A stretch of DNA of 64,000 nt from Lactobacillus paragasseri (GTDB lineage Bacteria; Bacillota; Bacilli; Lactobacillales; Lactobacillaceae), in assembly GCF_003584685.1 (NCBI RefSeq), contig NZ_AP018549.1:1240001-1304000 (forward strand), written 5' to 3'. Under the pieces are notes generated by a model. That model did no database searches. It was not told where the DNA came from and saw only the letters and a program-made list of their open reading frames with translations. Both the position numbers and the translations under genes were made by a program. Of the stretch, positions 1-64,000 are shown piece after piece. How positions within the stretch are numbered: the stretch's first letter is position 1; every line of letters begins with the position of its first letter.

Positions 1-502
1 CATAATATTTATCTAAGTAATATTGCCAATCAGAATCACTTAATTCTTTAACTTGATCCTTTAACATTCCTTGAACGGCTTCTCTAAAGTCTTCAACTTT
101 TGCCTTAAGCAAATCATAATCATGATTCAAAGTATCATACTGGCTCTGAAGTTCGGCTCTCTTTTTATCCCCATCATCTTGAGCCTTTTTAAGAATATCA
201 TCCGCGTCTTGATTAGCTTTTTTGATAATTTCTTGAGCTTCGACATTTGTCTTCTTTTTAATTTCTTCAGCATTTTCTTGTGCAGAAATTAAGGATTCAT
301 TAATCGAATCTTTTACTTTGTCATATTTTTCAACACGTTTTTTTAACTCAACATTTTCATTTTTTAAATCAACAATTTGGTCAAGTGCATCCCCATATGC
401 ATCAACAATTCGATCTAAAAAACTATCTACCTGTTTGGAATCATATCCACGAAGTTTAGTTGCAAACTCTTTATTATGAATATCCATTGGCGTTAATGTC
501 AT
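1..502 (-). CDS. divIVA: DivIVA cell-division/polarity protein (3' end off window)
   Basis: The minus-strand frame opens at ATG 502 and stays open to the left edge, so about 167 N-terminal residues are visible and the C-terminus is missing. The N-terminus (MTLTPMDIHNKEFATKLRGY, then DSKQVDSFLD) is the conserved DivIVA membrane-binding region, and it is followed by a long charged coiled coil rich in E, K and Q. DivIVA binds curved membrane at septa and poles and recruits partners there. It follows ylmH by 4 bases at the end of the dcw cluster, its usual place in Firmicutes. An AAAGGTGAT ribosome binding site precedes the start. Confidence 0.93.
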   Translation of the reverse strand, partial: MTLTPMDIHNKEFATKLRGYDSKQVDSFLDRIVDAYGDALDQIVDLKNENVELKKRVEKYDKVKDSINESLISAQENAEEIKKKTNVEAQEIIKKANQDADDILKKAQDDGDKKRAELQSQYDTLNHDYDLLKAKVEDFREAVQGMLKDQVKELSDSDWQYYLDKYY

Positions 503-506
503 ATTA

Positions 507-1304
507 TCACCTTTTCTTTGCTTGCCATGCCTTTATTTCAAGTCGTTTCTTACCTTTCTTCGTAGTGGTAAGATTAATAATCTCATATCTACCATAATGG
601 CGAATACTAAGCATATCCTGTACAGAAACAATTATATTAGATTGAGCTACAAGATGCCAATTTAATTTTACTTCACCATCTTCAATCATCTTTTTAACTT
701 GGCTTCTACTTAAATTAGTAACAGCGCTAACCACTGCATCTAAACGTAAAGAAATGGTAATCACACTCAATTCTTTACTATCATCTTCTTGCACTAAAAC
801 TTTTGAAAGTGGAAATTCATGCAACTTTACTTTTGTCCTACCAACACGAGTAACTTGTTCAAGGAAGTAATTCTTCAATTCAGTTTTAACAAAAAACTGC
901 CACGTTCCATTCTCATCATTGATAATATCGCCAAAAGTATCTAATTTAATACCTAGATGGGTCAAGACACCTAAGATTTGACTATGAGTAAGTTTAGCCC
1001 ATTTGTGCGGATAAGCAATTTCAAAAAGTGTAATTTTAAACATTGAGGGTTCATATGCTTGAATCCAATCGCATAAAAGCAACCTCTTTTTTTCAGCATT
1101 TGAAAAACCACCAAAGCTATACAATTGTGCATAGCCACCAACAATTTCTCTAAAAATATATTGTTCCCTAGGATTTAAGAAATCAGTCAAAATCGGCTCA
1201 TTTTTAAATAAGAATTGATTAAAAAGACCGACGAAATAATCTACCGTCGGTCTTTCACTTTCATCAAAATGTTGATAAAAACTACTAGCTTGTCTTTTTT
1301 CCAT
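507..1304 (-). CDS. ylmH: YlmH, S4-domain RNA-binding protein of the division cluster
   Basis: The 265-aa product has the YlmH family layout: an N-terminal region of about 180 residues and a C-terminal S4 RNA-binding domain at roughly residues 180-245 (LDAVVSAVTNLSRSQVKKMI, then EDGEVKLNW). YlmH homologues bind ribosome-associated RNA, and B. subtilis YlmH has been linked to ribosome rescue or quality control. Here it sits between yggT and divIVA with 1-4 base gaps and is co-transcribed with the division genes. The family assignment is firm; a direct role in division is not shown by the sequence. Confidence 0.88.
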   Translation of the reverse strand: MEKRQASSFYQHFDESERPTVDYFVGLFNQFLFKNEPILTDFLNPREQYIFREIVGGYAQLYSFGGFSNAEKKRLLLCDWIQAYEPSMFKITLFEIAYPHKWAKLTHSQILGVLTHLGIKLDTFGDIINDENGTWQFFVKTELKNYFLEQVTRVGRTKVKLHEFPLSKVLVQEDDSKELSVITISLRLDAVVSAVTNLSRSQVKKMIEDGEVKLNWHLVAQSNIIVSVQDMLSIRHYGRYEIINLTTTKKGKKRLEIKAWQAKKR

Positions 1305-1305
1305 T

Positions 1306-1602
1306 TTATCTAATAAGTACGTACCTAATTATATTTGCTATCCAATAAAGAACATAATTATTTACAAAATAAATTACTAATAAAGCTACCACTGGAGCAA
1401 AGGAAATTCCGGCTATTGGAGGGATGAAACGTTCAAATATCTCCAAATAAGGCTCGACAATTTTTCCTAGTACTCGACCAACTTTAGTTACAAGTAACCT
1501 TGGAATCCAAGTTAGTAAAGTATAAATTACAATCAGAAAGCTATAGATATTCAATAAATCAGAGATAATACGTAATATCCAGCCTACAATTGAAAATATC
1601 AT
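1306..1602 (-). CDS. YggT/YlmG family membrane protein
   Basis: This is a 98-aa hydrophobic protein with two membrane stretches, about residues 5-30 and 65-95. They flank a loop carrying the family-type PYLEIFERFIPPIAGISF motif. YggT proteins are small membrane proteins found next to sepF in many Gram-positives and are implicated in envelope or division processes. The ATG overlaps the sepF stop as TAATG, which indicates translational coupling. The family call is strong; the molecular function is unknown. Confidence 0.87.
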   Translation of the reverse strand: MIFSIVGWILRIISDLLNIYSFLIVIYTLLTWIPRLLVTKVGRVLGKIVEPYLEIFERFIPPIAGISFAPVVALLVIYFVNNYVLYWIANIIRYVLIR

Positions 1603-2036
1603 TAATCCATTTTATCTTTCTTTTCAACTAATTCAGCAATTTTGCCATCAGTTTCAAATTTAGGTGGAGTTGCCAAAAAGATCTTATCGCCAACGCGCTG
1701 AATTTCACCGTTTAAGGCATAAACAGTACCAGTAATAAAATCAACTATTCTACGTGCCTGTTCATCATCCATACGAGCAAAATTAATAATAACAGCCTTG
1801 TTATTGAGAAGATTTTGAGCTACTTCTTTTGCATCGGAATATACACGTGGTTCGTACAATACAATCTTGCTAGTAGCACCTACGCCTGAATTGATAGAAA
1901 CAACATTAGCTCTTCTCTCATTTTTTTGAGCTTGAGGAACTTCTTCCCCTTGTTGTTCTGCTTCAGAATATGGTGCTTCATTCATTTCATCATCTTCAGC
2001 AATACCAAAAAATCTGCCTAATTTGTCAAAAGCCAT
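1602..2036 (-). CDS. sepF: SepF, membrane anchor and Z-ring organiser
   Basis: This 144-aa SepF starts MAFDKLGRFFGI, the family's N-terminal amphipathic membrane-binding helix. An acidic linker follows, then the globular SepF domain (about residues 55-135, with VVINFARMDDEQARRIVDF and the Gly-containing dimer region). I chose ATG 2036 over an upstream in-frame TTG at 2051 because that TTG lies in the GGAGG ribosome binding site, 8 bases before 2036. SepF tethers FtsZ to the membrane and can partly replace FtsA. It lies 18 bases after ftsZ. Confidence 0.93.
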   Translation of the reverse strand: MAFDKLGRFFGIAEDDEMNEAPYSEAEQQGEEVPQAQKNERRANVVSINSGVGATSKIVLYEPRVYSDAKEVAQNLLNNKAVIINFARMDDEQARRIVDFITGTVYALNGEIQRVGDKIFLATPPKFETDGKIAELVEKKDKMD

Positions 2037-2054
2037 AATATTTTCCTCCAAATA

Positions 2055-3428
2055 TTAATCCTGACGACGATGCTTGAAGAATGGAATATCATTGTCTGAT
2101 TCATCATCTGCACTAGTTTCGATTTGAGAAATGCTAGTAGAGTCGTCTGAACTAAATGAATCGAACTCATCGTCATCTTTTTCTTCATTTTCTACAGGTT
2201 GTGGACGCTTATTTTCTTTTCTATCTTGCTTCCAAACGCTTGTGGGGTCAAGTAAAGTATCTTGAGATTCTTTCTTTTCTGCATTTACTTCTGGAGTAGC
2301 TGGAGTAGAAGTTTCGTTTGAAACTGTATTTTCAACTTTAACTTCTGAAGTTTCCATTGGTGAAGGAACTGTTTCAGTTTCTTCCTTCTTTGCAGGTTCT
2401 GGATTTACTACTTCTTGACGGCTTGGACGTGAAGGGCGACGCATTGGTTGTTTTGAAGCCTCTTCTTCTGCTTTTGAGTCAATTCCAGTAGCAATTACTG
2501 TAACTACAACTTCATCGCCCAAGTTTGCATTAATTGATGTACCAAAAATAATATTTACTCCATCACCAGCAGCTTTTGAAACAATATCAGAAGCATCTTG
2601 AGCTTCAAATAAAGTTAAATCTGGTCCCCCAGTAATGTTAAGCAATACTTGCTTAGCACCATCAATTGAAACTTCCAATAATGGAGAAGAAATAGCAAGT
2701 TTAGTAGCTTCAACAGTTCTATTTTCACCACTAGCACGGCCAATTCCCATTAAGGCTGCACCTTGATTTTCCATAACAGTCTTAACATCGGCAAAGTCAA
2801 GGTTCACATAGTCAGTTGAAGTAATCAAATCAGAGATACCTTGAACACCTTGACGAAGAACATTATCAGCTTCTTTAAAGGCATCCATCATAGGCGTCTT
2901 CTTATCAACCATTTCTAACAAACGATTATTAGCAATGATAACTAAAGTATCAACATATTGCTTTAATTGAGCAATTCCTTCTGCCGCATTTTTTGAACGC
3001 TTTGGTCCTTCAAAAGTGAATGGACGAGTAACTACTCCAACAGTTAAAGCGCCAGTTTCACGTGCGATCTTAGCAATTACTGGAGCAGCACCAGTACCAG
3101 TACCACCACCCATACCAGCGGTAATAAAGATCATATCTGCACCTTTAAGTGAGTCTTCAATTGTCTGTTGACTCTCCTCGGCAGCTTTTTGACCAACTTC
3201 TGGATGAGAACCCGCACCTAAACCACGAGTAAGTTTAGGTCCAAGCTGAATCTTGTTTTCTGCTTTATTGCTATTAAGAGCTTGTACATCAGTATTTGCA
3301 GCAATAAAAGAAACACCTTGTACTCCTTCATCAATCATTCGGTTAACGGCGTTACCACCGGCACCGCCAACACCGATTACTTTAATGACTGCATTTTTGT
3401 TGTCATCAGAATCGAAAGTAAAATCCAT
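2055..3428 (-). CDS. ftsZ: FtsZ, tubulin-like division GTPase
   Basis: The 457-aa protein has the FtsZ GTPase domain: [11 protein letters not shown] near residues 21-31, the tubulin signature GGGTGTG at 107-113, and the T7 synergy region NLDFADV. An unusually long acidic, Pro/Glu/Ser-rich linker follows (about residues 325-445). The C-terminal peptide [11 protein letters not shown] is the conserved tail that binds FtsA, SepF and EzrA. FtsZ polymerises at midcell into the Z-ring. It is preceded by ftsA and followed by sepF in one operon. The identity is certain; only the linker length is variable in the family. Confidence 0.99.
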
Positions 3429-3447
3429 TTACTAAACCACCTTATTA

Positions 3448-4818
3448 TTAATCAAAAAATTTCTTAAAGAATTCTTTGATTCCTTTTTTATTATTCTTAT
3501 TATCATCATTCTCTTCAGACGTAGAGACCGTTGATGTAGCACTAGTCTTATTATAATCTTCTTTCTGCTCCATTTCACTAGGAGTTAGACGTCTTTTGAA
3601 AAATTTCATATTTTCTTGAGACGAAGATTGATTAGAAACAGGTGTAGCAACCTGATTTCCATAAATAACGCTGTTAACTAAATAGTCAATATCTGCCAAG
3701 CTATAAGCATAATTTACTACTCCATAGCCTGCTGCATACATTGGATTCCGTAGTCCCATTTGGTCAGGTTGAAAAATTCGAGCTTTAACGCCAAAATCGT
3801 CTTTTACAATATCGTCAATTCCTTGAAGTGCACTACTTCCACCCGTAATCACAACACCGCCCGGCAGGCTAAATGCATCATGAGACTTTAGTCCCTTTCC
3901 AATTCGACTAAAGGTTTGATCAAGACGAGCATTGATTATTTCACTCAAATACTCTTCATCAATCATCTTAGGAGCATTCTCGCCTACCACATTAACTGGA
4001 AATTGATTGTCACTAGAAGTTAAACTTGGATCAGCATATCCAAATTGCAATTTGATCTTTTCAGCTTCTTTTTTAGATGTATTCAGGACAACTGAGATAT
4101 CATTGGTGATATCAATTCCACCTTCTAAATCAATTGTCGCGTACTTAATCTTATTTTCGTGAATTACAGTGGCTGTCGTTGAACCTCCACCTAAATCGAG
4201 AATAATTGTTCCAAATGTTCTCTCGCCTTCATCAAGAGCCACACTTGCAATTGCTAATGGTGTAGGAACAAAGAAGTTATTTTGATACCCTGCTCTTTCA
4301 ATAGCTTTGCGAATATTGTGCAGGTCGGCACTAGGCGCAGTTAATAATATGCCATGAACTTCGAGAGAATGCGCGATCATTTTTCTTGGATCGTCCACAT
4401 CCGTTTTTCCATCAATTAAAAATTTATTAGGTAAAAAAGCAATTGCTTCTCTACCATCTTTTAAAGCAGTATCGATCGCAGTTACTAAAACACGTTTTAC
4501 ATCGTTATCTGTAACTTCTCTACCATTTTCTTCAATATTAATTAATCCGACTGCATTCTCCAATTGTAATAAGCCTACTGGAATTCCAGTCACTACTCGA
4601 TAAATTTTAGAATTTGTCTTTTGTGCTACTTTCTTTAAAACAGCACTGATACTTTCAGCAGTTTGATCAATATCAACTATTTTTCCATGCCGCATTCCTT
4701 TGGTAGGTCCATTTGCGGCACCAATAATTTGCATTTCATTTGATGCAGTGTCTGCGACAACTGCTTTTACGCTTGTTGTTCCTATATCCAAGCCTACAAG
4801 TAAATCAGTTTTATCCAA
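3448..4818 (-). CDS. ftsA: FtsA, actin-like Z-ring anchor
   Basis: The 456-aa protein is an FtsA ATPase of the actin/Hsp70 fold. It has the phosphate 1 motif LVGLDIGTTSVKAV at the N-terminus, the SHS2/1C domain (DDPRKMIAHSLEVHGILLTA) and a phosphate 2 motif LDLGGGSTTATV. The C-terminal amphipathic helix GIKEFFKKFFD attaches it to the membrane. The start is TTG 4818, 7 bases after a GGGGG ribosome binding site; the frame has no better ATG nearby. It recruits FtsZ to the membrane and is followed by ftsZ after 19 bases. Confidence 0.98.
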   Translation of the reverse strand: MDKTDLLVGLDIGTTSVKAVVADTASNEMQIIGAANGPTKGMRHGKIVDIDQTAESISAVLKKVAQKTNSKIYRVVTGIPVGLLQLENAVGLINIEENGREVTDNDVKRVLVTAIDTALKDGREAIAFLPNKFLIDGKTDVDDPRKMIAHSLEVHGILLTAPSADLHNIRKAIERAGYQNNFFVPTPLAIASVALDEGERTFGTIILDLGGGSTTATVIHENKIKYATIDLEGGIDITNDISVVLNTSKKEAEKIKLQFGYADPSLTSSDNQFPVNVVGENAPKMIDEEYLSEIINARLDQTFSRIGKGLKSHDAFSLPGGVVITGGSSALQGIDDIVKDDFGVKARIFQPDQMGLRNPMYAAGYGVVNYAYSLADIDYLVNSVIYGNQVATPVSNQSSSQENMKFFKRRLTPSEMEQKEDYNKTSATSTVSTSEENDDNKNNKKGIKEFFKKFFD

Positions 4819-4882
4819 GGTAATGCCCCCAAAACATAACTATACAATAAATTTTAACATATGGCTTACATTCTCACTAATC

Positions 4883-5737
4883 TCAAGTCAGCCCTAATTT
4901 TACTTTTTCTGCTTGTGTTAGCGGCCTGCTATAAGCGCCAATTTCAAAGTCAATTACTGACGGTTCTTTAAGCTGACTCTTGATTTTGTCATAGTACTGT
5001 ATCTTGCTTTTAATTGTTGAAAGATTTCCAATAACTATATTATTATCTTTCATTACTAAAACGATCTGTGTCGGTCTGCGCGTTTCACCACTCAGCATCT
5101 TTACCTGATCGCGAATATGTTGTGGGAGACTGGCATAAACCTTAATATCTTCGCTAAGAGAAACTTTCTGATTATATCCAATAAATAAAGGTTTATTTTT
5201 ATCAATTTTGTTTTTATCAATCACCTGACTACCCACTTTTCCTGTAGCCAAAATTTTTCGATAACCTATCCCTTCATGGATATAACCAATAATTGGACGT
5301 TCTTTAATAGTTAGAATTAAATGATTAGTATTCTGTACACTCACCTGTACTTTTTCTATTTCAGGAAAAGCATCCGACAATTGCTTACTGTATTCTTTTC
5401 CTTTTAGTAAACAAAATACAATCTTATTTCCAGGAGAAATATTTGCAGTTTTAACTACCTGCTTACTATTTAACTCGGGTGCACCCTTCACCTGAACACT
5501 TGCTACATTAGCTTTTGGAGATACATAATAGCCCAAGGCCAAAATACAGCATAATGAAAAAAGAATTATAAATCCCAAGCGTGTTAACAAAGCATGTCGT
5601 CGTTCAGCCTGCAATTTAGTTAGTGAGGCAGAGACCCGTTTTTTCTCATTATTATTAACTTTATTTTTATAATCAATCCATCCCGATAATTCTTTTTTAG
5701 GATCTTTCTTGGTTATTTTATCTTTCTTTTTGGTCAC
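4883..5737 (-). CDS. divIB: DivIB/FtsQ division protein
   Basis: This bitopic protein of about 284 aa has a basic cytoplasmic N-terminus, one transmembrane helix (about residues 50-70), a POTRA domain starting at ANVASVQVKGAPELNSKQVV and a C-terminal beta domain. It works with FtsL and DivIC at the septum. Two GTG codons are possible. I prefer GTG 5737 because it sits 10 bases after AAGGA, while GTG 5746 would almost touch that site. It lies between murG and ftsA, the normal place, with a 64-base gap before ftsA. Confidence 0.93.
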   Translation of the reverse strand: MTKKKDKITKKDPKKELSGWIDYKNKVNNNEKKRVSASLTKLQAERRHALLTRLGFIILFSLCCILALGYYVSPKANVASVQVKGAPELNSKQVVKTANISPGNKIVFCLLKGKEYSKQLSDAFPEIEKVQVSVQNTNHLILTIKERPIIGYIHEGIGYRKILATGKVGSQVIDKNKIDKNKPLFIGYNQKVSLSEDIKVYASLPQHIRDQVKMLSGETRRPTQIVLVMKDNNIVIGNLSTIKSKIQYYDKIKSQLKEPSVIDFEIGAYSRPLTQAEKVKLGLT

Positions 5738-5755
5738 ATACCTCACTTCCTTTCA

Positions 5756-6868
5756 TTATTTGTTTTTAATTAAACCTTCCATTACTGAAATTACTTGATC
5801 GGATGCATCCGGTACACCTAATCTCTTTGATGCTTCACTCATCTGTTTAGCATAATTTGTATCCAGCAGAATATGATCAATCGACGATACAAAATTATTT
5901 GGATTCAAATCATCTTCTGCAATCACTAGAGCAGCGCCTGCTTTTTCCATATCCATCGCATTCTTCATTTGATGATTATGAGTTACATTAGGACTAGGAA
6001 TCAAAATTACAGGAACTCCAAGTGCAGTAAATTCGGCCAAACTAGTTGCACCTGATCTTGCTACAACACAAGTCATTTGTGGTAATAAACCTGGCATATT
6101 ATCAATATAAGGTACAATTTTCACGTTTGAGCTAATTTTCTTGCCAGCCAATTTCTTTTTGACGTCACCATAATATAGTTGCCCAGTAGCCCAAATAACT
6201 TGATATGGCTTTGTTTCAAGTTCTGGAAGAGATTTTTCAACGATTTGATTAATTGCCAAAGCGCCACGAGAACCACCAAAGATCAGAACAGTTGGCATGT
6301 TAGGATTTAAGTCCCACTTTTTAGCAATATCAACGTTTTCTTTGTTTAGTCCCAGAACTTGCTGAGAGCGTGGATTTCCTGTTTTAACAAGTTTCTTTTT
6401 TTCTGAAAACTGCTTTGCAGCATCATCAAATGTGTAACAAATTTTATCGACATAATGCGCTAAGAATTTATTAGCTAATCCAACAACAGAATTAGATTCA
6501 TGAATAATTGTTGGTACATGCATTTTGGCTGCTTCATAAACAATCGCACCTGAAACGTACCCACCAGTTCCGACTACTACATCAGGTTTGAAATCCTTGA
6601 TAATTTGTTTGGCTTCTTTAGTAGCTTTAATGAAGAGCTCAATTGTCTCAAAGTTCTTTAAAGGATGTTTACGATCAAATCCTTTGATTTTTAATGTTCT
6701 AAAAGGAACTCCAGCTGCGGGAACGATCTTAGACTCTAATCCACGATCAGTTCCGACAAATAAGATCTCATCGTTTGTAACTAACTTACGTTCTTTCAAA
6801 CGCTCGATTAACGCCATAATTGGATAAATGTGGCCACCAGTTCCGCCACCAGAAAAAATTACTCTCAT
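5756..6868 (-). CDS. murG: MurG, lipid II-forming GlcNAc transferase
   Basis: The 370-aa GT-B enzyme transfers GlcNAc from UDP-GlcNAc to lipid I on the inner membrane face, giving lipid II. Signature features are the N-terminal glycine-rich loop SGGGTGGHIYP, GTGGYVSG near residue 105, the HESN motif, and the C-domain GGSRGA and ARSGATSLAEF motifs. The length is normal for the family. It is one base downstream of murD and 9-18 bases upstream of divIB, so it is part of the dcw transcript. Confidence 0.98.
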   Translation of the reverse strand: MRVIFSGGGTGGHIYPIMALIERLKERKLVTNDEILFVGTDRGLESKIVPAAGVPFRTLKIKGFDRKHPLKNFETIELFIKATKEAKQIIKDFKPDVVVGTGGYVSGAIVYEAAKMHVPTIIHESNSVVGLANKFLAHYVDKICYTFDDAAKQFSEKKKLVKTGNPRSQQVLGLNKENVDIAKKWDLNPNMPTVLIFGGSRGALAINQIVEKSLPELETKPYQVIWATGQLYYGDVKKKLAGKKISSNVKIVPYIDNMPGLLPQMTCVVARSGATSLAEFTALGVPVILIPSPNVTHNHQMKNAMDMEKAGAALVIAEDDLNPNNFVSSIDHILLDTNYAKQMSEASKRLGVPDASDQVISVMEGLIKNK

Positions 6869-6869
6869 T

Positions 6870-8252
6870 TTACTTAGTCTTTAATTCCTTAATAAATTTT
6901 ACAAAAAAGTCTCCACGTTCTTCAAAAGTATTAAATTGATCCCAAGAAGCACATGCTGGTGAGAACAAAATAACATCTCCTGCTTCACTCAGTTCATATG
7001 CACGTGGAACAGCTTCTTGTAAAGTATTAACAATAACAATATCTTTAATGCCAGCTTTACGAGCAGCATCAGCTAAAAGATATTTAGTTTCACCATAAAG
7101 CACAATTGATTTTACATGTTTTTTAAATAGTGGGACAAGAGAATCAAACATAAAGCCACGATCTAATCCACCAGCAATTAAAACTTCTGGTTCTTTAAAC
7201 GAAGGAATAGCTACTGTAGCTGCTTCAATATTAGTTGATTTTGAATCATTATAAATCTTACGATCATTGTAAGTCATTACATATTGCAGACGGTGTGTAG
7301 CACCAGTAAAAGTACTTAATGCATATTGAATATCACTATCGTCTGCACCCATCAATTTAGAAATAGCAATTGCTACTAGGCAATTTTGTTGGTTATGAAT
7401 ACCTGGGATCTTAATATCGCTGATCTTCATAATTTGATGATCATCTTTACTTTCAAGATATTCATCACCAATAAAATAATCTGCTGTCTTATCTGTTTCA
7501 GAAAATGTTTGGACTTTAGCTTTAGTTTTCTTTAATTCTCTGTCTAAAATATTCTTTTGATCAAAGTTAGCAATAAAATAATCGTTTTGATCTTGTGATT
7601 GAGTAATTCTTAGTTTAGCTTCAACATAATTATCAAAGGTCTTATGGTAATCAAGATGAACATTGTTGTAAATATCTACAATTGCTGCTACTTTAGGCTT
7701 AATATCTGTTACACCAAGCAATTGGAAGCTAGACATTTCTACTACAAGTAAATCTTTATTTGTAGCTTTTTCGACAACTTCTGAAATTGGCACACCAATA
7801 TTACCAACTGCATAAGCGTGGCCACCATTTTTAGATAAATGATGATCCATAATCCTTTGTGTGAGCATGACAGTAGTCGTTTTACCATTTGAACCAGTAA
7901 CACAAACATATGGAGCTTCACTTACATTAAGTGCAATCTCTGGTTCAGTGATAACTGGAATGTTTAGTTTTAGCGCTTTTTCAACCATTGGATTTTCATA
8001 AGGAATGCCGGGGTTTTTAACAAGATAGTCGAATTTTTCCTTATCAAAAATCTCTACTGGATGATGTCCCGAAATAACTCGAACACCTAATTTATCTAAT
8101 TCGGCTGCGCGGTCATCATTAGATAAGTCCTTTTTATCATTTAAGGTAAGTTTAGCACCTAGCTTTAAAAGAAGTTTAGCTACTGAAAAGCCACTCTTTC
8201 CTAAACCTAAAATTAAAATATTTTTATTTTCATATGTTTTTATTTTTTTCAT
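6870..8252 (-). CDS. murD: MurD, UDP-MurNAc-L-Ala:D-Glu ligase
   Basis: The 460-aa Mur ligase adds D-glutamate to UDP-MurNAc-L-Ala in the cytoplasm. It shows the N-terminal Rossmann-like glycine motif ILILGLGKSGFSVAKLL, the ATP-binding GSNGKTTT loop near residue 120, the NVHLDYH region and the C-terminal ligase motif HRLQYV with YNDSKSTN. It lies 7 bases after mraY and ends 1 base before murG. It is a standard dcw member with nothing missing. Confidence 0.98.
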   Translation of the reverse strand: MKKIKTYENKNILILGLGKSGFSVAKLLLKLGAKLTLNDKKDLSNDDRAAELDKLGVRVISGHHPVEIFDKEKFDYLVKNPGIPYENPMVEKALKLNIPVITEPEIALNVSEAPYVCVTGSNGKTTTVMLTQRIMDHHLSKNGGHAYAVGNIGVPISEVVEKATNKDLLVVEMSSFQLLGVTDIKPKVAAIVDIYNNVHLDYHKTFDNYVEAKLRITQSQDQNDYFIANFDQKNILDRELKKTKAKVQTFSETDKTADYFIGDEYLESKDDHQIMKISDIKIPGIHNQQNCLVAIAISKLMGADDSDIQYALSTFTGATHRLQYVMTYNDRKIYNDSKSTNIEAATVAIPSFKEPEVLIAGGLDRGFMFDSLVPLFKKHVKSIVLYGETKYLLADAARKAGIKDIVIVNTLQEAVPRAYELSEAGDVILFSPACASWDQFNTFEERGDFFVKFIKELKTK

Positions 8253-8259
8253 TTTAAAA

Positions 8260-9219
8260 TTAACCCCAGATAATTAAATAAATAATACTTCCAATTAAAC
8301 CAACAATCCAAAATACAATATCAACTTTCCATTCAGACCAGCCAAGCATTTCAAAATGGTGATGGATCGGTGTCATCTTGAAAATTCTTTTTCCAGTAGT
8401 TTGGAAAGAAATGACTTGCAAAATAACGCTGAGTGTTTCTAAAACAAATACAATTCCGATTAAAAGTAATGACCATGGCCGATGAAGGAAAATTGATACG
8501 GTTGCTAATCCTCCGCCAAGAGCTAAGGAACCTGCATCCCCCATGAAAATTTTAGCTGGTTTGTGGTTAAAAATAAAGAAACCAACTAAACCACCAATTA
8601 CACTTAAAGTAAATGCAACAATTACCCAATTTCTTTCTTGGTAGGCAATCCAGGCATAAGTTGCGTAAGCAATAATAGATAAACCAGTTGCTAAACCATC
8701 TAAGCCGTCGGATAAATTAACTGCATTTGAAAATCCAACTAACCAGAAAAGTACAAATAAACTGAATAAAAAAGAATTTCTTACCATTCCTGCAAATGGA
8801 ATATATAATTCAAAGGCAAAATGATCGCTAAATGCTAGGGCAATAATCAAAGCAGCAATGATAATTTGACCTAACAATTTCTGCCAAGCTTTTAATCCTA
8901 AATTACGTTTGAAATATAACTTAATTCCATCATCTAAGAAACCAATAATTCCATAGCCTAAAAAAGCGATAATTAAAATCCAAGTAGTCTTATTTAAATC
9001 TTTCTGCCAAATTAAAACCCATAAGGTGGAAATAACACTGGCAAGCATGAAGACAACTCCACCCATAGTTGGGGTACCAGATTTTTTCTCATGCCATTTT
9101 GGCCCTTCATCTCTAATCACTTGGCCTTCATGTTTCATTCGCATAAAGCCAATAAACAACGGTAAGAAGATAACCGTAAGAGCAAAACTACTAATGAACG
9201 GTATCAAAGAAAACTGCAT
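8260..9219 (-). CDS. mraY: MraY, phospho-MurNAc-pentapeptide translocase
   Basis: The 319-aa polytopic membrane enzyme transfers phospho-MurNAc-pentapeptide from UDP to undecaprenyl phosphate, making lipid I. About ten transmembrane segments are visible. Catalytic motifs include a Mg-binding region [44 protein letters not shown] and PIHHHFE. It sits between ftsI and murD. The family is unambiguous. Confidence 0.98.
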
Positions 9220-9244
9220 TTTGTATTACTCCTTTAACTTTTTG

Positions 9245-11395
9245 TTATTTCAAGTTTACTGATAACTTACTATTTTTATCAATTACTTTTCCAGATGCAA
9301 TAGATTGTTTTGTAACTTTCCCTTTTCCATTAATTGTAATTGGAATATCAGTTGTTGTCATAAAGCTATTAACCTCAGCTTCTGTCCACCCGACCATGTT
9401 CGGGCAAGTAACTTGACCACCGGTAAATAAGAAAATCTTATCATCCGTACCTTGTTTTACCCCGGCACTAACTGATTGACGACTAACTGTTTTGCCAGTT
9501 CCGATAATCTCAATTGAAACTCCAGCGTTGTTAGCCTCTTCTTTCGCTTTTTCAATACTTTTACCAGTTAAAGCTGGAACTGTTACTTTTTCGTTAACCT
9601 TTGCTGTCGAATCTGAAAGAGAAATCAAACGATTCATAATCGGCTTAAAAATGGAAGAAAGAATTGTTTCTGCTGGTTTAGACATCTTTTGAGGTTGCTT
9701 CATTGTTAAATAAACACAATAGCGTGGATTATTAGCAGGCGTTACACCAACTACAGAGAAAATATAGTTATTATCACCTGTTAAATATCCTCCATGTGGT
9801 CCAGCAATTTGAGCCGTACCAGTTTTAACAGCTATACTCTTTCCTGGCATCTTATAAGCAGCCCCTGTACCATAAGATGCATTCACGACATCTTGCATTC
9901 CCTTTAAGACAGTTTTTGCTGTCTTAGCAGAATAAATTGGAGCACCAACTTTTGTACGGTGGAATTTTTCTACTACTTTTCCTGAAGGAGAAACTATTTT
10001 CTCAACAAATTGCGGCTTCACCATTTGTCCATTATTTGCTAAAGCGCTATATGCTTGCATCATTTGCATCGCATTAACGTTAACACCCTGTCCAAATGCT
10101 GTAACTGCTTGGTTTAATGGGGTAGAAAAGTTTAAAATTCCAGCTGTTTCACCAGGAAGGGTTACTCCTGTTTTTTTGCCAATTCTGTATTTATTTAAAT
10201 ACTCTTTCCATGTCTTAGCTCCCATCTTTTGCTCAAGCTTTACAAACCCAACATTACTTGATCTTGGAAATGCTTGGCTAAATGGAATACTTCCCCAACC
10301 ACTATTATTCCAGTCATGAATTGTTGATCCTTGAACAGTAACTGCACCAGATTTATATTGCTCATTAGGGTTGTAATTTCCACTTTCAATTGCACTTGAA
10401 TAAGTCAAGACCTTAAAAACTGAACCTGGTTCATAAGAATCTTGAACTAGTATATTACGCCAAGAAGTATCTAAACCTTGTTTGGTCTGAGGGTTAAAAG
10501 TAGGACGCTGAGAAGCAGCCAAAATTTTACCAGTTTTGATATCTTCTACAACTGCTGTTAGCGCCTTCGGCTTATATTTATCTTGTACTTGAGACATTAA
10601 AACTTCCAAATAACTTTGGAGTCTTGAATCAAGCGTTAAGTAAATATTATCGCCATCTTGAGTTGCACGAGTTGTCTTTTGACCATTAGGTAATTGATAA
10701 TTTTCTGCATCCACAAATGCTTCACGATAACCATCTTTACCCGCTAACTGTTTGTCAAAATAAGCCTCGATTCCCATAGTACCAACTAAATTACTTGTTC
10801 CCTGACTTTTTTGAGGTTGAGCTAAGCCAATAATATGCGAAGCAAAATTACCATTTGGATAAAGCCTAGATGGCGTTTCGACAAATTTAATTCCTGGTAA
10901 CTTCATCGCCACAATCTTTTTCTTTTGAGACAATGTTAAGCCAGTACCCGCAGAACCAAATTCTACCTGAAAAGCCTTATGCTTCGGCGTCAAATATGAA
11001 TATATTTTTTCTTCACTTAACGGAAGCACCTCGGCCAACTTTTGTGCGGTCTTACGTTTGTTTGTCACATACATTGGCTTATTATGATAATCAATTGAAC
11101 TCTTGTCTAAAATTGCATATACAGTAAAAACATGGGCATCTTCTGCAAGAGTTAAACCATTTTTATCATAAATTGTTCCTCTCGTTGCTTTTAGAACTTC
11201 ATTTCGCCGGTAAATTTGATTTACTCGCTTATTTAAATTCTCACCAGCAACCTGATTCGAAATACCTATATATAAAAATCTACCTATAAATACAAGAAAA
11301 ACCAAAGCCAAGACTAGCTGGAGGATTCTCCCCACCGTAAAGCGGTAGCCGTGGGCTTTGGATCTATTTCTATTTAAGTTATTAAACTTTTTCAT
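9245..11395 (-). CDS. ftsI: FtsI/PBP2x-type septal transpeptidase with PASTA repeats
   Basis: This 716-aa class B penicillin-binding protein has one N-terminal membrane anchor (about residues 25-50), a dimerisation domain, and a transpeptidase domain with SVFK near residue 325, SSN near 379 and KTGT near 524. Two C-terminal PASTA-like modules follow residue 600 (VPALTGKSIEKAKEEANNAG; CPNMVGWTEAEVNSFM). It cross-links septal peptidoglycan. Its start overlaps the ftsL stop, giving coupling, and mraY follows. Presence of PASTA modules and position match PBP2x of lactic acid bacteria. Confidence 0.97.
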   Translation of the reverse strand: MKKFNNLNRNRSKAHGYRFTVGRILQLVLALVFLVFIGRFLYIGISNQVAGENLNKRVNQIYRRNEVLKATRGTIYDKNGLTLAEDAHVFTVYAILDKSSIDYHNKPMYVTNKRKTAQKLAEVLPLSEEKIYSYLTPKHKAFQVEFGSAGTGLTLSQKKKIVAMKLPGIKFVETPSRLYPNGNFASHIIGLAQPQKSQGTSNLVGTMGIEAYFDKQLAGKDGYREAFVDAENYQLPNGQKTTRATQDGDNIYLTLDSRLQSYLEVLMSQVQDKYKPKALTAVVEDIKTGKILAASQRPTFNPQTKQGLDTSWRNILVQDSYEPGSVFKVLTYSSAIESGNYNPNEQYKSGAVTVQGSTIHDWNNSGWGSIPFSQAFPRSSNVGFVKLEQKMGAKTWKEYLNKYRIGKKTGVTLPGETAGILNFSTPLNQAVTAFGQGVNVNAMQMMQAYSALANNGQMVKPQFVEKIVSPSGKVVEKFHRTKVGAPIYSAKTAKTVLKGMQDVVNASYGTGAAYKMPGKSIAVKTGTAQIAGPHGGYLTGDNNYIFSVVGVTPANNPRYCVYLTMKQPQKMSKPAETILSSIFKPIMNRLISLSDSTAKVNEKVTVPALTGKSIEKAKEEANNAGVSIEIIGTGKTVSRQSVSAGVKQGTDDKIFLFTGGQVTCPNMVGWTEAEVNSFMTTTDIPITINGKGKVTKQSIASGKVIDKNSKLSVNLK

Positions 11396-11757
11396 TAACG
11401 GACATTCCTAATGTTACTCTCAACCAAGTGCAAGCCTTGATCACGGGCAATTTTATTAATTCTAGTAGTTGACGTTAATTCACCAATCTCCTGACGAAGA
11501 TCAGTGTTATGACTCTTTTGAGAAATTATCGTCTGCTCAACATTTGCTAACTGGTGCTGGGCACTAGTAGCAGAAATGCTGGCTGAAACCAATAAAATCA
11601 TTAATCCTAATGTAATAAGTGAACCTAGAACGACTAAACTTTTTTCAAATGCTGTCCAAGGAACGCTTTTGGGATTAAGAACAATTGCTTTCTTTGGCTG
11701 CTCAGTCTGCTGTTGACTTTGTTGATAATTTAAATTTCTTGCTGAGCTATCAGCCAT
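11395..11757 (-). CDS. ftsL: FtsL, septal divisome bitopic protein
   Basis: The 120-aa protein has a short cytoplasmic segment, one transmembrane helix (about residues 38-60) and an extracytoplasmic coiled coil (LANVEQTIISQKSHNTDLRQ onward) ending in NKIARDQGLHLVESNIRNV, which is typical of FtsL. It forms the FtsQLB-type complex with DivIB and DivIC. A strong AAGGAGAAG site precedes the ATG. It lies between rsmH and ftsI in canonical order. Confidence 0.93.
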   Translation of the reverse strand: MADSSARNLNYQQSQQQTEQPKKAIVLNPKSVPWTAFEKSLVVLGSLITLGLMILLVSASISATSAQHQLANVEQTIISQKSHNTDLRQEIGELTSTTRINKIARDQGLHLVESNIRNVR

Positions 11758-11786
11758 CTTCTTCTCCTTAAATATTAACTAAAAAA

Positions 11787-12734
11787 CTATAATTTCTCTG
11801 CAACCCTTAACTTGGCACTGTGTGAGCGGTTATTTTCTTCTAATTCATCACTACTTGCCATGATAGGTTTGCGACTAATTAATCGCAATGTTGGTTTACT
11901 GTCAGCCGGAACCATCGGCATTCCGCGTGGTATCTCGACTTCAGAATACTTTTTAAAGATCTTTTTGACGATTTTATCTTCGTGAGACTGAAAAGTAATC
12001 ACACTAATTCGACCACCCGGTCTCAATAGCTTAATTGCTTCTTCAAGAGATTCTTGCAATACACCTAATTCATTGTTAACTGCAACTCGAATTGCTTGAA
12101 AGCTCTTCTTAGCAGGATGCCCTCCACTTCGTCTTGCATATGCTGGAATTGCATCCTTAATTACATCTACCAAATCAAATGTAGTTACAATCGGTTTTTC
12201 TCTTCTTCGATCTACTATCTTTCTAGCAATCTGACGAGAAAACTTTTCATCTCCATACTTATACAAAATGTCACTTAGTTCTTTTTGTGACCAAGTGTTT
12301 ACAATTGTATAGGCATCTAACTCTTGGCTTTGATCCATCCTCATATCTAATCGAGCATCAAATCGATAAGAGAAACCTCGTTCAGGTTGATCAAACTGCG
12401 GAGACGAAACTCCAAGATCGTAATATATACCATCTATTCCATCTGAAATTCCCAGCTCTACCAGATTTTCTTTCAAATGACAGAAGTTATCGTGAACCAG
12501 TATTAATTTAGGTTCAGCTCCTGGTTTCAATTCCTCAGCAAAACTTTCTTTTGCCATCGAAATTGCATATTCATCTTGATCAAATCCAATAACTGTTCCT
12601 CTATTCAACTTACTGAGTAGATATCGGGCATGACCGCCACCACCAAAAGTTGCGTCAACATAAAGACCATCATCTTTTGGATTTAAATTGTCTATTGTTT
12701 CGTGCAAAAGCACACTTTTATGCTTGAATTTCAT
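11787..12734 (-). CDS. rsmH: RsmH (MraW), 16S rRNA m4C1402 methyltransferase
   Basis: The 315-aa SAM-dependent enzyme N4-methylates C1402 in the 16S rRNA P-site region. It carries the SAM-binding motif [15 protein letters not shown], the [11 protein letters not shown] motif and the C-terminal [12 protein letters not shown] and [14 protein letters not shown] family signatures. It follows mraZ by 5 bases, which is the nearly universal start of the dcw operon. Confidence 0.98.
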
Positions 12735-12739
12735 AATTT

Positions 12740-13171
12740 TTATAACTCGATGTCATCCAAGTCTTCTGCGATATCGTCATAGTTCTCATTGGCTTCTTCT
12801 GAGAAATCATTCCAGCGTTCTGCTGACCAAATTTCAATTCGATTAGAAACACCAACGATCACACATTCCTTAGTGAGTGCGGCATGCTCTTTCAGTATCA
12901 TGGTCAGATTAACACGTCCTTGCTTGTCGAACTCACTCTCCATCGCACCTGAGTAGAAAAGACGCGTAAACTTACGTGCACTTCTCTTTGTCAGTGGAAG
13001 TTTGGCTAACTTAGCCTCAATTTTTTGCCATTCTTCGATTGGATAGCCAAAAATACAGCCCTCCATTCCACGAGTAAATACCATCTTCTCGCCAATCTCG
13101 TCTCTAAATTTGGCCGGTATAATGAGCCGCCCTTTACTATCGAGATTATGATGATACTCGCCCATGAACAT
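12740..13171 (-). CDS. mraZ: MraZ, transcriptional regulator of the dcw operon
   Basis: The 143-aa protein has two AbrB-like MraZ half domains: [20 protein letters not shown] near the N-terminus and a second copy with DKQGRVNLT near residues 80-90. MraZ forms rings that bind direct repeats upstream of its own operon and control it. Phased repeats are present at 13199-13226. The start is ATG 13171, 7 bases after an AGGGGG ribosome binding site. It is the first gene of the division operon. Confidence 0.97.
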
Positions 13172-13198
13172 GGTCTAGCCCCCTTTCCAATGAATAAT

Positions 13199-13226
13199 TT
13201 ACCACACTTCCCCACTTTCTACCACA
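13199..13226 (-). promoter_or_regulatory. Putative MraZ operator (three 10-bp-phased boxes)
   Basis: On the minus strand, GTGGTAGAAA, GTGGGGAAGT and GTGGTAAATT lie end to end with an exact 10-base period, 28-55 bases before the mraZ start. MraZ is known to bind TGGGNA-type direct repeats with 10-base spacing upstream of mraZ. Only the middle box matches the consensus fully; the others carry TGGTAG and TGGTAA. Confidence 0.68.
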
Positions 13227-13282
13227 AGTTTTACACTTTTTATTTAGATATTCTGTTATTTTATGATAATCATAATTTTATC

Positions 13283-13318
13283 CAAAACAAAATGCCCTTA
13301 TCACAAGGATAAGAGCAC
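13283..13318 (-). terminator. Rho-independent terminator after the DUF3397 gene
   Basis: On the minus strand a 10-bp stem (TGCTCTTATC / GATAAGGGCA, one G-U pair) with a 5-base loop is followed by TTTTGTTTT. It separates the DUF3397 gene from the mraZ promoter region. Confidence 0.75.
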
Positions 13319-13351
13319 TTTGATTTTTAATAGAAAAAGTGGGGAAAAACG

Positions 13352-13687
13352 TTATAATAACAGCAAAATTAAGAGACCCACATACCAAACAATGGAAGAA
13401 GCAGCGAGATAATGCCACAATGTACCCAAAGTTTTTGCAACAGAAATATTTTTATTCTTGACAGCGGTATAAACAGAAACAATTACTACCAAAATAAAAT
13501 ATAATAAAAAGCCATAAGGCAAAAATGACGGTTGCTTAGTTTCTTGCGTCAAGAGCTGACAAGCTGCAATGAAAAAAAATGGTAAAATATCATAACCACT
13601 AAATTGAGCCTTAGGAAATAACTTCATTAAAAAAGCTGCAACGACGATCCCACATAAAGGGACTAAAAAGATAAGCAAAAAATTCAT
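13352..13687 (-). CDS. DUF3397-type small membrane protein
   Basis: The 111-aa hydrophobic protein has about four membrane helices separated by short loops. I recall DUF3397 proteins directly upstream of mraZ in lactobacilli; length and position fit, but the family call rests on memory. A clear GGAGG site precedes the ATG. It is insulated from mraZ by a terminator and is divergent from the DUF4044 gene. Function is unknown. Confidence 0.62.
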   Translation of the reverse strand: MNFLLIFLVPLCGIVVAAFLMKLFPKAQFSGYDILPFFFIAACQLLTQETKQPSFLPYGFLLYFILVVIVSVYTAVKNKNISVAKTLGTLWHYLAASSIVWYVGLLILLLL

Positions 13688-13785
13688 GAAAGACCTCCAA
13701 TAAGTTTATTTTAAACTATTTCAATTAAATATAAAATTATAATTAAAATCATGGTAAACTAGAATTATTAATTTAGGAGGCAGCT

Positions 13786-13914
13786 ATGAGAAAACGTAAG
13801 AAAAAATCCGGATTTCAGAAATTAACTATTGTTATGGCCTGGTTCATGGCAGTGATTACCCTTCTTGGTGTAGTAGCTACTGCCTTAATCGGAACTGGTG
13901 TCTTTCAATTTTAA
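13786..13914 (+). CDS. DUF4044-type 42-aa single-span membrane peptide
   Basis: This short gene starts at ATG 13786 after an ideal AGGAGG site and encodes 42 residues. A strongly basic head (MRKRKKKSGFQK) precedes one transmembrane helix (about residues 14-38) and a short GVFQF tail. It resembles the DUF4044 small proteins of lactobacilli and streptococci. It is followed at once by a strong terminator, so it is a monocistronic gene with its own signals. The function is unknown; proximity to mraZ and mreBCD suggests an envelope role. Confidence 0.75.
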   Translation: MRKRKKKSGFQKLTIVMAWFMAVITLLGVVATALIGTGVFQF

Positions 13915-13925
13915 TTATTTTACGC

Positions 13926-13959
13926 AAAAAAGGAGTCGCAATCGTGCGACTCCTTTTTG
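13926..13959. terminator. Bidirectional terminator between the DUF4044 gene and mreD
   Basis: A perfect 14-bp stem (AAAAAGGAGTCGCA / TGCGACTCCTTTTT) with a 4-base ATCG loop and T runs on both strands ends the plus-strand DUF4044 gene and the minus-strand mreBCD operon. Confidence 0.93.
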
Positions 13960-13960
13960 T

Positions 13961-14494
13961 TTAAAAATAATATTCTTTTTTTAAAAATGGATACTCTTCA
14001 GCAAGTTTTATCCAAAACCAATAAGTACACAAAACTAAGATAAAACACCATAGCAAATTAGGTAAAATACTATTTAAAAAACTTGCAAAAGATAATTGTA
14101 TTATCCCTACTAGATTTAATGTTAGATAAACATAAAAGCTCACACAGAGATAAACAACTAAACAAATTAACAAGCGAAACCAAAATACTTCAGGAAGAAA
14201 ACGTGCACTCTGTTGAATAAGAAAACAAATTAAAGGAAATGCTACTGTATAGATACCAATCACGCCTAAATAGTAAAGGTCCGCAATAAGGCCTAAACCC
14301 AAACAAAGCCAGATATTGGCATCATTTTTATCATCGCATAGGGCTATTAAAGTAATCCCAACAACTGTCAGCCAGCAACTGCCAGAAAAGCCTCGATGAA
14401 AGATAAAAGTTTGTAAATTATAGGCTAATACTCCATCCAAAATTAGCGCCATAAATAAGGCAATGGCAACATACCATCGACGCAATTCTGCCAT
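13961..14494 (-). CDS. mreD: MreD, rod-shape membrane protein
   Basis: The 177-aa protein has about five or six hydrophobic helices and almost no soluble domain, which is typical of MreD. It is the membrane partner of MreC in the elongasome that guides lateral-wall synthesis. Its start overlaps the mreC stop, so translation is coupled. Sequence conservation in the MreD family is low, so the call leans on topology plus the mreB-mreC-mreD order. Confidence 0.9.
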   Translation of the reverse strand: MAELRRWYVAIALFMALILDGVLAYNLQTFIFHRGFSGSCWLTVVGITLIALCDDKNDANIWLCLGLGLIADLYYLGVIGIYTVAFPLICFLIQQSARFLPEVFWFRLLICLVVYLCVSFYVYLTLNLVGIIQLSFASFLNSILPNLLWCFILVLCTYWFWIKLAEEYPFLKKEYYF

Positions 14495-15345
14495 TACTCT
14501 TCAACCTTTCTTTTAATCACAGATACAACCGATGGATCATTAAGGTTACCAGCCGGCTGAATTTCAACAACATCTGATAAGCCAAAAGTATCTCGTGTTG
14601 TCTTTGTAACTGTTCCGATTAAAAGACCTTTTGGTGATAAACCACCCATTCCACTAGTATAAACTCGAGTACCTTTCTTTAATTTCTGCCCATCAACCAC
14701 TTGTGTAAACGCTAATTGATTATTTCCTTCAACAGAAATCACACCATGCACCTTTTTACCATTAGCTGCATCAGCTTCTACAGCAAACTTATTTGTAGAC
14801 TTATCAGTTGTAGTAATTAATTCAACTTTAGAAGTTGTACTATTTACCTCAACCACTCTTCCGATTACGCCTTTACCAGACATTACTGGCATATTTTTCT
14901 TAACTCCAGCTCGTGACCCTTGATCAATAACTAATAAATCTGACCAAGTATCAGCAGCACGAGAAATTACGGACCCATTGATGATAGTATAGTCGGTTAA
15001 AGTTTTCTTTAATTTTAGAGCTTGTTTTAATTGCGTATTTTCTGCTTCCAAAGAGCTGTTCCGTGCCTTAGTTTGAGCGAGGTTATCAATTTGTTTTTTC
15101 AAATGATCATTTTCAGCTTGAGTATTGAATAAATCTTCGACATTAGCCACCCCATTAGAGACCAAATTAATTGGCCAATTCACTACTCTTGTAACAATTG
15201 AAACTGTATCATTACCAATTTTTTGAACTAAGAATGGCGTTTCTCTCTTATTACGTAAGCGGATGGAAATAGACAACATACTTAAAACTAAAATAACTAG
15301 TACGAAAATTGTCAATAACTTTTTGTTTTTGAGAAATTTTTTCAT
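14494..15345 (-). CDS. mreC: MreC, rod-shape determining protein
   Basis: The 283-aa bitopic protein has one N-terminal membrane helix (about residues 11-28), a coiled coil (about 65-105, including the ENDHLKKQIDNLAQ region) and a C-terminal double beta-barrel domain with VISRAADTWSDLLVIDQGSR and GVIGRVVEVN. MreC links MreB and PBP2-class enzymes across the membrane. A hairpin lies between mreB and this gene. Confidence 0.96.
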   Translation of the reverse strand: MKKFLKNKKLLTIFVLVILVLSMLSISIRLRNKRETPFLVQKIGNDTVSIVTRVVNWPINLVSNGVANVEDLFNTQAENDHLKKQIDNLAQTKARNSSLEAENTQLKQALKLKKTLTDYTIINGSVISRAADTWSDLLVIDQGSRAGVKKNMPVMSGKGVIGRVVEVNSTTSKVELITTTDKSTNKFAVEADAANGKKVHGVISVEGNNQLAFTQVVDGQKLKKGTRVYTSGMGGLSPKGLLIGTVTKTTRDTFGLSDVVEIQPAGNLNDPSVVSVIKRKVEE

Positions 15346-15378
15346 CTACTACTATCTTCCTAATTTAAAAGTTAATAG

Positions 15379-15404
15379 AAAAAGACCGGCTTTTACGCCG
15401 GTCT
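15379..15404 (-). terminator. Intercistronic hairpin between mreB and mreC
   Basis: On the minus strand GACCGGC / GCCGGTC with a 6-base loop is followed by TTTTTC, 6 bases after the mreB stop. It looks like a rho-independent terminator inside the mreBCD operon and could lower mreC and mreD expression relative to mreB. Confidence 0.78.
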
Positions 15405-15409
15405 CCAAA

Positions 15410-16411
15410 TTAACGTCTCTTACGCATAACTTCAATATTTTTGAGAGATTCACCGGTACCAATTGCAACACAATCAAGTGGATCTTGAGCAATAAAGACT
15501 GGAACTTTAGTAGCGTCTGAAATAACCTCTGGTAAGTTCTTTAGAAGAGCTCCACCACCTGTTAACACAATACCATGATCAATAACATCTGCAGCGATTT
15601 CAGGAGAAGTTTCTTCCAAAGTTTCTTTAATCGCTACAATAATATTTTGAACTACTTCTTGAATTGCCTTTGAAACATCTACTGCCTCAATATCAATTGA
15701 TTTTGGCAATCCTGTTACAAGATCACGACCACGGATATTCATTGATTCAATTTCTTTTGCCTTTTCAACTGAAGCAGAAGCAATCTGAATCTTAATTGTT
15801 TCAGCAGTTCGTTCACCAATTAATAAATTGTAGTTTTGGTGAATGTAAGTTGCAATTGCACTATTGAACTTATCTCCTGCCATTCTAGTAGAACGGGAGG
15901 ATACAATACCACCTAATGAAATAGTTGCAACATCAGTAGTTCCACCACCAATATCAACTACCATTGAGCCGGTTGGATCCATAACAGGAAGACCAGCACC
16001 AATAGCTGCTGCAAATGGTTCTTCAATCACGTATGCTTCACGTGCACCTGCAACTCTAGCCGCGTCAATAACTGCTCTCTTTTCAACTTCTGTTACACCT
16101 GAAGGCACACAGATCATAGCAGCAGGCTTTGAATTACCCACAGTCTTTTCCATGAAATATTTAAGCATTGCAGCAGTTGTATCGTAATCAGCGATTACTC
16201 CATCTTTCATCGGACGAATAGCAACAATTGAGCCAGGAGTTCTACCAATCATTTCTTTGGCTTCTGAACCAACAGCAATAACTTCACCCGTTTGAGTATT
16301 TTTAGCAACAACAGAAGGCTCACGCAAAACGATGCCTTTACCTTCAATATAAACGAGTGTGTTGGCAGTTCCCAAATCAATCCCAATATTTTTAGATCCT
16401 AATCCAAACAC
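15410..16411 (-). CDS. mreB: MreB, actin-like rod-shape protein
   Basis: The 333-aa actin homologue has the phosphate 1 motif [14 protein letters not shown], a phosphate 2 motif [19 protein letters not shown] and the adenosine motif ITGGG-like [11 protein letters not shown]. It forms membrane-bound filaments that steer the elongation machinery. It starts at GTG 16411 after AAGGAGAG. A second MreB-family gene (mbl) lies at 36845-37834, so the window holds two paralogues. Confidence 0.97.
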
Positions 16412-16481
16412 GCAAAATCTCTCCTTAAATTTATCTCTTTAATTATTTTAGCCTAAATCGTATCTTTATTTAGTCTTAGAT

Positions 16482-16490
16482 ATTATAGCA
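16482..16490 (-). promoter_or_regulatory. Extended -10 promoter of mreB
   Basis: On the minus strand TGC followed by TATAAT (extended -10) lies about 70 bases before the mreB start. No good -35 hexamer is visible at 17 bases, as is usual for extended -10 promoters. Confidence 0.6.
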
Positions 16491-16547
16491 TAGAAAATCT
16501 AATGTAAAAATTTGCTTTAAGAAAATTTGCTCATACTTAAGGAAGAC

Positions 16548-17159
16548 TTAAAGAAGTTCCATCTCTCGAAAGCTTAAATAAGTATTATCAGTCACAATAA
16601 AATGATCCAGAAAATCAATTCCCATACACTTACTTGCCTCTACTAATTTCTTAGTAAATCGCAGGTCATGCTGAGATGGTTGTTCATCCCCACTTGGATG
16701 ATTATGAGCTACAAAAAATGCCGTACTGTTATAAATTACTGCCCAGCGAAAGATATCTCGTGGATGGGCAACTGCTCTATTTACTGTTCCTTGAAAAATC
16801 AACTTTTCAGCAATAATTTTATTCTTTGAATCAAGATAAATTCCATATAGTTCTTCTTGCGGACGGCCACATAACTTATCAGCTATGTAGCATCCTACCT
16901 GCGAACTAGAATAGAAACTCTCAATTTCTTTATTATTAACGCCTTTTATACGCTCTAGCATGAGCTGCAGTACGACTGCTAATTCATCTTCGCATTTGGG
17001 ACTAGCCGCATACTGCCACATTTCCTTAAAACTACTTATGCCTACTTCTTCTAGCTTTTTAAATAAACTATCAAAAGTAACAATATCTTTTTCTTTCAAA
17101 GATCTAGCTAATTTTTTTACTAGATCGACATCAGTTTGCAATAGTTCTTCTTTTTTCAT
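16548..17159 (-). CDS. radC: RadC-family JAB/JAMM domain protein
   Basis: The 203-aa protein has an N-terminal helical region and a C-terminal RadC domain with the JAMM metal motif HNHPSGDEQPSQHD near residue 165. RadC was named for DNA repair, but its enzymatic role is not settled. I chose ATG 17159 over an in-frame TTG at 17168, since the AAAGGAGT site leaves only about 3 bases to the TTG. It lies upstream of mreB and downstream of the HAD gene. Confidence 0.92.
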   Translation of the reverse strand: MKKEELLQTDVDLVKKLARSLKEKDIVTFDSLFKKLEEVGISSFKEMWQYAASPKCEDELAVVLQLMLERIKGVNNKEIESFYSSSQVGCYIADKLCGRPQEELYGIYLDSKNKIIAEKLIFQGTVNRAVAHPRDIFRWAVIYNSTAFFVAHNHPSGDEQPSQHDLRFTKKLVEASKCMGIDFLDHFIVTDNTYLSFREMELL

Positions 17160-17197
17160 AAATATCAATTACTCCTTTGATATTTATTACGAAAAAA

Positions 17198-17878
17198 CTA
17201 TTTGATTTTTTTAAGAAAACTGTAAAAATCTTTGCAAATTAATGTCGCATTCTTTTTATCTAAAACTGTTGGTTGCTTTAAATCTGGAACCATTACGCAT
17301 TTTAAACCTGCAGCACTTGCAGACGCAACACCTGTGCTAGAATCTTCAAATACTAACAAATTATCTTTTGGCAGTTGCATCTTTTGAGCTGCTAGCAAAT
17401 AAATATCTGGTGCAGGCTTAGCCTTTATTTTTCCTGCTTCGACATCTTTATAGCTTAGATAAAAATCAAAATAGTCCTTTATTTTTAGAACTTCTAAATT
17501 ATGAGCTACTACTTCATCATAATTACTTGATGCAATTGCGAGTTTGATATTTTTTTCTTTAAACTCTACTAATGCATCTCGTACACCTGCTTGAAGCTTC
17601 AGTTTTCCTTGATCAGTCCACTCCCAAACTAGCTCATCAGTTCTTTTAATAAACTTATCGCGATCTGCTTCAGTCTTAAAATGTTGATGATAAAATTCTT
17701 CCATCTCTTTAACCGAAGAACCAACAAGCTTCAAATAACTATCATCTGGAATGTCTAAATTTGCTTCTTTAGCGGCAACAATATTTGCATCCCAATATAG
17801 CTTTTCAGAATCAACTAGTAATCCATCCATATCAAAAATGATGCCTTCAATTGGTTCAGCAATATTTTCAACTTTCAT
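17198..17878 (-). CDS. HAD-superfamily sugar-phosphate phosphatase/mutase-like protein
   Basis: The 226-aa protein is a subfamily I HAD hydrolase with an alpha-helical cap. The catalytic FDMDGLLVDSE motif is near residue 15, AIASSNY is the motif II Ser, and motif III/IV are KAKPAPDIY and VFEDSSTG. It resembles beta-phosphoglucomutase/phosphatase enzymes, but the substrate cannot be read from the sequence. Its ATG overlaps the folC stop by four bases (ATGA), so the two are coupled. Confidence 0.9.
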   Translation of the reverse strand: MKVENIAEPIEGIIFDMDGLLVDSEKLYWDANIVAAKEANLDIPDDSYLKLVGSSVKEMEEFYHQHFKTEADRDKFIKRTDELVWEWTDQGKLKLQAGVRDALVEFKEKNIKLAIASSNYDEVVAHNLEVLKIKDYFDFYLSYKDVEAGKIKAKPAPDIYLLAAQKMQLPKDNLLVFEDSSTGVASASAAGLKCVMVPDLKQPTVLDKKNATLICKDFYSFLKKIK

Positions 17879-19134
17879 TTTTTACCTCTTTTGCAGTAAT
17901 TCAAAACTGCACCAACCAAATAAAAAGATCCAGTCACTAATAGGATATCATGTGGCTTCAATTTATTCTTCAAGTTAGTATAAGCTACTTCGAAATTTTC
18001 TTCATAATTATATTTTTTCTGAGCTTCTTTAGGAAAATCTTCTAATCTCGCAGCTCTAGGATAATCTATCCGAGTTAAGGTAACTTTTTCATCTTCGAAT
18101 AAATTGGTGACTGGACCCAAATCCTTGTCTTTCATCATTCCAAGAAGTATATATATTTGACCTTGGTTCTCTTTTCGAATCAAGTGCAAAAGATTCGTCA
18201 TCGCCTGCAAATTGTGTGCTCCATCGACAATAATTTTAGGTGCAGTCTGAACAATATCATATCTACCAGGAATTTGCGTCTTATTAATCGACGCTTCAAT
18301 CTCTTGTTTATTTAACTGTAAATTCAAAAGTTGAACCGCCCGAACTGCCACCCCAATATCATATGCTTCTACTACAGGACGTTTCAAAAATTGATACTTA
18401 TTTTCTAAATCTTGATATTCAATAGCTGTTTTAGATAATTTAATTTTAAAATCTCTTCCCAATAAAAATGATTTTGAGTTTTCTGCTTGAGCTTTATCAA
18501 GTAAAATATCTAAAACATCTTGAGGAATATTACCTAGCACAACTGGTTTATTCTGTTTGATTATGCCACTTTTCTCCTTAGCAATATCTGCTAAAGTTGG
18601 TCCGATTATTTTCTCATGATCCAAACCAATAGTTGTAATGATACTTACTTCTGGTGTAATCACATTAGTCTTATCATGCTCGCCTCCAATTCCGACTTCA
18701 ATTACTGCATAATCACATTTTTTTTGAGAAAAAAATTGGAAAGCAAGAGCTACTTCATATTCAAATGTTACTAAAGAAAAATCAGGATCAGTTTTTTTCA
18801 GTTCTTTTATAGCTGCTTCAATTTTGTTAGCTACTTCGACTAAATCCCTATTACTTATATTCTTGCCATTTAATTGAATTCTTTCATTAAATTCATAAAT
18901 ATAAGGTGACACAAAAAGGCCAGTCTTTTGACCGGCCTTTTGTAATAGATTACTCAAATAATAGGATGTCGACCCCTTACCATTCGTCCCGGTAACATGA
19001 ATTGTCTTAACACTATCTTGAGGATTATTTAATTGTTTTAAAATCCTTTTGACGTAGCTCAAATCATTTTTAGGGTGCAGCTTAGGTAAAGAATATATTC
19101 TGTTAATTACTTGGTCAACATTAGTAAACTTCAC
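17875..19134 (-). CDS. folC: FolC, folylpolyglutamate synthase/dihydrofolate synthase family
   Basis: The 419-aa Mur-ligase-like enzyme adds glutamates to folates. It shows the P-loop TGTNGKGSTSYYLS near residue 47, the FVSPYIYEFNERIQLNGK motif and the HDKTNVITP metal-site region. The gene follows valS by 2 bases, an arrangement common in Firmicutes. About 65 codons into the gene the sequence folds into a perfect terminator-like hairpin (18912-18943). Whether it also has dihydrofolate synthase activity cannot be decided here. Confidence 0.95.
   Translation of the reverse strand: MKFTNVDQVINRIYSLPKLHPKNDLSYVKRILKQLNNPQDSVKTIHVTGTNGKGSTSYYLSNLLQKAGQKTGLFVSPYIYEFNERIQLNGKNISNRDLVEVANKIEAAIKELKKTDPDFSLVTFEYEVALAFQFFSQKKCDYAVIEVGIGGEHDKTNVITPEVSIITTIGLDHEKIIGPTLADIAKEKSGIIKQNKPVVLGNIPQDVLDILLDKAQAENSKSFLLGRDFKIKLSKTAIEYQDLENKYQFLKRPVVEAYDIGVAVRAVQLLNLQLNKQEIEASINKTQIPGRYDIVQTAPKIIVDGAHNLQAMTNLLHLIRKENQGQIYILLGMMKDKDLGPVTNLFEDEKVTLTRIDYPRAARLEDFPKEAQKKYNYEENFEVAYTNLKNKLKPHDILLVTGSFYLVGAVLNYCKRGKK
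18912..18943 (-). other. Terminator-like hairpin inside the folC coding sequence
   Basis: Minus-strand AAAAGGCCGGTC pairs with GACTGGCCTTTT (one G-U pair) across an AAAA loop and runs into TTTTTG. It covers codons for QKAGQKTGLF, so it may be a by-product of the conserved residues. If active it would attenuate folC and the HAD gene below valS. Confidence 0.4.
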
Positions 19135-19136
19135 TT

Positions 19137-21776
19137 CTATTTACTTTCCTTTAATTCTTTCATACGTTCACGAACACCAGCAAGTTGACTTTCGTAGTCA
19201 GCTTTCTTTTCCTTCTCTTTGTTTACAACAGCTTCAGGAGCATGAGCTACAAAGCCTTGGTTTGCCAGTTTCTTTTCAGCTCTTTGTACTTCTTCTTCAA
19301 GACGCTTTTCTTCTTTTTCCATCTTCTTAAGTTCATCGTCAACGTTAACTAATTCAGTTAATGGAACAAAAATCTGAGCACCTGGAATTACGGCAGTTTT
19401 TGCAAGCTTTGGTGCCTCAATATCTGCTGCAACTTGCAAATCTTTAGGGTGCAAGAAGTTTTCTACATACTCGAAATTGTCATCCAAAATATGCTTATTT
19501 GCTTCATCATCTAATTGAATCATAATGTCAATTTGTGAAGACATTGGAGCATTAACTTCCATACGAATATTACGTACAGCCTTGATAACTTCAATTAAAA
19601 ATGCCATGTCATTATCAGCTTGCTTGTTTTCAAATTCTGCATGAGTTTCTGGATATTTAGCAGTCATAATTGACTTACCTTCATGGGGCATTGAAAGCCA
19701 TAGTTTTTCAGTAACAAACGGCATAATTGGGTGCATTAAACGCAAAATTTGATCAAGAATCCAAATTAAGTTTTCTTGCTTTCTAGCCTTTAATTCTTCA
19801 TCATCACCATTTAAAGCAACTTTAGAAATTTCAATGTACCAGTCACAGAAGTCATTCCAAATAAAGTTGTATAGTTCACGACCAGCTTCACCAAACTTAT
19901 ACTCATCAAATAAACGAGTAACTTCTGATACAGTATGATTTAATCTATCAAAAATCCAGCTATCTGCTAAATCAAACTGCGTAGTGTCTGGCATGTGAGC
20001 AGGTTTTGCATCTTCAGGCAAGTTCATAATTACAAAACGACTTGCATTCCAAATTTTGTTGATAAAGTTCCAAGCAGCAGCTAATTTCTTTGGATCATAA
20101 CGAGTGTCTTGACCAGGAGCAGTACCGTTTAATAAGAACCAACGTAGAGCATCGGCACCATACTTATCAACAACATCCATCGGATCAACACCATTACCAA
20201 GTGATTTACTCATCTTGCGTCCTTGTTCATCTCGCATTAAACCGTGCAAAACAACATCTTTAAATGGACGCTTCTTAGTAAAGTGAAGACCTTGGAAGAT
20301 CATTCTTGATACCCAGAAGAAAATAATGTCATATCCGGTAACTAAAGTGTTAGTTGGGAAGTAACGCTTAAAGTCTGGATTATCAGTATCTGGCCAGCCT
20401 AATGTTGAAAATGGCCAAAGTGCACTTGAGAACCAAGTATCTAGAACATCTGGATCTTGTTCCCAGTTTTCAATATCTTTAGGTGCTTCTTCGCCAACGT
20501 AAGTTTCACCAGTCTTCTTGTTGTACCAAGCTGGAATACGGTGACCCCACCATAATTGACGAGAAATTACCCAATCATGAACATCTTCCATCCAGTGGTT
20601 CAAAGTACCTTCAAATCGTTCTGGAACAAAGTTAACTTTACCATCAGTCTTTTGATTCTTAAGAACTTCTTCGGCAAGTGGCTTCATCTTAACGAACCAT
20701 TGCTTTGAAAGTCTAGGCTCTACTTGAACGCCAGAACGTTCAGAGTGACCAACTGAGTGAACAATTGGTTCAACTTTAATTAAGTATCCTTCTTTCTTTA
20801 AGTCCTTAACTAGAGCCTCACGAGCTTCAAAACGATCCATACCAGCATACTTACCAGCTTCTTCGTTCATAGTTCCGTCATCATTCATTACATTAATTCT
20901 TTCAAGATTATGACGGTTACCTACTTGGAAGTCGTTAGGATCGTGCGCTGGCGTAATCTTAACTAAACCAGTACCAAATTCTGGATCTACGTGTTGGTCT
21001 TCAATAATTGGAATATGACGACCAACAAGTGGAAGAACTAATTCTTTTCCTACAATATCTTTATAACGCTCATCCCCTGGTGCAACAGCTACAGCTGTAT
21101 CACCAAACATAGTTTCAGGACGAGTAGTTGCAATTTCAACAAAGCCTGATCCATCTGCAAATGGGTATTTTACATGGTAAAATGCACCCTTATCGTCTTT
21201 GTGAATAACTTCAATATCACTAAGAGCAGTTTGTAATTCTGGATCCCAGTTAATAATATATTCACCGCGATAAATTAGTCCTTCGTTATATAATTGAACG
21301 AAAACTTTTCTAACGGCTTTTGAAAGACCTTTATCTAAAGTAAATCTTTCTCTTGAATAATCAAGAGATAGTCCCATTTTAGCCCATTGACCCTTGATGA
21401 TATTTGCATATTCATCTTTCCAGTCCCAAACTTGCTTAACAAAAGCTTCACGTCCCATCTGGTGACGGTCTTTACCTTGTTTACGCAACTTTGCTTCCAC
21501 TTTAGCTTGAGTAGCAATACCAGCATGATCCATACCTGGAAGGTAAAGAGTATCATAGCCTTCCATTCGCTTAAAACGAATTAATGTATCTTGAATTGCG
21601 GTATCCCAAGCGTGTCCTAAGTGTAATTTTCCAGTTACATTTGGTGGTGGAATAACAATTGAATAAGGGTGAGCCTTTTTATCGCCAGATGGCTTAAAAA
21701 GATCCTCATCAAGCCATTCTTGATATCTACCTTTTTCAACCTCATTAGGATTATATTTAGGTGCTAAATCTGTCAT
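19137..21776 (-). CDS. valS: Valyl-tRNA synthetase
   Basis: The 879-aa class I synthetase charges tRNA-Val. The HIGH motif is LHLGHAWD near residue 50, the KMSKS motif is RKMSKSLGN near 525, the editing domain contains [14 protein letters not shown], and the C-terminal coiled-coil arm is seen in the last 70 residues. It is expressed from a T-box leader at 21791-22022. A strong GGAGG precedes the ATG. The folC and HAD genes follow in the same direction. Confidence 0.98.
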
Positions 21777-21790
21777 TAAAATTCCTCCAA

Positions 21791-22022
21791 TAAAAAAGTC
21801 CTAGACAACTTATATTGTCTAGGACGAAATTTTCCGCGGTACCACCTACGTTAAGTATACAATTGTATACCTCTCTTATAAGCGATAACGGTGCTGAAGT
21901 GTCCGGATTAACCTACTAAAGTTCAATTAATCAGCTAATCAAGCTACTCGTAAAATTCTGAAGTCTCTCAGCATACTGACTTTTCTCTGTAATACGAATT
22001 TACTCCTCTTGATTCCTGCTTT
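21791..22022 (-). promoter_or_regulatory. T-box riboswitch leader of valS (specifier GUA, Val)
   Basis: The minus-strand leader contains the T-box core AGGTGGTACCGCGG (21834-21847), an 11-bp terminator stem (GTCCTAGACAA / TTGTCTAGGAC) and a T run before the valS site. In stem I, CAAG pairs with CTTG and TCGTA with TACGA, leaving an AGTA-containing 5' bulge opposite GTA(G), which places the specifier GUA at 21945-21947. This codon matches valine. A TGC-TATAAT extended -10 is at 22030-22038. Uncharged tRNA-Val should favour antitermination. Confidence 0.95.
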
Positions 22023-22066
22023 GTTTATGATTATAGCATGAAAGAAAACAAGAGAAAAGGTGAGAA

Positions 22067-24694
22067 TTAACCTCTATTTTCTCTGATTACTTTTACCAAC
22101 TGAATTAAAACTGTCGGAATAATTGCTAAAATCACGATTAGCCAAACTTCTTGTCCGCTTAATGGTTGAACAGCAAATAAGCCATGAAGTGTTGGTACAA
22201 AGAGAATTAAGACTAAAAGTGCAGTGCCTAATGCAAAGGCTGCTAAACTGTACCAATTGTTTTTAAATCCAATTTTAAAAATGCTATGTTGTGAGCGACA
22301 ATTAAAACCGTGAAGCAAACGTGCAAATGTTAAAGTTGAAAAGGCCATAGTACATGCAATTGCAGGACTGTCTTTTAAGCCAATTAAAAATGCAGTAATA
22401 ACACTTAACGAAATTAAGAAGCCTTGCGTACTGATTTGAGTAACAAATGGTTTATCTAACAAACTAGCTTTAGGATCGCGTGGTTTACGCTTTAAAATAT
22501 CAGGATTTCCTGGCTCCATTCCGATTGCTAAAGCTGGAAGCGAATCAGTAACTAAGTTAATGAATAAAAGTTGTACTGCAACAAATGGTACTGGCAATCC
22601 AGCAATTGAAGCAAATAAAACGGTAATAATTGCCGATAAGTTACCCGATAATAAGTAACCAATCGCATTTTTGATATTTTCATAAACTGTTCTACCATTT
22701 GCAACAGCTTTGATAATTGTAGCAAAGTTATCATCAGTTAAAATCATACTTGCTGCATCTTTTGATACTTCTGTACCTGTGATACCCATTGCTACACCAA
22801 CGTCAGCTTTCTTAAGGGCGGGAGCGTCGTTAACGCCATCACCAGTCATTGATACAATATGATCTTTTCTTTGCCACGCGTTAACAATTCTAATTTTGTT
22901 TTCTGGAGAAACACGAGCATAAACTGCGACTTTTTCAATTTCTTGGTCTAGTTCTTCATCACTTAAAGCATCTAACTCTAAACCAGTTAAAGCAATATCT
23001 CCGTCGTTAAAAATACCAATCTTTTTAGCAATAGCTACCGCAGTAACCTTATGGTCACCTGTAATCATTACCGTTCTGATACCGGCCTCTTTTGCGCGAG
23101 CAACGGCTGCGACGCTTTCTTCTCGCGGTGGATCCATTTCTGAAACTAAACCAATGAAAGTTAAGTCTTTCTCAGTATCGGCAGATAACTCTTCATCGCT
23201 CTCTTTATATGCAAATGCAAGCACTCTTAAACCATTTTCTGAAAAATGATTATTCTGAGCTAAAATATTCTTTCGGTCTTGCTCAGTTAGTGGTCGCACT
23301 TCATCCCCAAAACGAATATTAATGCAGCGCTTAAGCAAGACATCGATTGCTCCTTTAACAAAAATTGTTGGAACAGTATGAATTAAATGCTTAGTACTCA
23401 TCAACTTACGGTCAGAATCAAATGGTACTTCTTCTAAACGATCTAAGTGATTTCTTAATTCACTCTCTGATAAACCTAGCTTTCCATTTCCAAGATCAAT
23501 TCCTGGTACCTTACGATACATTTCAAGCAATGCGGATTCTGTTGGGTCACCAATCTTCTTACCATCAGATAAACTAGCATCATTATTCAAAACTACATCA
23601 TATAGTAAATAGCGGTGCAATTGATTACTTAAGTTAAGTTCTTCGGGCTTAAGAACTTCACCACCAATATAAATATCTTCAACAGTCATTTTGTTTTGAG
23701 TTAAAGTACCAGTTTTATCAGAACAGATTACTGAAACTGAGCCCAATGATTCAACAGCTGCTAAATTTTTGATAATGGCATGTTCCTTAGCCATTTTTTG
23801 CGTTCCCATAGCTTGAACAATTGTAACGATTGAACTTAAAGCTTCTGGAATAGCAGCAACAGCTAGTGCTACTGCAAATAATAGCGCGTCTAGTAAAGGT
23901 TGACCACGCCACATTTGTAATCCTAAGATCAAGGCACAGAAAATCAAAATTGCGGTTGCCAAGCGTGATGAAAATTGATCAAGTGAAACTTGAAGAGGCG
24001 TTCTGCGCTCCTTAGTTTCATTCATTAAGGTGGCAATCTTACCGATTTCAGTATCCATTCCAGTTGCTGTAACTAAGACATTTGCTCGTCCATATGTTAC
24101 AAGCGAACTAGAATAAACCATGTTTACTCTGTCTCCTAAGGGAACTTCCTTATCAAAAGTTGTATCTAATTTATCAATATTAGTTGACTCACCAGTTAAG
24201 GAGCTTTCATTTACTTGTAATGAAAAATTATCTAAAATTCTACCATCAGCAGTAACTAGATCGCCTGCCTCAAGTAAAAGAATATCGCCAGGAACAACAT
24301 CTTTTGCGGCAATTTCTTGTTTTTTACCATCCCTTAAAACTTTTGCCGCAGGTGCTGACAAAGACTTTAGGGCTTCTAATGATTTTTCAGCTTTAACATG
24401 TTGGACTGTTCCTAAAATTGCGTTCAAAATTAAAACAACAATAATAACTGCAGTACTTTCTAAATTACCAGTAAACGCAGAAATCACAGCGGCAACAATC
24501 AAGATGATGACCATTAAATCTTTAAATTGCTCTAAAAAGACTTCTAAAATACTTTTTTTCTTACCTTCGATTAAAGCATTTGGTCCTACTTGTGCTAATT
24601 TTTCTTGAGCAACTTTATTGGTTAACCCCTGCTTTTCATTAGCTCCTAATTCTTTGATAAGCTCTTCTTTGCTTTCACGATAGTATGCTTTCAC
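22067..24694 (-). CDS. P-type cation ATPase (type IIA-like), probable Mn2+/Ca2+ exporter
   Basis: The 875-aa pump has all P-type ATPase landmarks: TGES ([10 protein letters not shown]), phosphorylation loop [28 protein letters not shown] and the hinge [17 protein letters not shown], with about ten membrane helices. TM4 reads AAIPEALSS, close to the PEGL motif of calcium pumps but with Ala for Gly. By homology alone it would be called a calcium ATPase. The leader at 24734-24860 looks like a yybP-ykoY manganese riboswitch, which points to Mn2+ export as in L. lactis YoaB and the pneumococcal homologue. It starts at GTG 24694 after GGAGG. Confidence 0.88.
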
Positions 24695-24733
24695 TTAAAC
24701 CCTCCATCTAATAGGAAAAACAGACTTTGGCAT

Positions 24734-24860
24734 AAAAAAAGAGACCACTGTCTGAACAAAAAATGTTTAGCCAATAGTCTCACCATTTAAACTTACAGCG
24801 GAAAAATTAATTTCGTTTTGACGCCATAAATACACCTTATGCCGGTTACTCCCTATATAT
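24734..24860 (-). promoter_or_regulatory. Putative yybP-ykoY manganese riboswitch with expression-platform terminator
   Basis: The minus-strand transcript begins near ATATATAGGGAGTAACCGGC, has an internal hairpin region, and returns with GGTGAGACTATTGGC. The GGGAGTA and TGAGAC blocks flank a short ATAG/CTAT stem, as in the yybP-ykoY aptamer (consensus GGGGAGUA ... GAGACCUUU). The 3' aptamer strand GAGACTATTG also pairs with CAGTGGTCTC, followed by TTTTTTT (24734-24781). Binding would hold that strand in the aptamer and prevent termination, turning on the pump. Confidence 0.8.
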
Positions 24861-24864
24861 ATTG

Positions 24865-24892
24865 AGTATAAGTTTACCATTTTTTACGTAAA
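24865..24892 (-). promoter_or_regulatory. Promoter of the ATPase riboswitch transcript
   Basis: On the minus strand TTTACG, a 16-base spacer and TATACT place the transcription start near 24858, just before the aptamer. It begins right after the stop of the phosphodiesterase gene. Confidence 0.6.
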
Positions 24893-24907
24893 CTAGCAAT
24901 TAAAACT

Positions 24908-26011
24908 TTATTGTTTTACCCATTGCGCTCCACCTAGATTGTAAACAGTTTTTCCATGTACTTTTTTCACCGCAAAATAATTCCATGTACCGTTTTGAGG
25001 TAATTTCCTTCCAGAATATTTTTTTAAAGAAGGATCTGTATAAATCAAGGTTTCTTTTTGAAGCTTAATTTTTCCAGTCTGTGCTTTAGGAGCAGAGTGA
25101 TCCGAATTTTTTAAATTATGATCACTTAGCCAAAGATCAGGCCTAACATGATAAAAAAGCTGATTATCTTTCATTTTAACCTGATCAACTTCAACTGAAC
25201 TTCCATTTTTTAAATACATCAGACCAGAAATTGATTTACTAGGAAAAGAACTAGCTTCATAATTTCTTTTAAAAATATCACTGCTATGTAAAATATTTGC
25301 TAATTCAACTGGGTAGTCAGTTAACAAACCCGACACATTCTTATCTAGCTGCAAATATTGTTTCATTTGCACTTTTTTATTAACGCCCCAAAGTAAATAC
25401 TTTTTATTATGCTCACTTAAGTAGTCAGCCACTTTTTTAGAATAAAAATTATTAGCATAATATTGCATTGAAGGTGATAAATTAAATTCACCAGCTAATT
25501 GCATTGTAGGAATTTGAGGATTAATTTTAGAGATTTGCATCAAGGCTGTTTTAGAAAATGACTCTAATAATACACGATTTTCTAAATGATATTGTCTAAT
25601 TAAATTAAGTAACAGCTTAATGTCTTCTTCACTGTTATCTTTAGGTTCAATCATGAATTTTACATTTGAATTTTGATAACGTTTAAATACATCTCCAAGA
25701 CTATGGAGAGATTCACCATTTTGATTTTTATATGAAAGTAATTCTTGATATGGATAATCGGCAATAATTTTATCAACGCCAAAAACTCTACTCAAATTAT
25801 CATCATGACTTACTACCAGAACATTATCTGAAGTTTTTTGTAAGTCAAGTTCTAAATAATCAACTTGTGCGCAAAGCGCTCGGTCATAAGCCATCCAGCT
25901 ATGTTCAGCAAACTTACCCTGTTCATTATCTCCGCGATGCGCAATATTTAAAAAGCCACAGGTGAAAGGAAAAACTAAAATAAAGAAAATTACAAAAATA
26001 ATTTTTTTCAT
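24908..26011 (-). CDS. Secreted glycerophosphodiester phosphodiesterase with SLAP-like C-terminus
   Basis: The 367-aa protein begins with a signal or anchor segment (about residues 2-19). The GDPD domain (20-240) has the catalytic NIAHRGDNEQGKFAEHSW motif, LELDLQKTSD and FMIEPKDNS. The last 110 residues look like S-layer/SLAP-type cell-wall modules (KLQKETLIYTDPSLKKYSGR, then YNLGGAQWVK), which bind wall polymers in lactobacilli. The enzyme should release glycerol-3-phosphate from glycerophosphodiesters at the cell surface, perhaps from teichoic acid or lipid breakdown. It follows rsuA by 12 bases. Confidence 0.87.
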   Translation of the reverse strand: MKKIIFVIFFILVFPFTCGFLNIAHRGDNEQGKFAEHSWMAYDRALCAQVDYLELDLQKTSDNVLVVSHDDNLSRVFGVDKIIADYPYQELLSYKNQNGESLHSLGDVFKRYQNSNVKFMIEPKDNSEEDIKLLLNLIRQYHLENRVLLESFSKTALMQISKINPQIPTMQLAGEFNLSPSMQYYANNFYSKKVADYLSEHNKKYLLWGVNKKVQMKQYLQLDKNVSGLLTDYPVELANILHSSDIFKRNYEASSFPSKSISGLMYLKNGSSVEVDQVKMKDNQLFYHVRPDLWLSDHNLKNSDHSAPKAQTGKIKLQKETLIYTDPSLKKYSGRKLPQNGTWNYFAVKKVHGKTVYNLGGAQWVKQ

Positions 26012-26023
26012 ATTTAAATTTCC

Positions 26024-26725
26024 TTACTTAATTTTATCTCGAGTAATTTCTTGATATTGTCCGCGTTTTAAGTCAGTCGGCAAAGATAATTTACCCATTG
26101 AAATTCGATCCAGTTCTAAGACCTTCATGCCAACCGCTCCAAACATTCGCTTGATTTGATGATATTTTCCTTCTTGAATTTGAATCTCAATTTGCGACAA
26201 ATTATGAACTTTATCTTGAGCTAAAATTTCTAATTTTGCTGGTTTTAATTTTGTACCATCGCCTAAGGTAATACCACTAGCAAATGTTTTAATTGTTCCT
26301 TCACTTGCTACACCTGAAATTTTAGCACGATATACTTTAGTCACATGCTTATTGGGAGCAAGTAGCTCATGGGCTAAAGCTCCATCATTTGTTAAAAGCA
26401 ATAAACCTGTAGTGTCTTTATCTAGTCTACCTACTGGAGCAATACCTTGATAACGATCTTTTGTTTTAAGCAATGAAATAACCGTCTGCTGACTTCTATC
26501 TTCAGTTGCTGAAATCACACCTTTAGGCTTATTTAATAAAAAATAATGATACTGTTGGTACGCAATTTCATTTCCATCAACTACCACCAAATCGTCTTCT
26601 TTAACTTGTTGTTTTGGCGTAGTTACTAGTTCTCCATTAACCGTCACAACTTTCTTTTTAATAAGACTATGAACTTCTTTACGCGAGCCAACATTCATAT
26701 TAGCTAAATACTTGTCAATTCTCAT
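26024..26725 (-). CDS. rsuA: RsuA-family 16S rRNA pseudouridine synthase
   Basis: The 233-aa protein has an N-terminal S4 domain (MRIDKYLANMNVGSRKEVHS) and a pseudouridine synthase domain with the catalytic Asp motif GRLDKDTTGLLLLTND near residue 100, plus the family end motif EGKYHQIKRMFGAVG. It fits RsuA, which modifies U516 of 16S rRNA. RluE/RluF-type 23S targets are less likely. It lies downstream of a terminator after thiI. Confidence 0.92.
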   Translation of the reverse strand: MRIDKYLANMNVGSRKEVHSLIKKKVVTVNGELVTTPKQQVKEDDLVVVDGNEIAYQQYHYFLLNKPKGVISATEDRSQQTVISLLKTKDRYQGIAPVGRLDKDTTGLLLLTNDGALAHELLAPNKHVTKVYRAKISGVASEGTIKTFASGITLGDGTKLKPAKLEILAQDKVHNLSQIEIQIQEGKYHQIKRMFGAVGMKVLELDRISMGKLSLPTDLKRGQYQEITRDKIK

Positions 26726-26743
26726 TTCTATATCTTTCTCAAA

Positions 26744-26776
26744 CCAAAAAAGCGCTAGCGGTTGCTAGCACTTTTT
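26744..26776. terminator. Terminator after thiI
   Basis: A near-perfect 9-bp stem (minus strand AGTGCTAGC / GCTAGCGCT) with an AACC loop is flanked by A and T runs on both sides. On the minus strand it ends the nifS-thiI unit before rsuA. Confidence 0.82.
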
Positions 26777-27994
26777 TTACAATAAGTCTGCATCTTCTTG
26801 AGCCTTATCATCCAAGAATTTTTGATTTGGATAAATTGGCGTAATTTCCATTCCATCAATTGCGCGTTGAATCATTTTCTCGGCATCAAGTCTGTTTTCC
26901 AACTTACGAGCCTCGTCTAACTTAGGCTTAGTCTTTGGACGAGGTGGCGCAAAAATAGTACAACAATCTTCAAATGGCTCAATAGAAAGATCAAAAGTAC
27001 CAATTTGCTCAGCTAGCTTAATGATTTCGGTTTTATCCATTGTGGCTACCGGACGAAGAACAGGTGTTGAAGTAACATCGTTAATCGCAACCATTGATTC
27101 CAACGTTTGGGAAGCTACTTGACCAACAGATTCTCCATTAAAAATTGCTAAACCACCACGCATTGCGCGAATACGATCTGCTAATTGAAGCATAAAGCGA
27201 CGCTGAATGGTCATCAAATAACCTTCTGGTAATTTCTCTTTGATTTGTTCTTGAATTTCAGTAAAAGGTACTGCAATAAAATTGATTTTTCCAGAATAGT
27301 TAGCCAAAATCCCAGTAAGTTCTTTTGCTTTTGCAAGTGCCTTTTCAGTAGTATACGGTGGACTAAAGAAGTGAACCATATCAATTTCAACTCCACGCTT
27401 CATTGCTAGATAAGAAGCTACTGGCGAATCAATTCCACCTGAAAGCATCATTACTGCTCTTCCTGCAGTACCAACTGGCATCCCACCTGCACCGTGGAGA
27501 AGCTGATTTGAAATATAAATTGCATCTTGACGAACTTCAATTCTCAAGACTAAATCAGGCTTCTTCATCTTTACCTTTAAGTTATCCATATTATCAAATA
27601 AGTAGTCACCAATCATAGCGTTTAATTGATTAGTGTCATATTCAAACTCATGGTCACTGCGTCTAGTATTAACTTTAAAAGTCATTCCATCCTTAAAAGT
27701 TGCTTGCATCAATTCAAGGGAAGCCTTCTTGATAGCATCAAGATTTTTCTCGACTTTTATAGTTGGCGAATAAGTTTGAATACCGAAAACAAGTTTTAAT
27801 CGCTGATCGATTTTATCAAATGGAGCTCCATTCAAGACAATATGCATTCGATCATGCTTAGGATGTATTTCAATTTCTGGGAAATCTTGCAAAGCTCTTG
27901 TTACATTACCAGCTAATCTCCCAATAAAATCTTTACGATTTTTTCCTTTAGTGGATAGCTCGCCATAGCGAACCATTACTTCTGTATATTGCAT
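26777..27994 (-). CDS. thiI: ThiI, tRNA 4-thiouridine synthase
   Basis: The 405-aa protein has an N-terminal ferredoxin-like/THUMP region (about 1-165) and an adenylating PP-loop domain with [15 protein letters not shown] near residue 183. The functional cysteine region is [13 protein letters not shown]. It lacks the C-terminal rhodanese domain of E. coli ThiI, as in B. subtilis, where a dedicated cysteine desulfurase supplies sulfur. A nifS-type gene lies 9 bases upstream and is the likely donor. A role in thiamine synthesis is less sure. Confidence 0.96.
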
Positions 27995-28003
27995 ATTTTC
28001 ACC

Positions 28004-29158
28004 TTATTTCAAATGATTAATTTCAGCGAAGTGCTTATATATTTTATCAAAAACTGAAATAAATTGCTCAGCTTCTTCAATAGTATTACTTGGATCGAAA
28101 CTTAATCTAATCGCACCAGTTGCTAAATCATCTTCAACCTTCATTGCATTTAAGGTTCCGCTCTCAACGCCACTTCTTGAAGAACAAGCACTAGTAGTGG
28201 AAACATAAATTTCCTTAGATTCAAGCGTATGAACTAGAGTTTCTCCACGAATCCCCTCTAAAGAAAAGCATAAAACACTTGGAATAAATTTATCATTTAT
28301 CGGAGAGAAAATGTGAATTCCTGGCTTTCCATCTAAATAAGAAATGATTTTTTTCTTAACTGCTAGTTCTTGTGCTGCATTCTTTTTTTCATCTGATAAA
28401 TATAAACGCATTGCCTTAGCGGTAGCCGCAATTGCAGGCAAATTTTCTGTGCTAGAGCGTAAGCCCTTTTCTTGACCACCACCATCAATTAGCGGCTTGA
28501 TCATCTTGCCCTCTTTTTTATAAAGAATACCAACACCGCGAGGTGCATGAAACTTATGAGCTGATAAACTCATTAAATCAACTCTATTTGTAAATACTTC
28601 ATCCCAAATATCTTTTCCCAAAGCTTGGACATTGTCAACGTGAAAAGTAACATTAGGATAATCTTCTAATACCTTACTAATTTCCTTAATTGGTTGGATT
28701 GTACCGATTTCATTATTTACACCCATAATTGAAACTAAAATAGTTTCCTTATCTAGGGCAGCTTTTAAATCATCTGGATCAACCTGACCATTCTTATCAA
28801 CTGGTAGAACAGTCACACGAAAACCTAAGTCTTCAAGAGCACGTACTGAGTTTGAAACAGCAGCATGCTCAACACTTGAAGTAATAATATGATTTCCAAA
28901 TTCTTTTTTAGCTAAAGCTGTCCCTTTAATAGCCCAATTATCTGATTCACTTCCACTTGAAGTAAAAAAGATCTCATGTGGTTTTACATTTAATAAACTA
29001 GCAATTTGCTTTCTAGAAGCTTCCAAAAGTTGGTGTGAACGATCTCCCATTTTGTGTAGACTTGAAGGATTTCCCCAAATATCCTTTGTTACCTTGTCAT
29101 ACGTTTCCAAAACTGCAGGATAAACAGCAGTTGTAGCACTATTATCAAAATAGATCAA
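28004..29158 (-). CDS. nifS: Cysteine desulfurase (NifS/IscS-like) paired with ThiI
   Basis: The 384-aa PLP enzyme has the DNSATT N-terminus, the PLP lysine motif SLSAHKFHAPRG near residue 203 and the active-site cysteine loop TTSACSSRSG near 327. It removes sulfur from cysteine. Its start is TTG 29158, 9 bases after GAGGAG. It is 9 bases upstream of thiI, matching the NifZ-ThiI pair of B. subtilis, so tRNA thiolation is the probable job. Wider Fe-S assembly is not supported by context. Confidence 0.95.
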   Translation of the reverse strand: MIYFDNSATTAVYPAVLETYDKVTKDIWGNPSSLHKMGDRSHQLLEASRKQIASLLNVKPHEIFFTSSGSESDNWAIKGTALAKKEFGNHIITSSVEHAAVSNSVRALEDLGFRVTVLPVDKNGQVDPDDLKAALDKETILVSIMGVNNEIGTIQPIKEISKVLEDYPNVTFHVDNVQALGKDIWDEVFTNRVDLMSLSAHKFHAPRGVGILYKKEGKMIKPLIDGGGQEKGLRSSTENLPAIAATAKAMRLYLSDEKKNAAQELAVKKKIISYLDGKPGIHIFSPINDKFIPSVLCFSLEGIRGETLVHTLESKEIYVSTTSACSSRSGVESGTLNAMKVEDDLATGAIRLSFDPSNTIEEAEQFISVFDKIYKHFAEINHLK

Positions 29159-29173
29159 TTTTCTTTCTCCTCT

Positions 29174-29200
29174 AAAAAACGACCATTAAAATGGTCGTTT
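29174..29200 (-). terminator. Terminator/attenuator between ezrA and nifS
   Basis: Minus-strand AACGACCATT / AATGGTCGTT with a one-base loop position is followed by TTTTTT, 16 bases before the nifS start. It should end ezrA transcription. Confidence 0.82.
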
Positions 29201-29247
29201 GATAATCATATAAAATACTAACTTAAAAAGTCTATCGCTTCAATCAT

Positions 29248-30975
29248 TTACTCTTCTTCTTCGGCTTCTTCCTGCTCGCTATAATACTCTTTTTCAATTC
29301 TTTGATAACTCCCAGGCTCAACCTTTTCTAAGGCAGTCGCAATTACGTCTAGCGCTTCCTTGTACTCATATTTATTTTGATACAAGTCATAAGCTTCTTT
29401 GCGAGCACGCTTAATCTCTGGATTTGAAATATACTTATTGGAATATTGCATAGTTAGCTCAACCAGGTCAGCGGAATTTAGAATCTCATCGGCTTCTTTC
29501 TTTAAGCGTTCTATATCTTCTTGAATTTGGATCAATTCGCTAGATATTTTTTCCATATTTATTCTAACTTGATTCAATTCATTATCTGTATGCTTAACTT
29601 CATTCAAGACTAAAGTATACATTTGAATGAAACTTTCAGGTTTTCCAGGTAATCGGCGCCGTTCAACTTTTCGATAAACCAAAGAAATTTCTTGTTTGAA
29701 ATGAATAATAGAATCGTTAGCAATTTTTTCTGCGTCAAATAATCCGTCTACATCGCCTGAAAGTCTCTTTTCAGTCTTTTCAATTTCTTTTAAACTATCA
29801 AGCATTGTTAACCATTTATTTTCAATTTGTGAATAAACACCGTCACCATCAGCAATTTTTTGACAATCAACATCAAAATCGGCATTCATCCGGCTGACCT
29901 GACTTTTTAGTTGTCTAGCTTCAGCTAGTTCACCGTGCGTTAATTCATAACTCTGATCAACATGTTCTAATTTAGCTACAAGCTGATTAGATGCATTACT
30001 CATATGAGAGAGAATCTGCACAATTTTATCTTGGTTATTGTCAACAAACGGTCGTGCTTTAAATTCTTTAGTAAGAATATCATACAAACTATCGATTCTT
30101 GTACTTACTTCTTTATTACTCTTCTCAACCTTTGCAAGATCTAGTTTATTGAGGCTCTTTTTATTTTCATCAACTAATTCTCTTAAGCTTTTAATCTCTT
30201 CTAAAACATCAACCTCTGTAATCTTATACTTGTCTTTTACCATTTGACGATAAGTATTGCTAAGCTCATTGAGTTGATCTGGAAAAACATTTTTTAGTTC
30301 TTGATCAAAGTTCTCTATTTTAGGAAGATCAGTCTTTAATGATGTAAGTTTAGTATCAATCTTAGTCAATACCTTTTTAGCTTCTTCATGATCTCCCTCA
30401 CCAGACAAATTCTTGGCAGTCTGAAAATCACTCTCTAAGGTTGCTAAATCTTCTTCAATTTGATCAATTGCATTTCCATAATTAAAAGACTGCGACAAAA
30501 TTTTCTTGCGTAGTTGCTGATAATCTTTTGATAATGCAGCATAGTGTTTTTGATTATCACGATTTGCTTCTAATAAATTAGTAAATATTTGTTTACTACG
30601 TTCAACATTATCTTGATTAGTTTGCAATAGTTCAGTTGCTTCTTTAATTAGTTGATGCGTTTTTATCAGATTAAACTTTGCGTTAAGTCCCGCTGCTTGT
30701 TCAAGAAGATGCTTCAATTCTCCAACATCTTTAGTATCAACTTTTTGATATACTTTTTGCCATCTTTTAAAAGTCTCTAAACTTTTACCGGCTAATTCCA
30801 TCTTTTGTAGACGCTTGATGTCTTCTTCAACACTCAAATCTTTTAACCCATCAGTTAGCGCATCTAATTCCGCAATCTGGTGATTAAAATATTTATTAAG
30901 GATAACAACTGTAGCAATTACAGCAATTATAGCAATTAATATTACAATAATAAGAATAGATAACCCTGATGACAT
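29248..30975 (-). CDS. ezrA: EzrA, septation-ring regulator
   Basis: The 575-aa protein has one N-terminal membrane helix (about residues 4-27) and then long spectrin-like coiled coils to an acidic C-terminus (EEEAEEEE). The length, topology and residues near the C-terminus fit EzrA, which binds FtsZ and limits extra Z-rings. I chose ATG 30975 rather than 30987, because the upstream ATG overlaps the GGAGG ribosome binding site. It is divergent from rpsD. Confidence 0.94.
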   Translation of the reverse strand: MSSGLSILIIVILIAIIAVIATVVILNKYFNHQIAELDALTDGLKDLSVEEDIKRLQKMELAGKSLETFKRWQKVYQKVDTKDVGELKHLLEQAAGLNAKFNLIKTHQLIKEATELLQTNQDNVERSKQIFTNLLEANRDNQKHYAALSKDYQQLRKKILSQSFNYGNAIDQIEEDLATLESDFQTAKNLSGEGDHEEAKKVLTKIDTKLTSLKTDLPKIENFDQELKNVFPDQLNELSNTYRQMVKDKYKITEVDVLEEIKSLRELVDENKKSLNKLDLAKVEKSNKEVSTRIDSLYDILTKEFKARPFVDNNQDKIVQILSHMSNASNQLVAKLEHVDQSYELTHGELAEARQLKSQVSRMNADFDVDCQKIADGDGVYSQIENKWLTMLDSLKEIEKTEKRLSGDVDGLFDAEKIANDSIIHFKQEISLVYRKVERRRLPGKPESFIQMYTLVLNEVKHTDNELNQVRINMEKISSELIQIQEDIERLKKEADEILNSADLVELTMQYSNKYISNPEIKRARKEAYDLYQNKYEYKEALDVIATALEKVEPGSYQRIEKEYYSEQEEAEEEE

Positions 30976-31047
30976 AATACCCTCCATATTTCATATTAAT
31001 TATACCAGACTTCATCTCAATCCCAGCTAGAAAATCCTTACTTTTAC

Positions 31048-31076
31048 TTGCTTTAAATTATATTTCTTACTATAAT
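31048..31076 (+). promoter_or_regulatory. rpsD promoter
   Basis: TTGCTT, a 17-base spacer and a consensus TATAAT give a strong sigma-A-type promoter. The start would be near 31083, leaving a leader of about 170 bases before rpsD. Confidence 0.78.
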
Positions 31077-31082
31077 AGTCTT

Positions 31083-31255
31083 CGTGTAAAATATTTGCAG
31101 CAATAAGTGACAAGAACGTCAACATCTTGAGGCGTTTAGTGAACGAGTAACCCGCGCTGCACTGGGCGAAACATGCAACTTGAGATGCACGAATGTTGAA
31201 CTTATTTCTCATATTTTACTCCAAAAAATTACTATTTTTTATGGAGGATTTTTTT
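31083..31255 (+). promoter_or_regulatory. Structured rpsD leader, probable S4 autoregulatory site
   Basis: The leader is long for a monocistronic ribosomal gene and holds strong inverted repeats. CATCTTGAG (near 31120) pairs with CTTGAGATG (near 31178), and GTCAACAT pairs with ATGTTGA near 31190-31200. An inner block reads AACGAGTAACCCGCG, resembling the GAGTAACACG stretch of 16S rRNA. S4 represses its own mRNA in B. subtilis through a leader that mimics rRNA. The assignment by structure is mine. Confidence 0.62.
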
Positions 31256-31867
31256 ATGTCAAGATATACTGGTCCAAGTTGGAAACGTTCAAGACGCTTA
31301 GGTATCTCACTTTCAGGTACTGGTAAGGAAATTAGCCGTCGTAACTACGCACCTGGTGATCATGGTCCTAACAACCGTGCTAAGGTTTCTGAATATGGTC
31401 AACAATTAAAGGAAAAGCAAAAGTTACGTTGGATGTTTGGTTTAAATGAACGTCAATTCCAAAACTTATTCATCCGTGCCGGCAAGATTCGTGAAGGTAA
31501 GCACGGTGTTAACTTTATGGCTTTACTTGAAAGACGTTTAGACAACATCGTTTACCGTTTAGGTTTAGCTTCAACTAGAGAACAAGCTAGACAACTTGTT
31601 AACCACGGTCACATCTTAGTAGATGGCAAGCGTGTTGACATTCCTTCATACGAAGTTAAAGTTGGTCAAGAAATCAGCTTAAGAGATAAGTCAAAAAACT
31701 TGCAACAAGTTAAGGACGCTTTAGATGCAGTTGTATCACGTCCACCATTTGTTTCATTTGACGACAGCAAGATGACTGGTACTTTAGTTCGTCTTCCAGA
31801 ACGTGACGAAATGGAACCAGAAGTTGATGAAGCTCTTATCGTTGAATGGTACAACAAGAAGCTTTAA
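31256..31867 (+). CDS. rpsD: Ribosomal protein S4
   Basis: The 203-aa protein is S4 (uS4): [15 protein letters not shown] at the N-terminus, then an S4 RNA-binding domain near residues 90-155 ([20 protein letters not shown]). It nucleates 30S assembly by binding the 5' domain of 16S rRNA. I place the start at ATG 31256, 8 bases after GGAGG. A longer reading from 31193 would add an unlikely hydrophobic extension. It stands alone with its own promoter, leader and terminator. Confidence 0.98.
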
Positions 31868-31888
31868 TATTTACTGCTTCATTACAAA

Positions 31889-31920
31889 AAGTCTTTCCAA
31901 TTGTGGGAAGACTTTTTTGT
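31889..31920 (+). terminator. Terminator of rpsD
   Basis: AAGTCTTTCC pairs with GGGAAGACTT (one G-U) and is followed by TTTTTGTTTT. Confidence 0.88.
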
Positions 31921-31985
31921 TTTCTCCTCTTCTACTTTGCTACACTAAGAATAAAGCTTTTAACCATAAAAAGGAAAACAAAATT

Positions 31986-32450
31986 ATGACTGAAGATTTA
32001 AATACACGACTTGAAAATGCTGCTAAGGGGATTACTCCTCAAACTTGCCCAGATGAGCGAAGAAGATATTTAGGTTCTCTACGAGAGCGAGTTTTAGTAC
32101 GAATGACTGTAGAAGAAACCAATAATCCAGCCTTAGATACCCTGTTTTTAAAACATATTAATGATTTCAAGGGATATACCATTTTAATCAATGGAAAAAT
32201 GCCTCAAAACAATTTTATCAACAAATTAATGGGCTTATGTTCGCAGCAAGATATAAAATTTACCTTAATAAATGATGATACAGCAAAAGATGAGCCAAAC
32301 GCTACTGGCGTTTTAGTAGTTTCAAAAACTGCTATTAATCATTATCGGATTGAAATTGATCAAGTTTATGCTCCAGAAGCTCCTCATGAACAACTTTCCG
32401 AACCCAAAAAAGAAAGTTTCTGGAATAGATTATTTAGAAAAAAGGATTAA
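31986..32450 (+). CDS. YueI family protein (DUF1694)
   Basis: The 154-aa protein matches the YueI/DUF1694 family as I recall it: an N-terminal RRRYLGSLRERVLVRMTVEE segment, a core of alternating strands and helices, and a variable charged tail ending FWNRLFRKKD. The fold has been seen as a tRNA-binding-like L7Ae relative, but no function is proven. I start at ATG 31986 after AAAAGGAAAA; an upstream frame from 31803 runs through rpsD and its terminator. It lies 2 bases before rarA. Confidence 0.8.
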   Translation: MTEDLNTRLENAAKGITPQTCPDERRRYLGSLRERVLVRMTVEETNNPALDTLFLKHINDFKGYTILINGKMPQNNFINKLMGLCSQQDIKFTLINDDTAKDEPNATGVLVVSKTAINHYRIEIDQVYAPEAPHEQLSEPKKESFWNRLFRKKD

Positions 32451-32452
32451 AG

Positions 32453-33751
32453 ATGAAACCTCTTGCTTATCGTATGCGACCCAAGAACTTAGATGAAGTG
32501 GTTGGACAAGAACATTTAGTAGGAAATAAAAAAATAATTAGAAGAATGGTTGAAGCCAAACTATTGTCTTCAATGATCCTTTACGGTCCCCCAGGTATTG
32601 GAAAAACTAGTATTGCCAGTGCAATTGCTGGTTCTACCAAATATGCTTTTAGAAAGCTTAACGCAGCAACAGATACGAAAAAGGATCTTCAAATTGTTGC
32701 TGAAGAAGGAAAAATGAGTGGCACAGTTATTCTTCTTTTGGATGAAATTCATCGACTGGATAAGACCAAGCAAGATTTTCTTCTTCCGCTTTTAGAATCA
32801 GGTAATATTATTTTAATTGGAGCAACAACAGAGAATCCATATATATCCATCTCTCCTGCTATTCGATCCAGGTGTCAGATTTTTGAATTACATCGACTTA
32901 AAAGTACTGATATCTCGAAGGCAATTGATCGTGCGCTTACCGATTCTGAAAATGGTTTAGGAAAGTACAATGTTGAACTAACAAAAGATGCTCGTAACCT
33001 TTTAATAGACAAAGGAAATGGCGACTTAAGATCAACGCTTAATGCCTTAGAATTAGCTGTTTTATCAACTGATCAAGAGAAAAAAACTAAATCTCCTAAA
33101 GATAAATTAATTATTGATAAAGCAGAAATGCAAGATTCCATTCAATTCAAGTCCCAAAGCTACGATGCAAGTGGTGATGGCCATTATGATTTAGTATCTG
33201 CATTTCAAAAATCAATTCGCGGCTCTGATACTGATGCTGCCCTTTATTATTTAGGTAATCTTTGTGAATCAGGCGACCTAGTAGCAATTTGTAGGCGTTT
33301 ATTAGTAATTGCATATGAAGATATTGGCTTAGCAAATCCACCTGCATGCAGCCGCGTTGTTAATGCAGTTCAAGCTGCACAAATGGTTGGCCTTCCAGAA
33401 GCACGTATTATTTTGTCAAATGCAGTTATTGAACTTTGTTTATCTCCTAAAAGCAATAGTGCAATTGTTGCAATTGATTCTGCAATAAGTGACATTCAAA
33501 ATAAGCAAAATGATCCTATACCTAATAGTTTAAAAGATGCGCACTATAAAGGAGCACAAAACCTAAACCATGGAGTTTCATATGTCTACCCACATGATTA
33601 CCAAGGAGATTGGGTTGCCCAACAATATTTACCTGATAATTTAAAAAATGTATCTTATTTTAAACCTAAGGGTAATTCAAAAATAGAAGATGCACTTAAA
33701 AGACAGTATCTTCGACTTAAAAAGATGCAACATGACGGCTTACAAAAGTAA
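32453..33751 (+). CDS. rarA: RarA (MgsA), replication-associated recombination ATPase
   Basis: The 432-aa AAA+ ATPase carries Walker A GPPGIGKTS near residue 45 and Walker B LLLDEIHRLDK near 97, sensor 1 GATTENPY, and the C-terminal MgsA tetramerisation domain (SFQKSIRGSD-type ASAFQKSIRGSDTDAALYYL region and GVSYVYPHDY). RarA acts at stalled forks and single-strand/double-strand junctions. It follows yueI and lies just upstream of a 6S RNA gene, as its homologue does near bsrA in B. subtilis. Confidence 0.95.
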   Translation: MKPLAYRMRPKNLDEVVGQEHLVGNKKIIRRMVEAKLLSSMILYGPPGIGKTSIASAIAGSTKYAFRKLNAATDTKKDLQIVAEEGKMSGTVILLLDEIHRLDKTKQDFLLPLLESGNIILIGATTENPYISISPAIRSRCQIFELHRLKSTDISKAIDRALTDSENGLGKYNVELTKDARNLLIDKGNGDLRSTLNALELAVLSTDQEKKTKSPKDKLIIDKAEMQDSIQFKSQSYDASGDGHYDLVSAFQKSIRGSDTDAALYYLGNLCESGDLVAICRRLLVIAYEDIGLANPPACSRVVNAVQAAQMVGLPEARIILSNAVIELCLSPKSNSAIVAIDSAISDIQNKQNDPIPNSLKDAHYKGAQNLNHGVSYVYPHDYQGDWVAQQYLPDNLKNVSYFKPKGNSKIEDALKRQYLRLKKMQHDGLQK

Positions 33752-33761
33752 ATTCAATTTG

Positions 33762-33789
33762 TTGACATTAACTGTATCTTTGCTAGAAT
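33762..33789 (+). promoter_or_regulatory. 6S RNA promoter
   Basis: TTGACA, a 16-base spacer and TAGAAT form a near-consensus promoter with a start near 33796, directly before the 6S RNA closing stem. Confidence 0.78.
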
Positions 33790-33795
33790 ATAGTT

Positions 33796-33990
33796 GATCT
33801 GAGTTGATCAACCTAATTACAAAGTTGACCGATCAAACTAAAGACGTTGGAATTTATGAATAACATCTGAATCGGAATACTAGTCTAATCTAGGATCCAT
33901 ATTCACTGCGACATAGATTCAAATATTGAACACTGCGGGTTCAACAAGCGTCATTACGTTGCAGTCAACTCAGATTCCATTGAAATTTAA
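33796..33990 (+). ncRNA. ssrS: 6S RNA (RNA polymerase-binding regulator)
   Basis: The non-coding stretch has a strong promoter and long 5'/3' complementarity: GATCTGAGTTGA near 33797 pairs with TCAACTCAGAT near 33964. The arms pair imperfectly inward (GACGTTGGAATTTATGAA-type arm with an inner bubble), giving one long rod of about 185-200 nt. This is the 6S RNA architecture, which mimics an open promoter and traps sigma-A RNA polymerase. The position next to rarA supports this. The exact 3' end is uncertain, either after the stem or at the terminator. Confidence 0.85.
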
Positions 33991-34016
33991 GGAAGCGGCG
34001 CAAGCCGCTTTTTTTA
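33991..34016 (+). terminator. Terminator after 6S RNA
   Basis: AAGCGGC / GCCGCTT around a GCAA tetraloop is followed by a run of seven or more T. Confidence 0.9.
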
Positions 34017-34036
34017 TTAAGTGAGGGTTTACATAA

Positions 34037-34321
34037 GTGGTATTAAAAGTCTTAATGCTAATTTTTATATTATTAGTATTTATTACAGCTTGGTATTTAG
34101 TTAGAAGTAAGAACAAGGGACAATTTATCATTTTTACTTTTATTGGAAACAGCAAAATCAATACTTTGTTTACAGTAACAAGTTTAGTACTAGTTTTAAC
34201 CGGTATTATTGGAATTATTATCTTGTTTACTTTACCCAAAATATTTAATTTCATTACCTTGATCATTGCTGCAATGGCTATTTCAATTTTTTCTTTCACC
34301 TTTATGAATTTAAATGAATAG
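34037..34321 (+). CDS. Small unrecognised membrane protein
   Basis: The 94-aa frame starts at GTG 34037, about 10 bases after GTGAGGG. It has three hydrophobic helices (about residues 3-20, 40-65 and 67-90) around a short polar loop (RSKNKGQ). I do not recognise the family. It lies between the 6S RNA terminator and the usp gene, 58 bases upstream of the latter, and may be co-transcribed with it. The hydrophobic pattern and ribosome binding site support a real gene. Confidence 0.65.
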   Translation: MVLKVLMLIFILLVFITAWYLVRSKNKGQFIIFTFIGNSKINTLFTVTSLVLVLTGIIGIIILFTLPKIFNFITLIIAAMAISIFSFTFMNLNE

Positions 34322-34378
34322 TTTTATTACTCTATTTAAATCAAATTTTGGTAAAATATTGATGGAGAGGTGATCAAC

Positions 34379-34858
34379 ATGTTAAAACAATACCAACATA
34401 TCCAAGTTGCCGTAGATGGTTCTAAAGAAGCTGACGTTGCATTTAGCAAAGCTGTTGAAGTAGCCAAAAGAAATGGTGCTACTCTTGAAATTCTTCACGT
34501 AGTAGATACACGTGCCTTTCAAGATGTTTCAAGCTTTGATTCTGCAATGGTTGAACAAGTATCTGAAGAGGCAAAAACTAAAATCGAAGAATATTATAAC
34601 CGCGCAAAAGATGCCGGTGTTAAAGATGTTCATTACTCAATCGAATTTGGTTCTCCAAAGAATATCATTGCTCATGAATTTCCTGAAGAACACAATATTG
34701 ACTTAATTATTCTAGGTGCCACTGGTTTAAACGCTGTTGAAAGACTTTTAATCGGTAGTATTACGGAATACGTTACTCGTACTGCAGCTTGCGATGTTCT
34801 AGTAATCCGTCAGCCAGCCGCACAAAATGAAGATATTAAGAAAAATCAAGAAAATTAA
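34379..34858 (+). CDS. Universal stress protein (UspA family)
   Basis: The 159-aa protein has a UspA fold: VAVDGSKEADVAFSKAVEVA at the start and the nucleotide-binding signature GATGLNAVERLLIGSITEYV near residue 120 (G-2x-G-9x-G-S pattern), so it probably binds ATP. I place the start at ATG 34379, 8 bases after GGAGAGG; a GTG 9 bases upstream lies too close to that site. The family is certain, the stress it answers is not. Confidence 0.94.
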   Translation: MLKQYQHIQVAVDGSKEADVAFSKAVEVAKRNGATLEILHVVDTRAFQDVSSFDSAMVEQVSEEAKTKIEEYYNRAKDAGVKDVHYSIEFGSPKNIIAHEFPEEHNIDLIILGATGLNAVERLLIGSITEYVTRTAACDVLVIRQPAAQNEDIKKNQEN

Positions 34859-34865
34859 CGGTACC

Positions 34866-34903
34866 AAAAAGACCTTATCCTAAATGGACAAGGTCTTTTT
34901 TTT
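34866..34903. terminator. Bidirectional terminator between usp and rodA
   Basis: AAAAAGACCTT / AAGGTCTTTTT with an inner TCC/GGA pairing and T runs on both strands ends two convergent genes. Confidence 0.85.
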
Positions 34904-34906
34904 AAC

Positions 34907-36103
34907 TTAAAAATCTCCTGCAGTACTAAAAATATAGTCTTTATGGTGCCATTTCATTGATAAAATGAGTCCAATACCGATCATATTACCCAGCAAGGCA
35001 GATCCCCCTTGAGAAACAAACGGAAGCGGGATACCAGTTAAAGGTAATAGATCGATTCCCATTCCAATATTTTCAAAAACATGGAATAAGATCATCATAA
35101 TAATCCCAGTAGAAATGTATGAATAAAATGCATTTCTTGTTTCAAAAGTAATTTTAACCATTTGAAAAATTAGATAGAAATAAATCAAAATCAAAGCACA
35201 GCATCCAACAAATCCTAATGATTCACCAATTACTGAGAAAACCATATCTGATGTTCTAACTGGAACATAGACACTCACTTTTCCAAAACCATGGCCCCAA
35301 ATTTGACCAGACCCAATTGCCTTCATACTTTGCCATAACTGATAGGCACCTGATGAAGTATCTTGAGAAGGATTAAGCCAAGAGTTAATTCTTTGAAATT
35401 GATAAGCTCTAAAATTAAACGCACTTCCTAAAAATGCCTGTCCCCCAGGTGTAGTAACCAAAAGAATAGCTGCCGCGCCAATAATAAAAACTAATCCATA
35501 GACTGGTATAATTATTTTCCAGCTTATTCCTGAAACTAAGATTACTCCACCAACAATTGCAAAAAACACAAGCATAGTACCAAAGTCATTCTGCAACTTT
35601 AGTAAAACTGCAACTGGAATTAGCCAAGCAAAGATTTTTCCAATTAAAACGCAATCAGTTTTAAAAGTATGGGCATATTGCTCATTATGTCGTTCTACTA
35701 CCCTGGCTAGCATCAAAATGAAAGCCGGTTTCATTACCTCGGATGGCTGAAAAGTTAATGGTCCAAGTTTAAACCAACTCTTTGCACCAGTATCTTGAAA
35801 CACCTGCTTATTATATAAAAACAGCACAGCAATTAATAAAATGATACCTATACCATAAGCTATGGGCGCGATTTTAAAAAGCTGTTCTGCATCAAATTGC
35901 ATCACAAAAATTACTAATCCAATTGAAACTAAATACCATACAGCTTGAATTAAAACAGCTTTTTTGGGACTTCCCATCTTGGGATCATTTACTGTTGCCA
36001 CCCAAATACCATACAGACTGATGACTGCTAATAAAAAGACTGGAACTACAACACCCCATGCGATGCGATCATACCAATCTGCTTTATTTTCAACTTTTGT
36101 CAT
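34907..36103 (-). CDS. rodA: RodA-type SEDS glycosyltransferase
   Basis: The 398-aa protein has about ten transmembrane helices and SEDS motifs: GAKSWFKLGPLTFQPSEVMK, LKLQNDFGTMLVF and the C-terminal PLTGIPLPFVSQGGSALL. SEDS proteins polymerise lipid II glycan strands. RodA (elongation) is favoured over FtsW because it closes a shape cluster with mbl, but sequence alone cannot exclude FtsW. It lies 18 bases downstream of the DUF2969 gene. Confidence 0.88.
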   Translation of the reverse strand: MTKVENKADWYDRIAWGVVVPVFLLAVISLYGIWVATVNDPKMGSPKKAVLIQAVWYLVSIGLVIFVMQFDAEQLFKIAPIAYGIGIILLIAVLFLYNKQVFQDTGAKSWFKLGPLTFQPSEVMKPAFILMLARVVERHNEQYAHTFKTDCVLIGKIFAWLIPVAVLLKLQNDFGTMLVFFAIVGGVILVSGISWKIIIPVYGLVFIIGAAAILLVTTPGGQAFLGSAFNFRAYQFQRINSWLNPSQDTSSGAYQLWQSMKAIGSGQIWGHGFGKVSVYVPVRTSDMVFSVIGESLGFVGCCALILIYFYLIFQMVKITFETRNAFYSYISTGIIMMILFHVFENIGMGIDLLPLTGIPLPFVSQGGSALLGNMIGIGLILSMKWHHKDYIFSTAGDF

Positions 36104-36121
36104 TGTATATCCCTACTTTGT

Positions 36122-36349
36122 TTATTTTTCATGCAAAGTAAAGTATGAAAGTAATTCATTAATAGCACTTTCTAACGTTTTAGAGTAAAGGCTATGGTTA
36201 GTTTTAGAAGATACTACATGATAGCGTTCCTCTTCTTGTTCAATAATTCCAATAGAACGCTTACCTGGAATAATAACTTCCCATGTAGGCATAGGAGTGC
36301 CCTTTCTTTCATTAACTTCAATATCAATACTTTCCAATTTTCTAGACAT
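36122..36349 (-). CDS. DUF2969-type small protein
   Basis: The 75-aa soluble protein (MSRKLESIDIEVNE..., ending INELLSYFTLHEK) resembles the lactobacillus DUF2969 family; I rely on memory for this. A predicted beta-rich core is followed by a C-terminal helix. Spacing of 12 bases to yidD and 18 to rodA indicates one operon. No function is known; the setting suggests wall elongation. Confidence 0.65.
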   Translation of the reverse strand: MSRKLESIDIEVNERKGTPMPTWEVIIPGKRSIGIIEQEEERYHVVSSKTNHSLYSKTLESAINELLSYFTLHEK

Positions 36350-36361
36350 ATATATATTCTC

Positions 36362-36655
36362 CTACTTTTTATTCGAATGAAATGCCTGCGCAATAATTTC
36401 ATCTTCATATCGTTCCGGATGCGGATTACGGCGCAGGGTAAAATAATCCGGTACTGGATCTACTCCTCCCTTAACAAAAGGATTACAGCGCATTATTCGC
36501 GATATTCCCATTATTAAGCCTAAAATTGCCCCATGCTTTTTTAAAGCGTCAATCATATAAGTTGAACATGTAGGATAATACCTACATGTTGGTGGCAAAA
36601 TTGGAGAAATAAACTTCTTATAAACATTTACCAACCCAATTAACAATTTATTCAT
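36362..36655 (-). CDS. yidD: YidD, membrane-protein insertion efficiency factor
   Basis: The 97-aa protein has the YidD signature: an N-terminal amphipathic helix, then [20 protein letters not shown] with the conserved cysteines, and [17 protein letters not shown]. It sits at the inner membrane face and helps YidC insert proteins. It is usually near rnpA/yidC, but in lactobacilli it can lie in this cluster. EpuA is one base upstream. Confidence 0.95.
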
Positions 36656-36656
36656 T

Positions 36657-36842
36657 TTAACTTAAAAATTCAAAAAAATGAACCCATGTACTAGGAAAGA
36701 AAATTGCAAAAGGATTACCGCTTGCAACACCGCATCCAATAAGTGCTCCTAAAAGCATTGTCACAAACAAATACAAAATTATCTTTCCCACTTTTTTTAA
36801 ATGTTTATTTACTAATGAAAAATCAAAACTTTCTCTATTCAT
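36657..36842 (-). CDS. EpuA-type protein (annotated as RNA polymerase beta subunit in databases)
   Basis: The 61-aa protein has a polar N-terminus, one transmembrane helix (about residues 20-40) and the tail [18 protein letters not shown], which fits the EpuA/PF11772 family. Some databases call this family DNA-directed RNA polymerase subunit beta, a name that does not describe its small membrane form. It is 2 bases after mbl and 1 base before yidD. Its role is unknown. Confidence 0.75.
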
Positions 36843-36844
36843 AA

Positions 36845-37834
36845 TTAGTGTCTCTGGTGATTTTCAATATTTTTAAGTAATACACCTGTACCATTTGCTA
36901 CAGCTTCTAATGGATCGTCGGCTTTTAACACAGGGACTTGAAGATAGTAAGTAATCAATTTATCAATATTCTTGAGCAAAGCTCCACCACCAGTCAGCAT
37001 AATACCACGATCAATAATATCCGCCGACAATTCTGGTGGTGTTTGTTCCAAAACTTCTTTTGTTGCTGCAACAATTGACATTAATCCATCTTCAAGAGCT
37101 TTTTGCACTTCTAACTCATTGATTGCTACCTGCTTTGGCAAGCCATCAACCATATCACGTCCTCGGACAGTCATTGTCTTAGTTGGATCAGCTTCAAAAG
37201 CAGTTCCTAACTGAATCTTAATCTGCTCAGCAGTATGTTGACCAACCAAAAGATTCTTGCTTCTCTTAATATAACTTGCAATGGCCTGATTCATCTTATC
37301 ACCAGCCCAACGAAGTGAACGAGAAGTTACAATTTCTCCCATTGACAAAACAGCAATATCTGTCGTACCACCACCAATATCAATAACCATATTTCCTTGA
37401 GGTTTAAAAATATCTAGGCCAGCACCAACAGCTGCTACTTTGGGCTCAAAATCTAAATATACACGTCCACCACCAGATTTTTCAGCTGCTTGAATAATTG
37501 CTTTTTGCTCAATTGAAGTAACCCCTGTAGGAGCACAAATCAAAATATTTGGTTTAGACATAAAACCTTTTACATTTAATTTTTCAATAAAGTAGCTGAG
37601 CATCTCTTCTGTGATGTCAAAGTCAGCAATAACACCATTCTTTAATGGTCTAATGACTCTAATATTACCTGGTGTACGTCCTACCATCTTATATGCCTCA
37701 GTACCGACTGCGACAACTTTATCTTTATCAGTATCAACAGCAACAACAGAAGGTTCATTCAAAACAATCCCTTTGCCGGATACATTTATTAGAACATTTG
37801 CGGTTCCTAAATCAATTCCTATATCTCTTGCCAC
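36845..37834 (-). CDS. mbl: Mbl, second MreB-family actin homologue
   Basis: The 329-aa protein is a full MreB-type actin: [38 protein letters not shown] and [14 protein letters not shown]. It differs clearly from the MreB at 15410-16411, with its own NVKGFMSKPNILICAPTGV region. Mbl in B. subtilis acts with MreB and RodA in lateral wall growth. The start is GTG 37834, 7 bases after GGAGG. It heads mbl-epuA-yidD-DUF2969-rodA. Confidence 0.93.
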   Translation of the reverse strand: MARDIGIDLGTANVLINVSGKGIVLNEPSVVAVDTDKDKVVAVGTEAYKMVGRTPGNIRVIRPLKNGVIADFDITEEMLSYFIEKLNVKGFMSKPNILICAPTGVTSIEQKAIIQAAEKSGGGRVYLDFEPKVAAVGAGLDIFKPQGNMVIDIGGGTTDIAVLSMGEIVTSRSLRWAGDKMNQAIASYIKRSKNLLVGQHTAEQIKIQLGTAFEADPTKTMTVRGRDMVDGLPKQVAINELEVQKALEDGLMSIVAATKEVLEQTPPELSADIIDRGIMLTGGGALLKNIDKLITYYLQVPVLKADDPLEAVANGTGVLLKNIENHQRH

Positions 37835-37864
37835 GCTAGTGCCTCCAGTATTTAATCATTAAAA

Positions 37865-37893
37865 ATTGTAACATAAATACCGCTTTACTTTAA
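37865..37893 (-). promoter_or_regulatory. Putative mbl promoter
   Basis: On the minus strand TTAAAG, a 17-base spacer and TG-T-TACAAT lie about 35 bases before the mbl start. This would give mbl its own promoter in addition to any readthrough from DUF1146. Confidence 0.5.
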
Positions 37894-37941
37894 GAACAAG
37901 TACAAAGAACTGCCATTCTAAACAATTTCTTATGAAAATCC

Positions 37942-38175
37942 TTAAAAAAACATCTTTAAAGCAAGTGATTGATCTACTAAGGCTAAAATAAATTGCCCTA
38001 CTAAAAAACCTAATGCAATAGAAATAAAAAGTAAAAAGATTTGAATTTCAAAAGTATGACCTTTCTTGAATAATTGATCAACTCTCAATCCTTTTACAGC
38101 CTTAAAAGAAAATGCAATAGTTACCAAATATGTAATAAGACTAACAACAGCATGAACTCCCACTTGTTTCATCAT
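37942..38175 (-). CDS. DUF1146 (YwzB-like) small membrane protein
   Basis: The 77-aa protein has two membrane helices (about residues 5-25 and 48-70) and a VDQLFKKGHTFEIQI link, as in the DUF1146 family found after atpC in Bacilli. I start at ATG 38175, which has GGAGAAAATTAT before it; an upstream start at 38205 would lie inside the atp terminator. It is the first gene after the ATP synthase operon. Confidence 0.82.
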   Translation of the reverse strand: MMKQVGVHAVVSLITYLVTIAFSFKAVKGLRVDQLFKKGHTFEIQIFLLFISIALGFLVGQFILALVDQSLALKMFF

Positions 38176-38190
38176 ATAATTTTCTCCATA

Positions 38191-38222
38191 AAAAAAGACG
38201 AACAAGATGTTCGTCTTTTTCT
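38191..38222 (-). terminator. Terminator of the atp operon
   Basis: AAAAAGACGAACA / TGTTCGTCTTTTT with an AGA or TCT loop lies 5 bases after the atpC stop, followed on the minus strand by a T run. It is just upstream of the DUF1146 ribosome binding site. Confidence 0.9.
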
Positions 38223-38226
38223 TCTA

Positions 38227-38667
38227 TTATTTGCCGTAATTTTCACGTACATGTAATCTATTAACTGCACGACGCAAAGCAATTTCAGCTTCTAACATTT
38301 CTCTTTCGTTATGTTTCTCTTTAGCTTCTTGCATGTGTTGTTCAGCACGCTTTTTAGCTGATTGAGCACGTTCAACATCGATGTTGCGCGCACGTTCTGC
38401 ACTATCTGCTATGATCGTTGCTTCATTATTTGAAAATTCAATGTAACCACCATTAACAGCAATGTGGTCAACACGATCATTCATTTCATGCGTTCTCTTT
38501 ACTCGAACTTCACCAATGGCTAAAGGAGTAACGATTGGAAGGTGATCATACATAATCGTACGTTCACCATCAATTGCTCTCATTGCTACCATAGTTGCAT
38601 TATGAGAATAGACAATTCCATCTGGTGTTACAACGCTAACTTTTAAAATCTTTTCTGGATCTGCCAT
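38227..38667 (-). CDS. atpC: ATP synthase epsilon subunit
   Basis: The 146-aa protein has the N-terminal beta sandwich ([20 protein letters not shown]) and C-terminal helical hairpin ([20 protein letters not shown]). It is part of the F1 rotor stalk and regulates ATP hydrolysis. In lactobacilli the enzyme works mainly as a proton pump for pH homeostasis. It is the last atp gene, 11 bases after atpD. Confidence 0.97.
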
Positions 38668-38678
38668 AACGCATCACC

Positions 38679-41100
<2,422 letters not shown>

Positions 41101-41117
41101 TGAAAAAACCTCCTCTT

Positions 41118-43191
<2,074 letters not shown>

Positions 43192-43192
<1 letters not shown>

Positions 43193-43692
43193 TAGTCATT
43201 CAGCCCCTTGATAAATTGATCTACCAAGTCCTTTTGATCTGCAGCAGATAAACTCTTACTAATTACTTTTTCAGCAATTGCTACAGAAATATCTGCTACT
43301 TGATCACGAGCTTCGTTTAAAACATCTGTTTTTGCTTGCGCAGCGTCTTTAGATGCTCTTTCTCTAATTGCGGCAGCTTCTTGATCAGCCTGACTAATAA
43401 TACTACTCTTAGTCTTTTCCGCATTGCTCTTTGCAGTAGAAAGAATTTGTGTTGCCTCTTGTTTAGAGTCTTTCAAGGCCGCTTCACGTTGATTAGCAAG
43501 AAGAGCTGCCTTTTTACGGTCACTTTCTGCTTGATCAAGGTCGCTGATCACCTTTTGACGACGCTTTTCCATCATCTTTGTTACTGGGCCCCAAGCAAAA
43601 TGCTTAACCAAAAGGAGCAGAGCTGCAAAGATCAGAAGATAGTAAAGCGTATCTCCTAACTCTAATTTTAAGGCTGCAAACATAAATTGCAT
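43192..43692 (-). CDS. atpF: ATP synthase b subunit
   Basis: The 166-aa protein has one N-terminal transmembrane helix (about residues 13-30) and a long alanine-, lysine- and glutamine-rich helix that forms the peripheral stalk. The KHFAWGPVTKMMEKRRQKV motif after the membrane span is typical. It follows atpE. Start choice between Met1 and Met4 is not certain; Met1 has the better spacing from AAGGG. Confidence 0.96.
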
Positions 43693-43741
43693 GTCTCAAC
43701 CCTTCTTTCTCGTAATTACGATCTTATCTCTAAAACGCAAA

Positions 43742-44690
<949 letters not shown>

Positions 44691-44735
44691 TTCGTGACCT
44701 CCCTTCTTGTGCTGAATACCTCAAACACACTAAAA

Positions 44736-44764
44736 ATGATAACACCCAAAAATTTCAATTTCAA
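44736..44764 (-). promoter_or_regulatory. Putative atp operon promoter
   Basis: On the minus strand TTGAAA, a 17-base spacer and TATCAT lie just before atpB. A 10-bp inverted repeat (ACTCAAAAAT / ATTTTTGGGT) overlaps the hexamers and could be a regulatory site or chance. Confidence 0.62.
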
Positions 44765-44781
44765 AAGATTTTTGAGTAAAA

Positions 44782-45411
44782 TTACTTAGTTCCGAACAAT
44801 CTATCTCCTGCATCCCCTAGGCCTGGATAGATGTAACCGTTATCCATTAATTTTTCATCTTCTGCTGCTGCATAGATGTCAACATCTGGATTTGCTTCTT
44901 GAACGGCCTTTACACCTTCAGGAGCTGCTACTAAAACAGCTAAGCGAATGTTTTTAGCACCGCGCTTCTTTAATGCTCCAATAGCCATATTTGCGGATCC
45001 ACCTGTTGCAAGCATTGGATCAACAATAATACATTCACGTTCTTCAATATCTGGTGGCATCTTGAAGAAATATTCATGTGGCTTTAAAGTCTCTTCATCA
45101 CGATACATACCAATATGTCCAACTTTTGCAGATGGGATCATTTGAAGAACACCATCAACCATTCCAAGACCAGCACGCAAAATTGGTACAATAACCAATT
45201 TCTTACCTGCTAATTCTTTTTGAATTGACTTTCCAATTGGAGTTTCAATCTCAACATTCTTCAATGGCAAATCACGTGTCATTTCATACACCATGAGTCC
45301 ACCAATTTCACCAACAATTTGACGAAATTCATTCGTACCTGTATCCTTCTTACGAATGATCGTCAACTTATGTTGGATCAACGGGTGATTCAAAACGGTA
45401 AACTTACCCAT
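44782..45411 (-). CDS. upp: Uracil phosphoribosyltransferase
   Basis: The 209-aa salvage enzyme makes UMP from uracil and PRPP. The PRPP loop is [15 protein letters not shown] near residue 133, and the C-terminal [16 protein letters not shown] motif binds uracil. A GGAGG site precedes the ATG. It is monocistronic here, between tsaC (behind a terminator) and the atp operon, the same neighbour as in many lactic acid bacteria. Confidence 0.98.
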
Positions 45412-45487
45412 AATGGCCTCCTATTTTAAAAATAATACTTCGTTCATTATTTTAACAAATTATTAGATAAATGTTTCTTAAATCGTA

Positions 45488-45521
45488 CGAAAAAAGGCAT
45501 GTTTTTGATACATGCCTTTTA
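45488..45521 (-). terminator. Terminator after tsaC
   Basis: Minus-strand AAAAGGCATGT / ACATGCCTTTT with a 7-base loop and a T run ends the tdk-prfA-prmC-tsaC operon. Confidence 0.9.
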
Positions 45522-45524
45522 ATA

Positions 45525-46517
45525 TTAATGAAAATGATGTCCAGCAGCTGCTTTGTTTAAGCGATTCATATATGCAGGACTAATTGCTCCATGATCAAAA
45601 CCTTGCACATAAATACGCTTAATATTATTTTCGCTATCAAAGTATCTGAGAGCACCGAATAAGTTGTGCGCTGCCTTATCAATTGTTTTACCTAAACTAT
45701 ATTTATTAGAACTATCAATTTTATCAAGCACTTCATCTAAAGCAGCTACTCCAGTTTCCTTATCCCATTTAATTTTTGAAAAGTCTGCTTCTTTATCAAC
45801 GATAAATACTGGAGCACTAGGAGCATAATGACGATATTTCATCCCTGGAGCCTTTGGTACACCTTTAGTTTGAGTTGTACCCTTATTCATCAAAACTTCC
45901 TCTCCAAGCACTTTTGAAATTTCTTCAGGAGTAATTTCTCCAGGGCGAAGAACAGTTGGTGTTTCTACTGATAAATCAACAATTGTCGACTCTAAACCAA
46001 TTTCCGTTGGTCCATTATCAATAATTCCAGCAATTTTCCCCTTTAAGTCATGATAAACATGTTCTGCTGTTGTTGGACTTGGCTTGGTTGAAGTATTGGC
46101 AGACGGACCTACAATTGGCTTTCCTAGCTCACTAATTAGGTCATGGGTCATTTCATCATCTGGGCAACGAAAAGCAGCAGTTGGGAGTCCTCCTGTTACA
46201 GCATCCGGTAAAGTACCTTCTTTAACAAAAAGAATAATTGTTAATGGACCAGGCCAGAAATGCTTAATTAATTTCTTTGCTCGCTCTGGTACTTCATTAA
46301 CATAATTTTCCATCATTTTTTCATCAGAAACAGTGACAATTAATGGATTATCACTTGGACGTCCTTTAGCCGCATATACTCCTTTAACAGCTTTTTCATT
46401 AGTTGCTAAAGCACCAAGACCGTACACAGTTTCAGTTGGAAAGGCTACCAATTCACCTTTCTTCAAGAGTTCAACTGCTTCAGGAATTTGTTTTTTGCTG
46501 AAAATCTTAGTTTCCAT
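45525..46517 (-). CDS. tsaC: Threonylcarbamoyl-AMP synthase (Sua5/YwlC type)
   Basis: The 330-aa protein has the YrdC domain (about 1-200; AFPTETVYGLGALAT, AFRCPDDEM, GPSANTS) and a C-terminal Sua5 domain (about 230-330; GMKYRHYAPSAPVFIV). It makes threonylcarbamoyl-AMP for the t6A modification of ANN-decoding tRNAs. I start at ATG 46517, overlapping the prmC stop as TAATG and 8 bases after GGTGG; a GTG at 46529 is within that site. Confidence 0.96.
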   Translation of the reverse strand: METKIFSKKQIPEAVELLKKGELVAFPTETVYGLGALATNEKAVKGVYAAKGRPSDNPLIVTVSDEKMMENYVNEVPERAKKLIKHFWPGPLTIILFVKEGTLPDAVTGGLPTAAFRCPDDEMTHDLISELGKPIVGPSANTSTKPSPTTAEHVYHDLKGKIAGIIDNGPTEIGLESTIVDLSVETPTVLRPGEITPEEISKVLGEEVLMNKGTTQTKGVPKAPGMKYRHYAPSAPVFIVDKEADFSKIKWDKETGVAALDEVLDKIDSSNKYSLGKTIDKAAHNLFGALRYFDSENNIKRIYVQGFDHGAISPAYMNRLNKAAAGHHFH

Positions 46518-47359
46518 TATTTCTTCCACCTTCCGTGAACCATCCTTGGCTTACCTGCTAAGTCATTTCTAAACTCAATTTTAAAGTCTGGCAATTCCGT
46601 TTCAAACAAATCTTTTAATTGATCTTTTTCGCTAAAACCAAATTCCAGAAAAAATTGCCCATGAGAATACAAATGCGAACGAATTTGTTTAGCAAATTTT
46701 CGATAAAAATCCAAGCCATCTTCTCCACCATATAATGCAGTATCTGGTTCATTTTTTATTACATTTGCATCCATCAAATCTTTTTCGCTAGTTTTAATAT
46801 AAGGTGGGTTAGAAACAATAGTATCAAACTTTTCTAAACCTACTAAAACATTAGCTTTACGAGTTCTAACATCCAAGTCATATTTTAAAAAGTTTTCTTC
46901 GCTTTCACGTAAAGCAGCATCAGTAATATCGCTAGCATATAGAATTAGATTTTCGATTTTTTGATCTTGAGCCTGCTTAACTAAAGCAACCATAATTGCT
47001 CCCGAACCAGTACCTAAATCAAGAATTTTTTCACCAGATTTAATATTTTCAAGAGCCCACTTAACAAGCTCTTCAGTTTCAAATCTAGGTATTAAAACAC
47101 CGCGATTAACCAAAATTTTATAACCATAAAACCAAGCATATCCCAAAATATATTGCGGAGATATTCCTCTACGCAATTTTTTCATATCTTTCAATGCTTG
47201 TTTTTCTTGATCTAGATTTAATTCATCATTTATATGTAATGCAAATTCTGAAGGTGTATAGCCTAATCGTTCGCCCAGGACATAGTCAACGTCATCTGAA
47301 CGAAGTTCAGGACTATCTTTTAACACAGCTTCTTTTATCTGCTTTAAACTTTTAGGCAT
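46517..47359 (-). CDS. prmC: PrmC (HemK), release-factor glutamine methyltransferase
   Basis: The 280-aa SAM enzyme methylates the GGQ glutamine of release factors. It has [17 protein letters not shown] near residue 115 and the catalytic NPPYI motif near 188. It overlaps the 3' end of prfA, whose product is its substrate, so the context confirms the function. Confidence 0.97.
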
Positions 47360-48440
47360 TTTCTTCAGCCATCTTTTCTAGTTGTTGGGTCTGGTAATAA
47401 AGAACTAAGGCATTAATAATCTCATCAAGTTCACCGTTCATTACTCGGTCTAGCTTGTTCAAAGTTAAGCCAATTCGATGATCAGTTACACGATTTTGCG
47501 GATAATTATATGTTCTAATTCTTTCTGAACGGTCTCCAGTACCCACTGCACCTTTTCTTTTAGCATCATATTTATCACGATTTTGACTTTCATAATAATC
47601 ATAAACACGTGATTTTAAAATTTGCATCGCTTTTTCACGGTTTTGCTGTTGACTACGTTGATCTTGCATAGCAACTACAATTCCAGTTGGAAGGTGAGTC
47701 ATACGAACAGCACTAGAAGTTTTGTTAATGTGCTGACCACCGGCACCAGATGAACGATAAACATCCACACGAATATCTTTAGGATCTAAATCAATATCTA
47801 CTTGTTCATATTCCGGCATAACCGCAACTGTCGCAGTCGAAGTGTGAACACGGCCTTGAGATTCAGTCACAGGTACACGTTGAACACGGTGAGCTCCATT
47901 TTCATACTTTAATTTTGAGTAAACTTTATCGCCGGTAATCATAACAGCAACGCGCTTATAACCTCCTACTTCAGTTGGCTCTGAGTCAATTAAAGATACT
48001 TTCCAGCCTTGAGTTTCAGCATATTTCTCATACATTCTAAGTAAGTCACCAGCAAATAAGGATGCTTCATCCCCACCAGCAGCTCCTCTAATTTCCATAA
48101 TGATATCTTTATCATCATTGGGATCTTTAGGAAGCATCAAAATCTTGATTTCATCTTCTAATTCAGCAACTTCTTTTTCTAATTCAGAATTTTCTTCCTT
48201 AGCCATTTCAACCAAATCATCATCAGATTCACTTGAAATAATTTCTTTATTGTCGTCGATTTCTTTTATATCAGACTTATATTTTCGATACTTTTGTACA
48301 ACTTCGCGCATATCAGCTTCTTCTTTAGAAATTTCCATATAACGCTTAGTATCATTAATAACTTCCGGATCGGCCATCATTTCTTGAAGTTCTTCATAAT
48401 GGGCAACTAATCCTTCTAATTGGGCCATCACTTTATCCAT
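47352..48440 (-). CDS. prfA: Peptide chain release factor 1
   Basis: The 362-aa factor recognises UAA and UAG. It shows the PVT codon-recognition tripeptide in [13 protein letters not shown] near residue 190 and the peptidyl-transferase motif [15 protein letters not shown] near 232. It is preceded by tdk (21 bases) and overlaps prmC by 8 bases. Confidence 0.98.
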
Positions 48441-48461
48441 TTTTATTATCCTTCCTTACTT

Positions 48462-49061
48462 TTATCTTTGTTTATCGGGATGAAAATAGTGAAAACGACA
48501 CACGGGATAATAAGACTCATCTCCGCCAATTTGAACTTGTTCACCCTCATAAACAGGTTTTCCAGAATTAATTCGTAAATTCATTGTAGCCTTATGACCG
48601 CAATAGTGACAAATGGTCTTCATTTCTTCTATTTTATCAGCAAAAATCAATAAGTTTTCACTGCCTTCAAATAAATGATTTTGAAAATCATTCTTTAAGC
48701 CAAATGCCATAACGGGAATCTTTAATTCATCAACAATTTTTGCACATTCTAAAACATGATGTTTCTTTAAAAACTGCGCCTCGTCAATTAAAACACAAGC
48801 TACAGTCCCATTACCAGACTCAACATCATTCTTATTCATTTTTGAAACATAATCAAACAAATTCAAATCTTCACTAATCGGCTCTGCCTTACGGTGCAGG
48901 CCAATTCTAGAAGCAACTGTACCAACACCGCTCCTATCATCCACACTACTCGTCATCAAGGCAATTTTCCGACCTTGCGCCTCATAATTATGGGCAACCT
49001 TTAGTATTTCAATTGACTTACCACTACTCATTGCACCATAGCGAAAAAACAATTGCGCCAC
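48462..49061 (-). CDS. tdk: Thymidine kinase
   Basis: The 199-aa type II thymidine kinase phosphorylates thymidine for salvage. The P-loop is [15 protein letters not shown] at residue 9, the Mg-binding LIDEAQFL is near 94, and zinc ligands include CHYCGHKA. It starts at GTG 49061 after GGAGG. The operon tdk-prfA-prmC-tsaC is typical of Bacilli. Confidence 0.97.
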
Positions 49062-49219
49062 TGCAAAATTCCTCCATTATCAAGTTTATGTACTTTCACT
49101 AGTATTATCCTAATTAGTATAAAGTAAATTTAAAAATCGTGCAGGTAAAAATAAAAAGGTCGTTTTCATTTTATTGATATGCTATAGTAAAATTTAGTTT
49201 TAAAGTGAGGGATAAGAAT

Positions 49220-50572
49220 ATGAATTTAAAATCAGGCATCGCTAAGGTAGCCGGTAAATCATCTTACTGGTTTCTTCATAATGTATTAAAGGGCGGGACG
49301 AGTTTTCCTGGAAAATTTGCCATGAAAATTGATCCTGAAGTATTAAATTCATTAGCAAAAGGCTATGAAACGATCATTGTTACTGGAACTAATGGTAAAA
49401 CAATGACAACTGCTTTGATTGTAGAAGCATTAAGGAAAAAATATGGCGATATTTTAACCAATCCATCCGGCTCAAACATGCAACAAGGAATCGTTACAGC
49501 ATTTTTAGCTCATAAAAATAAGAAAGCCAAAAAGAAAATTGCTGTACTAGAAGTTGATGAAGCAAACGTCAAAATGGTAACTAAGTTACTTCATCCTAGC
49601 GTATTTGTTTTGACAAATATTTTTCGTGATCAAATGGACCGTTATGGTGAAATTTATACTACTTACCAAAAAATTGTTGACGGAATTAAATTAGCCCCAA
49701 ATGCTACAATTATTGCTAACGGGGATGCAAGTATCTTCTCTTCAGTTGAGCTTCCAAATAAAAAAGTATTTTATGGATTTAAGCTACCAGATGATAAAGC
49801 TGAAAATGACTTTAAAGCTCCAGTAAATACTGATGGTGTGTTATGTCCAAAATGTGATCATATTTTACATTATCATGAACGAATTTACGCAAATTTAGGA
49901 GATTTCTTCTGCCCTAATTGTGGTTATCATAGACCAGAATTAACTTATAGTGTAAATCAAATTATTGATCAAACTCCAAATAGTTTAAAATTCAAAATGG
50001 GTGAAAAAGAATACAGTATTGGCATCGGAGGAACTTATAACATCTACAATGCTTTAGCAGCTTATTCTGTTGCGCGTGAATTTGATTTAAGCGAGGAAGA
50101 AGTTGCTCAAAGTTTTGCTGAAAACAAGCGAATTTTTGGTCGCCAAGAATTAATTAATTATGCCGGGAAAGAAATCGACTTAATCTTAGTCAAAAATCCT
50201 GTTGGCCTTGATGAAGTTCTTCATATGCTCAACACTGAGAAAGATAACTATTCTTTAGTTGCTCTTTTGAATGCAAACCATGCAGACGGAATTGATACCT
50301 CTTGGATTTGGGATGCAGACTATGAAGGCCTCAACAAAGATAAAATCAAAAAAGTATTAGTTGGTGGGAAACGCTGGCATGATATGGGCTTTAGATTAGA
50401 GGTTGCTGGATTTAATCCGGGTCTAATGACCACAGCTACCAATAATGATGCTTTATTAGATGAAATTTCAAAATTACCAACTAAAAAAGTATATATTCTG
50501 GCTACATACACTGCTATGCTTTCACTTCGTAAAACTATGGGTGAAAAGAAAATTATTAAAGCAGGTATGTAA
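49220..50572 (+). CDS. murT: MurT, ligase subunit of lipid II isoglutaminyl synthase
   Basis: The 450-aa Mur-ligase-like protein has the P-loop VTGTNGKTMTTALIVEAL near residue 58 and a zinc ribbon with four cysteines (CPKCD and CPNCG, about residues 215-240), which marks MurT. It also has a C-terminal DUF1727 region. With GatD it amidates D-Glu of lipid II. It starts at ATG 49220; GTGAGGG upstream is the ribosome binding site. The gatD gene that normally adjoins it is absent here; a terminator follows at once. Confidence 0.92.
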   Translation: MNLKSGIAKVAGKSSYWFLHNVLKGGTSFPGKFAMKIDPEVLNSLAKGYETIIVTGTNGKTMTTALIVEALRKKYGDILTNPSGSNMQQGIVTAFLAHKNKKAKKKIAVLEVDEANVKMVTKLLHPSVFVLTNIFRDQMDRYGEIYTTYQKIVDGIKLAPNATIIANGDASIFSSVELPNKKVFYGFKLPDDKAENDFKAPVNTDGVLCPKCDHILHYHERIYANLGDFFCPNCGYHRPELTYSVNQIIDQTPNSLKFKMGEKEYSIGIGGTYNIYNALAAYSVAREFDLSEEEVAQSFAENKRIFGRQELINYAGKEIDLILVKNPVGLDEVLHMLNTEKDNYSLVALLNANHADGIDTSWIWDADYEGLNKDKIKKVLVGGKRWHDMGFRLEVAGFNPGLMTTATNNDALLDEISKLPTKKVYILATYTAMLSLRKTMGEKKIIKAGM

Positions 50573-50574
50573 CA

Positions 50575-50611
50575 TAAAAGGCCACTGTCGCTTATGACAG
50601 TGGCCTTTTAT
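50575..50611. terminator. Bidirectional terminator after murT
   Basis: AAAAGGCCACTGTC / GACAGTGGCCTTTT with a short GCTTAT loop ends both murT and the convergent serine hydrolase gene. Confidence 0.93.
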
Positions 50612-51630
50612 TAGCCTTTATAAATATTTTCTTTTAAAAAGGTATCAACTATCTTTTCTCTCATCGCTAGAAAGACATGATTATGTCCACTAGGATGGAT
50701 TCGATTAGTTAAGACAACCATCGCAGTTTGATTAAGGCGATCAATTAAGATAAAAGTACCAGTAAAACCTGTGTGATAAATAAGTGGATGCTGATCAACT
50801 GGATCAAAGCGTAAATCCCATCCCCAAGAACGAGGATGTACGTTTTTAGGTGTTTCAATTTGAAATAAGTTAGCTAATGTATCCTGCTTTAAAGGTAGAA
50901 TATCATGACGTAGTCCTAAATAAGCCTGCGTCATTTTTATTAGATCTTCTAAGTTTGAAAATAAGCCAGCTGACCCACAATCCTTACCCAGTACACGTGC
51001 TTTAGGATCATGTACAATTCCTTGCAGCAACTCACCTTGTTCAGTATAAGCGGTAGGCACACAATCAGATGCTTTTGGATGAAACGTTGTTTCCTTCAGC
51101 TTAGCTGGTAAAATAATCTCCTGCCTAATTACATCTTGGACAGGTAAACCATATATTTTTTCAAGTACCAATCCCAATAAAATAAAATTGGTATCTGCAT
51201 ACCGCATTTTCGTTTCAAATTCATCAGTAACTGGTAAGCCGATAATTGCTTTTAATAAATCAGGAGCTGCTAGTTCATCTCGATTAGGAATCCAACCACG
51301 AATTCCACTAGTATGCGTCAATAAATGATTAAGGCGAATACGATCATCTTTAAATTCAGGAATAAACTCTTGAAGTGGCTCAGTAAAATTAAGTTTACCC
51401 TCTTCTTTTAATTTTAAGAAAACATTAGTAGTCCCTAACACCTTAGTTAAACTTGCTAAATCATAAAGTGCAAATGGACTAAGTTGTTCAATCTCAGGCA
51501 TCAAACTAGCAAAACCTACTGTTGATGTAAACACCTGTTTTTTCTTAATAAATGCGTAGTTTACCCCTGGTACAATGCGCTCACTAACCATACTTTCAAT
51601 TAAATGCTGAGTCTTAAAAAATTCTATCAT
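50611..51630 (-). CDS. Serine hydrolase, beta-lactamase/class C family
   Basis: The 339-aa protein has the class C fold: SxxK as SLTK in LYDLASLTKVLG near residue 62, YxN-like YADTNFILLG near 155, and HTGFTG near 290 in place of KTG. It has no signal peptide, so it may act in the cytosol as an esterase or D-aminopeptidase. I start at ATG 51630; the longer frame from 51744 runs through a terminator and tRNA-Gln. Substrate is unknown. Confidence 0.85.
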   Translation of the reverse strand: MIEFFKTQHLIESMVSERIVPGVNYAFIKKKQVFTSTVGFASLMPEIEQLSPFALYDLASLTKVLGTTNVFLKLKEEGKLNFTEPLQEFIPEFKDDRIRLNHLLTHTSGIRGWIPNRDELAAPDLLKAIIGLPVTDEFETKMRYADTNFILLGLVLEKIYGLPVQDVIRQEIILPAKLKETTFHPKASDCVPTAYTEQGELLQGIVHDPKARVLGKDCGSAGLFSNLEDLIKMTQAYLGLRHDILPLKQDTLANLFQIETPKNVHPRSWGWDLRFDPVDQHPLIYHTGFTGTFILIDRLNQTAMVVLTNRIHPSGHNHVFLAMREKIVDTFLKENIYKG

Positions 51631-51648
51631 CCTACCACCTGGATTATA

Positions 51649-51680
51649 AAATAAAACCGCCAGATCAACGATCTGACGGT
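51649..51680 (-). terminator. Terminator of the tRNA-Glu/tRNA-Gln transcript
   Basis: Minus-strand CCGTCAGATC / GATCTGGCGG (one G-U) with a GTT loop is followed by TTTTATTTT, 7 bases after tRNA-Gln. It overlaps the region just upstream of the serine hydrolase start. Confidence 0.88.
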
Positions 51681-51686
51681 AACATA

Positions 51687-51759
51687 TTGAGATATTCGGG
51701 CTCGAACCGAAACATCCAGGAACCAGAATCCTGTGCCTTACCAATTTGGCTATATCTCA
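51687..51759 (-). tRNA. tRNA-Gln (anticodon CUG)
   Basis: The 73-base minus-strand gene folds into a full cloverleaf: acceptor TGAGATA / TATCTCA, D arm GCC...GGC, anticodon arm CAGGA-TTCTGGT-TCCTG with anticodon CTG, and T arm TTCGG-TTCGAGC-CCGAA. U1-A72 is typical of tRNA-Gln. CCA is not encoded. It reads CAG codons and lies 6 bases downstream of tRNA-Glu. Confidence 0.93.
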
Positions 51760-51765
51760 GTATTA

Positions 51766-51837
51766 TCACCCGTACGAGAATTGAACTCGTAACTCCACCT
51801 TGAGAGGGTGGCGTCTTAACCATTTGACCAACGGGCA
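51766..51837 (-). tRNA. tRNA-Glu (anticodon CUC), atypical acceptor stem
   Basis: The 72-base minus-strand gene has D arm GTC...GAC, anticodon arm CCACC-CTCTCAA-GGTGG with anticodon CTC, and T arm ACGAG-TTCAATT-CTCGT. The body strongly resembles tRNA-Glu. The acceptor stem is TGCCCGT / ACGGGTG, which gives U1-G72 and G2-U71 wobble pairs instead of G1-C72. CCA is not encoded. It would read GAG only. Confidence 0.88.
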
Positions 51838-51919
51838 AATTCAACATATGTAAATATAATTGAATATCGTAAATCTGTCAAGTTTCATAATAATTTTTCT
51901 TAAAAAGTAATTTTAAATG

Positions 51920-51962
51920 AAAAAAGCTGCATCACGTCTTACTCACCATGATGCAGCTTTTC
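51920..51962 (-). terminator. Terminator after the 146-aa coiled-coil gene
   Basis: Minus-strand AAAAGCTGCATCA / TGATGCAGCTTTT with a 14-base loop and a T run lies 25 bases after the gene at 51987-52427. Confidence 0.85.
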
Positions 51963-51986
51963 AATTATATCACTTATTATCCTACT

Positions 51987-52427
51987 TTATGACATAGTTT
52001 TACTACTTTTCTCAATCTCTTTAATTCGATTAATGTCCATTTTCAGCAGATTTTGTTTTAATTCTAGCCACTGTTTACTTAAATTTTTACTTTTTTTCTT
52101 AGCTTTTGTTTCTGAATAAGTAACTAATTTCTCTAAGTTAGAAAAGTTCTGGATTAGTTGATGCGCTTGATTTTGAATCAATTTAAAATCGTTTTTCACA
52201 TCTTTTGTATTTTCACTGACTTGTAAAATTGCACGAACCTGCGGTTGACAAAAATCTTGCAAAACACTGGCAATTTCTTGCAATTTTGCAACATCTTTTC
52301 TATCAAAATGCAGTAAATCCTTCTGTTCATCCTTTTCTACAAGATCAATTGCAACCTCATTTCTAAAATAAAGCTCTTGAGCAAAACCATGGATATCTTT
52401 TTCTACCGCCAAGAAATTCTTGTTCAT
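51987..52427 (-). CDS. Unrecognised coiled-coil protein
   Basis: The 146-aa soluble protein (MNKNFLAVEKDIHGFAQELY..., ending EIEKSSKTMS) is almost wholly helical, rich in Lys, Gln, Leu and Glu, with heptad-like stretches after residue 45. It has no signal peptide, membrane span or enzyme motif. I do not recognise the family. It lies 18 bases downstream of the DHA2 transporter gene and ends at a terminator, so the two probably form one transcript. Confidence 0.72.
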   Translation of the reverse strand: MNKNFLAVEKDIHGFAQELYFRNEVAIDLVEKDEQKDLLHFDRKDVAKLQEIASVLQDFCQPQVRAILQVSENTKDVKNDFKLIQNQAHQLIQNFSNLEKLVTYSETKAKKKSKNLSKQWLELKQNLLKMDINRIKEIEKSSKTMS

Positions 52428-52445
52428 TATTAATTACACTTTCTT

Positions 52446-53828
52446 TTACTTATTTTCTTTACTCAGCTTAAACATAATCCAATCACATATCAAAATCAAA
52501 ATTCCAAGGCCAAAAGTGAAATAAAATGCTGCCATACTTCCCTGAGCAGTCAAAGTAGTGTATTTTGCTGTATGCTTATTCTGAAAAATAGCTATAATTG
52601 CTGCTAAAATTGCTGTTCCCATTGAACCAGCTAGTTGTTGCGCTGTCTGACAAACAGCAGTTGCGTCTGACTTAAGGTTATTATCTACTATTTTCAAGCT
52701 TTGGGCCATTGTATTACTGAACGACATTCGATGTCCTAACATCAAAATTCCATAAAAGCAGATAATCATCCAGGTATTTAAGTTTAGTCCCCAATTAGCC
52801 AATAAGAAGCTCCCTAATGCCATTAAAAAAGCTCCACCATATAATGGCACTCTTGCACCTAAGCGATCATATAAACGGCCAAAATACGGATTTAAAAGTC
52901 CAGCAATAATACTTCCTGGAAGTAAAACCAGACCACCGATTAAAGAGCTTTGTTTGTTAACAATTTGAATATAATTGGGTAATACAAAACTTACACCAAT
53001 ATTGATAAATTGAAGCAAAAAGTACGCAAATGCACCAAAAACGAAAGCTTTATCTTCAAAAACTTTCAAGTCAAGCAACTTTCGAGTAGATCTTTTTGAA
53101 ATTGTTACAAATAAAATGAACAAAACAACCGTTAAGATTAATAGTCCCCAAAGACGCCAGTTTTGTAATCCTTTACTTAATTGATTTACACCAATAACTA
53201 AGCTTACTAAACTAAGACTTAAAAATATATAAGCTAGCCAGTTAAATGACTTCTTTTGAACCGGATGATAACTTCCAATTACAAAAATACCGGAAATAAA
53301 GACAAAGAGGGCAAAAATTGCAGCAATAATGAAAATCCAGCGCCAATTAAGATAATACGAAATACTGCCTCCAACTGCAGGACCTAAAGTCGGTGCCATT
53401 GCAATTACTAAACCAGCAATTCCCATGTAAAATCCCCAGCTTTGCCTAGGCATTACCTCCACGATTAAATTAAACATCATCGGAGTGCATAGACCTACTC
53501 CCAGAGCTGAAATTAATCTTCCTAAAAGCAAAATGTAGAAACTTGATGCAAAAGCAGAAATCATGCTTCCAGTTATAAAGGCAACTGCTGCTGAAATGAA
53601 CAATTGTCTTGCTGTAAATCGTTCATTTTGATAAGAAGAGCTAATCATAATAATCGCAATCATCAGCAAATAGCCAGTTGTAATCCATTGAATAGTGTCC
53701 AATGAAACTTGGAATTGCTTCATCATAGCAGGAAAAGTTACATTTAAACTAGTTTCAGTTAAAATTCCAACAAAAGACATGAATGCTGTTGCCAAAACTG
53801 CAAGTGTATTTTTAGTTTGTACTTTCAT
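52446..53828 (-). CDS. MFS drug exporter, DHA2 (EmrB/QacA) type
   Basis: The 460-aa transporter has about 13-14 transmembrane helices and the DHA2 pattern: FVGILTETSLNVTFPAMMKQ in TM1, IQWITTGYLLM in TM2, and a motif C-like VIAMAPTLGPAVGG in TM5. It likely exports drugs or other amphipathic compounds with protons. I start at ATG 53828 after GGAG; the longer frame from 53858 includes the pgi terminator. It is followed by the coiled-coil gene. Confidence 0.9.
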   Translation of the reverse strand: MKVQTKNTLAVLATAFMSFVGILTETSLNVTFPAMMKQFQVSLDTIQWITTGYLLMIAIIMISSSYQNERFTARQLFISAAVAFITGSMISAFASSFYILLLGRLISALGVGLCTPMMFNLIVEVMPRQSWGFYMGIAGLVIAMAPTLGPAVGGSISYYLNWRWIFIIAAIFALFVFISGIFVIGSYHPVQKKSFNWLAYIFLSLSLVSLVIGVNQLSKGLQNWRLWGLLILTVVLFILFVTISKRSTRKLLDLKVFEDKAFVFGAFAYFLLQFINIGVSFVLPNYIQIVNKQSSLIGGLVLLPGSIIAGLLNPYFGRLYDRLGARVPLYGGAFLMALGSFLLANWGLNLNTWMIICFYGILMLGHRMSFSNTMAQSLKIVDNNLKSDATAVCQTAQQLAGSMGTAILAAIIAIFQNKHTAKYTTLTAQGSMAAFYFTFGLGILILICDWIMFKLSKENK

Positions 53829-53840
53829 TTTTTCTCCAAT

Positions 53841-53873
53841 AAAAAAGAGTGGAGGCAATCGCCTCTACCCTTT
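53841..53873 (-). terminator. Terminator after pgi
   Basis: Minus-strand AAAGGGTAGAGGC / GCCTCCACTCTTT with a GATT loop (one mismatch, one G-U) and a T run lies 60 bases after pgi. It is 13 bases before the DHA2 transporter start. Confidence 0.85.
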
Positions 53874-53932
53874 CTTTAACTATTAATTATAGTTATATTA
53901 ATCCGCATACTATCAAAATATGCTAAGTAGAT

Positions 53933-55276
53933 TTATTTTAAACGTTTAGTCAAATCATCATGTAAGTCTTCATAACCAGGCTTGTTCAAAAGACCAAACA
54001 TGTTTCTCTTGTAACTTTCAACACCTGGTTGGTTAAATGGGTTAATACCGTTCAAGTAACCTGAAATACCTACAGCTAATTCGAACCAGTAAATTAAGTA
54101 ACCTAAAGTGTGAGCTGATTGATTTTCAATATCAACAGTCATAACTGGTACTCCACCATCAGTATGAGCTAAAACTACACCTTCATATGCACGATCATTT
54201 ACGTAGTTCATAGTCTTACCTGACAAGAAGTTCAATTGATCTAAGTTTTCTTTATCGTCTGGAATAGTTACATCATGTTCTGGATTTTCGACACGAATAA
54301 CAGTTTCCATTAAATTACGACGACCTTCTTGGATATATTGACCAAGTGAGTGAAGATCAGTAGTGAAGTTAGCGCTAGATGGGTAAATGCCCTTTTGATC
54401 CTTACCTTCTGACTCACCCATTAATTGCTTCCACCATTCACCAAACATTCTTAATGATGGTTCATAGTTTTCAAGTAATTCAGTAGTATAACCCTTACGA
54501 TAAAGAATGTTACGAAGAGCAGCATACTGGTAAGGATTATCTTCTGATACATCTGGATCAGTGTATGCAGCACGTGCATCTGCAGCACCCTTCATCATTG
54601 CATCAATATCTCCACCAGCTACAGCAATTGGAAGTAAACCAACAGCTGATAATACTGAGAAACGACCACCAATATCATCTGGAACTACAAATTCTTCGTA
54701 GCCTTCTGCATCAGCTTCAGTCTTTAACGCACCCTTAGCACGGTCAGTAGTTGCATAAATTCTCTTAGCAGCTTCTTCTTTACCATACTTCTTGATTAAC
54801 TTATCCTTCAAGACACGGAAAGCAATTGAAGGTTCAGTAGTAGTACCAGACTTAGAAATAATATTGATTGAAAAGTCCTTGTCTCCTAACCATTCAAGTA
54901 AGTCATAGAGGTATGAACCTGAAAGAGAGTTACCACAAAATACAACAGTTGGATACTTTTCTTTTTCTCTGCCATAAAAAGAACTATTTAAAAATTCAAT
55001 TGAAGCTTGGGCACCAAGGTAAGAACCACCGATACCAATACCAACTAAAACTTCAGAATCATTTTGAATCTTCTTAGCTGCTTTTTTAATACGGTCAAAT
55101 TCGTCTTTATCGTAATTAATTGGTAAATCAATCCAACCACGGAAGTCACTACCTGCGCCAGTACCTTCGCGTAATTCTTTATCTGCAGCAGTTACCATTG
55201 CTTGCATTTCCTTTAATTCATTTTCATGAACAAACGGAGTTAATTTACTTGCATCAAAGTGAACAACTTTACTCAT
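53933..55276 (-). CDS. pgi: Glucose-6-phosphate isomerase
   Basis: The 447-aa enzyme interconverts glucose-6-P and fructose-6-P. It has [32 protein letters not shown], the catalytic glutamate region [12 protein letters not shown] and the C-terminal [14 protein letters not shown]. The length is typical of Firmicutes. It is a single-gene unit ended by a strong terminator. Confidence 0.98.
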
Positions 55277-55358
55277 TATTTAAACTTCCTTTTTTGTAAC
55301 TTTTTTCACGTACAAACCTTATTTTAGCAGTTACTTCTTCATAAAACTAGAGTTTTTA

Positions 55359-55961
55359 TTATAAGAATCGATAAATAATTCGATATATTATAAAACCAAT
55401 TATCGTACCGCAAACATTAAAAAAGACATCGTCTATATCACTTACACCAGTTTCAAGAACAAATTGTAATCCTTCAATACAAACTGAAAGACAACCACCG
55501 GAAAAAATCGTTAAAAGCATATTTTTTTTCTGAATAACTGTTGGAAATAATAAACCAAATGGAACGAACCATAAAATATTTCCAAGCGAATTATAGAAAA
55601 AATCAAGCATACTCTCTCCCTGGGTCAGCTTAAGCGTTTCTTTCATAAACACTAGATTAATATCACTTAAATTGCGATGAAAATTAAAGGTTAATTGCCA
55701 TGGAAAATATGTATCTCTAAATACCGTAAGCATTAATAATAAAATGACATAAAAGCTAAAAATCCAAATGCATGCTTCTGATTTTAATGTTCTTCGATGT
55801 CTTATAAATAATAGCCAACATAAACGAATAATTGCAAAGATAATAAAATAAAAAATTGTCTTATCTAAACTATACAAAATTAGCTTAATTAGAGCAAAAT
55901 GATTAATATGTGCTGCATAATGATGATAGATATATTCATATAAGGGTTGTAAAAAAAGCAT
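55359..55961 (-). CDS. VanZ-like membrane protein
   Basis: The 200-aa protein has four or five transmembrane helices and VanZ-like motifs: NLVFMKETL, then NSLGNILWFVPFGLLFP, LSVCIEGLQFVLETGVSDIDDV and a final FNVCGTIIGFIIYR. VanZ relatives in enterococci give low teicoplanin resistance; most homologues are uncharacterised. It is divergent from the LTA-synthase-type gene, so it may share envelope-related control. Confidence 0.85.
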   Translation of the reverse strand: MLFLQPLYEYIYHHYAAHINHFALIKLILYSLDKTIFYFIIFAIIRLCWLLFIRHRRTLKSEACIWIFSFYVILLLMLTVFRDTYFPWQLTFNFHRNLSDINLVFMKETLKLTQGESMLDFFYNSLGNILWFVPFGLLFPTVIQKKNMLLTIFSGGCLSVCIEGLQFVLETGVSDIDDVFFNVCGTIIGFIIYRIIYRFL

Positions 55962-56120
55962 AACCTAACCGACTCCGTAATTTTGGCTTAATTATAACGT
56001 AAAGCTCTCTATGAAAGACATTTTTTTCTAAAATATTAAAAAATCGCAAACCTTTAACAAAAGTTTGTCGTTTTTTAAAATTACCAGTAAAATATTCCTT
56101 ATTAAAAGGAGTAGTGAAGC

Positions 56121-58313
56121 GTGAATAAAATAAAACGTAATTTTTGGCAAACTAGAATTGGATTCTTAACAATCCTTACACTTTGCTTTTGGGCAAAATA
56201 TATGTATGCGGCTTATTTTGATTTTAAGCTTGGTTTAAGTGATCCATACCAGCATTTTATTGTTTGGTTAACTCCACTTGGTACATGTATCATTATCTTG
56301 AGCTTAGGACTTTATTTTTCTAAACCACTAATTTCATACATTGCTATGCTGGTTTTAGATACAATAAATACAATTTTGCTCTTTGCAAATGTAATTTATT
56401 ATCGTCAATTCTCAGATTTTTTAACCAGTAAAACTATCCAAAATACCGGTAAAGTATCACAAGGGCTAGGTAAAAGTACTGTTGCTCTACTGCATCCCAG
56501 CGATATCCTTCTCTGGCTTGACCTTATAATCATTATTATCTTATTAATTATAAAGGTTATCAAAATTGATCCACGTAAATATGGCTTTAAGCGACCATTT
56601 GCAGTTTCATCATTTGGGGTTTTCATGCTAACTTTGAATATGTTTTTAGCTGAAACTTCACGTCCACGTCTGTTAAGAAACACTTTTGATCGCTCCTATG
56701 TAGTTAAATACTTAGGAATTGATACTTATTCAGTATACGATCTTTTAAAAAGCGCACAGTCAAACCAAGTTAAGAAAAATGCTAATGCCGAAGATATTAA
56801 TCAAGTATTAGCTTTCACTAAAAAACATTACGCTAAAGCTAATCCAGAATATTTTGGAAAAGCTAAAGGTAAAAATGTCATTGTCTTACACCTCGAAAGT
56901 TTCCAGCAATTTCTAATTGGCTTAAAAGTTAACGGTCAAGAGGTCACGCCATTTCTCAACTCGCTTTATCATAGTAAAGATACAGTTAGTTTTAGCAACT
57001 TCTATCATCAAGTAGGCTTAGGCAGAACTAGTGACGCTGAGAACATGCTTGAGACTGGAACATACGGTATTTCAGACGGTTCATTATTCTCTTCCCTAGG
57101 GTCTGAAAATACATTTCAAGGTGCTCCGCAAATTCTTCGTCAAACTGGCTACACTTCAGCTGTTTTTCATGGTAATACTGGAACATTTTGGAATCGAAAT
57201 GAAGTATATAAGAATCTTGGCTATAATTACTTCTTTGATGCAAACTACTTTTCACAAAAGAAAAATGACAAAATTGGATATGGACTAAAAGATAAGTTAT
57301 TATTTGGTGAAAGTATCAAATATCTTGAACAAATGCAGCAACCTTTTTATGTTAAATATTTAACTGTTACTAATCACATCCCATTCCAATTAGACCCAGA
57401 AGATAAAGACAATAACTTTACTACTACTGATACTTCAAATACAACAATCAATAACTACTTCGAAACAGCCCATTATCTTGATCAATCAATCAAAGAATTT
57501 TTTGATTATCTAAAAAAGAGTGGTCTTGATAAAAATACAATGGTCATTCTCTATGGTGACCATTATGGTGTGGGTAGTTCAGACGACGAACTATCTGCTT
57601 TAGCACCTGTTCTAGGCAAAGACTTCAACAATTGGACATCCTATGATACTGCTGAACTTCAAAAGGTTCCATTCATGATACATATGGATGGAATCAAAGG
57701 TAAAGTAGATAATAAAATTAGTGGTGAAATTGATGTACTTCCAACCTTACTGCACCTTTTAGGAATTTCAAACAAGAATTATATTCAATTTGGACAAGAC
57801 CTATTTTCTAAACAATATCGTCAAGTCGTTGTCTTTAGAAACGGCACGATAATTACTCCTAAGTACGTAATCATTGGCGGTAAAGGAACCAAAGGAACAG
57901 TTTACAACCAGCAAACTGGAGAAAAAATTACTAAATTTAATAAAAAGCAAAAAGAAGAAATCAATAAATTAGCTAGTTATGGACGCACTTCACTACACTA
58001 TTCAGATTTATTGAATAATCATAATCTTTTACGATTCTACACTCCTGCTGGCTTTATTCCGACAAATCCAAATGAGTTTGACTATAAAGTCAATTATCAA
58101 AAAATGCTGACATTACGAAAACAACTTGGTAACAAATCTACGTCTCTATATTCTCAGCATAAAGGCACAACTACCGATCTTTACAGCACAGATGCTTCTG
58201 AAATTGATAAAGACGAAATCAACAAGGTTCCTGAGAATATTCAGTCTGCTACAAGCGACAAAGACAAAAACCATCAGGACAATGCTCCTAAAAAAGATAA
58301 TCCTGAAAAATAA
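56121..58313 (+). CDS. ltaS: LTA synthase family protein (glycerophosphate transferase)
   Basis: The 730-aa membrane enzyme has five N-terminal transmembrane helices (about 15-190) and an extracellular sulfatase-like domain. The catalytic Thr is in GLGRTSDAENML at residue 303. Metal-site motifs are VLHLESFQQF, FHGNTGTFWNR and ILYGDHYG. It transfers glycerophosphate from phosphatidylglycerol onto lipoteichoic acid. After about residue 620 it carries an extra hydrophilic tail ending in Lys/Asp/Asn-rich sequence. It starts at GTG 56121, 8 bases after AGGAG. It could be a primer or accessory LtaS paralogue. Confidence 0.9.
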   Translation: MNKIKRNFWQTRIGFLTILTLCFWAKYMYAAYFDFKLGLSDPYQHFIVWLTPLGTCIIILSLGLYFSKPLISYIAMLVLDTINTILLFANVIYYRQFSDFLTSKTIQNTGKVSQGLGKSTVALLHPSDILLWLDLIIIIILLIIKVIKIDPRKYGFKRPFAVSSFGVFMLTLNMFLAETSRPRLLRNTFDRSYVVKYLGIDTYSVYDLLKSAQSNQVKKNANAEDINQVLAFTKKHYAKANPEYFGKAKGKNVIVLHLESFQQFLIGLKVNGQEVTPFLNSLYHSKDTVSFSNFYHQVGLGRTSDAENMLETGTYGISDGSLFSSLGSENTFQGAPQILRQTGYTSAVFHGNTGTFWNRNEVYKNLGYNYFFDANYFSQKKNDKIGYGLKDKLLFGESIKYLEQMQQPFYVKYLTVTNHIPFQLDPEDKDNNFTTTDTSNTTINNYFETAHYLDQSIKEFFDYLKKSGLDKNTMVILYGDHYGVGSSDDELSALAPVLGKDFNNWTSYDTAELQKVPFMIHMDGIKGKVDNKISGEIDVLPTLLHLLGISNKNYIQFGQDLFSKQYRQVVVFRNGTIITPKYVIIGGKGTKGTVYNQQTGEKITKFNKKQKEEINKLASYGRTSLHYSDLLNNHNLLRFYTPAGFIPTNPNEFDYKVNYQKMLTLRKQLGNKSTSLYSQHKGTTTDLYSTDASEIDKDEINKVPENIQSATSDKDKNHQDNAPKKDNPEK

Positions 58314-58346
58314 GTCAAAAAGTGTCTGAGAAAAACCCAAAAAATG

Positions 58347-58390
58347 AAAAATCCTACTAAATCTAACATTGATTTAGTAGGATTTTGTTT
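58347..58390. terminator. Bidirectional terminator after ltaS
   Basis: AAAAATCCTACTAAATC / GATTTAGTAGGATTTT with a 7-base loop ends ltaS and the convergent histidine kinase transcript. Confidence 0.92.
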
Positions 58391-58440
58391 TAAGTTAAGA
58401 TCTGAAATTTATTAAAAATAAGATTTGCCTTTGACACTCT

Positions 58441-59892
58441 TTAATCTTTAATAAATTCTTTATAACCCTTATCATACAAAGTCACAGTAAATTTTGCTCC
58501 CTTGCCTGGTTCTGAATCTACATCAATCTTACCGCCATGTTGCTTAATAAGCGATAAAACAATAGAAAGCCCTAAACCTGATTCTCCAGACCCAATTTTA
58601 GCTCTAGATGGATCAGCCTTATAAAATCTTTCAAAAATATACTTCATCTGCTTTTGATTCATGCCAATACCAGTATCTGCGATTTCAAACTGGGCTCCAT
58701 GTTTAATTCTCCAAGCAGAGATTTTGATTTTTCCATTTTCAGTAAATTGCAAAGCATTTTGAACTAAATTGACCATTATCTGCGTAAATCTGTCTTTATC
58801 TGCATAAACCTCAACTTCAGGTGGACAATTAAGAATCAACTTATCATTTTTTTGAATAGCTTTTTGTTTCATCTGAGTTAGTAAGTTCGTTAAGACTTCA
58901 GTAGCATTGAATCGAGATTGAATTAGACTAATTTTATTATTTCTGATTTTTTCGTAATCTAAGTTTTCATTTACTAACCTAATTAGTCGTTTAGTTTCAC
59001 TATGCATCAAAGCAATTGACTTAGGCTTTGCCTCTTCAGGAATAGCATCATATTCAAAACCCTCAAGTAATCCATTAATTGTAGTTAAAGGCGTCCTCAT
59101 TTCATGGGCAGCGTCAGCCATAAATTGCTCTCGTCTTTTCTCTTGTGCCTTGATTTCATCATTTGACTCTTTTAACGCATTAACCATAATATTAAAATTA
59201 CGTGCCAAGTCATCAATTTCATCAGTATCTTTATGTTTCAAATGCACATTAAAGTCACCTTGAGCGACTTTTTTAGTAGCATTTGATAAAAGTTTGATTT
59301 TTCTAGAAATATAATATGACAATATAAAGCTAATTAGACCACCAATTACCAGAGAACTAAGCAAGGCTGTAATTAGATTATGTTTTTCACGTACAATCAT
59401 CTGTTCGACATTCTGTACACGTGAACCAATCCAAATAACTCCAACCAGTTTTCCTTTGCTACGCCAAGGAACAATTACACTGGTATAAGCATCCTTATTA
59501 GAAAAAGACGTCACACGTCCATCTTCATGGTCATTTCTAATTCGAATAGTTTTTCCATTCTTCAGTTGCTTAAACAATTTCTGTGGCAAAGCCCAGTTCA
59601 TTGTAGTTTCAGGATAAACTTGCCTATTTTTATTATTAAAAATGCGAAGATTTACATCTTCGCCTTCCATTACTACCTGTAAATTCTTTAAAAATTTTGC
59701 ATCTAATTCATGTCTAGGATTATCTTTAGCTAAAGCTAATTTTCCAATTGAGGTTCCATACCCCTCTAAACGTGAATAGCTTTGAGAATATGCCTGAATG
59801 GTGGCAAAGTGAATTGTGGATGAGCCGATAATTACAATACTGGTAATAATTACCAGCAGAAAACCCAACATTTCTTGGTAGAATAGTTTCAA
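58441..59892 (-). CDS. Sensor histidine kinase (PhoR/HAMP type)
   Basis: The 483-aa kinase has two transmembrane helices (about 8-30 and 172-195) around an extracellular sensor domain, then HAMP (about 195-245). The phospho-accepting His is in DAAHEMRTPLTT near residue 263, and the ATPase domain has NLVQNALQF and DTGIGMNQKQ with GESGLGLSIV. It starts at TTG 59892, 8 bases after GAGG. It pairs with the regulator 4 bases upstream. The signal is unknown. Confidence 0.93.
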   Translation of the reverse strand: MKLFYQEMLGFLLVIITSIVIIGSSTIHFATIQAYSQSYSRLEGYGTSIGKLALAKDNPRHELDAKFLKNLQVVMEGEDVNLRIFNNKNRQVYPETTMNWALPQKLFKQLKNGKTIRIRNDHEDGRVTSFSNKDAYTSVIVPWRSKGKLVGVIWIGSRVQNVEQMIVREKHNLITALLSSLVIGGLISFILSYYISRKIKLLSNATKKVAQGDFNVHLKHKDTDEIDDLARNFNIMVNALKESNDEIKAQEKRREQFMADAAHEMRTPLTTINGLLEGFEYDAIPEEAKPKSIALMHSETKRLIRLVNENLDYEKIRNNKISLIQSRFNATEVLTNLLTQMKQKAIQKNDKLILNCPPEVEVYADKDRFTQIMVNLVQNALQFTENGKIKISAWRIKHGAQFEIADTGIGMNQKQMKYIFERFYKADPSRAKIGSGESGLGLSIVLSLIKQHGGKIDVDSEPGKGAKFTVTLYDKGYKEFIKD

Positions 59893-59895
59893 TTT

Positions 59896-60606
59896 CTATA
59901 CCTCAGAATCGTCAAACTTATAACCCACGCCCCAAACTGTTTGCACCACTTGAGGACCAGCTTTCTCTAATTTTTGCCGTAATTTTTTGATATGAGCGTC
60001 AACAGTTCTTTCTTCACCGAAGAATTCATATCCCCAAACTAATTCTAAAAGCTTATCTCTAGAAAAAACTTGTTTTGGCTTTTGAGCCATAGTATAAAGT
60101 AAATCAAATTCCTTCGGGGTTAAACCTTCAACAATATTATCATCAAAGCGCACTTCTCTTCGATCTTTTGAAATCTTTAAATGCTTAGTAATTACATCGT
60201 ACTTTAAACCATTAGAAGCATGCATATCTTTTTCTATATGACTTCTTCGATATAAAGCTTTAATGCGAGCAATCAATGCTAATGGACTGAATGGTTTAGT
60301 AACATATTCATCTGCACCAATGCCCAGTCCCAAAATTTGATCAGTTTCTGAGTCACGTGCCGTTAACATAATGATTGGAATTGAAAGAGAAATAGCCCTA
60401 ATTTCTTTAGCTACTTCCATTCCATCCTTCTTAGGCAAGTTAAGATCTAACGTTACAATGTCATAAGAATCTGGATGCGCCTTAAACATCTCAACAGCTT
60501 CTACACCATCTTTTGCTATATCTACTTCCCATTGTTCTTTACTGAAGAACATCTTCATCATTTCTGCAACAGAATTGTCATCTTCAACCATTAATATCTT
60601 TAGCAT
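59896..60606 (-). CDS. OmpR-family response regulator
   Basis: The 236-aa regulator has a receiver domain (phospho-Asp in IVTLDLNLPKKDG near residue 54, Lys in YVTKPFSPL near 103) and a C-terminal winged-helix DNA-binding domain (LTPKEFDLLYTMAQ, ERTVDAHIKKLRQKL). Its ATG overlaps the stop of the SdpI-like gene, so the two are translationally linked. The kinase gene follows. Confidence 0.95.
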   Translation of the reverse strand: MLKILMVEDDNSVAEMMKMFFSKEQWEVDIAKDGVEAVEMFKAHPDSYDIVTLDLNLPKKDGMEVAKEIRAISLSIPIIMLTARDSETDQILGLGIGADEYVTKPFSPLALIARIKALYRRSHIEKDMHASNGLKYDVITKHLKISKDRREVRFDDNIVEGLTPKEFDLLYTMAQKPKQVFSRDKLLELVWGYEFFGEERTVDAHIKKLRQKLEKAGPQVVQTVWGVGYKFDDSEV

Positions 60607-60998
60607 TATTTATCCTTAAATCCTTTTACTCTAGTATGTTTAATTTTATCTGGTTCAATATAATCATGTGGTAATTCATGCCGGGCACGTAAAAAAGCCT
60701 GCAATTTCTTTTCAGTTAAGATTATCGGAGCCAAAATAAACAAATAAAAAGTAAGCAACCAGATTAAGAAATAGCGATTCCAGTGTAATAAATGGATTCC
60801 TAATCCTAATAAAAATTGAATTAAACCAAAAAGCATAAAATAATTTCGTGCAACTTTTTGAGCATACTTGTAACTTGCCTTATTAACTGAAGCCAAATAT
60901 GACATATATCCATAAACTTGATTCGGATTAGGTGAAGGAGCGATCAGCCAAATGACTCCGATTACAAACATTATTACCCCGCAACCAATATATATCAT
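60606..60998 (-). CDS. SdpI-like small membrane protein
   Basis: The 130-aa protein has three or four membrane helices (about 2-22, 46-65, 70-95). The segment NPNQVYGYMSYLASVNKASY, followed by AQKVARN, resembles the SdpI C-terminal motif, known from the B. subtilis immunity/signalling protein SdpI. I start at ATG 60998, 8 bases after GGAG. It lies between manA and the response regulator. A role as a signal partner of the two-component system is inference. Confidence 0.7.
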   Translation of the reverse strand: MIYIGCGVIMFVIGVIWLIAPSPNPNQVYGYMSYLASVNKASYKYAQKVARNYFMLFGLIQFLLGLGIHLLHWNRYFLIWLLTFYLFILAPIILTEKKLQAFLRARHELPHDYIEPDKIKHTRVKGFKDK

Positions 60999-61022
60999 TT
61001 GACCAACTCCATTCACTTAAAT

Positions 61023-61988
61023 TTATTCTTTACCAGGAGCTGAAATTACTAAACGTAAGTCACCGCTAAAACTAAAGTCCTTCATTTCATTAGGAATAAT
61101 AAAATTAGTACCCAATTTAATATTATATTCTTTGCCATCAGCAATAAACTTACCGTTACCTTTAATTACAGAAACTAAAAGATAAGGATGATCATTTAGA
61201 CTCCAATCAAAACTCCCATCAACATCGATCTGCCATAAATAAAAATGCGGTGACATTGGTGGCTGAGCCAAAGTAGTAATCTTTGCATCTCCTAATGTTT
61301 CAGATGTAATTTTCAGCTTCGGATCTTTATGTGGTACTTGAATAGTATCAAGAGATTGCTTAATATGCAACTCTCTCTTTTTACCAGTTTTCTTGTCTAC
61401 TCGATCCCAATCATACAATCTATAGGTTACATCACTTGATTGTTGTGTTTCAATAACCATAATCCCTTTAGTTAAAGCGTGAACCGTTCCAGAAGGTACA
61501 TATAAAAAGTCTCCCTCTTTTACTGGTACATAACGTAACAGTTTGGACCACTTTCCATTTTTAATCCAATCTTCTAATTCTTTTTTACTGGTTGCATTGT
61601 GCCCATAGATAAGTTTAGCACCAGGTTCAGCATGAAGCACATACCAACTTTCAGTTTTTCCAGAATCATTTTCATGAATTCTAGCGTATTCGTCATCTGG
61701 GTGTACTTGAACAGACAAATTATCATTTGCATCTAAGAATTTAACTAATAGCGGAAATTCCTTAGTTTTTGGATTACCAAATAATTCTGGATGCTCTAAA
61801 TATACTTCTCTTAATGTCTTTCCTTTTAAAGGACCAGCATTAACTGTTGAAGCGTCATCTTTGTATCCTGATATTACCCAAGCTTCTCCAACTTTTCCAT
61901 CTGGAATATCATATCCTAAAACTGTATTTAACTTACGGCCACCCCAAATTTTTGGTCTAAAATATGGTGTTAAAAATAATGGCTCCAT
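61023..61988 (-). CDS. manA: Mannose-6-phosphate isomerase, class I
   Basis: The 321-aa cupin-type enzyme interconverts mannose-6-P and fructose-6-P. Zinc ligands lie in SVQVHPDDEYA near residue 97, in KTESWYVL and in VPSGTVHAL near 170, followed by the VIETQQSSDVTYRLYD region. It is the short Firmicutes form. Its ribosome binding site GAGGTG (61996-62001) is inside the 3' stem of a terminator-like hairpin, so translation may be gated. It heads manA-SdpI-RR-HK. Confidence 0.95.
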   Translation of the reverse strand: MEPLFLTPYFRPKIWGGRKLNTVLGYDIPDGKVGEAWVISGYKDDASTVNAGPLKGKTLREVYLEHPELFGNPKTKEFPLLVKFLDANDNLSVQVHPDDEYARIHENDSGKTESWYVLHAEPGAKLIYGHNATSKKELEDWIKNGKWSKLLRYVPVKEGDFLYVPSGTVHALTKGIMVIETQQSSDVTYRLYDWDRVDKKTGKKRELHIKQSLDTIQVPHKDPKLKITSETLGDAKITTLAQPPMSPHFYLWQIDVDGSFDWSLNDHPYLLVSVIKGNGKFIADGKEYNIKLGTNFIIPNEMKDFSFSGDLRLVISAPGKE

Positions 61989-61989
61989 A

Positions 61990-62033
61990 AAAAATCACCT
62001 CAATAAAAGTATATATCTTTTTGAGATGATTTT
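61990..62033 (-). terminator. Terminator-like hairpin that buries the manA ribosome binding site
   Basis: Minus-strand AAAATCATCTCAA pairs with TTGAGGTGATTTT, followed by TT and the manA ATG. The GAGGTG ribosome binding site of manA is part of the stem. The structure may end malY transcription and also hide the manA start. Confidence 0.72.
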
Positions 62034-62047
62034 GAAACCACTTTCAG

Positions 62048-63214
62048 CTATTTTTTTGAATATTTTTTAATTCCAGTAATTAATCGATTAATCCCATCTT
62101 TTACCATTGAAATTGGGGATGCAAGATTCAACCTTAAAAAGTTTTTACCATTACCACGATAAATGCTACCTGGTGAAACAATTAAACCAGTTTCTCTTCT
62201 AATATAATCAGCTAGTTCTTGACTATTTTGTGAGATTTCACTCACATCTAACCACATTAAATAAGTTGCAGGACCAGAAACAATTTTTATATCTTTTAAC
62301 TGTTTAGTTATTTTCTTTTCAGCATAAGCAAAATTATTGTCAATTACCGCTAATAACTCATGCAACCAATTAAACCCTTCCGTATAAGCAGCAATTGTCG
62401 CTGGAATAGCTAAAAGATTAGGTTCAGCTAGTTCATCGCTATTTAATCCACGATTAACGATATCACGTAAATTATTATCAGGAATAATCACAGTTGCGGC
62501 ATGAAGGGCGGCAACATTAAAAGTTTTACTTGGAGATACTAAACTAATTACATTGCTTCTTAAGGGTTTAGCAATAGAAAAAGCAGGTGTATATTTGACG
62601 TTATTACGCACTAAATCCCCATGAATCTCATCAGACAGAAGAATTACATGATTTTCTTGACATAAAGAAGCAATTCTTTTCACTTCGTTCTTTTTCCATA
62701 CAATTCCTGTAGGATTGTGCGGATTACAGAAAATCATCAAAGTAGTTAAAGGATTAGCCAGCTTTTCTTCTAGATCTTGCCAGTTAATTTCATACTTCCC
62801 ATTACTATAAATTAAATCACTTGATAATACATGCCGACCGTTATTTTCAATAGAATTATAAAAAATATTGTAAACTGGCTCTTGCACTAATACATTATCA
62901 CCTATATGAGAAACACGTCTAACAATTGACGAAATGGCTGGCACAACTCCAGTAGCAAAAATCATCCAGTCTGGATCAGCATCTGCACCATGCTCTAATT
63001 GATACCAATGACTTACTGCATTAAAATAATCGGCTCCGGCTTCTTCATAGCCAAAGGCACCTAGTTCAAGTTTTTCACGCATTGCTAAAACAATCTCAGG
63101 TGCTGTTTTAAAATCCATGTCCGCAATCGACATTGGTAATTCACTATCTTTAACATTCCACTTAACTGAATCTGTATGTCGCCGATTTATCACGGTTGTA
63201 AAATCATAATCCAA
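62048..63214 (-). CDS. MalY/PatB-type PLP C-S lyase
   Basis: The 388-aa fold-type I aminotransferase-like enzyme has the PLP lysine motif LVSPSKTFNVAALH near residue 230 and the CNPHNPTGIVW motif near 165. The N-terminal DFTTVINRRHTDSVKWN is typical of MalY/PatB. It probably acts as a cystathionine or cysteine beta-lyase. It starts at TTG 63214 after AGAGGG and follows the DUF3737 gene by 2 bases, so the two are co-transcribed. Confidence 0.92.
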   Translation of the reverse strand: MDYDFTTVINRRHTDSVKWNVKDSELPMSIADMDFKTAPEIVLAMREKLELGAFGYEEAGADYFNAVSHWYQLEHGADADPDWMIFATGVVPAISSIVRRVSHIGDNVLVQEPVYNIFYNSIENNGRHVLSSDLIYSNGKYEINWQDLEEKLANPLTTLMIFCNPHNPTGIVWKKNEVKRIASLCQENHVILLSDEIHGDLVRNNVKYTPAFSIAKPLRSNVISLVSPSKTFNVAALHAATVIIPDNNLRDIVNRGLNSDELAEPNLLAIPATIAAYTEGFNWLHELLAVIDNNFAYAEKKITKQLKDIKIVSGPATYLMWLDVSEISQNSQELADYIRRETGLIVSPGSIYRGNGKNFLRLNLASPISMVKDGINRLITGIKKYSKK

Positions 63215-63216
63215 TT

Positions 63217-64000
63217 TTATTCACCCTCTTGATTTTGATCAGAAACTGAACCTTTTTTAACGATTGCTTCCTCAGAGATAATCTTAGTATCACGAGGATC
63301 CACCTTTGCTGGATCAATAATTAATGTTTCAATCTTCTTCGCTTTAATTACTCCAGAAATAGGATTTTTAACGCTCGTAATCTTACTCTTGATAGTTGCG
63401 TTAATGTTACTACATTTTTCTAAAGCTAAAGTCGTCTGATTTAAAATACAGTTTTCTAAAGTAACATGATCCATGTAGCAAAGCCCTTGATCACTTTCAA
63501 TAGTACAATCTCTGAAAATAATATTGCTACTATTCCAGCTTAAATATTCCCCATCTATTTGACAATTAATTAAAGTTACATTCTCACAATTCCAAAATGC
63601 ATCTTTAGATACAAAACTACAATTTTTGCAGACAATATTTTTAGCACCATCAAAAATATAGTTTCCAATCACGCGCACATTTTCCATATAGATGTCAGAA
63701 CTATCTTTTCCAAAATAGTCACCATTAATCTCAGTATTTTTAATAGTAATATCCTCACAAGTCCACATTGTTTCTTCAGCATCAGAAAAAAATACGTGAT
63801 CTAAAGAAACATGTTTACATCTTCTAAATAATTTAGGAGCCTGCAAATTGGAGTTTTTAATTGAGATATTATTAGTGTACCAAATACCACTTCTAGACAT
63901 TGTTTCAAATGTGCTATCAGTAACTTTAATATTATTTGAATACCATAAAGGATATTTATATTTAAAAATATTAGCCTTTATTTCTAAATTCTGCGTTTCT
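63217..64000 (-). CDS. DUF3737 beta-helix protein (5' end off window)
   Basis: The minus-strand frame is open from the right edge to the stop at 63217, so about 260 C-terminal residues are seen and the true start lies outside. An internal Met at 63900 is not the start, because the frame continues with family-like sequence (ANIFKYKYPLWYSNNIKVTD). The protein is made of repeats of the type NxxIxNxxxxGxYF and VxLENCxL, with regular Cys and Asn, which suggests a right-handed beta-helix as in DUF3737. It is adjacent to the MalY-type lyase. Function is unknown. Confidence 0.85.
   Translation of the reverse strand, partial: ETQNLEIKANIFKYKYPLWYSNNIKVTDSTFETMSRSGIWYTNNISIKNSNLQAPKLFRRCKHVSLDHVFFSDAEETMWTCEDITIKNTEINGDYFGKDSSDIYMENVRVIGNYIFDGAKNIVCKNCSFVSKDAFWNCENVTLINCQIDGEYLSWNSSNIIFRDCTIESDQGLCYMDHVTLENCILNQTTLALEKCSNINATIKSKITSVKNPISGVIKAKKIETLIIDPAKVDPRDTKIISEEAIVKKGSVSDQNQEGE

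Follow-up and report, generated by a model that had tools for sequence, protein, structure and literature searches.

A yybP-ykoY-type leader RNA with an overlapping terminator ahead of a P2A cation ATPase in Lactobacillus paragasseri

What controls synthesis of the P-type ATPase encoded at this locus of Lactobacillus paragasseri, and which ion does the pump export? An initial annotation placed a probable manganese riboswitch before the pump and doubted its usual calcium label. The reading that we favor, with a probability of about 0.78, is transcription attenuation by a yybP-ykoY-type Mn2+ riboswitch before a pump that most likely exports Mn2+ and maybe also Ca2+. The leader lies on the minus strand and spans the region from a promoter-like TTTACG/TATACT pair to the GTG start of the pump open reading frame (ORF). 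Coordinates are those of the window, the whole 64,000-nucleotide stretch of DNA that was analyzed, and its features at this locus are as follows.

22067-24694, minus strand: ORF of 875 codons with a GTG start, encoding an 875-residue P2A (type IIA) P-type ATPase (Pfam cation ATPase domains; PDB relative LMCA1)
23837-23848, minus strand: Pro-Glu-Ala-Leu of TM4, residues 283-286 (from sequence; identical PEALSS in LMCA1)
24700-24705, minus strand: probable ribosome-binding site GGAGGG (read from the sequence)
24734-24740, minus strand: terminator U tract (from sequence)
24741-24781, minus strand: terminator hairpin, its 5' arm beginning with the GAGAC block (10 outer pairs; present in the minimum-energy fold of the leader)
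24768-24865, minus strand: riboswitch aptamer matched by models R1 (104.7 bits) and R2 (63.3 bits, E 1.8e-13 for the whole genome)
24774-24777, minus strand: P1 3' strand CUAU, common to the terminator stem (paired in 21/21 leaders)
24778-24781, minus strand: L1 3' strand GAGA (invariant in alignment A1)
24782-24784, minus strand: P1.2 3' strand GGU (RNAalifold)
24791-24800, minus strand: P3 3' strand (both-side changes in 2/10 pairs)
24801-24821, minus strand: L3, including a small A-U hairpin (alignment A1)
24822-24831, minus strand: P3 5' strand (covariation analysis and RNAalifold)
24832-24842, minus strand: P2 hairpin, strands 24839-24842 and 24832-24835 (both-side changes in 2/4 pairs)
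24844-24846, minus strand: P1.2 5' strand ACC (RNAalifold)
24847-24852, minus strand: L1 5' strand GGAGUA (invariant in alignments A1 and A3)
24853-24856, minus strand: P1 5' strand AUAG (covariation analysis and RNAalifold)
24865-24892, minus strand: promoter-like TTTACG, 16 nt, TATACT (9/12 consensus bases)

Anatomy of the leader and its overlapping terminator

The sequence blocks described in the initial annotation, GGGAGTA and TGAGAC around a stem, with GAGAC reused as the 5' strand of a terminator, are all present on the minus strand. GGGAGTA occupies 24853-24847 and GAGAC occupies 24781-24777, with GGT just before it, while the terminator hairpin (24781-24741; -16.7 kcal/mol alone) builds its 5' arm from this GAGAC block and runs into seven U (24740-24734). 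The leader contains the L1 loop GGGAGUA/GAGA, closed by P1 and P1.2, and a second stem, P3, with the conserved L3 beside it. The native leader fold beats 200/200 dinucleotide shuffles (z -3.48). In a scan for promoters and terminators the promoter-like match was not above chance by count, with 1 found versus 0.9 expected, and the same scan did not report the leader terminator.

The proposed structure is conserved among relatives. Of the pair cells that the 18 proposed pairs define in alignment A1 (21 distinct leaders of Lactobacillus), 99.2% form, and the covariation score of the leaders was reached by 0/500 shuffles. Both-side changes occur in only 4/18 of these pairs, a weak measure because 76/500 shuffles reach that number, and further pair types show no excess (9 versus 10.6 in shuffles). 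RNAalifold, with no structure supplied, recovered the same helices together with P1.2 closing the L1 loop, and seven leaders of paralogous pumps (alignment A2) have the same architecture. Across 59 leaders of Lactobacillales outside the genus Lactobacillus, compensatory changes are found in 19/25 pairs. A pattern consisting of G[GA]GAGTA[AG], [AG]AGACT, and a T-tailed partner occurs upstream in 82 of 114 loci with the pump or a relative, a set that includes duplicate genomes and paralogues of other subfamilies, and in 0/16,400 first-order Markov resamplings of the 82 positive regions. Within the genus, the pump is carried by 24 of 61 genomes (one partial) and the leader is kept in 23 of these 24, the exception being L097, which has other DNA at the leader position.

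P1 and the terminator are mutually exclusive, with GAGACUAUUG belonging to both P1/L1 and the terminator. When folded to the end of the U tract, the leader reaches -29.3 kcal/mol with the terminator, which is the minimum-energy fold, and -15.6 kcal/mol with P1 imposed. An overlap of P1 and terminator of at least 7 pairs is found in 82/84 leaders, although 82 of the 84 were preselected by a pattern that demands a terminator partner. Because the terminator fold is more stable than the P1 fold, termination is the default, and a ligand has to keep P1 and L1 in place while transcription proceeds. Termination as the default fits the Mn2+ activation described for relatives.

In riboswitches of this type, loops L1 and L3 are joined by Mn2+. 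When Mn2+ is scarce, the GAGACUAUUG strand would pair forward into the terminator and transcription would stop before the pump. With Mn2+ bridging L1 and L3, P1 and L1 would hold the GAGACUAUUG strand, the terminator would be blocked, and the pump would be made. Against this ON reading, a review terms Mn riboswitches OFF switches in the portion available (PMC11477304), a label at odds with the title of the Martin et al paper that it cites.

A separate pairing involves the P2 5' strand, GGCAUAAGG (24834-24843), which in the minimum-energy fold pairs with 24725-24740, at and just after the U tract. The complementarity is species-matched among Lactobacillus leaders, with 2/2000 permutations as good when relatedness is ignored, and several species do not have the pairing, which we treat as a lead only.

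Relation of the leader to known RNA families

The initial annotation proposed a search with the Rfam yybP-ykoY model, and here the direct route failed: RF00080, the Rfam manganese model, misses the leader even at E≤10, its sole match in the genome (7.3 bits) lying elsewhere. For the search, this is the outcome that the annotation had listed as refuting, and the link has to run via SSRC10 and models built here. RF02617 (SSRC10) scores the leader at 33.8 bits (E 8.2e-5), under its gathering cut-off of 56, and aligns with it end to end, terminator included. Model R1 was built with the window leader among its members, and the membership claim rests instead on model R2, built from 59 leaders (alignment A3), none from the genus Lactobacillus; the R2 members were collected using R1, with the window leader inside, and SSRC10, so their gathering was not independent of the window. 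Among the 150 of 1316 first-look candidates that were scored, the whole-genome R2 matches at E≤10 are the window leader (1.8e-13) and the leader of a paralogous pump (6.6e-14).

In a set of 148 Lactobacillales genomes, R2 matches 124 at E≤0.001 and SSRC10 matches 98 at E≤0.05, 19 of these above its cut-off. At E≤1, RF00080 is found in 35 genomes; the 18 in which it exceeds its cut-off all belong to family f8, in whose genomes R2 has no matches. An f8 pump that is almost the same as LMCA1 shows that this family contains Listeria. Outside f8, RF00080 has 20 matches at E≤1; every one of the 12 best (E≤0.0101) coincides with an R2 site, and none of the other 8 does. Because the 12 best coincide with R2 sites, RF00080 and R2 describe one RNA family, and this coincidence, unlike the gathering of R2 members, is independent of the window. 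GGGAGUA, P2, P3, and L3 are common to RF00080 and the leader, as seen on a clostridial relative, although the window leader itself is not scored. At 20 leader loci RF00080 scores 0/20 at E≤1 and SSRC10 17/20, and R1 matches streptococcal-type SSRC10 leaders at 55-62 bits. The Rfam manganese model passes its cut-off in 0/124 of the Lactobacillales genomes with an R2 leader, which marks a gap in this order.

The proposal of a yybP-ykoY-type leader with an overlapping terminator is upheld by the compensatory base changes and the R2 match, and the literature, in the parts available, ties the family to Mn2+-induced P-type ATPases. At the level of sequence, the leader is well supported as a yybP-ykoY-type manganese riboswitch with an overlapping terminator.

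In riboswitches of this type, the conserved C and A of L3 have a role in Mn2+ binding. Both follow the P3 stem, are kept in the window leader, and are invariant in 59/59 A3 members, and L1 is intact. These features make it improbable that the leader answers another ion, either Ca2+ or a mixture, with an L3 that differs from the canonical one. That possibility draws on the failure of RF00080 to score the leader, on the term Mn/Ca2+-sensing applied to the pneumococcal switch in the accessible part of PMC11434433, and on 12 other genomes in which a member of this family precedes a KUP potassium transporter, so that tasks may differ within the family.

The KUP-linked sites are second, lower-scoring R2 sites in 12 Lactobacillales genomes (L211-L222), and precede these transporters rather than ATPases. 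The GDIGTSPLY motif follows in 12/12, Pfam K_trans was found in 3/3 tested, and 6/12 sites coincide with sub-threshold RF00080 matches; within the open-licence literature, we found no paper joining yybP-ykoY, potassium, and kup. At L224, in a genome of the Listeria family (G197), a canonical RF00080 match precedes a TerC/YkoY-family gene (TIGR03716) ~139 kb from an LMCA1-type pump. Three further RNAs in the window score above their cut-offs: a T-box leader (21817-22025, minus strand; 102.2 bits versus a cut-off of 93) before ORF 19137-21776, which looks like a valyl-tRNA synthetase, a Lacto-usp RNA (33831-33920, plus strand; 95.8 bits), and an emrB-Lactobacillus RNA (53865-53929, minus strand; 83.6 bits).

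The match to SSRC10 raises the question of whether the leader is instead a small RNA gene, as SSRC10 was filed, with the pump merely a neighbor. SSRC10 was published as a small RNA of Streptococcus pyogenes with Northern signals, mapped ends, and a terminator, and is treated as a trans-acting candidate in the portion of that paper available (PMC3675131). In the same source it is flanked by a hypothetical gene and, directly downstream, by SPyM3_0440, which is put down as a calcium transporter; all three point in one direction. A PEGL ATPase ORF lies downstream at 27/30 SSRC10 loci, and the ATPases of the remaining three (L130, L134, and L146) were placed in the pump tree, two as PEGL and one as PEAL. 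Furthermore, the terminator uses an aptamer strand. Given these arrangements, we consider a freestanding small RNA gene highly improbable. One pneumococcal small RNA candidate is identified as the Mn2+ riboswitch (PMC12323649, in part), and SSRC10 probably represents the same Mn-type leader after termination; our search of the open-licence literature found no paper tying the two together. The Rfam small RNA family SSRC10 probably needs re-reading as a terminated riboswitch form.

The pump and its ion

As the initial annotation stated, the pump is a type IIA ATPase with PEAL in TM4. It has the P2A domains, DKTGT, the site II residues, and an M8 Arg replacing site I that characterize LMCA1-like type IIA Ca2+-ATPases, and its best PDB relative is LMCA1 (lmo0841; E 1e-241). 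The IPEALSS segment begins at residue 282. M4 PEALSS, M6 Asn and Asp, and M8 Arg are identical in Listeria LMCA1 (PDB 6zhf, 9euq), which differs in having Asn in M6 where the window pump has Thr. LMCA1 is described as a Ca2+-ATPase in which calcium has been observed at the position of site II (PMC11977196, available part). The pump misses the cut-offs of three NCBIfam calcium equivalogs (TIGR01522, 654.8/798.3 bits; TIGR01116, 644.1/703.4 bits; TIGR01517, 485/507 bits).

PEAL in place of PEGL had been taken as a sign against calcium, a suggestion that does not survive comparison. We rejected PEAL as a manganese signature because the Ca2+-ATPase LMCA1 has PEALSS and because PEGL pumps sit behind the same switch: PEGL is found in 27/27 SSRC10-led ATPases read and in the second riboswitch-led pump of this genome. 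In the seven PEGL paralogues examined, M5 carries Glu and M8 carries Gln. The R1 leader is present in 32/40 PEAL loci and 19/20 PEGL-side loci (motif read in 19/20 of the latter), two of the matches being weak (E 0.034); these are counts and not rates, since an SSRC10 match, or the lack of one, was among the grounds for choosing the 60 loci. The eight PEAL loci without the leader comprise five from f8, the Listeria family, and three from one genus of family f2. Because PEAL and PEGL loci both have or lack leaders, the TM4 motif does not separate manganese from calcium. The calcium label, which the initial annotation held to be probably wrong or incomplete, is incomplete at most.

Comparison with described systems suggests what the pump exports. 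S. pneumoniae MgtA, formerly CaxP, is under a Mn/Ca-sensing yybP-ykoY riboswitch (PMC11434433), and the mgtA riboswitch and its Mn2+/Ca2+ ATPase were reported by Martin et al (2019; via available parts of PMC11434433, PMC9331361, and PMC12323649). The same leader family stands before a P2A ATPase there as in the window. The SSRC10-led pumps read are PEGL and ~48% identical to the window pump, which belongs to the PEAL branch, and the pneumococcal pump is presumably PEGL as well. Lactococcus lactis YoaB, an ATPase behind a Mn2+ riboswitch, protects against Mn2+, and Clostridioides difficile CD2503 is a P-type ATPase behind a Mn2+ riboswitch (both in the part of PMC11477304 available); these share with the window a riboswitch before a cation P-type ATPase, a likeness by description. 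From work on these relatives we infer Mn2+ as the ligand, activation by the ligand, and Mn2+ export. By analogy, the pump likely exports Mn2+/Ca2+, and would be an LMCA1-like single-site P2A ATPase, most likely a Mn2+ exporter, with Ca2+ export possible too. Its role as a Mn2+ exporter of the MgtA/YoaB kind is predicted from regulatory association, and the match of its ion site to a Ca2+-ATPase counts against it, as does the lack of such a leader at the Listeria-family PEAL pumps.

The same ion site bears on whether the switch senses Mn2+ while the pump carries mainly Ca2+ and helps indirectly under Mn2+ load, with the calcium label right. The M4, M6 Asn and Asp, and M8 Arg residues common to the pump and LMCA1, where calcium is seen at site II (PMC11977196, in part), fit this arrangement, as does the rescue by calcium of Mn-sensitive growth in a pneumococcal mutant (PMC11434433, in part). 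However, a Ca2+-only exporter induced by Mn2+ would be less economical, the L. lactis and S. pneumoniae relatives are described, in the portions available, in Mn2+ protection or export, and the Listeria-family pumps fetched are, unlike the window pump, without the leader, so that leader and cargo may differ between branches. A mainly Ca2+ cargo is therefore unlikely in our judgment, and Mn2+ export remains the preferred reading.

Origin of the pump and its place in lactobacilli

The pump is 97% identical to that of Lactobacillus taiwanensis, a close relative, and PEAL pumps of Lachnospiraceae and Oscillospiraceae, most of them with a leader, are 62-70% identical to it. A tree of 143 rows, built from the N-terminal third of the pumps by a quick method and carrying a long-branch warning for outgroups, shows PEGL pumps and two sets of PEAL pumps, one from Lactobacillales (Listeria among them) and one from clostridia (support 99). 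It was used for pumps only, its leader labels being incomplete (L130, L134, L136, and L137 are marked 'no' despite an SSRC10 match). The Lactobacillus pump falls inside the clostridial PEAL group, where it shares a cluster of 13 rows with three pumps of Lachnospiraceae (SH-aLRT 91).

The leader shows a different affinity. Clostridial leaders were found at 55/68 loci by pattern, R1, R2, or R3, with two loci lacking upstream sequence and matches >500 nt upstream at L046 and L074 not counted. The leaders of Lachnospiraceae are laid out differently: a hairpin follows P3, and no hairpin precedes it. R3, built from 22 of them, does not score the window leader at E≤5, where R2 gives 63.3 bits. The leaders of L021 and L026, the loci nearest by protein sequence, obtain 89 and 84 bits from R3, which was trained on them, and 28 and 27 bits from R2. 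A likeness to the Lactobacillales type is seen among Oscillospiraceae leaders, L064 for example reaching 65 bits with R2 and 28.5 with R3. Because pump and leader have different affinities, transfer and re-wiring are suggested. Judging from sequence, the pump was probably acquired by horizontal transfer from gut clostridia, and the donor may have had an Oscillospiraceae-type leader.

The genome also encodes a paralogous PEGL pump (L003, G000:C1:1556976-1559767; 48% identical), which has its own leader of the same family (G000:C1:1559671-1559767; R2 E 6.6e-14). For the third P2A pump (L004, 44%), no such leader was found in R1 and R2 searches. We tentatively propose, as a possibility still open to considerable doubt, that a subset of gut lactobacilli has two pumps under Mn switches, which belong to different subfamilies and may have different set points; the second would be a clostridial import re-wired to a native-type manganese switch of the Lactobacillales build.

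A riboswitch before an ATPase is an arrangement already known from streptococci and Lactococcus, of which the window is an ordinary member. Added here are the corrected PEAL reading, the gap in the Rfam manganese model, a probable reinterpretation of SSRC10, and a second pump, in all likelihood transferred, under the same kind of switch. The statement in the initial annotation that lactobacilli store high Mn can be kept for Lactobacillus acidophilus and L. plantarum only, for which high Mn content is documented (PMC8791193, available part). For manganese-hoarding lactobacilli, the leader and pump offer a concrete candidate route for shedding Mn.
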